Origin: Anaerolineales bacterium
Lineage (GTDB): Bacteria; Chloroflexota; Anaerolineae; Anaerolineales; Villigracilaceae
Assembly: GCA_013140605.1 (NCBI GenBank)
Contig: JABFSL010000110.1
Location: forward strand, 1-36,872
Direction: 5' to 3'
Length of the DNA: 36,872 bases
This document shows, one piece after another, positions 1-36,872 of the stretch. Below the pieces are notes generated by a model. The model had not been told where the DNA came from. It worked only from the letters and a program-made list of their open reading frames with translations, and did no database searches. The position numbers and the translations under genes are program-made. Each line of letters starts with the position of its first letter. Position 1 is the stretch's first letter.

Positions 1-3000
1 TCCCCAACCGTCCGCACAAATTGACTTACCGTCCAGCCATGCGAGAGATCAAAGGAGGATGTCCATTTGCTGACTGGGTCAAAGCTGGTCCCGTTGGAGA
101 GCGCCACATACACCCCATCCAACCCAAATCCGATCAAGTCATCCCGTCCGTCATTGTTGACATCCCCGACTGTCCGTACATACTGACTCACCGTCCAGCC
201 ATGCGAGAGATCAAAGGAGGATGTCCATTTGCTGACCGCACCAAATCCACTCCCAGTCGAGAGCGACACATACACCCCATCCAATCCAAATCCGATCAGA
301 TCATCCCGTCCGTCATTGTTGACATCCCCCACTGTCCGCACAAATTGACTCACCGTCCAGCCATGCGAGAGATCAAAGGACGATGTCCAGCGGCTCGCAG
401 GGGCAAAGGGTTTATTTATCGTATAAATCTCACCACCAGTGAAGTTGCCATCTCCGATAGCCGCCCCGCCCAACGGATTGCTAGCTAGATCAATAATAGA
501 ATTATTATCCACCACATCCAGGCGGACCGTACCGCTCCCGCTGCCTGTGTAGATCGTGACAGTGTAGACACTCCCCGAACCGCTGACCCCGCTCACGGCT
601 GCGCCTGAGACACCGCCGGTTGTCGTCAATGTGAAATCGCTGACATTAACCCCTGTCACGGATTCAGAGAAGGTGACCGTGAAACTTATGCCAGCTGCAG
701 ATGTGGGATTGGCACTGGCACGCAGAATGGATGAAACGGAGGGCGGAATTACCAGATTTCCTACCCCGTCTTGACTCCATAAGCCACCTTCATTGCGCGC
801 ACCAACTATTACATAATAAGGCTGACCATAGGTTAGATTCAATCCCATACGTTTGATTGAAGTTGTTGTACTGGAAACATATGTCCATTCCACCACATCG
901 CGACCGCCTGGTGTAGTGCCAATAGCATAGCGGTACTGGGTGATAAGCGATTGTGGATCACTGCTGCTCCAACTAGCAGAAATGGTTGTTAATCCATCTC
1001 CGCTGGCAGTCACAGTAGGCCGTAAAGGTGGCGTCACATCGCTAATAGAACCAGCATAATCCACGACAAAAGTGGTAGAGGAATTTGGAGCAATACGCAT
1101 TCCATCGGAATCAAATGCGTCACTTACGCTAACGTGATAAGCACCTCTCTGAATCGCAGATGTTATATCTAAGGTTGCTTGGTAAACATTGGAAGACCAT
1201 TGTTGGTTTTCATTTATAAAACAATATGAGTCTCGAAAAACGCCCACCCCGTTGTCTGCGCTAAACCATTTTGCTCCATCATTATCAATTCTGATTGCGT
1301 GAACTTGGCCGCTTGGCAATCGAGTATTTAAAGAAGTGAAAGTTCTCCAAGATGTTCCATCAAAACTGGCAACACCACGATCTGTACCGAACCATTTCGT
1401 ACCATTGCTATCTATAGCAATTGAATAAGCGGTATTATCTGGCAAGCCAGAATTATATGCACCATATACCGTCCAAGATACCCCGTTAAAGTGGGTAACG
1501 CCATCAATTGCGCCAATCCATTTTGTGCCATCACCATCTATAGCTATTGATCTAATCATGTTGCTTGGCAATCCAGAATTGGAGGTGTTGTATGATGTCC
1601 AAGATGCTCCGTCAAAACTGGCAACACCATTATCTGAACCAAACCATTTTGTGCCATTACTTTCTATAGCGACGGAATACACCCAATGGTTGTCCATATA
1701 TATTGTCCAGGATGTCCCATCAAAGCGGGCAACACCGTCATTTGTGCCGAACCATTTCGTGCCATCGCTCTCTATAGCAATCGACCTGATAGTATTATCT
1801 GGTAATCCAGAATTAGATGTGTCATATATTGTCCAGGATGTTCCATCAAAATGAGCAACCCCGCCACCATTTGTACCAAACCATTTCGTGCCATTGCTTT
1901 CTGCTGCAATTGACCATACAGGATAATCACTTAGCGAAAAACCAGAATTATCCTTGTTGTACACCTTCCAAGAGGTTCCATCAAAGCTGGCAACCCCATA
2001 AGCTATTGAGCCAAACCATTTCGTGCCATTACTCTCTGCGGCAATTGCATAGATTTGATTAGTCGGCAATAAAGAATTGGTAGTGTCATATCTAAATATA
2101 TTAGCATCACAAAATCTCACTGATGGAACATAGTTCAAATCCATAGGCTCGCTAAATTGGGCTTGGAAAGTCCCGGTCTGGATGCCCAAAGTAGTGTCTG
2201 GAAGAACATTCACCGAGCGCACATAACCCGGAGCGTTTTGATCAGGCTCGGTCAATACAGGTGCAAAGTTTACGGTTGCTTTCGTGCCGTCATCGTTAGA
2301 ATCGTAAATGCGACCAGCAATAGTTGCGGCATTCGTCGTTCCCCACCAGTTGTTTTGAACAGGAACTGACGTACCATTCGGAATGTTAATATAAAGATCG
2401 TATTTACCAAAGTTTCCATCAATGTTATTATTTGAAATTTCAAGTGGAGTACCGCCTTGTACAACGATTGCAGCATCATAATAATCAGGGGGACCAACGA
2501 GATATCCTAAAGAGCCAGTAAAAGTGTTATAACGCACAGTCGCTGCACCCACTCGCAAACCATAGTAATTATTAGCAATCAAATTATGTTCAATTAAACC
2601 TGTACTAGCGGTCATACCAGTACTAAAACCAATCAAACGGTTATACTGTGCGGTCACATTACTTCCAGCTATCAGGCCGTTACCAGTTCCCGGAGTAATA
2701 TTGTTCTCCACATTATTCCAGGTGACTATGGATGAATTGCCAACCACGATGCCATTTGAAGAAAAAAAAGTATTATGATCTACAATAGTGTTGTTTCCGC
2801 TACGCAAGATACCACGAAAGGTATTATTGACCACACTAAAAGAGTCGCCCAGAGTGGCACCACCAGCAGAATTGTCCTCAAAAATTCCGCCGCTTCCCGT
2901 GAAGGTGCCCATTTCCACTGTACCTCCAATTGTATTTCTCCTAACAATGCCAATACCGCTATCATAAACCGCCAGAGCGAGTCCACCCTCAATAATATTG

Positions 3001-5363
3001 TCTTCAACTATAGAAGCACCATCAATGACCAATCCACCGATTTTATTGCGATACGCTTTGCCAGCTCCCTGTATCCACACTAAGTTAGCAATATCATTAT
3101 CTAATAACCACAGCGGCGTCGCCCCCACAGAACAATTAACCACTGGGTTGCTTTTATTAGTATCTGCAAGGGAAATATGTGAGTGGGAAATGTAAGGCGT
3201 CGCCTGTGTGCAAGCAATTCCTGTCATTCCAGTTCCTTCAATATTTACATACCGCAGGATCGATCCAGAAATATATTGGCCATCTGCATCAGCCTGGGCA
3301 TCTGTGCTTGTGTCATCAAAAAAGATCTTATCCCACTTTTCCGTAGAATTGGATTTGAACAGGATTGGCTGATTAGCTGTACCATCCGCGATCAATGTTC
3401 CACCTACATTTATTGCATAAAAGCCACTAAATAAGACATTCGTCCCAGGTTGAATTGTAAGCGTTATACCGGGCTGAACAGTCACATGGTTGGTAATCAG
3501 ATAAGTCCTGTCATTTGTCCAGGTTTCGTTTACTGTAATTAGTCCAGATTTGCTTACAAATTCCGCCTCAGTCGTGATCGTAAAATCAAAAGAATTTGCA
3601 TATCCCGTAGTGTCGGTGATATTCAACGTAAACGGAATGGAATGGTTATAACCAGCACTGCTGTTCACAGAGAATGAGAAGGCAGCCGCATTTGTCTTTG
3701 TGGTTCCGGCGGCAATATTTCCATAGCTCGCACTTCCATTCACAATCGTAACGTGAGCATCCGTAGTCGAGAGTACGCCTGTTACTCCAAGTGCATCTCC
3801 ATTCCACGAGTCATTGCTTAGGGTTACCGTCAGTTGAGCCGTAGCATTTAATAAAGGCGAGCCATTGGCTTGTCCATTTACGTTATAACCTGTCATGGAA
3901 AGCACAGGGGTTGGCGCCAGCATGGCTGTGCCTGCGTTCAGACGTCCACTGCCCAGCAGTCCTGCATAGCTTGGATTTAATCCATCAATAAGATCGGTGG
4001 TATGGCTGATTTGAGAACGGATCATATCCTGATCCCAATCTGGGTGCAAAGACCGAAGCAATCCTGCTACCCCGGCTGCAAATGGTGCGGCCATTGAAGT
4101 GCCAGAGTTATCCACCCAGCCGCCTCCCAAGGCTGTGGTACGAATGTCAACAGCAGGAGCCGAGACATCCACCCAAGTTCCGTAATTTGAGAAACTAGCT
4201 TTGGCATCGTTGCTCTGCGTACCAGCTATTGCGAGTACATTATCATATGCGGCAGGATAAAACGGTTGATTCAAGTTGTCATTACCCGAACCTGCCACAA
4301 TTACAACACCATAAGTATTGACTGCGGTATCAATAGCGTTTCGCAAGAGAGTAGAGTTGGCATATCCACCCATGGAAAGATTGATAACCTTGGCTCCTTT
4401 TTGCGCCGCATATAAAACACCAGCCGCAATATCTGAGTAATTTGCCGTATCGGAGAGCATTACCTTTACTGGCATTATGCGGCATTGCGGACAAACACCT
4501 GCAATCCCTTGTCCGTTGCCTCCAACAGCCGCTGCTACTCCAGAAACAAGTGTGCCGTGACCTGTTCCATCAGAAATATCATTATTGCCAGCTACGAAGT
4601 TCCAGCCATTCACATCATCAATATATCCATTACTATCATCATCAATTCCATTGCTCGCGATTTCACCAGGGTTTATCCATAAATTCCCAGAAAGGTCTGG
4701 ATGGGTGAGATCGATACCTGAATCAATGATCGCAATTGTGACGGTGGACGAGCCATAAGTATCATCCCATGCGCCTTCGATATTAATTTTTGCTAATCCC
4801 CATTGTTGGTCATATAGCGGATCGTCAATTGTGAGTGAGTTTACAGAGTAGGCAGGAAACGTTTGCGCAGTTGTCGGAATATCAGCCGGGACAGCGATGT
4901 AATCCGGTTCGGCGAATGTCACTTCGGGAAGTGCGGCCAATGTCTCCGCCGCGCCCATAACATCTGTGCCTGATCTCAACTGGACCCGATAGACTCTTTT
5001 TGTTAAATCAGTTCTGTTTACACTCTGACGTTCAGTTGCAACCCGCTTAGAAGGAAAGAGCGGCTCAACCGAGCGCATCCCTAGTGAACTCAGGGCAGCA
5101 CTAAGTGAAGTGGAACCTGCAGTATATGATCTCCCAGTTATCCCTTGTGAATTTGATTCCAAAATAACGCCGCCTTGAACTTCCAAGAGGATCATATCTG
5201 GAACATAAGGATATTGGGCATTTTGAACTTTTGAAGATTCTAATGACATGGAGTTAATAGGCTCATTGGCCTTATTATTCGGTGCAGCGGCAACTTGCCC
5301 GGTGCAAAAAACCAGAAGTAGGATAAGGTTGCTCAAAACTTTGAATATTCGATTGCGAAACAT
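1..5363 (-). CDS. Giant secreted S8 subtilisin-like protease with beta-helix, propeller, FN3, Ig-like and FG-GAP repeats (C-terminus beyond window)
   Basis: The frame is open from ATG at 5363 to the window edge (1787 residues seen), with GGAGG just upstream. Residues 1-27 form a signal peptide. A propeptide-like region (about 45-180) is followed by a subtilase domain with the full triad: Asp214 (DSGID), His269 (GHGT) and Ser423 (GTSMAAP), with Asn361 as the likely oxyanion residue. The rest is modular. About 490-620 is beta-sandwich-like. About 630-990 is an Asn-rich right-handed parallel beta-helix with short N-N-x-I/V rungs. About 1096-1374 holds seven repeats of roughly 42 residues containing SNGTKWFG-type cores, like two-component-regulator propeller repeats. 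Then come an FN3-like domain (about 1440-1530), a bacterial Ig-like/adhesin domain (about 1531-1645) and tandem FG-GAP/VCBS-like repeats with DVNNDGRDDL. Inferred role: extracellular protein degradation or adhesion. The protease call is secure; the substrate is unknown. Confidence 0.93.
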   Translation of the reverse strand, partial: MFRNRIFKVLSNLILLLVFCTGQVAAAPNNKANEPINSMSLESSKVQNAQYPYVPDMILLEVQGGVILESNSQGITGRSYTAGSTSLSAALSSLGMRSVEPLFPSKRVATERQSVNRTDLTKRVYRVQLRSGTDVMGAAETLAALPEVTFAEPDYIAVPADIPTTAQTFPAYSVNSLTIDDPLYDQQWGLAKINIEGAWDDTYGSSTVTIAIIDSGIDLTHPDLSGNLWINPGEIASNGIDDDSNGYIDDVNGWNFVAGNNDISDGTGHGTLVSGVAAAVGGNGQGIAGVCPQCRIMPVKVMLSDTANYSDIAAGVLYAAQKGAKVINLSMGGYANSTLLRNAIDTAVNTYGVVIVAGSGNDNLNQPFYPAAYDNVLAIAGTQSNDAKASFSNYGTWVDVSAPAVDIRTTALGGGWVDNSGTSMAAPFAAGVAGLLRSLHPDWDQDMIRSQISHTTDLIDGLNPSYAGLLGSGRLNAGTAMLAPTPVLSMTGYNVNGQANGSPLLNATAQLTVTLSNDSWNGDALGVTGVLSTTDAHVTIVNGSASYGNIAAGTTKTNAAAFSFSVNSSAGYNHSIPFTLNITDTTGYANSFDFTITTEAEFVSKSGLITVNETWTNDRTYLITNHVTVQPGITLTIQPGTNVLFSGFYAINVGGTLIADGTANQPILFKSNSTEKWDKIFFDDTSTDAQADADGQYISGSILRYVNIEGTGMTGIACTQATPYISHSHISLADTNKSNPVVNCSVGATPLWLLDNDIANLVWIQGAGKAYRNKIGGLVIDGASIVEDNIIEGGLALAVYDSGIGIVRRNTIGGTVEMGTFTGSGGIFEDNSAGGATLGDSFSVVNNTFRGILRSGNNTIVDHNTFFSSNGIVVGNSSIVTWNNVENNITPGTGNGLIAGSNVTAQYNRLIGFSTGMTASTGLIEHNLIANNYYGLRVGAATVRYNTFTGSLGYLVGPPDYYDAAIVVQGGTPLEISNNNIDGNFGKYDLYINIPNGTSVPVQNNWWGTTNAATIAGRIYDSNDDGTKATVNFAPVLTEPDQNAPGYVRSVNVLPDTTLGIQTGTFQAQFSEPMDLNYVPSVRFCDANIFRYDTTNSLLPTNQIYAIAAESNGTKWFGSIAYGVASFDGTSWKVYNKDNSGFSLSDYPVWSIAAESNGTKWFGTNGGGVAHFDGTSWTIYDTSNSGLPDNTIRSIAIESDGTKWFGTNDGVARFDGTSWTIYMDNHWVYSVAIESNGTKWFGSDNGVASFDGASWTSYNTSNSGLPSNMIRSIAIDGDGTKWIGAIDGVTHFNGVSWTVYGAYNSGLPDNTAYSIAIDSNGTKWFGTDRGVASFDGTSWRTFTSLNTRLPSGQVHAIRIDNDGAKWFSADNGVGVFRDSYCFINENQQWSSNVYQATLDITSAIQRGAYHVSVSDAFDSDGMRIAPNSSTTFVVDYAGSISDVTPPLRPTVTASGDGLTTISASWSSSDPQSLITQYRYAIGTTPGGRDVVEWTYVSSTTTSIKRMGLNLTYGQPYYVIVGARNEGGLWSQDGVGNLVIPPSVSSILRASANPTSAAGISFTVTFSESVTGVNVSDFTLTTTGGVSGAAVSGVSGSGSVYTVTIYTGSGSGTVRLDVVDNNSIIDLASNPLGGAAIGDGNFTGGEIYTINKPFAPASRWTSSFDLSHGWTVSQFVRTVGDVNNDGRDDLIGFGLDGVYVSLSTGSGFGAVSKWTSSFDLSHGWTVSQYVRTVGDVNNDGRDDLIGFGLDGVYVALSNGTSFDPVSKWTSSFDLSHGWTVSQFVRTVG
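29..400 (-). repeat. 162-bp in-frame tandem repeats encoding 54-residue FG-GAP-like units
   Basis: The same block recurs with starts at 29, 191 and 353, exactly 162 bp apart. The two complete copies are highly similar by eye, and the third is the diverging first unit. Each unit encodes W-T-S-S-F-D-L-S-H-G-W, then V-R-T-V-G-D-V-N-N-D-G-R-D-D-L, which is typical of integrin-like FG-GAP repeats with an Asp-rich metal loop. The array runs off the window, so its copy number is unknown. Confidence 0.9.
1240..2075 (-). repeat. Seven tandem propeller-blade repeats within the subtilase
   Basis: Seven units of about 126 bp (42 residues) encode variants of S-I-A-I-E-S-N-G-T-K-W-F-G, then G-V-A-S-F-D-G-T-S-W. 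The most degenerate unit (NDGAKWFS) lies near 1270. Seven blades would be enough to close a propeller on their own. The repeat is coding and in frame throughout. Confidence 0.8.
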
Positions 5364-5416
5364 AAGAGTCCTCCAAATGTTCCAAACAGCTTGTAATACC
5401 GTTGTTAATTGATTTC

Positions 5417-5444
5417 AGTATAAATCCAAAGAAGTACAAATCAA
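5417..5444 (-). promoter_or_regulatory. Sigma-70-like promoter for the subtilase gene
   Basis: On the minus strand TTGATT (5439-5444) and TATACT (5417-5422) are separated by 16 bp. They lie about 50 bp upstream of the ATG at 5363, leaving a short leader that ends in a strong GGAGG site. Confidence 0.55.
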
Positions 5445-5463
5445 GTGTCATTTATCCCCGATT

Positions 5464-5515
5464 TGTAAATCAAAAAGAGCCGCAAGATTTCTCTCGTGGC
5501 TCTTTTTGATTTACA
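5464..5515 (-). terminator. Rho-independent terminator after the cbiMQO operon
   Basis: An 18-bp perfect inverted repeat (5464-5481 with 5498-5515) contains AAAAAGAGCC and GGCTCTTTTT around a 16-nt loop, with built-in A and T tracts. It starts 20 bp past the cbiO stop codon. Confidence 0.8.
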
Positions 5516-5535
5516 GCTTATTTCATCCACAAATC

Positions 5536-6291
5536 TCACGGCTTCTCCAACCCATGCGCCGTCAGCAACTCTTCGTTCTCCAGTATTTCCATCGTCAATC
5601 CATCGGCTACAATATTGCCATCATCCATCACGATCGTGCGCGGAAATAATTCCTGCACCAGTCTCATATCATGTGTGGAGACCAGCATCGTGATCGGCAG
5701 TTCGCGCAGTAAATTAATCAATGTCCTGCGTGCGCGCGGATCGAGTCCAGCGGAGGGTTCATCCAACACCAGAATCCTTGGGTTCATGGATAAAACCGTT
5801 GCGATGGCGATGCGTTTTTTCTCGCCGACACTTAAATGATGGGACAGGCGGTCTTTATAGGATGACATGCGCACCGCTTCGAGCGCAGAGTCCACCCGCG
5901 CGCGCACTTCTGATTCAGAGAGTCCCATGTGCAGCGGACCAAATGCCACATCCTCGAATACGGTTGGCGAGAAGAGTTGGTCGTCGGGGTTCTGGAACAC
6001 GAGTCCGACCATTGAACGGATAACAGGCAAATTGTCACGTTTGAGGCGCAGACCGCCCAGATCAATTTCGCCCTGCCCAGCTAGAATCCCATTCAGGTGC
6101 AGCATCAACGTGGATTTGCCCGCGCCGTTCGGCCCGACCAACGCAACCTTATCGCCCGAACATAAGTTGAATGAGATTCCGCGCAGCGCAACGTGCCCAT
6201 CGGGGTAGGAGAAATGCAGGCTGCGTACTTGCAGCACATCGCCTTCGCATTCGGGTAGGTTAAATTTTTCAGCAGCATGTGTAATTGGCAT
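5536..6291 (-). CDS. cbiO: Energy-coupling factor ATPase CbiO (cobalt/nickel transport)
   Basis: This is the cytoplasmic ATPase that powers the CbiMQO-type cobalt/nickel importer. In order it shows Walker A GPNGAGKST, a Q-loop region with VFQNPDDQLFSPTVFEDVAFGP split by the typical NPDDQ signature, the ABC signature LSVGEKKR (the common form is LSGGQ/LSGGEKKR), Walker B ILVLDEPSAGLD and the switch histidine in STHD. The start is placed at the ATG that overlaps the cbiQ stop codon (TAATG). A longer frame back to 6354 would overlap cbiQ by 64 bp and adds residues unlike the family. The length of 251 aa is normal for CbiO/EcfA proteins. Translational coupling to cbiQ is likely. Confidence 0.92.
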   Translation of the reverse strand: MPITHAAEKFNLPECEGDVLQVRSLHFSYPDGHVALRGISFNLCSGDKVALVGPNGAGKSTLMLHLNGILAGQGEIDLGGLRLKRDNLPVIRSMVGLVFQNPDDQLFSPTVFEDVAFGPLHMGLSESEVRARVDSALEAVRMSSYKDRLSHHLSVGEKKRIAIATVLSMNPRILVLDEPSAGLDPRARRTLINLLRELPITMLVSTHDMRLVQELFPRTIVMDDGNIVADGLTMEILENEELLTAHGLEKP

Positions 6292-7082
6292 TAGAACCGT
6301 CCCACAAATTGCATTGCAAGAATAAACAGAAAAGCGACCGCGGCATACGCCCAATCACGGCCGTGAAGTTCATGCGGATTCAACGTCAACAGTTGACCGA
6401 CATATCCGCGCGCCAGCATCGCATTATAGATGCGATCACTGCGCTCGTAACTTCGCAGAAATAATTGACCTGCCATGTGCCCGGACACTCTCGCCCGCCA
6501 CAGCACGCCTCCACCTGACCTTTGGCCTGTTGCGGCCGCCGAACGAGATTGTCTCGCCCGAAGCAGCCGCATCACTTCATCCATCAGCACAAATAGGTAG
6601 CGATATAAAAACGCGATGATCGTGGTGAGAATGGCAGGCACACGCAAATGTTCAAACGCGTGAATGAGGTCAGGGAAACGTGTAACCGCCACCAGCAAAA
6701 TCGCCGCCTGCACCGACAACCACGAGCGAATGACAATGCTGACAAAGCGCAGTAAGCCTGCATCTGTGACCGTGAATTCCCACATCATAAAATGGAATTG
6801 AGAGAGTGGCTTACCGGGGATGGAAAACAAAACCGTCACAGCCACAAGCGCAAATGGCAGTGCGATAAATGAACGTTTGAATGTATATCCCAAGCCAAGA
6901 TCGGAAAGTGCATTCGCAAGGAATAGGAAAAGCCATGCCAGCCCAAAAGCAGTCCATGCGCCATCGGGAAGCAGGGCGTTTGAAAGAATGAAAGCGATCA
7001 CCACCACAACCTTAATGCGTGGGTCAAGGCGATGGAGTGCGCTGTCGTGATGATGATAACGGTCGAAGGCGTCTGAATGCAT
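6291..7082 (-). CDS. cbiQ: Energy-coupling factor transmembrane protein CbiQ
   Basis: This 263-aa integral membrane protein links the ATPase to the substrate-binding component in an ECF-type metal importer. The N-terminus (DPRIKVVVVIAFIL) is typical of the CbiQ/EcfT family, followed by five or so hydrophobic segments. The cytoplasmic coupling region holds RSYERSDRIYNAMLARGY, whose A-R-G motif contacts the ATPase in characterised EcfT proteins. The gene begins 20 bp after cbiM and its stop overlaps the cbiO start by one base. Nothing is missing relative to the family. Confidence 0.92.
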   Translation of the reverse strand: MHSDAFDRYHHHDSALHRLDPRIKVVVVIAFILSNALLPDGAWTAFGLAWLFLFLANALSDLGLGYTFKRSFIALPFALVAVTVLFSIPGKPLSQFHFMMWEFTVTDAGLLRFVSIVIRSWLSVQAAILLVAVTRFPDLIHAFEHLRVPAILTTIIAFLYRYLFVLMDEVMRLLRARQSRSAAATGQRSGGGVLWRARVSGHMAGQLFLRSYERSDRIYNAMLARGYVGQLLTLNPHELHGRDWAYAAVAFLFILAMQFVGRF

Positions 7083-7102
7083 GGCGATTTGTGATTTTGG
7101 AT

Positions 7103-8089
7103 TTACGATTTTGGATTGGGCTGGGTTGTTCGATTGGTTTTAGCAGGCGCATCAAGACCACGTTTAGATTGCAGCGAGCGGCCTGTTATAAAAACGATTG
7201 CCAGAACAACGATGACACCAATCGCACCTGCGACAATTTTCGATGCAGATACTGATGCGAGGAAAGGAACTGTGTATCCAGCCAAAGGTCCACTGGCAGA
7301 TTTGGCGGTTTGAATAAAACCCAGGTCTGTTGCGACACGATTGAGACCATCGGGATTAGCCGATGCAAATGGCGAGAGCAGGACAACTGTCAGCGTGATC
7401 AAGACACCGGTCAATATCCAGCCTTTACCGCCTTGAGCAGATTCCGATCTCTCACCTATCAAATCGGGGCGGGTTCGCATGATGAAAAGTACTGCCGCTA
7501 CTGTGATCAAAGCCTCGCCAAGTCCGATAAAGGCATGAACAAACAGCATGGCTGGGACAACGATCTGCACTTCAGCATTTCCGCTTAACCAAATTTGCAA
7601 CGCTGTTGACAACGCGCCAGCCATCACGGACAGCCACGCCGCCACACCAATCACTGTCAACTTGAGCGCGCGATTGCTGCCAAGCACAGAACGATACAGA
7701 CCATATCCAACCGCGCAAGTCAGGATGCCCATATTAAGAATATTCGCACCCATCACAACCAATCCGCCATCTTGGAAGAGCAGTCCCTGCACAGCGATGA
7801 CAGCGGTCATCACCAACATGCCCGCCCACGGACCCAGGGTAATAGCCGCTAACACACCGCCGAGCAAATGTCCTGAAGTACCACCTAAAACGGGGAAGTT
7901 GATCATCTGCGCGGCAAAGATAAATGCCGCCATGACGCCCATCAAAGGGACTTGTCTTTCACCAAGCGATTTATTCGTACGCGAGATGGCAATTCCAAGA
8001 GTAATGATCGTGATCACCCAACAAATAAGCGAAACGGCAATGCTAAGGAAGTTATCCGGGATGTGCATGGGAACAGGGGAATACAACAT
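7103..8089 (-). CDS. cbiM: Cobalt/nickel ECF substrate-binding protein CbiM fused to a PDGLE (CbiN-like) domain
   Basis: The first roughly 210 residues are CbiM/NikM: MHIPDNFLS, a conserved INFPVLGGTSGHLLGG stretch carrying a metal-site histidine, and six or more membrane spans. After a linker, NPDGLNRVA and a further membrane span form the PDGLE domain, which replaces the separate CbiN/NikN subunit. The start is uncertain in a way that matters. AAGGAGA lies 7-8 bases before the ATG at 8089, giving seven residues ahead of MHIP. The ATG at 8068, which would give the family's usual Met-His N-terminus, has no visible ribosome site. It could carry cobalt or nickel; the sequence does not say which. 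Confidence 0.92.
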   Translation of the reverse strand: MLYSPVPMHIPDNFLSIAVSLICWVITIITLGIAISRTNKSLGERQVPLMGVMAAFIFAAQMINFPVLGGTSGHLLGGVLAAITLGPWAGMLVMTAVIAVQGLLFQDGGLVVMGANILNMGILTCAVGYGLYRSVLGSNRALKLTVIGVAAWLSVMAGALSTALQIWLSGNAEVQIVVPAMLFVHAFIGLGEALITVAAVLFIMRTRPDLIGERSESAQGGKGWILTGVLITLTVVLLSPFASANPDGLNRVATDLGFIQTAKSASGPLAGYTVPFLASVSASKIVAGAIGVIVVLAIVFITGRSLQSKRGLDAPAKTNRTTQPNPKS

Positions 8090-8111
8090 GTAAATCTCCT
8101 TGTGATTTCAT

Positions 8112-8225
8112 GTCGTTACGAGGGCGCTCTTGATCGTTGCCCGAAGCAACCTCCTAATAACTAGGGATTGCTCACCGCACTGGCGTACGGCGCAAGTGTC
8201 GTCGCTTTCGCTCCTCGCAATGACG
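8112..8225. repeat. Dispersed palindromic repeat (GTCGTTACGAGG ... CCTCGCAATGACG family), copy 1
   Basis: The ends are inverted (GTCGTTACGAGG and CCTCGCAATGACG), and an inner inverted pair (GAAGCAACCTCC and GGGATTGC) brackets a short centre. The same end sequences and inner pair occur at 32277-32407. It fills nearly all the gap between the Fur-family gene and cbiM, so it would be transcribed within that operon. Confidence 0.75.
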
Positions 8226-8230
8226 TTGTT

Positions 8231-8650
8231 TTATGATTGACAATCCGAACACAAGCCAAAGAATGTGACATGGCCGGAATCAAGCTTATAACCGGTAGAC
8301 GACTCAAGCTGACGGTACAAAAGTTCAAGCGGAGCATGTTCCACCTGAACTGTCCCGCCGCATTTATGGCAGATCAAATGGTGATGTTGTTTCGCCGCCA
8401 GTTCGTAAACTATTTTTCCATTGCCCACATGCGCGGCAAGCAAAAATTTCTTTTCGGCTAGATCTTCCAGCGTGCGGTACACGGTCGGCTCTGTCAGGCG
8501 TGGATATTCCTTGCGCGCCTGTTTATACACCTGGGTAGGCGAAAGATGTCCGCCGGAATGATGGAGCACGTGCAGGATCGCGTTTCGTTGAGGCGTCATG
8601 CGCAGTCCTTGAGCGCGTAATTGGGGGGCATAGTTAATGGAACAGGTCAT
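8231..8650 (-). CDS. Fur-family metal-dependent transcriptional regulator
   Basis: The 139-aa protein has a winged-helix DNA-binding domain (about 10-75; TPQRNAILHVL, then LTEPTVYRTLEDL as the recognition region). The dimerisation domain has metal ligands HHH (89-91), CxxC (94/97), His127 and a C-terminal CxxC (134/137). The two CxxC pairs form the usual structural zinc site. It is first in the cbiMQO gene order, separated by the repeat at 8112-8225, so it probably controls the importer. That makes a nickel-responsive (Nur-like) role attractive, but Zur or Fur specificity cannot be excluded from sequence. A candidate operator lies just upstream. Confidence 0.9.
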   Translation of the reverse strand: MTCSINYAPQLRAQGLRMTPQRNAILHVLHHSGGHLSPTQVYKQARKEYPRLTEPTVYRTLEDLAEKKFLLAAHVGNGKIVYELAAKQHHHLICHKCGGTVQVEHAPLELLYRQLESSTGYKLDSGHVTFFGLCSDCQS

Positions 8651-8659
8651 GGAAATCCT

Positions 8660-8679
8660 TATTGCAACTTTTTACAATA
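8660..8679 (-). promoter_or_regulatory. Candidate autoregulatory operator for the Fur-family gene
   Basis: On the minus strand the sequence is TATTGTA-N6-TGCAATA, an inverted repeat with six of seven positions matching. It contains TTGTAA and TTGCAA half-sites, which resemble the TTGCAA-type half-sites reported for nickel-responsive Nur proteins. It begins about 10 bp before the start codon and overlaps the likely ribosome-binding region (AAGGA). Binding is inferred only. Confidence 0.45.
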
Positions 8680-8729
8680 GCACAATTTAAGAGCGGCTTT
8701 TCCCGTGATTTCTTACCTTAAAATAAATC

Positions 8730-8766
8730 TTCCTCTTTCTTCTCATTTATAAAGAAGGAAGAGGAA
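8730..8766 (-). terminator. Likely terminator after the lipoprotein gene
   Basis: A hairpin of about 13 bp with few mismatches (CCTCTTTCTTCT against AAGAAGGAAGAGG) is followed on the minus strand by GATTTATTTT. It lies 35 bp past the stop codon at 8802. Confidence 0.5.
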
Positions 8767-8801
8767 GGAAAAATCAAATTGCGGTTTGGGATTAAATATC
8801 C

Positions 8802-9491
8802 CTACGGCTCCCACACATAATGAACGAATGCGGCGAGCAAGGGTTTTCCTGAACTTATGTCCATGCCGACAGCCCAGGTCTCCCAATCCAATCCGGCATT
8901 GCCATCGAAATGCACGGAGTAGTAATTCATTTCGGGATATGGCCAAACCGGCTCATAGGTCACGCCGCCCACTTTGAGCTGGTTGCATTCGAGCAAGGCT
9001 GCTGGCGTGAACACGATTTTCAATGACGGTAGAATGATGTCTTGAAATGAGCCGAGGGTCGATTCACCGCTTCCATATGAAAGCCCCCAATCTGCTTTAA
9101 ATGTGGTTTCAAAAACAAACCTCGCATGTTCAACATCATAGTTGACGACATTGCCGTCGCGATAAATGCGTACATCCATACCGGTGGTTGGTGAAACAAG
9201 CGCGGCGAGCAATGCGCCATCTTTATTTGCAACTGCCTTGCCAAAAGATGTGATCAGGTCACGGGCGCGCGGGTCATCACAGTATGAAGTCACAATACCC
9301 GGCGCGGAGGTCGGAAGCGGCGTGGCGATTTGCGTCAGTACGGGGATGGGAGAAGCGCCAACAGCGGCGGTCAAGGTCGGTTGGGGCGTGGCAGGCAGCA
9401 GGGCGGTGGGAGACGGGGGTACATCCACAGGAATGGAACAGCTTGCAAGAGTCAACAAGATCAAAATGGATAAAAATATTTTGAGTTTCAT
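8802..9491 (-). CDS. Lipoprotein of unknown function
   Basis: This 229-aa protein starts with a signal peptide (MKLKIFLSILILLTLASC) whose lipobox LASC places Cys18 as the lipid-anchored residue. A Pro/Thr-rich spacer (about 20-70) leads to a single globular domain of roughly 155 residues rich in aromatic and acidic residues. I do not recognise the domain. It contains no obvious catalytic motif. The start has an AAGGATG ribosome site. The gene has its own terminator and is separated by another from the upstream unit, so it is probably a single-gene transcript. A surface-exposed binding role is possible but unsupported. Confidence 0.85.
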   Translation of the reverse strand: MKLKIFLSILILLTLASCSIPVDVPPSPTALLPATPQPTLTAAVGASPIPVLTQIATPLPTSAPGIVTSYCDDPRARDLITSFGKAVANKDGALLAALVSPTTGMDVRIYRDGNVVNYDVEHARFVFETTFKADWGLSYGSGESTLGSFQDIILPSLKIVFTPAALLECNQLKVGGVTYEPVWPYPEMNYYSVHFDGNAGLDWETWAVGMDISSGKPLLAAFVHYVWEP

Positions 9492-9507
9492 TCTTCATCC
9501 TTTCAAT

Positions 9508-9536
9508 AAAAAAACTGGCGGAGGATCCCGCCAGTT
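9508..9536 (-). terminator. Rho-independent terminator after the NACHT/partner operon
   Basis: A perfect 9-bp GC-rich stem (AACTGGCGG 9513-9521 with CCGCCAGTT 9528-9536) has a 6-nt loop and is followed on the minus strand by a run of seven T. It lies 10 bp past the stop of the small partner gene. Confidence 0.85.
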
Positions 9537-9546
9537 GATTGTACTC

Positions 9547-9978
9547 TTATGCGTTCGCTTCTTCAGCTATTTTTTTTGAGATCCGCTTGACAACCTCTGC
9601 CACGCCGCCAATTGGATTCTTCAAAGTTTCAAATGCCACTTCGACGATATCGGGAGCCATGCGTTTGATATTGCGAAAGCGCCGCGTGATGAAGTTCTCG
9701 TCGGGTTTTTGTTCCTCAAGCGCGGTTTGGATTTCCTTGAGTTCTTCCTTTATATCCTGTTTTTTTCCAGATTGGAGTTTTGGGTGCGCGTCAACAAGAT
9801 GGTCCAAGGTTTGAAAAAGCGGCGAGAGATTAACGCTTTGATTGGAAACCGTATTGTTATTTCCAAGAATGATATTGCTTCCCTGCACATTACCGCCGAT
9901 GACGACACTGCCATTGCCAGCGCTCAATCCACTCTTTTTTCCTTCGGCACGCTTAGGTTGACGCTTTTTCTCAGCCAT
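9547..9978 (-). CDS. Small NACHT-linked protein with Gly-rich strand motif and helical C-terminus
   Basis: The 143-aa protein has a Lys/Arg-rich N-terminus (1-16), then a Gly/Asn-rich stretch (21-45: GNGSVVIGGNVQGSNIILGN and onward) with alternating V/I and G/N positions, suggesting short beta-strands or beta-arches. A helical C-terminal half (53-143) contains acidic coiled-coil-like sequence and NIKRMAPDIVEVAFETLKNP. It starts 23 bp after the NACHT-FGE gene stop and ends at a terminator, so the two are one operon. The NACHT protein carries a related stretch (SIAVGGSVTDSAIIHGQTI), which suggests direct interaction or co-assembly. I do not know a characterised function. A regulatory, adaptor or effector role in a conflict system is inference. 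Confidence 0.82.
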   Translation of the reverse strand: MAEKKRQPKRAEGKKSGLSAGNGSVVIGGNVQGSNIILGNNNTVSNQSVNLSPLFQTLDHLVDAHPKLQSGKKQDIKEELKEIQTALEEQKPDENFITRRFRNIKRMAPDIVEVAFETLKNPIGGVAEVVKRISKKIAEEANA

Positions 9979-10001
9979 GATTCCTCTTATCTTGTATTCT
10001 A

Positions 10002-12635
10002 TTACGAATCTTTCGGCGCGATGACCACGCGAAAACCAAGATCATCATTGAACGTCAATGGGATGGACCAGTTGCAAAATGACGAGCGCGCAAACCACTG
10101 ATAGCCGATCCACGAACCGCCGCACACCATACGATATTTCTTTTCCTCATCATACCAGGAACTTGTCCACTCCCAAACATTGCCGCTCATATCCCATGCG
10201 CCTATTGGGCTTACTCCCTTCGGGAAGGTGCAAACCGCAGTCGTACCGCCCAGACCTGTACCGGTCGGATCACTGTCCCATGTGTTCGCGGCGGTTTTAT
10301 CAAACTCATCACCCCAAGGATATTCGCGCCCATCACTGCCGCGTGAAGCGCGCTCCCATTCATCATTATGCGGCAGGCGAATGGCATACCCTTCAGGCAC
10401 AGCCACGATCTTTTTGGAAAGCCAGTTGCAGTACGCTTCAGCTTCAAACCAGCTCACGCCCACGATCGGCACAATCGGATTACTCAACTCGATGTTATGC
10501 CAGTAATAGGGAACATTCCGTTTTGCCAGCGGGCGATGCTCAAGCCAGTCGCGGTTTACATCTTCAAGCGTGCGCTCATCAAACCTGCCTGTGCGCCAGT
10601 CCCAGCCATCGTCACTCCAAAATTCACGGAACTGATACCCGTTCTCTTTTACAAAACGCGCAAACTGGATATTGGTGACGGGATATTTTCCGATCCAATA
10701 CGCGTACGGAATATCCTGCGCTTCCTTCTTAACCCCGGCCTGATACTCGCCAGCAGGCACTTCCACAAACCGATCAATATCCCCGGGCCGCCAGCCAAGC
10801 CTTCCCAATAACAGGCTGGCATGACGTCTCAACTCAGAACGGATCACACCATCCTGCATGGTATCGAGCAGGGCCTGTATGACATGTTCCTTGCTTTGCG
10901 GAGGGACTCCGCCCGGCCATGTATCCAGAACGGCGTCACCGGCCAAGACCACTGCTTCGCCGGGAGGTCCCGGCCGATTATTTACAAGCGCCTCAACCAC
11001 TTCACCGGAAACTTTTGGCAACTGCTGACGAAGCCCAAGATAGCCGATGGTAAGCAAGGTTACTTCACGCCAGGCCTGCTCCCCCACATGCGCAGACAGG
11101 GTTTCGATGATCGGCACAGAATCGCCCTGCCCTTTCAAGGCAAGTGCGACCGCGGCAAGATATTCTTCAAAGGTTAAGTGAATGCATCCATATTCACCGG
11201 GGCCGCGTTCGAGCAGAAGGGCGGCATACTCATGCACATCAGTTAAGAATTGACGCGAGGCTTGCTGCGGTGAAGGATCGCCGCGCTCCAAAAAAAGTTC
11301 TTCAAGTTTGCGGCGTATATCCTCACGTCCCACCAGGCCGATGCCGAGACTGATCTCATGCATCCATAAAGCGAGCGGCGCCAGGATACGTATGGTTTGA
11401 ATTTCATCAATGTCACGGCCGGGAGCGCGGCCGCTGATACTGCGGGCGCGATTCCAGGTGGAGAGCAAAGTATTTACATATTGATCATATAACTGCACAC
11501 GGCGTTCAGGCAGTGAAACGCCCTGTCTCTTCATCAACGCAAGAATGGTGAGAAGCAAAGGCGTGGAAGCCAGCTGCCTTACACCGGGATTCAACTGGAT
11601 CGCATCCAACAGTTCGCGGCGGTCGGTTTCCGCGTCAGCGGCGGCGACAGCCGTATTCCCCTGCGCTTGTTTCTCCAACGCAGATGTCCAATACTTGATG
11701 AATTCTTCGATCTCATCTTCTTCAAAATCAACAATGGTGCATTCCACCAAATCCTCGGCGGAGGGACGCACGGCGCGGTATCCGATCACGCGGCTGGTCA
11801 GTACAAATTTATTTCCCTCGCGGCGATGGAAAGCAAAGAAATCCACCACGCGCTCCACAACCGTATTGCGCATGTTGATGTCACGCACTTCATCGAGGCC
11901 GTCCAATAAGATGAGGGCGCGGCCCGCCTTGAGCGCTTCAGTCAACATGGGGCCAATCGGCAGGTCAGCACCGATGCCGGCAAAATATTCGGCTATGAAA
12001 TCATCGAGGCGGATATCTCTTGTCTGGAGCGCATTGGCAAACGCAGCCAGCGGAAGCAGGATGGGCAGGTAATCCTTCAGCCCGATCTTGGTTCCTTCTC
12101 CGCGCGCAAGTCGCAGGGCAAGATATTTAACAAATGTGGTTTTCCCGGCACCGGGGTCGCCCAGTACGATCACACCGGAATGATTTTGCAAAACCTGTAA
12201 TAATGGAATTGGTTCACCAAAATGCAAAAGGTCCGGTGTTCCATCGCTAACTTCGCGGCCAGCAAGGCTGAGATCGCGTTTCCAGGTTTCGCCTTCGGGC
12301 AACTCCATACGCGCTTTTAGCGGCACGTAAAGCTCAAGCAGTTTTAATTTGAGCGGAACACGGTCTGACACCCCCATGCCTTTTAAGCTAAGGTAATAGT
12401 GGCGGTCTGTCAGGTAGGCGAGATATGCCGCAGTGGCCTCTCGAAGCGTTTCGGCAGGCAGGGCAGGTTTCAGGTCACGCCAGAAGCGGTCTGCAAAGAC
12501 AATCGTCTGCCCATGGATGATGGCGCTATCGGTTACCGAACCGCCAACCGCAATGCTCTGATCGCCCGCGCGGATTTCCTGCTCGGGCTTTATCCGTTTT
12601 ATTGATTTTCTGGGAATTGTTTTCTTTTCGCTCAT
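10002..12635 (-). CDS. NACHT-domain STAND ATPase with C-terminal FGE-sulfatase/C-type-lectin-like domain
   Basis: Numbering is from the ATG at 12635 (877 aa). This start is chosen because an upstream TTG start would precede the likely promoter. Residues 1-25 are basic, and 27-45 hold a Gly-rich strand motif shared with the downstream gene. About 50-135 is a helical region ending LLELYVPLKA, usual before NACHT. The NACHT domain has Walker A GDPGAGKTT (159-167) and Walker B ALILLDGLDEV (240-250). The winged-helix-like arm ends in HLTFEEYLAA (about 486-495), and a helical spacer follows. About 622-877 is an FGE-sulfatase fold (YPVTNIQFARFV, GVSWFEAEAYCNWL, IRLPHNDEWERA, DMSGNVWEW, CGGSW, GFRVV). 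The FGE part probably binds ligands rather than oxidising sulfatase cysteines. NACHT proteins of this type act in bacterial defence or self/non-self signalling. The role here is inferred. Confidence 0.9.
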   Translation of the reverse strand: MSEKKTIPRKSIKRIKPEQEIRAGDQSIAVGGSVTDSAIIHGQTIVFADRFWRDLKPALPAETLREATAAYLAYLTDRHYYLSLKGMGVSDRVPLKLKLLELYVPLKARMELPEGETWKRDLSLAGREVSDGTPDLLHFGEPIPLLQVLQNHSGVIVLGDPGAGKTTFVKYLALRLARGEGTKIGLKDYLPILLPLAAFANALQTRDIRLDDFIAEYFAGIGADLPIGPMLTEALKAGRALILLDGLDEVRDINMRNTVVERVVDFFAFHRREGNKFVLTSRVIGYRAVRPSAEDLVECTIVDFEEDEIEEFIKYWTSALEKQAQGNTAVAAADAETDRRELLDAIQLNPGVRQLASTPLLLTILALMKRQGVSLPERRVQLYDQYVNTLLSTWNRARSISGRAPGRDIDEIQTIRILAPLALWMHEISLGIGLVGREDIRRKLEELFLERGDPSPQQASRQFLTDVHEYAALLLERGPGEYGCIHLTFEEYLAAVALALKGQGDSVPIIETLSAHVGEQAWREVTLLTIGYLGLRQQLPKVSGEVVEALVNNRPGPPGEAVVLAGDAVLDTWPGGVPPQSKEHVIQALLDTMQDGVIRSELRRHASLLLGRLGWRPGDIDRFVEVPAGEYQAGVKKEAQDIPYAYWIGKYPVTNIQFARFVKENGYQFREFWSDDGWDWRTGRFDERTLEDVNRDWLEHRPLAKRNVPYYWHNIELSNPIVPIVGVSWFEAEAYCNWLSKKIVAVPEGYAIRLPHNDEWERASRGSDGREYPWGDEFDKTAANTWDSDPTGTGLGGTTAVCTFPKGVSPIGAWDMSGNVWEWTSSWYDEEKKYRMVCGGSWIGYQWFARSSFCNWSIPLTFNDDLGFRVVIAPKDS

Positions 12636-12662
12636 GCCCTGCCTCATGGATAAACTAGTTTG

Positions 12663-12690
12663 AGTATACAATAATTCAAAGGGAGTTAAC
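12663..12690 (-). promoter_or_regulatory. Weak candidate promoter for the NACHT-FGE operon
   Basis: TATACT on the minus strand (12663-12668) lies about 28 bp upstream of the chosen ATG. No good -35 element is at the right distance (GTTAAC at 12685-12690 is the nearest). It runs back to back with the T-box promoter. Confidence 0.4.
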
Positions 12691-12719
12691 TTAACCAAAT
12701 TGCAAGGTACACTTTTTCA

Positions 12720-12747
12720 TTGACATTTTGTTTGTTCTGCATATAAT
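12720..12747 (+). promoter_or_regulatory. Consensus sigma-70 promoter for the T-box/trpB unit
   Basis: A perfect TTGACA (12720-12725) and a perfect TATAAT (12742-12747) are separated by 16 bp. Transcription would begin near 12754, just before the T-box stem I sequence. This is the strongest promoter match seen in the window, as expected for a gene controlled by attenuation. Confidence 0.85.
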
Positions 12748-12754
12748 CAGCCGA

Positions 12755-13118
12755 AATAACAAGGCTGTGACGAGGAAAAGTACGCTTGTACGACGGTTCA
12801 GAGAGCAGGTAGAACGGTGAGAGACCTGCCCGAAACGACAAAGCCGAATGGCCCTCCGAGCTGCAAGGGCAAAATCCAGTCTGGTAGTCGTTGGTCAGAT
12901 TGTCGAGTAGTCCGAGACGGGAACTGCACCCGTTATCCCGCAGAGTTACTTGGAAGGAAATAAATCATCCGACCAGCTAACTACAAAGTGAGGCTGGCTT
13001 CCCGTTGCATCATAACGGGATTTTTTCTTAATAGCCATTTGTCAGCCTAAGTTGGGTGGCACCACGGATGCGAATCAATCAGCGTTCGTCCCATTTGGGA
13101 TGAACGCTGTATTTTTTT
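12755..13118 (+). promoter_or_regulatory. T-box riboswitch, tryptophan-specific
   Basis: Stem I shows the GA-rich opening GACGAGGAAAAGTA, with AGTA at 12779-12782. An apical stem pairs GCAGGT (12805) with ACCTGC (12824). A specifier loop reads CGAA-TGG-CC with the Trp codon at 12849-12851; flanking pairs GCTT/AAGC and GAGG/CCTC close the loop. The conserved T-box element TGGGTGGCACCACGG is at 13053-13067. Its UGGC (13057-13060) would pair with the GCCA end of a tRNA with discriminator G, which bacterial tRNA-Trp has. A terminator follows. The downstream gene is TrpB-like, which agrees. Uncharged tRNA-Trp should stabilise the antiterminator and switch the gene on. A stable internal hairpin with a U-run at 13002-13027 is unusual. 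Confidence 0.93.
13080..13118 (+). terminator. T-box-controlled intrinsic terminator
   Basis: CAGCGTTCGTCCC (13080-13092) pairs with GGGATGAACGCTG (13097-13109) around a 4-nt loop, followed by a run of seven T (13112-13118). It lies directly after the T-box element, whose 3' flank would have to be released to form the antiterminator. Confidence 0.9.
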
Positions 13119-13189
13119 AACCCCTCACCCGCCCTCTACCCTTTCGGGCACACGTCCCAAAATGGGAGAGGAGTAAGAAAGGAGAAAAT

Positions 13190-13336
13190 ATGAACCCGGA
13201 ACCTGAACCGCAGGAAGTAAATTTGCAAGAACGCTCCGTTGAAACACTGACAGATAATTCCCTGCCTGCCGCGCAAATAATTGAAGATCAAAACGATGAA
13301 GCCGAGCTGAATTCCGCGCCGCGCTATTTGCCGTAA
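13190..13336 (+). CDS. 48-residue acidic ORF between the T-box and trpB
   Basis: ATG at 13190 follows AAGGAGAAAAT, a strong and well-spaced ribosome site, and the frame ends in TAA at 13336. The peptide is rich in Glu, Asp, Gln and Pro (it begins MNPEPEPQEVNLQE and ends NSAPRYLP), has no cysteine and no hydrophobic segment, and is predicted to be disordered. It has no Trp codons, so it is not a classical trp leader peptide. It lies in the T-box-controlled transcript about 90 bp before trpB, with a palindromic repeat between them. It could be a real small protein or a translated spacer. No homologue is known to me. Confidence 0.5.
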   Translation: MNPEPEPQEVNLQERSVETLTDNSLPAAQIIEDQNDEAELNSAPRYLP

Positions 13337-13347
13337 ATATGTCGCAC

Positions 13348-13396
13348 TGTAGGTCACGTTTGTAACGTGACTGTCACGCTAAAAGCGTGACCTACA
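13348..13396. repeat. Three-way-junction palindrome (TGTAGGTCACG ... CGTGACCTACA)
   Basis: An 11-bp outer inverted repeat (13348-13358 with 13386-13396) encloses two adjacent perfect hairpins: GTCACGTT-tgt-AACGTGAC and GTCACGCT-aaa-AGCGTGAC. It lies in the leader of trpB, ending 30 bp before the start codon. It looks like a dispersed intergenic element rather than a terminator, as no T-run follows. Confidence 0.7.
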
Positions 13397-13426
13397 AAAC
13401 TACGAAATTATTTTTTGGAGGAACCC

Positions 13427-14800
13427 ATGACTGACCAAACCCGCTTTCAATTGAACGAATCTGACCTGCCGAAATTCTGGTACAACATTTATGCAGATAG
13501 CCCGGTCCCGCCGACCCCGGTCCTGCATCCCGGCACGATGGAGCCGGTCACCCCTGACTTTTTGTCCGTTCTCTTTCCGATGGACTTGATCTTGCAGGAG
13601 ATCAGCACGGAAAAATATATCGAGATCCCCGAAGAAGTGCGCGAGATATATAAACTTTACCGCCCCACTCCGCTCCTGCGCGCCCGCAGATTGGAGAAGG
13701 CGCTCGGCACAACAGCGCACATCTACTATAAATATGAAGGCGTCTCCCCTTCTGGAAGTCACAAGCCGAACACCGCCATTCCGCAAGCTTATTACAACAA
13801 GATCGCCGGCACAAAGGCCATGACCACCGAAACCGGCGCGGGGCAATGGGGATCCTCGCTCGCGTTTGCCTGCAATGTTTTCGATATTGATCTTGAAGTG
13901 TACATGGTGAAGATTTCATATCAGCAAAAACCGTATCGCCGCAATTTGATGGAAACATACGGCGCACGCGTTTATGCGAGTCCCACAAACTTGACGAATT
14001 ATGGCCGCTCCGTGTTGGCTGAAAATCCGAATAATCTTGGCTCGCTTGGTATTGCCATTTCAGAAGCAGTGGAAGCCGCGGCTACATCCAATGGCACAAA
14101 GAAATATGGATTAGGCTCGGTGTTAAATCATGTGCTCTTACATCAGACCGTAATCGGTGAAGAAGCCTTGAAGCAAATGGACATGGCGGATGAATATCCC
14201 GATGTGGTCATCGGCTGCGTGGGCGGCGGATCGAACTTCGCGGGGATTGCCTACCCGTTCCTGAGAGAGAATCTCAAGAATGGCAAACGCACCCGTCTCG
14301 TTGGCGTGGAACCAACCGCAACACCCACACTGACCAAAGGCGTGTACACCTTTGATTATGGTGATACCGCGAAGATGGCTCCGATTGTCAAGATGCATAC
14401 TCTCGGTCACGACTTCATGCCGCCCGGCATCCACGCGGGTGGATTGCGCTATCACGGCATGGCCCCCAGCATCAGCGGATTAGTGGATGCCGGTCTCATT
14501 GATGCAGTGGCTGTCAAACAAAAAGAGACTTTCGAAGCCGCGATCCAATTTGCAAAAGCGGAAGGGATCGTGCCCGCCCCCGAGTCCGCACATGCCATAC
14601 GTGTGGCGATTGACGAAGCCTTGGATGCAAAAGCCAAAGGCGAGAAGCGCGTGATCCTGTTCAACCTTTCAGGTCACGGCAACTTTGACATGGCGGCGTA
14701 CGAATCCTATCTCAGCGGGAAACTGGAAGATTACGAGTACCCTGCCGAGGCGGTGAAAGAATCGATGAGCAAACTTCCGCAGGTGAATCTCGCAGCTTGA
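13427..14800 (+). CDS. TrpB-like (TrpB2-type) tryptophan synthase beta chain
   Basis: This 457-aa PLP enzyme is expected to make tryptophan from indole and serine. The PLP-binding lysine is Lys113 in [22 protein letters not shown] is the conserved loop after it, and [15 protein letters not shown] binds the cofactor phosphate. Length and the N-terminal extension ([17 protein letters not shown]) match the longer TrpB2 branch rather than the trpA-partnered TrpB. The ATG at 13427 is chosen for its GGAGG; an earlier TTG at 13415 lies within that site. No trpA is nearby, so the enzyme may work alone, for example in indole salvage. The tryptophan T-box upstream supports a tryptophan role strongly. 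Confidence 0.93.
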
Positions 14801-14823
14801 TCCCATCTATTTCAAAATTAAGC

Positions 14824-14898
14824 CAGCCACGGATCACGCAGATTTTCACGGATAAGTTAAAAAAACGTGTTAATTCGTGAATCCGTGGCTGATTTTTT
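14824..14898 (+). terminator. Palindromic repeat acting as trpB terminator
   Basis: CAGCCACGGAT (14824-14834) and ATCCGTGGCTG (14881-14891) form a perfect 11-bp outer stem followed by ATTTTTT. The inner part also contains partial complementarity (CACGGAT, TTCGTGAATCC). The wording resembles a common dispersed CCACGGAT-type intergenic repeat that doubles as a terminator. Confidence 0.65.
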
Positions 14899-14910
14899 GG
14901 CGCTTTGGTT

Positions 14911-14954
14911 TAAAAAATAAACTCACCCGCGAAAGATTAATTTCGGAGTGAGTC
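14911..14954 (-). terminator. Terminator after the FIST/kinase operon
   Basis: On the minus strand ACTCACTCCGAAA and TTTCGCGGGTGAGT form an imperfect stem around TTAATC, followed by TTATTTTTT. It lies about 17 bp past the FIST gene stop. Confidence 0.7.
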
Positions 14955-14970
14955 ATGTTTGTAACTTTAA

Positions 14971-16137
14971 TTACGCTGACCAGGTTGGGCTTTGCTCCCC
15001 AAAAACAATAACAACAATATGCTGATTCAAAAATTTCGGAGCGACGCCATCGGGAGAGGTAACCTGTCCCAATGTATAGCCGCCAGCGATGGGAACCTTT
15101 GATCCCAAAATCTCCTGCACGGCTTCGATCTCCACACCGGGCTGCGCCTTTAGCAGCATCTGCCAGGCAACATCAACCAGCACAAGAGCAAAGGCAGGTT
15201 TTACATCGCCAAGCTGTAAGATCGCCTGCTGGGTGGCCTGCCTTGCGGCACGCTCGCAAGCGGCACGGCTCCCCACCAGCAAATAAGCATCAATTCCCTC
15301 GCGGATCGTGGCGTTCATACGGAAACTGCCGTCTGCCTCCACTCGGATCGGAGAGCGCACAAGCAGATCCTCGCCCTGCTCGACCCCCAGCGGATATAAA
15401 CGCGCCAGGTAGCTCAACGGAGGAAATGCCCAATCCCGCGCGGGGTAGCCAAAGAGTCCCGCATAGGTTTCGGAGGCGGGACGGCCATCCAATGTGCGCA
15501 GCCAGAATCCACGCGAACGAGTGATGCGGAATTGCCGTCCAACCGCGTCCCAACCATGATCGGAACCAACACCTATTTTTAGATTGCCGCGCAAAAATGC
15601 GGCCGCCAATCCGCCGGTGCCAGTTTGATTGCCTGCCATTTGATAAGTATTGCCTGTATGCAGATCGCCGCTGGACAGCCCGCCAAAAGTATTTAAACCT
15701 GATGATAATGCGCCGCAGAATTGCTCGGCATCGCCATTGAATCCATCTGCAAAAAATAACATGGATTGACGCTCAACCCGCGCTGAGGCATGCTGCTCGA
15801 TCTTTGAGGCTGTTTCACGCCCTGACTGGGAATACCCCGGCAGCCACAGGGTGTCAGCATGGAAATCACCTGAGAGCAGCGCAACAATCACAGAATGTGG
15901 ATGCAGGCCATCCCGTGTCAACCCGGCGGGAGAACTGAAACCCATCATGGGAATCTCGCCCAGTAAACTGCTGACACCGTTCAATACTTCACGCGCCTGA
16001 TATTGATGAGAAGAGATCACGACGGCAAAGCCTGGCACACTTGCGCCCAAATGATTCAAAGCCTGATGCGCCGCCTGTAAACCAGCCTCGCGGCCATCAA
16101 GCGCTTGAGCAACTCCCACAGATGAAACCATTGTCAT
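14971..16137 (-). CDS. FIST-domain sensory protein
   Basis: The 388-aa soluble protein matches the FIST_N/FIST_C pair. Its N-terminal half has VVISSHQYQAREVLNGV and GFSSPAGLTRDG, typical of the FIST_N fold. The C-terminal half contains the conserved ALVLVDVAW segment and ends with PIAGGYTLGQVTSPDG and FLNQHIVVIVFG, characteristic of FIST_C. FIST proteins are proposed to bind small ligands such as amino acids and work with signalling proteins. Here the gene starts 9 bp after the stop of the large histidine kinase, on the same strand, so the two are probably co-transcribed and functionally linked. No signal peptide or membrane span is seen. The ligand is unknown. Confidence 0.88.
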   Translation of the reverse strand: MTMVSSVGVAQALDGREAGLQAAHQALNHLGASVPGFAVVISSHQYQAREVLNGVSSLLGEIPMMGFSSPAGLTRDGLHPHSVIVALLSGDFHADTLWLPGYSQSGRETASKIEQHASARVERQSMLFFADGFNGDAEQFCGALSSGLNTFGGLSSGDLHTGNTYQMAGNQTGTGGLAAAFLRGNLKIGVGSDHGWDAVGRQFRITRSRGFWLRTLDGRPASETYAGLFGYPARDWAFPPLSYLARLYPLGVEQGEDLLVRSPIRVEADGSFRMNATIREGIDAYLLVGSRAACERAARQATQQAILQLGDVKPAFALVLVDVAWQMLLKAQPGVEIEAVQEILGSKVPIAGGYTLGQVTSPDGVAPKFLNQHIVVIVFGEQSPTWSA

Positions 16138-16146
16138 ATCAGCTCG

Positions 16147-19100
16147 CTACTCCGCCGCAACCGGGATGGTAAAGTGAAATGTTGTGCCCTTGCGGAATTC
16201 GCTTTCAAACCAGATGCGCCCGCCCTGCATTTCAACCAGACTCTTGGTGATATTCAAACCCAGACCCGTACCGGGCGCTTCACGCGCTTTGGGATCATCG
16301 GAACGGAAGAATTTTTGGAATATCTTTTGTTGATCTTCCGGACTCATGCCGATACCGCTATCCTTGACCCATAGGTGGATCACACGCGCGGCGCCTTCGG
16401 GATTCCATTGGTTGGCGGTCTCTTCCGCGCCCACCTGAACCAGTCCGCCTTCGGGTGTGTATTTATAAGCATTACTGACAAGATTGGTAAGCACCTGGCT
16501 CACACGAATACGGTCCGACCACATGTGCGGAAGGTTCTCAGATAAAACCACATCAAGTATTTGTTTCTTATCTTCAACCTGGCGTTTGATGGAACGAACC
16601 ACTTCATCCACAAGAACAGCAACGTCAGTGGCTTTATATTCAAGCCGCAAACGGCCTGCCTCGATCTTGGAGTTATCGTTAAGATCTGAAACCAGCGTGG
16701 ACATACGCTCAACATTGGATTTGATCGTGTTGAGAAAATTATTTTGCATTTCGTTGACCTGTCCCACCGCGCCGCCCGCCAGCAATTCTGTATAGCCTTT
16801 GATGGAAGTCATCGGGTTCTTCAACTCGTGTGCCACGAATGAAACAAAGTCACTCTTGGCTAAATTGGCGCGCTGAACTTCGCCATACAACTGCGCATTG
16901 GAAATGGCAATGGCGGCGTGGTCAGTGAGGCGGGTAAGGAATTCAACATCCACCTGTGAATCACTTGTGCTTTCCAAATGAAGCAGGCCAATCACAGCCG
17001 TTTCACGGCGAATGGGGATGATCGTTTGTGTATGTGTGCTGGAAAGCAATTTTGCACTGGAGTTGACAACAGTCAAACGCTGAGGCTGACCGGTTTCCAT
17101 CGAAAGCACCATTGCTGGAAATTCCACTTTCATCGTCTGGTCAGGCAGATCTGCCAGACGCTCATCGAATCCCTGATGCGACATGATGTGCAGGTCGTTC
17201 CCATCCAGCATACCGATCAAGCCTGCTTCAGCACCGGACTGTCGCAAAGCCCAATCCAAGGTAATGCGCATGGCACGATCCATTTCAAGGCTGGCATTCA
17301 ATTCCCGGTCAATACGCTGCATGACCGAGAGTTCCTCCACACGGGCGGCGAGTTCCTGATCTGTAAGTTCGTACAGGCGCGCGTTTTCGATGGCCACCGC
17401 CGCCTGACCCGCAAAAGCAGTCAGTAGATTTTGGTCATCATTTACAAATGGAAGGCCATCACGACGGTTGATTACTTCGATCACACCCGTAACATGATCC
17501 TTTGCCTGAAGCGGCACAGCCAAAAGTGAACGGCTCACAAACCCTGTTTGCTGATCAACGCCTTTAAACCTTGTTGTGGCAGAGCGGTGATCTTCGTTTT
17601 CGATCACAGGGCCGCGAGATTGCACCGCCCGCCCAACGATCCCTGTGCCGATCGGCAGACGTTGACCGATGAGATTGGATGCCACCGGGCCAACAGTCGC
17701 TTTGAACACGAGTTCATTCGTTTGTTCATCCACAAGCAATAAGCTGCCGGCTTCGCAGTTCAAAATGCCGACCGCGTTCTCAAGAATATTTTGCAGCAAC
17801 GGCCCCAATTCCAGTGTGGATGTCAACTGGCGGGTAATTTCATTCAAGGTCGAAAGCTGCCGTGCGCGTTGTTCAGTTTCTTCCAGCAGACGGGCTTTTA
17901 CAATTGCGCCCGCGGTCTGATCTGCAATGGCCTGCAAAAGCTCAAGCTGTCCGCGCGTATACACCGTGACACCATCACGATTGCCAATACTCAACGCGCC
18001 AATCGATTCGGCACCGGCATTCAGCGGCACGCCCATCCATGCGAAAACGTTTTCAAGGATCGGAGTGAGATTGCGCGCCTGACATTCGCGGATGTAATCC
18101 TGAGTAATGATCGGGCGGCTCTTGCGGATCACTTCCGGACTGAGGCCTGAACTTGTCGAAAATGGCAGATTCTCACGATCGGGGATTCGCTCATTATTTT
18201 CCACGCAGAAGCCATAATAGAAGTAATCACTCTTCTTGTTATAAAGTGTGATGTGAAAATGAGAAGTGGGGATGATCTGAACGGTCTGGGCATAGATCAA
18301 TTCGAGCACATCGTCAAAAGTTAAAGTTACGTTCACGCCCTGGGACACACGAGTCAACGCGTTCATTTCCTGGATCTGACGCTCAAGATGGGCAACGGTT
18401 TGTACTCGCTCAATGGCAACCGAGGCCTGGTCGCAAACATTCTCCAGGAATCTCAAGTCACGCGGCGTATATGGTTGACCTGACAAGCGCGACCCCAAAG
18501 CCAGCCAGCCATTTACGCGCTGTTTGCCCGGCAATACAATGAACAAACGCGCGCCGAGCAACGCCAGCCGTGATTGTTCAACTTGCAAAGCAGGAGGCAA
18601 CTCGGCGGTGTTATCCAAATATAAGGGCAGATGTTCAGCTTCAAAATAGCGGGCAAACGGACTTGTGGCCGTAAAACGAATATCACTGGTGGGACGATGA
18701 TCCTCGCCGGGCAGGGCGGAGAAAAAATCGTCGAGAGAATCGTATGTATAAATGTGGACCCGGCTCGGGATTAGGGTTGAAGCGATCTGTTCGCGCAGGA
18801 TCAAGCCGATGGTGTTGAGATCCAACGCGGTTGTTAATCTATGGGAGAAGCCTTCCAATTGTTCTGCAAAAGCGCGCTCGCCGCGAAAAAAGATGGTATC
18901 CACAAGGTTTTGCAGACGGGTACGGATCGGCTCCAGTAAAAGCGCGATGATAAATACATATCCACCGACAAGGTAGGCGTTATTTGCGGGCATGCTGGTA
19001 TTGAAAACCATGCTCACGCCCGCAACCAATAAGGCGTAACCAGCCATCACAATTGCTGTAAGAAGAAAATACATGAACCCGCGCCGAACAAGATCGTCGG

Positions 19101-20169
19101 TGCGCAGGAATTTAAATCGCATAATGTTGTAACCGATCACTGCGGGAAAGATAACGATCGGCAGAAAAAGCATTGGAGAGAAATTGAGCGCCAATATTCC
19201 CCCGAGCGCAAGCCAGACACTCAGCGGGATAAAGGATATGACAGCGCCAATAATAATGGCACGGGATTGTGTTTTGACGACTGGGGATCGAGCATAAAAG
19301 GAATAATATAAATTCGCGCCAATCAGGAACAGAACACATAAAGCAACAAATATGTAAATGGATCTCCAACTGGCAATATAGGCGGTTGGGTCGTTTAAGT
19401 TAAAAAGCGTGGGAACCGCCATGACTGCCATGACCAGCCCTACAATTAGGCCGACCCAGCGCAGATATGGACGGTCTATCATGGGCCGTGGATTCTGGGG
19501 GAACGAAAGCGCGAGAGCGATGACAGCTCCGCCGGAGATGGCGCAACTAAACATCCAAATGGCTGTAAATTCGTGAGTGGTTGAGATATTAAAGAAAGCG
19601 CCTGTTGCAATGGCTATGGAGGACGCAAAAAGTGAAAACGCGCGTCCGGCGGGTTCATTGCGACGCAGGCCAAAAATCCACAGGCTAAAGATCAGGAAGA
19701 TCGCGCTGATCACAGTTGGCACGACAAAATAAAGCGTAATACTTTCAGATGGAAATGAATAAAGGGTGATATCCCGGTCGGTGATTTCCCCATCGGCATA
19801 GCGTACTGTGATCGGAAGCGTACCCTCTACATCGAAATTACCTGTAATTATTTTATGGACATCGTCCTGACTTTGCACCGGCACATGATTTACCGCAATA
19901 AGCTGATCTCCACTGGAAACAAGTTCATTAAATTCCCAGGGGCTTTCCTCTTGAGTGGGACCGGTGTCATTGAATATCAGTGTATGTTCGTAAAAGGAAC
20001 CAATAAATGGTTCCTTGATCCAGCCCATTGCCAGATAAACACATGCAAAAAATACGAACAGCGCAAATGCCTGATAGATCAGCACGATCCACGTCAGGAC
20101 ATTGCTGAGCAGTTTGTTGGCAGACATTGTTTCTTGCATTAGACCCGATTGCGCAGCCTGAACTTTCAT
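16147..20169 (-). CDS. Large membrane sensor histidine kinase with PDZ-like segment and multiple GAF domains
   Basis: Numbering here runs from a TTG at 20178 (1343 aa). The ATG three codons later is the chosen start, though no clear ribosome site supports either. After one membrane span (about 27-52) comes a PDZ-like extracytoplasmic segment (about 80-140; SSGDQLIAVNHVPVQ), then about eight membrane spans (145-415). Four GAF-like domains follow (about 440-590, 610-765, 785-935, 955-1095). The kinase core has phospho-acceptor His1117 in FVSFVAHELKNP, N-box VLTNLVSNAYKYTPEGG, G1 DSGIGMS and G2 GTGLGLNI. It should autophosphorylate in response to membrane and cytoplasmic signals. No response regulator is adjacent, so its partner is unknown. 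It sits directly upstream of the FIST gene. Confidence 0.92.
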   Translation of the reverse strand: MKVQAAQSGLMQETMSANKLLSNVLTWIVLIYQAFALFVFFACVYLAMGWIKEPFIGSFYEHTLIFNDTGPTQEESPWEFNELVSSGDQLIAVNHVPVQSQDDVHKIITGNFDVEGTLPITVRYADGEITDRDITLYSFPSESITLYFVVPTVISAIFLIFSLWIFGLRRNEPAGRAFSLFASSIAIATGAFFNISTTHEFTAIWMFSCAISGGAVIALALSFPQNPRPMIDRPYLRWVGLIVGLVMAVMAVPTLFNLNDPTAYIASWRSIYIFVALCVLFLIGANLYYSFYARSPVVKTQSRAIIIGAVISFIPLSVWLALGGILALNFSPMLFLPIVIFPAVIGYNIMRFKFLRTDDLVRRGFMYFLLTAIVMAGYALLVAGVSMVFNTSMPANNAYLVGGYVFIIALLLEPIRTRLQNLVDTIFFRGERAFAEQLEGFSHRLTTALDLNTIGLILREQIASTLIPSRVHIYTYDSLDDFFSALPGEDHRPTSDIRFTATSPFARYFEAEHLPLYLDNTAELPPALQVEQSRLALLGARLFIVLPGKQRVNGWLALGSRLSGQPYTPRDLRFLENVCDQASVAIERVQTVAHLERQIQEMNALTRVSQGVNVTLTFDDVLELIYAQTVQIIPTSHFHITLYNKKSDYFYYGFCVENNERIPDRENLPFSTSSGLSPEVIRKSRPIITQDYIRECQARNLTPILENVFAWMGVPLNAGAESIGALSIGNRDGVTVYTRGQLELLQAIADQTAGAIVKARLLEETEQRARQLSTLNEITRQLTSTLELGPLLQNILENAVGILNCEAGSLLLVDEQTNELVFKATVGPVASNLIGQRLPIGTGIVGRAVQSRGPVIENEDHRSATTRFKGVDQQTGFVSRSLLAVPLQAKDHVTGVIEVINRRDGLPFVNDDQNLLTAFAGQAAVAIENARLYELTDQELAARVEELSVMQRIDRELNASLEMDRAMRITLDWALRQSGAEAGLIGMLDGNDLHIMSHQGFDERLADLPDQTMKVEFPAMVLSMETGQPQRLTVVNSSAKLLSSTHTQTIIPIRRETAVIGLLHLESTSDSQVDVEFLTRLTDHAAIAISNAQLYGEVQRANLAKSDFVSFVAHELKNPMTSIKGYTELLAGGAVGQVNEMQNNFLNTIKSNVERMSTLVSDLNDNSKIEAGRLRLEYKATDVAVLVDEVVRSIKRQVEDKKQILDVVLSENLPHMWSDRIRVSQVLTNLVSNAYKYTPEGGLVQVGAEETANQWNPEGAARVIHLWVKDSGIGMSPEDQQKIFQKFFRSDDPKAREAPGTGLGLNITKSLVEMQGGRIWFESEFRKGTTFHFTIPVAAE

Positions 20170-20242
20170 AATGTTCAAATTTTACTCTACAATGCTTTAA
20201 GGTGTATGGTACTTTCATAACAAAGAAGCAAGGCGGTACAAC

Positions 20243-20276
20243 AAAAAGAGAGACTGCGTAGGCAATCTCTCTTTTA
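20243..20276 (-). terminator. Terminator after gyrB
   Basis: AAAAGAGAGACTGC and GCAATCTCTCTTTT form a stem with one mismatch around a short loop, with T-rich sequence on the minus strand side. It lies about 30 bp past the gyrB stop. Confidence 0.8.
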
Positions 20277-20304
20277 TCTATTAATTTGTTTGCAAAACTT
20301 GGAA

Positions 20305-23255
<2,951 letters not shown>

Positions 23256-23317
23256 AACATTTTGATTCTACCATACCCCTGCTTGCGCTCACGCCCCCCC
23301 ACAGGTACAATCTTCTC

Positions 23318-24133
23318 ATGCAAGAGAACCGTTCCTACCTGCCATCAGCAGACCGCGTGGGCGTGCTGATCGCTTCTGTGTTACTGGCTTTCGCGTTGAC
23401 AAGGCTGATTCAATCGCCCCGCTTCACACTGACAATTGCCCTGCCCGGTTTCTATTTTGCATATCCCGTCACGCTTGGCACCGCCATGAGCATACTAACC
23501 GCGGCCCTGAGCGCCACCGGAATGAGTTGGCTGACCCGCGAACATCCCACACTTGGACAAAAATCGAATATCGAGCATATTATGCTGCCGACCCTGACGA
23601 CTTTCGTCATTGGCGCTCCATTGAGCATATTGCCGAATGGAATAGTCTGGTGGGCTGGCTTCTCGTTTGCGGCGGTCCTGCTGGTCATTGTTTTTCTGGC
23701 AGAATACATCACCATTGACCCATCTGCCCCGGCCTACGGATTCGCGCGCGCTGGGTTAACCGCGCTTGCGTACGCACTATTCCTGATCCTCGCCACATCG
23801 CTGCGGCTTTCCGGTGCGCGCATGTTTTTACTTGTGCCGGCCATCTTCATCGTCGCGGCGTTGATCTGCCTGCGCATCCTGCACCTCGACGGCACAGACC
23901 GCTGGGATTTCCCGTGGGCGATAGGCATTGGACTCGTGTGCGCACAAATCGGTGCGGGATTGCATTACTGGCCGCTTACACCGATTCAATTCGGTCTTGC
24001 ACTCACAGGTCCGCTCTATGCTTTGACCATGTTATCCACCAGCCTCGCGGAGGAAATTCCTTTGCGGCGCGCTGCGCTTGGCCCCGCCATCATCACCGGC
24101 CTTGCATGGATCTCGGCGATCTTTTTAAGTTAA
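23318..24133 (+). CDS. Integral membrane protein of unknown function
   Basis: The 271-aa protein is almost entirely hydrophobic, with about eight predicted membrane spans and short polar loops. It has no recognisable transporter or enzyme motif. Its stop codon overlaps the start of the JAMM peptidase gene (TAATG), so the two are translated together. It is transcribed away from the gyrB-linked membrane protein across a 62-bp gap, which must hold both promoters. The start is the first in-frame ATG, with only a weak AGG-type ribosome site. A role in processing or moving a small molecule with the neighbouring peptidase is possible but is guesswork. Confidence 0.8.
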   Translation: MQENRSYLPSADRVGVLIASVLLAFALTRLIQSPRFTLTIALPGFYFAYPVTLGTAMSILTAALSATGMSWLTREHPTLGQKSNIEHIMLPTLTTFVIGAPLSILPNGIVWWAGFSFAAVLLVIVFLAEYITIDPSAPAYGFARAGLTALAYALFLILATSLRLSGARMFLLVPAIFIVAALICLRILHLDGTDRWDFPWAIGIGLVCAQIGAGLHYWPLTPIQFGLALTGPLYALTMLSTSLAEEIPLRRAALGPAIITGLAWISAIFLS

Positions 24134-24531
24134 TGCATTCCCTGACTCTCACAAAAGAACAACTTCAAAAAATGATCGCACATGTAGATTCACACGCACC
24201 GCTTGAGGCGTGCGGGCTTTTGGCAGGACGCGGCTCAAAGATAGAGTCAGTGCTAATGGTGACGAATCAGGCTCAAAGCCCAGTGCGATACGTGATGGAT
24301 CCCATCGAGCAGTTGCGTGCCTTCGAGTGGATCGATTCCAATGGACTGGAATTAATCGGCATCTTCCATTCGCATCCAACGGGACCTGAAACTGTTTCGC
24401 CAACTGACATAGCGCAGGCGGCCTATGCAGTTGTGCAGATCATCCTCGCGCCCGTAGATGGTTCGTGGCATGCCCGCGGCTTTTGGATGGAAGACGGCGC
24501 CTATAGTGAAGTGGCATTGCAGGTACTCTAA
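24133..24531 (+). CDS. JAMM/Mov34-type metallopeptidase
   Basis: The 132-aa protein is one compact JAB/MPN+ domain with every zinc-site residue present: Glu25 (PLEACGLL), His79 and His81 (FHSHPTG), and Asp92 with Ser89 (SPTD). Stand-alone bacterial JAMM proteins remove C-terminal groups from small ubiquitin-like sulfur carriers, or cut such tags (as in the Mec/CysO pathway). No sulfur carrier or E1-like gene is nearby, so the substrate is open. The ATG overlaps the stop of the upstream membrane-protein gene (TAATG). A longer in-frame reading from 23914 is rejected because it would run through that gene. Confidence 0.9.
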   Translation: MHSLTLTKEQLQKMIAHVDSHAPLEACGLLAGRGSKIESVLMVTNQAQSPVRYVMDPIEQLRAFEWIDSNGLELIGIFHSHPTGPETVSPTDIAQAAYAVVQIILAPVDGSWHARGFWMEDGAYSEVALQVL

Positions 24532-24615
24532 GCAACCTTATTTCTTTCTTTAGGGGCTCAAGCCGCCGTCCTCGGCGGCGTCCCCGCCGCCGAGAGCATT
24601 GTGCAACCTTATTTC
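24532..24615. repeat. GC-rich double hairpin bracketed by 13-bp direct repeats
   Basis: GCAACCTTATTTC occurs at 24532-24544 and again at 24603-24615. Between them lies a 58-bp block with CTCGGCGGCG (24571-24580) paired to CGCCGCCGAG (24585-24594), plus an alternative hairpin CCGCCG-tcct-CGGCGG that shares an arm. No T-run follows, so a plain terminator is unlikely. The geometry fits insertion of a small palindromic element with target-site duplication. Confidence 0.7.
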
Positions 24616-24658
24616 GTTTTCTGTGTTTTATGATTACACTCAAACTGGAGGAGTTTCA

Positions 24659-25342
24659 ATGCAAATTGCATTCGATATTGGGATCATTATTCTGGCTTAC
24701 ATATTTGGATCGATCCCCTTTGGATTGCTGATCGTTAAACTAAAAACGGGAAAAGATATTCGTGAAGTGGAAAGCGGCCGCACCGGCGGAACGAACGCGA
24801 TGCGCGCGGCGGGTTTTTGGGCCGGCTTTGCCACTGCCCTGCTTGATATATTGAAAGGCGCTGTCAGTGTGTGGGTGGCGCAATGGCTTGCTCCAGACAA
24901 CCAATGGGTGCATGTGCTTGCGCCAATTGCCGCCATTCTCGGACATAACTATTCCATCTTTTTGGCGGAACATGATGGGAACGGAAAATTTCGACTTCGC
25001 GGCGGTGCAGGCGGAGCGCCATCCGTCGGTGGCGCAATGGGACTTTGGCCCGCCTCGATCCTGATCATTCTGCCGCTTGGCATGTTAACCTTTTTTACCA
25101 TCGGCATCGCATCCATCACCACGATGGCGGTGGGATTGTTCGCCATTATCGTTTTTGCCATTCGAGCCTTCCAGGGAGGCCCATGGATCTATGTCTGGTA
25201 CGGCGTGGGCGCGGAAGTTTTACTCATTTGGGCATTGCGTCCAAATCTCAAGAAACTGATCCAGGGCAATGAACGAGTGGTGAAATATAGTTTGAACGGC
25301 TGGCTGAAAGCAAGGCGCGAGGCGAAGGAAGTGGAAAAGTAG
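24659..25342 (+). CDS. plsY: PlsY-family acyl-phosphate:glycerol-3-phosphate acyltransferase, divergent
   Basis: PlsY uses acyl-phosphate to acylate glycerol-3-phosphate, the first step of phospholipid synthesis, within the membrane. The 227-aa protein has several membrane spans and all three family motifs in changed form. Motif 1 is GSIPFG (17-22). Motif 2 is SGRTGGTNAMR (39-49; the common form is SGNxGATNxxR). Motif 3 is GHNYSIFL then GGAGGAPSVGG (95-125; the common form is GHxxPxF then GGKGVAT), with an extra acidic insertion between its halves and no lysine in the glycine stretch. GGAGGAG precedes the ATG. The changed motif 3 makes full activity less certain. Confidence 0.82.
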   Translation: MQIAFDIGIIILAYIFGSIPFGLLIVKLKTGKDIREVESGRTGGTNAMRAAGFWAGFATALLDILKGAVSVWVAQWLAPDNQWVHVLAPIAAILGHNYSIFLAEHDGNGKFRLRGGAGGAPSVGGAMGLWPASILIILPLGMLTFFTIGIASITTMAVGLFAIIVFAIRAFQGGPWIYVWYGVGAEVLLIWALRPNLKKLIQGNERVVKYSLNGWLKARREAKEVEK

Positions 25343-25346
25343 ATTC

Positions 25347-25379
25347 AAAAGAGACTGTTCTTTCAACAGTCTCTTTTTG
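25347..25379 (+). terminator. Rho-independent terminator after plsY
   Basis: AAAAGAGACTGTT (25347-25359) pairs perfectly with AACAGTCTCTTTT (25365-25377) over a 5-nt loop, followed by more T. A complementary A-run on the other side means it may also end transcription of the convergent VOC gene. Confidence 0.85.
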
Positions 25380-25456
25380 TTTTAGGAATTTCATCTGCTC
25401 TTCCAGATACTCGCAAAATTTTGCGGGTTCGTTTGGATAACTTTATCCATCGTATC

Positions 25457-25856
25457 TTAAACACCAGTCATTTGATAGATCTGGATAAGGTTTCCACAAG
25501 TATCTTCCAATATTGCTATAGTTGTTGTACCCATATTCGTTGGCTCCATGGTGAATGTCACGCCCAGTTTTTTCAGGTCGATCATATTCTTTTTGAATAT
25601 CATCGACCTGAAACATTGTGAACGGTATCCCATCTTTGACAAGCGACTCTTTGAGCGCTTTCATCGCCGGGTAATCGGCGTTTGGCTCAAGGAGCAGCTC
25701 GGTGCCGTTTGGCTCTTCGGGTGAGACAACCGTAATCCAGCGGGCGCCTCCTCCCAGGGGGATGTCCCGCTTTTGCACAAAGCCCAACACCTCCGTGTAA
25801 AACTTTAGTGCCTTGTCGTAATCGCCTATAGAGATACTGGTTACTGTGATCCTCAT
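25457..25856 (-). pseudogene. VOC-family (glyoxalase/bleomycin-resistance-like) gene with a +1 frameshift
   Basis: The first roughly 92 codons read as a VOC protein (MRITVTSISIGDYDKALKFY, then GTELLLEP and MFQVDDIQKEYDR). After that the original frame degenerates into PEKTGRDIHHGANEY and reaches a stop at 25443. The other frame picks up the expected ending exactly: LKKLGVTFTMEP, TIAILEDTCGNLIQIYQM, stop at 25457. Removing one base around 25575-25585 restores a normal VOC domain of about 130 residues. It follows the AraC-type gene by 6 bp. The cause is either recent inactivation or a sequencing error. Confidence 0.85.
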
Positions 25857-25862
25857 GTTAAT

Positions 25863-26243
25863 TCATCCTTTCTTCAAAATTTGAGTCGCCGCACTACAAC
25901 CAAGTTGACGAAACTCGCTGGGGCTAAATCCATATTGCTGTTTGAATGCCTTGCCAAAAGCCGCGTGCGTATCGTACCCCGCGGCTAGCGCGACCTCAGT
26001 AATGTTCACTGCGCCCATGCGCAGTTTTCTACCCGCACGTTCAAGGCGCACACGGCGAACATAGTCGGAAATATTCTCGCCCATGTGATTGGTGAAGATG
26101 CGATGAAAATGCGGCACGGAGAATCCAGCAACCGCGGCCAGCACTTCCCGATTGAGAGGTTCATTAATGTGCTCGCGGACATATTGCTCAACATGGCTGA
26201 GCCGTTCGCTATAGTTCTGGATATCTTGTGTATCAACTGCCAT
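25863..26243 (-). CDS. AraC-family DNA-binding protein, HTH domain only
   Basis: The 126-aa protein consists of two helix-turn-helix motifs of the AraC/XylS type: LNREVLAAVAGFSVPHFHRI, then NITEVALAAGYDTHAAFGKAFKQQYGFSPSEFRQ. Most relatives of this subtype continue into a ligand-binding (GyrI-like) domain of about 150 residues, which is absent here; the frame ends cleanly 18 residues after the HTH. It may be a truncated relative or a stand-alone regulator such as the MarA/SoxS type. The adjacent VOC gene (6 bp downstream) is its likely target or partner. Its own promoter region is short. Confidence 0.9.
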   Translation of the reverse strand: MAVDTQDIQNYSERLSHVEQYVREHINEPLNREVLAAVAGFSVPHFHRIFTNHMGENISDYVRRVRLERAGRKLRMGAVNITEVALAAGYDTHAAFGKAFKQQYGFSPSEFRQLGCSAATQILKKG

Positions 26244-26329
26244 AGATGAATTTTAGCATACCAGAACACATGTTCGCTATTCCAAATGTATCGTATCGGC
26301 AATTCCTCGAAAGAGATCGGCTTGAATAT

Positions 26330-26366
26330 AAAACAGCGTGGGTCCTATTCAGACCCACGCTGTTTT
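26330..26366 (-). terminator. Rho-independent terminator after the DUF3597 gene
   Basis: AAAACAGCGTGGGTC (26330-26344) pairs perfectly over 15 bp with GACCCACGCTGTTTT (26352-26366), loop CTATTCA, and the minus-strand side continues T-rich. It lies 15 bp past the stop codon at 26382. It may work in both directions. Confidence 0.85.
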
Positions 26367-26381
26367 ATAAATTCCTGACTA

Positions 26382-26891
26382 TTAGTCGAGAAGATTCTGC
26401 GGGATGTTTCCGCCATTCTCGGCGATCTGCTTCAAAACTGTCTTGTGAAGCCAGACATTCATTCTGGCAGAGTCGCTCATCGCGTCAGCAGGGCAGCCGA
26501 GTTCGACGGCAAGTTCCTTGCGCGCGGTTAAGCTGCTGTCCAGGTCCAAAAGTTTCAGCAGATCAACAATGGAAACCTGCCAGTTGAGTTTGACAGGACT
26601 CGCAGCGGCGAGTTTTTCAAGGTTGGCAACCACGTCAACTTCCGAGATCGCTTTCGGAGCAGCTTTGACGGGTGCTTCGACCGCATCCCTGTCATCTTTC
26701 ATGGCGCGAGCGGCACCAGACTGGGCTACAGTAGTAGCAGCGGGCTTGGCTGCAACAGGAGCAACAGGCTTAACAACGGCTGGAGCGGCAGGCTTCGCGG
26801 CTTCAACTTTGGGGGCCGCTGCGGGTGCAACGGTTTCTGTTTTTTCCTTGCGAAGGCCAAGTTTTTCAAGAATGGATGTGAAGATACTCAC
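26382..26891 (-). CDS. DUF3597-family protein
   Basis: The 169-aa protein has a short N-terminal motif (MSIFTSILEKLG), an Ala/Pro/Val/Lys-rich low-complexity linker (about 20-80), and a C-terminal domain (about 83-169). The domain includes VDVVANLEKLAAASPVKLNW, then SIVDLLKLLDLDSSLTARKELA, a Met/Asp-rich SDSARMNVWLHKTVLKQIAENGG and a PQNLLD end. This combination matches the DUF3597 family, found in diverse bacteria and of unknown biochemical role. Its helical domain resembles LysM-neighbouring or stress-related small proteins, but no function is established. It has its own terminator, so it is probably monocistronic. Confidence 0.9.
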   Translation of the reverse strand: MSIFTSILEKLGLRKEKTETVAPAAAPKVEAAKPAAPAVVKPVAPVAAKPAATTVAQSGAARAMKDDRDAVEAPVKAAPKAISEVDVVANLEKLAAASPVKLNWQVSIVDLLKLLDLDSSLTARKELAVELGCPADAMSDSARMNVWLHKTVLKQIAENGGNIPQNLLD

Positions 26892-27021
26892 GGTAACTCC
26901 TTTATATAAATGGGATGAAGGATATCTTTTGTTTTTGATACCCTAACGACAAATTATTATAACCAATTTCCCCGCACAGATTACTTTTCGATTCTAAATT
27001 CTCCATCGTAAAAATTTCCCT

Positions 27022-28599
27022 TTATTTTTTCACCAGATACGGATCGCCCCAAATTGTCCAGTCACAGGACATGTCATTTCCTGAAAGCGTTCTCAACGTG
27101 AGCACCTTACCGCCTGACACATCCAGTTCCAAAGAAATATGGTTATCAGAGGGAAGCATATTTTCGGAACGGTATATTTCACGATCATCAAGGTTGACTA
27201 CAAAAGAAGCTCCATCTCCGCAGGCGGTTTCATTGATTCCAATCTCAGTTATAAATGAAATATATTTTCCATCAAGCGCGTATTTTAATTCTGATGGAGC
27301 ATGAGCAAACAAGCCGTATGGATATTCTCTTTCGTGACTGGTAATAACGTGATTAATTATCAAACCAGACTCAGAAGCGGGAAAGATGCCTTTCCCAAGG
27401 GTCCAAAAGCCAACGGATTCGGATATGGCCGGCATATCTATCAGATAATCATAGGCGGGATTCTTGATGTTAGGAAGAACACATTCTCGCTTGGTAAGTG
27501 TGGCAGAAACTGTATCTTCAAGGAAAGTCAACGTATTGGGGTCTTCCGGGGAACAGGCTGAAAAAATCTCCTGCTTCCATTTCACATCAAGAGATTTTGA
27601 AACGCGGTCATAGGTGAGATCGAATTCTCCAACAGCCCGCCCCAATTCACCTGCTGTGACAACATAAGTATTTCCAACAATTTTAGGTTCTTCCATCCAA
27701 TCATGCGAGTGGCCGCCGATGATGAGGTCAACAGGTTTTCCTGCCGCGTTGAGATCCCTGGCGATTTTGAGATCCTCGTCCAGCCCGCTATGACTCAACA
27801 CAACCAGCACATCTGGATGTTCCGTTTCCATTAACTGATCATAGATATTAATGATCTCTCCTGCCGGGGTTTGAAAACAAATTCCCGTTGTCCAGGCATC
27901 GTTATAAACCAAAACCTCCAGATTCCCGATCGACACCCCGATCACAGCGACTCTAACTTTGGGACCTTGTTCTTCTCCCAATTCATATATCTGGTATGGA
28001 CTTAGGATCCGCTGGTCGGAACAAGTATTATTTATTCCCTCTCTTCTTAAGTTTGCGGAAAGGATATCAATAGGTTCAGCCTCGCTGGCGATCTGATAAA
28101 AGCGGGGCATGCCAAACCAGAATTCATGGTTTCCGAGTGTGATGGCATCAACTCCCAAACTTTTGTAGAACTCCAATACTTTGGCGCCTCGTGACGGACG
28201 TGAAAAAGATGATCCTTCATACCAATCGCCAGCATCAAGGAGCAGGACTTGATTCGGATCAACCCCTGCCTCTTCCGTTTTTACAAAAGCCGCCAATCTT
28301 GCAGCTCCCGGTACCCATGTTCCATCAACAACGTGTTCTCCAAGTTCACCGTGAAAATCATTCCAATGCAAAATACGGAACTCAACCACTCCTTCAGAGG
28401 GTAAAGCCTCGCGCGGTTGCGGCGTTCTGACAGGCATCTTTTCCATGAAGGCATCCAATCTCTCATCAATAGGCATGGGAGGTAACATCGTTGCTGTCGA
28501 TGTGGCAGTAGCAGGAACAACTGTCGGCATTGCCGCAGGAGATGCGGCGCACGCAGTCAATAGAAAGAAGAACACGATCAATTTCAATGTTTTTTGCAT
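27022..28599 (-). CDS. Lipoprotein 5'-nucleotidase-type metallophosphatase fused to an NPCBM domain
   Basis: The start is set at the ATG at 28599, which gives a clean lipoprotein signal (MQKTLKLIVFFFLLTAC); an earlier in-frame start adds residues unlike a signal. The metallophosphatase domain has HWNDFHGE, LLDAGDWYEG, GNHEF, VVLSHSG and GGHSHDW, the full calcineurin-like metal-site set of the UshA/5'-nucleotidase group. The usual C-terminal nucleotide-binding domain is missing. In its place about 130 residues match the NPCBM carbohydrate-binding module (GLFAHAPSELKYAL, ITEIGINETACGDG, LELDVSGGKVLTLRTL, DWTIWGDPYLV). It probably acts on phosphorylated substrates at the cell surface, held to glycans. 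Substrate unknown. Confidence 0.88.
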   Translation of the reverse strand: MQKTLKLIVFFFLLTACAASPAAMPTVVPATATSTATMLPPMPIDERLDAFMEKMPVRTPQPREALPSEGVVEFRILHWNDFHGELGEHVVDGTWVPGAARLAAFVKTEEAGVDPNQVLLLDAGDWYEGSSFSRPSRGAKVLEFYKSLGVDAITLGNHEFWFGMPRFYQIASEAEPIDILSANLRREGINNTCSDQRILSPYQIYELGEEQGPKVRVAVIGVSIGNLEVLVYNDAWTTGICFQTPAGEIINIYDQLMETEHPDVLVVLSHSGLDEDLKIARDLNAAGKPVDLIIGGHSHDWMEEPKIVGNTYVVTAGELGRAVGEFDLTYDRVSKSLDVKWKQEIFSACSPEDPNTLTFLEDTVSATLTKRECVLPNIKNPAYDYLIDMPAISESVGFWTLGKGIFPASESGLIINHVITSHEREYPYGLFAHAPSELKYALDGKYISFITEIGINETACGDGASFVVNLDDREIYRSENMLPSDNHISLELDVSGGKVLTLRTLSGNDMSCDWTIWGDPYLVKK

Positions 28600-28693
28600 G
28601 GCTATTCCCATTCCTCCACCAATTTCAATTGCAAAAGGCGACATTACAGACAGCAATACAAGATTTTGACTCCCCGTAAATATTCAATCCGCG

Positions 28694-29278
28694 TTATCCG
28701 AAATCCACTCCGAGCAGGCTGGCAATGACACCGATCTCGCCAACATGTTGGTATGGATGGGTCATGCCGAAATTCATCAGGCATTTCCCTTTTGTCCAAC
28801 CGAGGTAATTATCCAACAACCCGGCGGACCTTGGACTTGCCAACCCTTCATCAAAAAGAATAACGCGCAGATAACCCTCTTCCATCACCGAGTCCAGGCT
28901 GTCATAAGTGAGTTGACCGACGATCTCACGAGTGCGGACTTGCACGGCTTTGGAATATTCCTGCAAAGCCTGTAAATTGATGCGCTGACTCAGGTCATCC
29001 ACTTCGGCGAAGTTCATATCGCCGCCATTATGCCTGATGGGGACATTCATCTTTTCCATCCATGAACCTTCGTCCAGGATTTGGGAACGGTCAACAACAA
29101 AACGATTTAAACCCGCATCTTCGACACGGGTCAGATGCCACAGAATCCAGGCAATTGAGTTGACCCGCGGATGCGGCCGCTGGCGCATTAAATCATCGGG
29201 CACCATTTCCCAAACGCCTCCAAGCCAGAAGTCATAAAGAGCGTTATAGCGCTGAAGAAATAATTCATTGATATTCAT
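28694..29278 (-). CDS. DinB-like (YfiT/DinB fold) putative metal-dependent protein
   Basis: The 194-aa protein has a helical DinB-type layout with possible metal ligands in WILWHLTRVEDAG and in HPYQHVGEIG near the C-terminus. LNRFVVD and MNFGMTHPYQHVGEI are typical of the DinB_2/DUF664 group, some members of which act as thiol-dependent enzymes. Its start at 29278 follows CAGGAGCAGG; a TTG ten codons earlier is rejected because it has no better site. No partner gene identifies a substrate. The neighbours are unidentified membrane proteins, and it is unclear whether they share a transcript. Confidence 0.85.
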   Translation of the reverse strand: MNINELFLQRYNALYDFWLGGVWEMVPDDLMRQRPHPRVNSIAWILWHLTRVEDAGLNRFVVDRSQILDEGSWMEKMNVPIRHNGGDMNFAEVDDLSQRINLQALQEYSKAVQVRTREIVGQLTYDSLDSVMEEGYLRVILFDEGLASPRSAGLLDNYLGWTKGKCLMNFGMTHPYQHVGEIGVIASLLGVDFG

Positions 29279-29422
29279 GTTCCTGCTCCTGAATAATTCC
29301 AACCTCAACCTCGCGCGTGAGACGATCTGTGTCCCTCCTCCGTCCCATCTCCCTTATTGTCCGAAGAGATCGTACGTTAATTGTTAGGTTTAATATCCAT
29401 TGATCACTAAAATATACAACAG

Positions 29423-30247
29423 TTAGGTATCTAGCGACTCTTCCCACTCGGCTCCCATCACCCAAGCAATAGCTGACAAGCGCCCGCTTAACAACCCCCA
29501 CTCAAAATCATCCCATCCAAGGTTTTTTCTGCCATATTTTCGCTCGATACGTTCAGCTGCTTTCTTAGCTTTTGCGAAGACTGGCTTCTGCTCTTCCGTT
29601 AATGGCTCTTCTCCGGTCTTAATCCTATAAAGCCAATTTTGGTGACGATTCCACCACACCTTATCCCAAAATTCCTTTTCGGCCATGAGGATATCTTTAT
29701 CATTACGACGGAGTATCAGCGGCCATTCTTTGCCAGGATGCTCGTCATCGGGGATCCACTCTACTTTGTCCCCATCCTGGTTATATCCGACCTTATAGCC
29801 ATTTGGTCCAATCTCCCCAGGTTGCACCGGATCAGTCGTTCCGGCACTCGAACGTCTCCTCGGTCCCAATATCTCATCGCTGTATCTTTCAAATTCATCA
29901 GAAGTAATTTTGTTCCGCTTATGTGTCACAATCAAATCAGTAATTTTTGATGCTTGATCGAGTTTTTTATCTCCCCGCAGTTGAACATGCTTAACAATTG
30001 GACGCTTCCCCATTAAGGCTTCCGGCCTGAAATACGCAAAACCAGCAACAATGGCAACAAGCAAAACCATCAGCGCGATCATACTTATGATGAGATAAGT
30101 TCGATCTGATCCTTGACTGAAATTCACTGTAATCCCAAGAATTACTTCTACAACTAGAACTGTAAGCGTGAAGAATCCTAGCGGTGTTTGGACAGTCTCA
30201 ATAATACTAACGCGATTAGATTGATTGTCGTTGACTTTGTTTTCCAT
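29423..30247 (-). CDS. Two-span membrane protein with a charged cytoplasmic C-terminus
   Basis: The start is the ATG at 30247 (274 aa). A longer frame to 30310 lacks a ribosome site, though the one here is also weak. Two hydrophobic segments (one around [17 protein letters not shown], the other around [20 protein letters not shown]) are separated by a short loop. The remaining 180 or so residues are polar and contain a distinctive stretch, [21 protein letters not shown], followed by Trp-rich [16 protein letters not shown] and a helical, Lys/Arg-rich part ending [16 protein letters not shown] recognise no family. The arrangement, two spans plus a soluble domain, recalls small membrane effectors, but nothing confirms that. 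Confidence 0.75.
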
Positions 30248-30332
30248 ATGTTTTACCGCCTTCGCAAAAATATCTTGATATACAATGCTGCAATCAAGAA
30301 TCAAAACCATAATTTATGTGCAGAGTGTACCC

Positions 30333-30470
30333 TTATTTCCCATACCTCTTCCCAATCTCTGGCAGGGAATAATCATCGAAGAAGCAATCCACATCGTACA
30401 CTAGTTTCCAGTTCCATTCGGCGGGGCACGAGAATCGTCTACGTTTTGGACAAAGCACTATCTGCTTGAT
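30333..30470 (-). pseudogene. Decayed copy of the 3' end of the epimerase-type threonine dehydrogenase gene
   Basis: Read on the minus strand, the last 28 codons before TAA at 30333 give EWNWKLVYDVDCFFDDY then SLPEIGKRYGK. The intact gene ending at 31175 gives EWDWKPDYDVDRFFDDY then FLPEIRKRYGK, so 22 of 28 residues match. DNA similarity is roughly 80% or a little more by eye over about 115 bp, then indels break it. The copy is in direct orientation to the intact gene and touches the stop codon of the membrane gene at 30458. Confidence 0.85.
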
Positions 30471-30979
30471 CGTCCCGCAAATAAAAGCACAACAAGAATC
30501 GAAATGAAATCAATTACGATTAAAACCCATTCAAGGGGAGTAAGCACAATTGGCATCGACTTTAAGAGTTCAATTCCAACCGCCATCAATTGTGTAAAAA
30601 TAAATATCCCTGTATGAGAAATGACGACAAAACGCCAGGCGCCCAATTTCTTGTTTTTTGACCTTGCCCGCTGAACGTACGTCTCATATCCAAGACCAAT
30701 GGGTACTGTTTCCAAATTCTCACGGATGTAAGTCGCCAGATCTCGTATGCGAAAATCATTCTGCGCCCAAGCTATGGAAAGGAAGGCGGCCAACGGAGGA
30801 TAAATCAAGGCGACTGTATCCGTTGACAATCCAAAGCTTAAGAATATACCCGCCAGCGTCAGGGTGATCGATATGATTTGCTGTCGAAGTTCGATCCTTT
30901 TTAGAATCTCGCCTCGCAAGGAATTGTATTCCAAATCAACGCCATGTAAATCAGTTGTCTTGTTTTGTCTGGATGGCAT
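30458..30979 (-). CDS. Small membrane protein of unknown function (four-span, coiled N-terminus)
   Basis: The 173-aa protein begins with a charged helical stretch (EYNSLRGEILKRIELRQQI) leading into two adjacent hydrophobic segments (ISITLTLAGIFLSFGL; VALIYPPLAAFLSIAWA), a soluble middle (NDFRIRDLATYIRENLE) and two further spans (FVVISHTGIFIFTQLMAVGI; LEWVLIVIDFISILVVLLF). It resembles SLATT-like membrane effectors in layout, but I cannot assign it to that family. The gene lies between the intact epimerase gene and a decayed copy of that gene's 3' end, so it may sit in an inserted cassette. No ribosome site stands out beyond AGGAG about 10 bases before the ATG. Confidence 0.78.
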   Translation of the reverse strand: MPSRQNKTTDLHGVDLEYNSLRGEILKRIELRQQIISITLTLAGIFLSFGLSTDTVALIYPPLAAFLSIAWAQNDFRIRDLATYIRENLETVPIGLGYETYVQRARSKNKKLGAWRFVVISHTGIFIFTQLMAVGIELLKSMPIVLTPLEWVLIVIDFISILVVLLFAGRSSR

Positions 30980-30990
30980 GACATACTCCT

Positions 30991-31111
30991 CTTAGTAACT
31001 CACCTTACACACCCAGCCGTGTCACCCTGAGCGACAGCGAAGGGTCTCTGAGACAATTATAGAGGTTCTTCGCTTGGCTCAGAACGACACTGCGTAAAGT
31101 GAGTTAGTAAG
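30991..31111. repeat. Long palindromic intergenic element (CTTAGTAACTCAC ... GTGAGTTAGTAAG)
   Basis: An 18-bp outer stem with two mismatches (30991-31008 with 31094-31111) encloses a second inverted pair, GTGTC-N3-CTGAG (31019-31031) with CTCAG-N3-GACAC (31078-31090), and an inner CAGCGAAG/CTTCGCT pair. The whole 121-bp block could extrude as one long cruciform. The inner CACCCTGAGCGA wording resembles a dispersed repeat seen in many bacterial genomes. Simple TTCACT repeats follow at about 31138-31172. Confidence 0.75.
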
Positions 31112-31174
31112 TGTCGGGGCGATGAATACTGATAACTGTTCACTGTTCACTATCCACCACCCACTATTCACTAA

Positions 31175-32188
31175 TTACTTCCCATACCTCTTCCGTATCT
31201 CCGGCAGGAAATAATCATCGAAGAAGCGATCTACATCGTAATCGGGTTTCCAGTCCCATTCGGTGCGGGCGAGGGAATCGTCCACATCTTCGGGCCATGA
31301 ATCGACAATGCCCTGTCTGCGTGGATTCGAGTCAAAGGTGATGTTCGCATCGGGGAAAGCCTTCAACGCGCGCTGACGGAATTCCTCGGCGGTGATGGCA
31401 AAAGCCGCGATGTTGTAGACATTATTCGACAGTTTCTCGCGCGGCACATCCATCAGCATCAAGAGGGATTTGATCGCATCGGGCATGGCCATGAAGGAAA
31501 TCTTTGTGTCGGCGCGCACGAAACACGAATATGGCTTGCCCTGTGCCGCAGCGTGGAGCATCTCCGGGCCGTAGTCACTGGTCCCGCCGCTGGGCAATGT
31601 AAAGGCGCTGACCAGCCCGGGGAAGCGGATTGCTCTAAAGTCCAGCATGACCGGCGGGTTTTCATCCAAATGTTTTTGACCAAAATATTTTCCGTAATAC
31701 ATCCCCAGTTTTTCGCAATACAATTTGTTGCATCCGTACATGGTGTGCGGCATGTTCCAATCATCTTCCTTCACTGTACCCGCGTTATTCTTTGCGTCAG
31801 CGCTCGGCATTCCATACGCGGCGATGGAACTCGGAAATAAAAACTTGACAGCCTTGCCGTATTTCTCGGAACGATAAGCCGCCAGCATCAGCAATTGCAT
31901 CGTGCCTTCCACGTTGATGCGATGCGCCTCTTCGGTGGCCACCTCGGCCTTTGAAGAAAGCGAAGCCGCGAGATGAAAAATAATATCGAAATCGTAATCG
32001 TAAAAAGTTTTGATCTTGTAAACCAGATCCCCCTGTATATGTTCCGCCGAAAGCGCCCTGATCGAATCCGGCAGCGGCATAAAATCTGCCGTCACAATTT
32101 TATACCCGCCCCGCTTTGCCAACCCCTGCACCAACGCCTGTCCAATTTCACCACACGCGCCAGTCACAAGCACTTGCTTCTCGCTCAT
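31175..32188 (-). CDS. NAD-dependent epimerase-family protein, probable L-threonine 3-dehydrogenase (SDR type)
   Basis: The 337-aa protein is an extended short-chain dehydrogenase. It has GACGEIGQALV (NAD-binding GxxGxxG, 10-20), HLAASLSS, SSIAAYG and the catalytic pair in YGCNKLYCE (Tyr and Lys three residues apart). The C-terminal half matches the epimerase-type threonine dehydrogenases: FRAIRFPGLVSA, GGTSDYGPEMLHAA, RRQGIVDSWPEDVDDS and EWDWKPDYD, including the (R)Q-x-I-V-D-S-W-P signature. That family oxidises L-threonine to 2-amino-3-ketobutyrate. No kbl-like ligase is adjacent, so the pathway is unconfirmed. AAGGAGCG precedes the ATG. A decayed partial copy of its 3' end lies at 30333-30470. 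Confidence 0.85.
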   Translation of the reverse strand: MSEKQVLVTGACGEIGQALVQGLAKRGGYKIVTADFMPLPDSIRALSAEHIQGDLVYKIKTFYDYDFDIIFHLAASLSSKAEVATEEAHRINVEGTMQLLMLAAYRSEKYGKAVKFLFPSSIAAYGMPSADAKNNAGTVKEDDWNMPHTMYGCNKLYCEKLGMYYGKYFGQKHLDENPPVMLDFRAIRFPGLVSAFTLPSGGTSDYGPEMLHAAAQGKPYSCFVRADTKISFMAMPDAIKSLLMLMDVPREKLSNNVYNIAAFAITAEEFRQRALKAFPDANITFDSNPRRQGIVDSWPEDVDDSLARTEWDWKPDYDVDRFFDDYFLPEIRKRYGK

Positions 32189-32202
32189 GTTCGCTCCTTA
32201 TA

Positions 32203-32211
32203 TGCTAGAAT
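32203..32211 (+). promoter_or_regulatory. Extended -10 promoter for the lipoprotein gene
   Basis: TG-C-TAGAAT (TG at 32203-32204, hexamer 32206-32211) lies 28 bp before the ATG at 32240. No good -35 is at 17 bp, which fits extended -10 promoters. It is in the divergent gap with the epimerase gene. Confidence 0.5.
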
Positions 32212-32239
32212 AAAGTCAAGTAATTTTACGACACAATCC

Positions 32240-33157
32240 ATGAAAACCTGTCATCAAACATATATGATGTTTCTTATGTCGTTGCGAGGAGCTGCTGGTC
32301 GAGTAGAGCGAGTGTTCTTCTCGCTCGTATCGAGACCAAAGCGACGAAGCAATCTCCAACTCCTTAGGAGATTGCCGCGTCGGGCTACCGCCCTCCTCGC
32401 AATGACGATATTACTAACATCCTGCATCGCGCTGGATGTCTCGAATGTCACGCCTGTAGCTTTTTCCGCGACTGAAACTGCGCTTCCCACCCCGACCATA
32501 AACTGGTTCCCCGCTTCGGCCACTCCTACCTTTCAGGTTTTTCCCACCAATACCCCCGTCCCAGACATGCGCCCCGGCCTCGGCACAACCTTCCTCGAAG
32601 ATGATTTCTCCGACACCTCGCTCTGGGACATTGCATCCTCCAACGATGCCAGCGCCATCATGGAAGATAACCATCTCACGCTCGCGGCTCAAAGCGGCGT
32701 GTACATGTTCAGCCTGCGCCACGATCTGATCTTGAGCGACCACTACGCGGAGATCACCGCGCGCCTAAACTTATGCCGCGCTGAAGATACATACGGAGTA
32801 CTGGTACGCGCCAGCGCAACTTATTATTATCGCTTTGAATTGGAGTGCAACGGCACCGTCCACATGGACAGACTGAGCGCCGGGACAAAGTTAACCATGC
32901 AGCAACCCATTCCCAGCGGAGACGTTCCCCCGGGCGCGCCGGGCGAGGTCCGCATTGGGATGTGGGCAGTCGGCTCAGAACTGCGGCTCTTCCTCAATGG
33001 CCGCTATCAATTCAGCATCAGCGATCCCAGTTACCCAAGCGGAACGCTCGGCGTGTTCGTCAACTCGTCCGGGGATACCCCAGTAGTTGTCTCTTTTTCT
33101 GATCTGGAAATTCAATCAGTGGATTACGCCTTGCCGACAAAAACTCCGCTACCCTAA
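32240..33157 (+). CDS. Lipoprotein with LamG/concanavalin-like domain and repeat-derived signal peptide
   Basis: The 305-aa frame begins MKTCHQTYMMFLMS. The lipobox (ILLTSC) sits at about residue 62, preceded by RRLPRRATALLAMT, which forms an n-region and hydrophobic core. Residues 14-57 or so are encoded by a dispersed palindromic repeat (32277-32407) that is open in frame. A Pro/Thr-rich linker follows, then about 175 residues of a jelly-roll-like domain (FLEDDFSDTSLWDI, then HYAEITARLNLC, YGVLVRASATYYYRFEL and GEVRIGMWAVGSELRLFLNG), typical of sugar-binding or 3-keto-glycoside-hydrolase-like secreted domains. The real start may be further in. A promoter-like extended -10 lies upstream of 32240. 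Confidence 0.8.
   Translation: MKTCHQTYMMFLMSLRGAAGRVERVFFSLVSRPKRRSNLQLLRRLPRRATALLAMTILLTSCIALDVSNVTPVAFSATETALPTPTINWFPASATPTFQVFPTNTPVPDMRPGLGTTFLEDDFSDTSLWDIASSNDASAIMEDNHLTLAAQSGVYMFSLRHDLILSDHYAEITARLNLCRAEDTYGVLVRASATYYYRFELECNGTVHMDRLSAGTKLTMQQPIPSGDVPPGAPGEVRIGMWAVGSELRLFLNGRYQFSISDPSYPSGTLGVFVNSSGDTPVVVSFSDLEIQSVDYALPTKTPLP
32277..32407. repeat. Dispersed palindromic repeat (GTCGTTGCGAGGAG ... CCTCCTCGCAATGACG), copy 2, inside a coding gene
   Basis: Its termini match those of the repeat at 8112-8225 (GTCGTTGCGAGG versus GTCGTTACGAGG; CCTCGCAATGACG identical). The inner pair GAAGCAATCTCC/GGAGATTGC also matches. It falls in the first quarter of the lipoprotein gene without a stop codon. 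Confidence 0.85.
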
Positions 33158-33162
33158 TAATC

Positions 33163-33213
33163 GGAGTCCGAAGTCTCCTGACTTCGGTGCAAAATCGGGA
33201 GATTTTGCACTCC
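33163..33213. repeat. Three-way-junction palindrome (GGAGTCCGAAGTC ... GCACTCC)
   Basis: An outer GGAGT/ACTCC stem encloses two perfect hairpins with 4-nt loops: CCGAAGTC-tcct-GACTTCGG and TGCAAAATC-ggga-GATTTTGCA. AATAATC sits directly before it (33156-33162) and again shortly after (33218-33224), possibly a target duplication. The architecture is like the element at 13348-13396, but the sequence differs. Confidence 0.7.
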
Positions 33214-33228
33214 AGACAATAATCAACA

Positions 33229-34218
33229 ATGATCAACTCATCGAACCTCATCCGCCTCCCCTATACTCCCGACCTCACCGAAGGCGGCATTGCCTATGCT
33301 CTGCGAACCTTGTCAAATTCATTTGAACGCAAAGGAAGCAGGCCTTATGACCGCATTCGACGTGTGGTGGCAGAGGCGGCAGTGGAATTAGCCTTTCGAC
33401 GCTACCTTTCCCAGCAGGAAATTCCGTTTGAAGTGATCAGCGCTTCCCCATTCACTGACCCCGATAAATATAATGTCTCCCTGGGCGGGCATCGCTGTGA
33501 CATCAAATCATTTCTCATTTCACATCGCGACCAGATATCACAAATGCGGAATGATCCATCTGTGATATTGAATGCGCCTGCGCTTGTGCCATCCGATCAT
33601 CACAGCATGGATGGATACTCAGACCACGATCTATATCTATTTGCATTTCTTTCAGGCGTGATCGCGGCTTCGCAGAATGATCTTAAAAAAGTGATCGAGA
33701 TGAACAAACCGCATTATCTAGTTCACGTTATGCCTGATGAGTGGCGCAAGCCGTTGAAGTGGAATCCGCTGGGGCCGCTGGTCTTGAAATCTGAATCAGA
33801 TGCGGACATGCTGGTCGAAGTCAGCGGGCAGGATGAGGCGCGGGGGTTTTCGACGCGGGTTGCAAATCTGCCGGCGCAGAAACGTGTCACGCTGGAGAAT
33901 CCATTTTATTCGGTGACGGCTGTCCACATCAAAAATATGCCTTCGGCTCGTTTGGGGATTCTTAGTTCTGTTATTAAAGAAGCGCATGTCATTTCAGCGC
34001 TGGATTGGGGAAATATTTGGGTCTACGGCATGGACATTACGCTGGCAGGGTTTATCTCACGCGGAGAGTTTCGTCAGCGCGCGAAATTCATTGCGCCGAA
34101 TTCGCGCGTGTTCCAATACGATCATACGAAAACAAAAAATCTGGCGGTGGCGGTCTCGAATTTGAATTCGCTACAGGATTTGTTTGCGCGGGTACAGAAG
34201 TGGAGCGCAAGTGCTTAA
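33229..34218 (+). CDS. Unidentified protein with a possible PD-(D/E)XK nuclease fold
   Basis: The 329-aa soluble protein is not one I recognise. Its first 100 residues have the pattern of a restriction-endonuclease-like core: a helix with Glu49 (RRVVAEAAVELAFRRYL), an Asp-rich strand region (SPFTDPDKYNV) and GGHRCDIKSF, in which Asp and Lys fit the D-x-K of the active site. The rest has alternating strands and helices with no clear motif; the last third (LDWGNIWVYGMDI, then FRQRAKF) looks like a separate domain. The start has no Shine-Dalgarno site, so translation may be leaderless or start a little later. It is followed by the cell-wall genes, 105 bp away. A defence or DNA-repair role would be inference only. 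Confidence 0.78.
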   Translation: MINSSNLIRLPYTPDLTEGGIAYALRTLSNSFERKGSRPYDRIRRVVAEAAVELAFRRYLSQQEIPFEVISASPFTDPDKYNVSLGGHRCDIKSFLISHRDQISQMRNDPSVILNAPALVPSDHHSMDGYSDHDLYLFAFLSGVIAASQNDLKKVIEMNKPHYLVHVMPDEWRKPLKWNPLGPLVLKSESDADMLVEVSGQDEARGFSTRVANLPAQKRVTLENPFYSVTAVHIKNMPSARLGILSSVIKEAHVISALDWGNIWVYGMDITLAGFISRGEFRQRAKFIAPNSRVFQYDHTKTKNLAVAVSNLNSLQDLFARVQKWSASA

Positions 34219-34224
34219 GGGAGC

Positions 34225-34240
34225 GCGGACTTAAGTCCGC
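34225..34240. repeat. Perfect 16-bp palindrome after the nuclease-like gene
   Basis: GCGGACTTAAGTCCGC is perfectly self-complementary and lies just 7 bp past the stop at 34218. It has no T-run of its own and no loop, so it is more like a dispersed palindromic repeat than a terminator. Confidence 0.6.
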
Positions 34241-34323
34241 ATTCCGAGGGTGGAAAATTGACCATGAATTTGTATGATTTCCCCCTTGTTTATTCAATTT
34301 TAAGGTAATATTATGAATAGAAC

Positions 34324-35121
34324 ATGGAATCTACAAAAGAACGCCCCATTTCCAAACCTGCTCCAAAAACACGCCTAGTCAATGCGTTCGCAACGACGCT
34401 GGGCGTTGCCGTTTTGCTTGCGACTCTCTTTACCGCATGGACTCCCAACAGTTTATTCGCAAGCAATTTGCAGGATCAACTCAATTTAATTCTCACACCT
34501 CAGGCCGCGCCGAATGCGATTGTCACACCATTGCCGCAGTTGCGCATTGGCATTGTCGCGGGGCATACCGGCAATGATTCGGGCGCGGTTTGTACAGATG
34601 AAAACGGTCAGGTGGATCTGACAGAGGCGGATGTAAACCTTGAGATCGCGAACCTTGTGAAAGAAAGCCTAGTGGCGCAGGGGTTTCAAGTGGACCTGCT
34701 CAACGAGTTTGACACGCGCCTGAACGGTTATCGCGCGGTGGCGCTTGTTTCCATTCACAATGATTCATGCGAATATGTCAACGATCAGGCCACTGGATTC
34801 AAAGTGGCATCCTCATTGGAAACGCGTGATGTGAACCGCGCACAGCGTCTGACCGCCTGTCTCGTGGATCGGTATCAGCGCATCACAGCGTTGACCTTCC
34901 ACGCCAGCAGTATCACCAGGGATATGACGGAATATCACGCCTTTTCTGAAATTGACCCGAACACGATCACAGCCATTATCGAAACTGGTTTCTTGAACCT
35001 CGACCGCGAGATATTAACTCATGAAACCAGCCGTGTGGCGGAAGGCGTCACGCAGGGTATTTTGTGTTTTATTAATAACGAAAACGTACAGCCCACACCG
35101 ATCCCCACATTAGCGCCATGA
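34324..35121 (+). CDS. N-acetylmuramoyl-L-alanine amidase (amidase_3), membrane-anchored
   Basis: The 265-aa protein has a short cytoplasmic N-terminus, one membrane span (about 20-40), then an amidase_3 domain. The zinc site and catalytic residues are visible: His81 (VAGHTGND), Glu101 (LTEADVN), His145 (SIHNDS) and catalytic Glu220 (AIIETGFLN). It would cut the amide bond between N-acetylmuramic acid and the stem peptide. A Pro/Thr-rich tail (QPTPIPTLAP) ends it. Its last base pairs overlap the L,D-transpeptidase start (ATGA), so the two are translated in step. Ribosome-site support is weak. An SD-like AAGG sits about 18 bp before the ATG. Confidence 0.92.
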   Translation: MESTKERPISKPAPKTRLVNAFATTLGVAVLLATLFTAWTPNSLFASNLQDQLNLILTPQAAPNAIVTPLPQLRIGIVAGHTGNDSGAVCTDENGQVDLTEADVNLEIANLVKESLVAQGFQVDLLNEFDTRLNGYRAVALVSIHNDSCEYVNDQATGFKVASSLETRDVNRAQRLTACLVDRYQRITALTFHASSITRDMTEYHAFSEIDPNTITAIIETGFLNLDREILTHETSRVAEGVTQGILCFINNENVQPTPIPTLAP

Positions 35122-35834
35122 CAAAATCAACATCTCCAGCCCGACGAAGCCCGTTATATCCAGCCTTGATCATCACATTGATCTGCGCGGTGGTCGCAGT
35201 CGCGGCATGGACGGCTACATCGTCACCGGTGCTGGGATTGAACAGCACACCAACTCCGACACATGGGGCTTACTTTGCGTTCGCACAGATCGCGAAGCCA
35301 ACCTATACGCCTTCACCGACAGTCATCCCGCCATCTCCGACTGAACAATCCCTGCAACCAACCAATACACCCGAATCAGTTGTAATCGCCGAGATCGTAT
35401 CAGACTCAAGTTCGGGTTACACTGCGCCAAATCAGAATGCAGTCCCAAGCTATAGCGGGAACAAATATATTCTGGTGGACATCTCTGAACAGCACATGTA
35501 TGTATATGAAGGCGATGCGCTAGTGTATAGCTTTGTCGCATCCACTGGCATGAATAATGCCACGCGCGTGGGAATGTTCAGCGTGCTGGATAAGATCCCC
35601 AGCGCGTACGGCGCCACATGGAATATCTGGATGCCAAACTGGCTTGGCATTTATTATTCAGGTCATTTGGAAAATGGGATTCATGCCCTGCCAATCCTGT
35701 CGAACGGAGCGACCTTATGGGAAGGATATTTGGGAGTTCCAATTTCCTATGGATGCGTGGTGCTTGGGACTTACGAATCGCAATTACTCTATGATTGGGC
35801 TGAAGTCGGCACGCCTGTGGAGATTCAGTGGTAA
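35118..35834 (+). CDS. L,D-transpeptidase (YkuD), membrane-anchored
   Basis: The 238-aa protein has one N-terminal membrane span (about 14-36), a Thr/Pro-rich linker (about 42-88) and a YkuD domain (about 115-238). The catalytic pieces are His189 (GIHALP) and Cys213 in SYGCVVL; the common form has an Arg two residues after the Cys, which is Val here, though the Cys and upstream His are intact. The enzyme would cross-link peptidoglycan stem peptides or attach proteins to them. The start overlaps the amidase stop by 4 bp. The linker and the YILVDISEQHMYVYEG opening recur in the next gene, so the two arose by duplication. Confidence 0.93.
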   Translation: MTKSTSPARRSPLYPALIITLICAVVAVAAWTATSSPVLGLNSTPTPTHGAYFAFAQIAKPTYTPSPTVIPPSPTEQSLQPTNTPESVVIAEIVSDSSSGYTAPNQNAVPSYSGNKYILVDISEQHMYVYEGDALVYSFVASTGMNNATRVGMFSVLDKIPSAYGATWNIWMPNWLGIYYSGHLENGIHALPILSNGATLWEGYLGVPISYGCVVLGTYESQLLYDWAEVGTPVEIQW

Positions 35835-35900
35835 GGATTATGTCCAGAATTTATAATTGATTTTTACTTGTATTCTTATGTACTAAAACAAAGGTGACCC

Positions 35901-36860
35901 ATGAATGATCGTTTTGTTGAATCCCGTGAAGCGTTATCGTATGCCCGAGAAGCCCTGAAAAATGGAGCGATAAAGGAAGCACGTCAATGGGCGGAGCGTT
36001 CTGCCGAACTCGCGCCTCAAAGCGAAGACCCGTGGTTGATCCTGGCGGCGGTGGCCAGCCCACGTGAAAGCGTGGAGTACATCCGCAAGGCGCTGGAAGT
36101 GAGTCCTGATAGTCCACGCGCAAAGAAGGGGATGGAATGGGCGCTGCAAAGATTGGGAGAAACTCCAAAGAGCAATGTCAACCCGCAGAATGAGAAGCAG
36201 GCCAAAGTCACGAACGATGCGCAGCCGAAGAATCAGGTAAAAAACGCAGGCGTGAAAAATCCAAAAAAGAAGAGAAGTCCGCTTTTGCCCATCCTGTTGG
36301 GTGTGGTGGGATTGGCGGTTCTACTATTCGCGGCATGGTCGGCGGTGACTTCACCAGTGCTCGCATCCATTTTAAGTCTTGCATCTGCGCAGCCCGTTGA
36401 GAGACAACCTTTTGCCCAAGTGGATATTGCAAAACCAAGTGTTGCAAATACGCCAGTTGCATTACAGCCAGTTGAGCAGGTGGTGATTCCAACGGCCACA
36501 TCAGTACCAACAGCGACAGCTCAACCAGAAATCGCAGTTATTCCAGCAACTGATACACAAGTTGTTTTGCCAACGAATACTCCAGTCGTTGAAGTTCCTA
36601 CAACTACACCTGAGGCAACAAGCGTGCCCGGAGTTTTGGTGGCTGAGATCGTGGCGGATACTCCCACACCTGAATTTTCCGCAACGGCTGTTGTACCAGA
36701 TATCCCTCTGGGTATTGGCAACGGCGGCGAACATTGGATCGATGTCGATCTTTCGCAGCAGCGTGTTTATGCCTATGAAGGCGATACCGTTGTGAATACT
36801 TTTGTTGTTTCCACTGGCACATGGCAAACGCCGACTGTGACAGGTAAATATAACGTCTAG
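35901..36860 (+). CDS. TPR-like, membrane-anchored L,D-transpeptidase-type protein ending at an in-frame TAG (probably interrupted)
   Basis: The frame from the ATG at 35901 (AAGGTG upstream) encodes 319 residues. A helical TPR-like region (1-95; ARQWAERSAELAPQSEDPW, then YIRKALEVSPDS) is followed by a Lys-rich stretch, a membrane span (about 128-148), a long Thr/Pro/Val-rich linker, and the first 35 residues of a YkuD domain (HWIDVDLSQQRVYAYEGDTV, then STGTWQTPTVTGKYNV). TAG at 36858-36860 then stops the frame. The same frame continues after it with I-K-L-R, as expected for the family's next residues. The catalytic His and Cys would lie beyond the window. It is therefore either a pseudogene, a sequencing error or a case of readthrough. 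Confidence 0.85.
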   Translation: MNDRFVESREALSYAREALKNGAIKEARQWAERSAELAPQSEDPWLILAAVASPRESVEYIRKALEVSPDSPRAKKGMEWALQRLGETPKSNVNPQNEKQAKVTNDAQPKNQVKNAGVKNPKKKRSPLLPILLGVVGLAVLLFAAWSAVTSPVLASILSLASAQPVERQPFAQVDIAKPSVANTPVALQPVEQVVIPTATSVPTATAQPEIAVIPATDTQVVLPTNTPVVEVPTTTPEATSVPGVLVAEIVADTPTPEFSATAVVPDIPLGIGNGGEHWIDVDLSQQRVYAYEGDTVVNTFVVSTGTWQTPTVTGKYNV

Positions 36861-36872
36861 ATCAAATTACGC

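What the first reader, a model, noticed from the sequence alone, without database searches (positions are those of the whole stretch)
10002..10120. FGE C-terminus looks like a diversity-generating-retroelement variable region
The last part of the NACHT-FGE protein (GGSW-IGYQWF-ARSSFCNWSI to DDLGFRVV) has aromatic and hydrophobic residues at just the sites where relatives usually carry Asn, Arg or Asp. FGE/C-type-lectin C-termini are the known targets of retroelement-driven A-to-N diversification, and STAND-FGE proteins have been reported as such targets. Several codons (ATC, GGC, TAT, TTT, TGC) are possible A-derived variants of AAC or AAT, but a few (TGG) do not fit. No reverse transcriptase or template repeat is in the window.
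Basis: partly seen in the sequence, partly recalled or inferred. Interest (0 to 1): 0.62.

Follow-up and report, generated by a model that had tools for sequence, protein, structure and literature searches.

The report
Fixed sister of hypermutated sensors
This gene looks like a bacterial immune-type sensor whose tip is rewritten by a mutation-making element in its nearest relatives outside this group of species, but here the tip is one fixed, strongly preserved sequence.

Summary
The sequence is as described, but it is not an active DGR variable region. The C-terminus (window 10023-10121, minus strand, end of an 898-aa NACHT-FGE protein) is nearly invariant in 45 examined species-level genomes (own included) of six genera, down to 67% overall identity. 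Over 40 of these, the VR-homologous codons have pN/pS 0.05-0.08 against 0.21 elsewhere, with near-saturated synonymous change. No DGR reverse transcriptase or template repeat was found in the genome.

The nearest full-length relatives outside this clade (57-59% identity) are real DGR targets, with adenine-specific template mismatches in exactly this segment, which aligns without gaps. In three trees the fixed clade is one group nested among such targets. Best reading: a DGR-diversified sensor lost diversification once and has been kept as a fixed sensor with a TCAD2-like partner gene (44 of 45 loci). The loss is inferred from the trees; an adenine-bias 'fossil' test was not diagnostic, and several intermediate relatives have unproven DGR status. 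Ligand and output are unknown. The general idea of freezing a good variant is in print (PMC7517822).

The parts
10002..12698 (-). NACHT-FGE (STAND-type) protein, 898 aa from the TTG at 12698; most orthologs begin to align at residue 16-20, so the start may be the ATG at 12635 (residue 22)
12504..12581 (-). N-terminal Gly-rich segment (..RAGDQSIAVGGSVTDSAIIHG..) that resembles the N-terminus of the neighbouring TCAD2-like protein
   Evidence: BLASTP of the two window proteins 28.5 bits, E 1e-4; the sister DGR locus L099 shows the same sharing at 64.7 bits, E 8e-17
11682..12173 (-). NACHT NTPase domain
   Evidence: PF05729, 46 bits, residues 176-339
10023..10772 (-). C-terminal FGE-sulfatase (C-type-lectin-fold) domain
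   Evidence: PF03781, 163.4 bits, residues 643-892; AlphaFold2 pLDDT 83.8, pTM 0.87; matches EgtB, FGE and a Treponema DGR variable protein (2y3c, Z 21.4)
10023..10121 (-). segment homologous to the DGR variable region of sister proteins; fixed here
10038..10109 (-). the 24 residues IGYQWF..DDL that correspond one to one to the 24 template-encoded residues between GGSW and GFR in sister DGRs
9547..9978 (-). 143-aa TCAD2-like partner gene, 23 bp downstream, same strand
   Evidence: PF19971 22.9 bits (below the 27-bit cut-off) in the window, 20.3 in one genus member, 58.1 and 50.5 in two other-genus orthologs, 50 in the sister DGR locus; present at 44 of 45 fixed-clade loci

Best explanation
The gene is a STAND-type sensor: an N-terminal Gly-rich interaction segment, a NACHT switch, and a C-terminal C-type-lectin-fold FGE domain that binds a ligand. 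Its ancestor was a target of a diversity-generating retroelement, which kept rewriting the binding face. In the common ancestor of this clade (six genera of one family) the gene was cut off from the retroelement, and one binding face was fixed and then held by purifying selection. It now most likely works as an invariant sensor of a conserved ligand: binding would switch the NACHT domain to an oligomer, and the Gly-rich segment would recruit the co-encoded TCAD2-like partner through the matching segment. SHOWN: the conservation, the selection, no DGR found in this draft genome, DGR targeting of the nearest relatives, the nesting in the trees, the partner gene. INFERRED: that the ancestor was diversified, that the face binds a ligand, the identity of any ligand, and everything about signalling and outcome.
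For: Orthologs at 77-87% identity in the genus and 68-84% in five other genera keep the C-terminal motif nearly unchanged. Of 24 residues, 17-24 (median 22) are identical over all 780 pairs of 40 proteins; the window gene and its 67%-identical ortholog share 23 of 24. Nine compared pairs of non-fixed relatives, 47-80% identical outside, share 5-11 of 24; in five of these pairs both members have a template shown. pN/pS: 0.211 N-terminus+NACHT, 0.215 FGE before the segment, 0.080 segment, 0.053 for 17 positions chosen against the sister template; pS 0.69-0.89 (40 of 45 loci). Nearest relatives are DGR targets: G070 57% (22 A / 2 other mismatches; RT, TR and two targets in the locus), G002 57% (14 A / 2 other; no RT in the locus), G036 41% (18 / 0; RT in the locus); G341 57% (21 / 2) and G271 42% (18 / 1), both with RT in the locus; a second G070 copy matches the G070 template (16 / 1). 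Trees built without the segment: fixed clade one group (SH-aLRT 93; 100/99), sister to the G070+G002 targets (99/97), next branch G341 with a Krumholzibacteriota protein (96/93). In 9 genomes compared, of 19 that hold the fixed gene and an RT hit, the DGR template does not match the fixed gene's end. The other 26 of the 45 fixed-gene genomes gave no hit with the BPP-1 RT.
Against: The adenine-bias test does not separate the fixed gene clearly from controls: against the G070 template it has 18 of 28 A sites and 5 of 34 other sites changed (codon positions 1-2, GGSW to GFR; other clade members 17-18 and 5-8), while five ordinary FGE ends of the same genome have 16-19 of 28 and 7-11 of 34 (similar over a longer stretch). 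Several intermediate relatives have no proven DGR: no RT was found in the held genomes of L143, L144 and L145, and L146's gave only a weak RT match of unknown type; no template was found either, but L143 was searched with its own segment and L144 and L146 only with that of L145. Of 14 fetched stretches around relatives in the class, an RT was seen in 3 and a template in 5. If the rest are truly non-DGR, a re-gain of targeting in the sisters is possible. Deeper outgroups were partly fetched because an RT lies nearby. No population reads were available. No function was tested.
Confidence: 0.72

Rival explanations
1. The segment is a live DGR variable region whose RT and template lie in an unassembled part of the genome.
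For: The genome is a draft, 96.2% complete in 132 contigs; related genera have DGRs that target NACHT-FGE genes; one template can serve a target on another contig in this family.
Against: The segment is nearly identical in 45 genomes, pN/pS 0.053-0.080; three pairs of non-fixed relatives that are 76-80% identical outside share only 8-11 of 24 residues; templates of co-resident DGRs do not match it in 9 genomes compared.
Confidence: 0.02
2. The clade never was a DGR target: the FGE sensor is an ordinary fixed domain, and its sisters were recruited by DGRs later.
For: The adenine-bias test is not diagnostic; DGR status of L143-L146 unknown; no RT in 11 and no template in 9 of 14 class stretches; a partly conserved C-terminus also occurs in a Chloroflexales group.
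Against: Proven DGR targets lie on several outer branches (G070, G002, G341, G036, G271), so this needs several independent recruitments to the same segment in the same gapless register, against one loss.
Confidence: 0.22
3. The FGE domain is a working formylglycine-generating or sulfoxide-synthase-like enzyme and the conserved residues are catalytic.
For: Sequence and fold hits to EgtB, OvsA and FGE.
Against: Scores are far below the NCBIfam enzyme cut-offs (EgtB 73.7 against 360; SenA 70.8 against 420). FGE needs two C-terminal cysteines (recalled); this end has two, of which the one before GGSW is Arg in 38 of 40 orthologs and the other is Cys in 34 of 40. The fusion to NACHT fits a sensor.
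Confidence: 0.04

Closest known systems
NACHT/STAND-CLec DGR targets of multicellular bacteria (Dore et al. 2024, PMC10907252; abstract, section 11 part 1 of 2, and passages seen)
   Same: NACHT plus C-terminal C-type-lectin/FGE domain, often two targets per locus; filamentous Chloroflexi are named among the hosts
   Different: Here the variable segment is fixed and conserved, with no DGR RT or template found in the genome
Remote or orphan DGR variable-protein paralogs in cyanobacteria (PMC7517822; passages seen)
   Same: Target-type protein without an RT nearby; [quoted passage not shown]
   Different: There a single paralog with remnant template homology; here a 45-genome clade with measured purifying selection and a nested tree position, but no template remnant
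Treponema denticola DGR variable protein 1 (PDB 2y3c; the name TvpA is from recall and PMC7159879 passages)
   Same: FGE-type C-type-lectin fold, Z 21.4, 205 residues aligned
   Different: A DGR variable protein; here the matching segment does not vary, and the domain is fused to NACHT
EgtB / OvsA / FGE enzymes
   Same: Same fold (EgtB 4x8b Z 26.0, OvsA 25.5, human FGE 21.5-21.8)
   Different: Far below the enzyme family cut-offs

Membership tests
Active diversity-generating retroelement target (VR) | DGR-type reverse transcriptase in the genome | tested here: not met
   0 candidates with BPP-1 Brt in G000; the one RVT_1 match is RT_UG14, E 1.2e-198. Draft genome, 96.2% complete.
Active diversity-generating retroelement target (VR) | Template repeat, mismatches only at template adenines | tested here: not met
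   No near-copy in the genome: best other match 76% over 55 bp, inside another FGE gene; sister template finds only 73% over 59 bp, inside an FGE gene on C110
Active diversity-generating retroelement target (VR) | Sequence varies between relatives at template-adenine codons | tested here: not met
   Nearly invariant in the clade; pN/pS 0.053
Active diversity-generating retroelement target (VR) | Clustered variation within a population | not testable with these tools
   No reads or conspecific strains were available to me
NACHT-CLec sensor family (same protein family as DGR targets) | NACHT domain plus C-terminal FGE/CLec domain, homologous over the whole length to proven DGR targets | tested here: met
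   57-59% identity to targets in G070, G002 and G341; Pfam
NACHT-CLec sensor family (same protein family as DGR targets) | Anti-phage or cell-death function | not tested
TCAD2 family (partner gene) | PF19971 above gathering score (27 bits) | tested here: inconclusive
   Window 22.9 and one genus member 20.3; two other-genus orthologs 58.1 and 50.5, sister DGR locus 50
FGE / EgtB enzymes | Family-level score above NCBIfam cut-offs | tested here: not met

The most novel reading that the evidence does not exclude
A retroelement-diversified receptor was promoted to a fixed innate-type sensor: hypermutation found a binding face for a conserved target, the face was cut off from the retroelement once, and selection has preserved it through six genera while sister lineages still scramble the same face. 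If true, retroelements act as a discovery engine for hard-wired immune receptors, and this gene's ligand should be a conserved molecule met by the whole clade.
Probability: 0.45. Interest if true: 0.72.

Novelty: new variant of a known kind. Interest (0 to 1): 0.52.

Why it matters
DGR targets of the NACHT-lectin kind are proposed antigen sensors, but their ligands are unknown and their binding faces differ from copy to copy. A fixed sister clade offers one receptor with one long-held binding face, whose ligand should be stable and therefore findable. It also gives a test case for whether hypermutation feeds hard-wired immunity.

Tried and rejected
Template search with the window segment and with the sister template in the own genome: only short partial matches, the best ones inside other FGE genes. 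Adenine-bias fossil test, two versions, with up to five templates: with the G341 template the window gene has 12 of 14 changes reachable by adenine change alone (seven other clade members 9-12 of 13-15) against 7-10 of 14-15 in five controls, but the ranges overlap, with other templates more so; not used as proof. The five controls are the distinct ends with the 24-residue spacing, found among the 11 other FGE matches of the genome. Viral contigs: no relative found. DGR proof for the intermediate relatives L143-L146: none found. Fold prediction covers only the FGE domain, and confidence in part of the fixed segment is middling (10-residue blocks of 71 and 58, then 87 and 94), so no surface mapping was attempted. 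Literature searches: the closest statement found is in PMC7517822 (passages); PMC8144416 and PMC10053308 were seen only as passages, PMC8195603 and PMC8867640 only as listings. A printed clade-wide case outside this open-access library cannot be excluded.

Rows dropped: the first tree, pN/pS and pair counts used 40 of 45 fixed-clade loci; L027, L034 and L035 were left out because my ORF extension met a stop in front of the gene, L083 and L092 because the contig ends inside the gene. What is seen of their segments is conserved too. Fragments of orthologs in further genomes (such as G049, G102, G115, G120, G122, G141) were not examined. The '17 template positions' hold 16 adenine-bearing codons of the G070 template plus one that is not (CGT), and omit one that is (GAC); the omitted one is invariant. 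In the pair comparison segments were compared without gaps; in L104/L108 and L106/L114 the segment lengths differ, so those two counts may be too low. G214 (L256) is set apart from the list of proven near relatives: the 59% match covers residues 61-526 in one open frame, while the segment with the template match (21 A, 1 other) lies in the next open frame, 33% identical; they may be one disrupted gene. It was used in the tree under the DGR label.

Full report
What is there. The stretch is the end of an 898-aa ORF on the minus strand (12698..10002) with NACHT and FGE-sulfatase domains. A 143-aa gene follows 23 bp downstream on the same strand. The window is contig C85 of a 3.93 Mb, 132-contig, 96.2% complete draft genome. 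The closest named orthologs are Chloroflexota MAGs, mostly titled Anaerolineales or Chloroflexi.

Is it a live variable region? No. The genome's only RVT_1 match is a UG14-type defence reverse transcriptase (PADLOC E 1.2e-198). The BPP-1 DGR reverse transcriptase finds 0 candidates in this genome, although 55 of 152 genomes of the family have a match at E 1e-10 or better, the weakest of which may be other RT types. No near-copy of the segment exists in the genome: the best other match is 76% over 55 bases, inside another FGE gene. The sister template finds only a 73% match over 59 bases, also inside an FGE gene.

Conservation. (109 of 152 genomes with a match at E 1e-20, paralogs included) lists long orthologs at 77-87% identity in the genus and 68-84% in five further genera. 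The motif GGSWIGYQWFAR.SFCNWSIPL.FNDDLGFR is almost unchanged in the 30 loci (the window's own among them) and in the 15 further loci, where L083 ends inside it at the contig edge. Over 40 of these 45 loci, pN/pS is 0.211 (N-terminus and NACHT), 0.215 (FGE before the segment), 0.080 (segment) and 0.053 (17 template-like positions), with pS 0.69-0.89; 9.7% of all 24-residue windows of the protein are as conserved as this one or more. So the sites that a DGR would scramble are among the better kept in the protein, although silent sites are nearly saturated, which speaks against recent transfer.

The relatives. The nearest full-length proteins outside this clade are DGR targets. In G070 a DGR RT and template sit between two NACHT-FGE genes, one of them 57% identical to the window protein; its segment differs from the template at 22 adenines and 2 other bases. 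G002 has the same two targets and a template (14 A, 2 other) but no RT in the stretch; RTs lie on other contigs of that genome. G036 (41%): 18 A, 0 other, RT present. A second G070 copy on another contig matches the G070 template at all but 16 adenines and 1 other base. A search of 396 genomes of the class (23 with a match at E 1e-100) led to 14 further stretches: an RT was seen in 3 and a template in 5. Among these are G341 (57%: 21 A, 2 other, RT present) and G271 (42%: 18 A, 1 other, RT present). G214 has RT and template (21 A, 1 other), but its 59% match and its segment lie in two different open frames. G377 (50%) is weaker (18 A, 7 other over 96 columns, no RT in the stretch). In the other nine stretches no template was seen. 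The G070, G002, G341, G214 and G271 templates align without gaps to the window segment: 24 residues between GGS[WF] and GFR in each. Both TGG codons of the window stand where the templates of G070, G002 and G341 have AGG.

Contrast in divergence. Nine compared pairs of non-fixed relatives, 47-80% identical outside the segment, share 5-11 of 24 residues; in five of the nine both members have a template shown, and two of the counts may be low because the segments differ in length. All 780 pairs of fixed-clade proteins share 17-24, median 22; the window gene and its 67%-identical ortholog share 23.

Trees, built without the segment; 71 rows, fixed clade of 40 in one group (SH-aLRT 93), sister to G070+G002 (100); 37 rows, fixed clade 100/99, sister pair 94/83, then L143 (100/97); 33 rows, fixed clade 100/99; sister G070+G002 targets 99/97; then G341 target with a Krumholzibacteriota protein 96/93; other proven targets outside. 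The simplest reading is one loss of diversification. The weak points are the intermediate lineages whose DGR status is unknown, the fact that part of the deep outgroup was fetched because an RT was nearby, and long branches noted by the tree program.

No trans targeting. Of 45 genomes with the fixed gene, 19 have an RT hit. In 9 of these I compared a template: each matches its own variable region with almost only adenine mismatches (7-22 A, 0-2 other); against the fixed gene's end seven give only short alignments (13-29 columns) and two give long ones with 16-18 A and 19 other mismatches.

The fossil test. I asked whether the fixed segment itself still shows adenine-only change from a template. 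It does not separate clearly from controls: 18 of 28 adenine sites and 5 of 34 others changed (5-8 in other clade members), against 16-19 and 7-11 in five ordinary FGE ends of the same genome. The ancestry claim therefore rests on the trees.

Partner and mechanism. The downstream gene is TCAD2-like: below the Pfam cut-off in the window (22.9 of 27 bits) and in one genus member (20.3), above it in two other-genus orthologs (58.1, 50.5) and in the DGR locus of G002 (50). It lies beside the fixed gene at 44 of 45 loci; the one miss is cut off by a contig end. The N-terminal Gly-rich segments of the two proteins resemble each other (E 1e-4 here; E 8e-17 in G002), which suggests that they meet through that segment. 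The FGE domain model (32-row alignment, pLDDT 83.8, pTM 0.87) matches EgtB (Z 26.0), human FGE (21.5-21.8) and a Treponema DGR variable protein (Z 21.4). I infer a sensor in which the fixed face binds a conserved ligand and the NACHT domain passes the signal to the partner; none of this has been tested.

Literature. PMC10907252 (abstract, section 11 part 1, passages) describes NACHT-CLec DGR targets as putative antigen sensors and says CLec-STAND proteins are not characterised. PMC7517822 (passages) already proposes that favourably diversified genes may become conserved after DGR removal, and cites one cyanobacterial paralog with remnant template homology. PMC7159879 was seen as passages. In the searches made I found no clade-wide, tree-supported case with measured selection, which is what this one adds.

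Noticed in passing
G000:C95:17174-17662 (L001:880-2400, minus): The genome's only RVT_1 match is a UG14-type defence RT (PADLOC RT_UG14, E 1.2e-198), a group whose action is unknown to me.
   Followed up: partly
L099 (G002:C112) 2736-5761: DGR target pair with a template but no RT in the stretch; the variable region of the 57% copy carries a stop codon right after GFR, so the locus may be decaying or served by RTs elsewhere in the genome.
   Followed up: partly
L156, L157, L158 (Chloroflexales / Chloroflexi / Chloroflexaceae titles), C-termini: A NACHT-FGE group with a partly conserved segment (16, 16 and 23 of 24 identical at 79, 83 and 93% identity outside) and no template in the fetched stretches; possibly another non-diversified lineage.
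   Followed up: partly
G000:C110:944-4572: Three FGE-domain matches in a row in the window's genome, with different segments between GGSW and GFR.
   Followed up: no
window 12758-13096 (+): T-box leader (Rfam RF00230, 97.5 bits) upstream of a 461-aa ORF at 13415-14800 that looks like a tryptophan-synthase-beta-type protein (label from recall).
   Followed up: no
L100 (G070:C118) end of gene: A further target copy on another contig matches the G070:C431 template (16 A, 1 other mismatch), so one template appears to serve targets in trans.
   Followed up: yes
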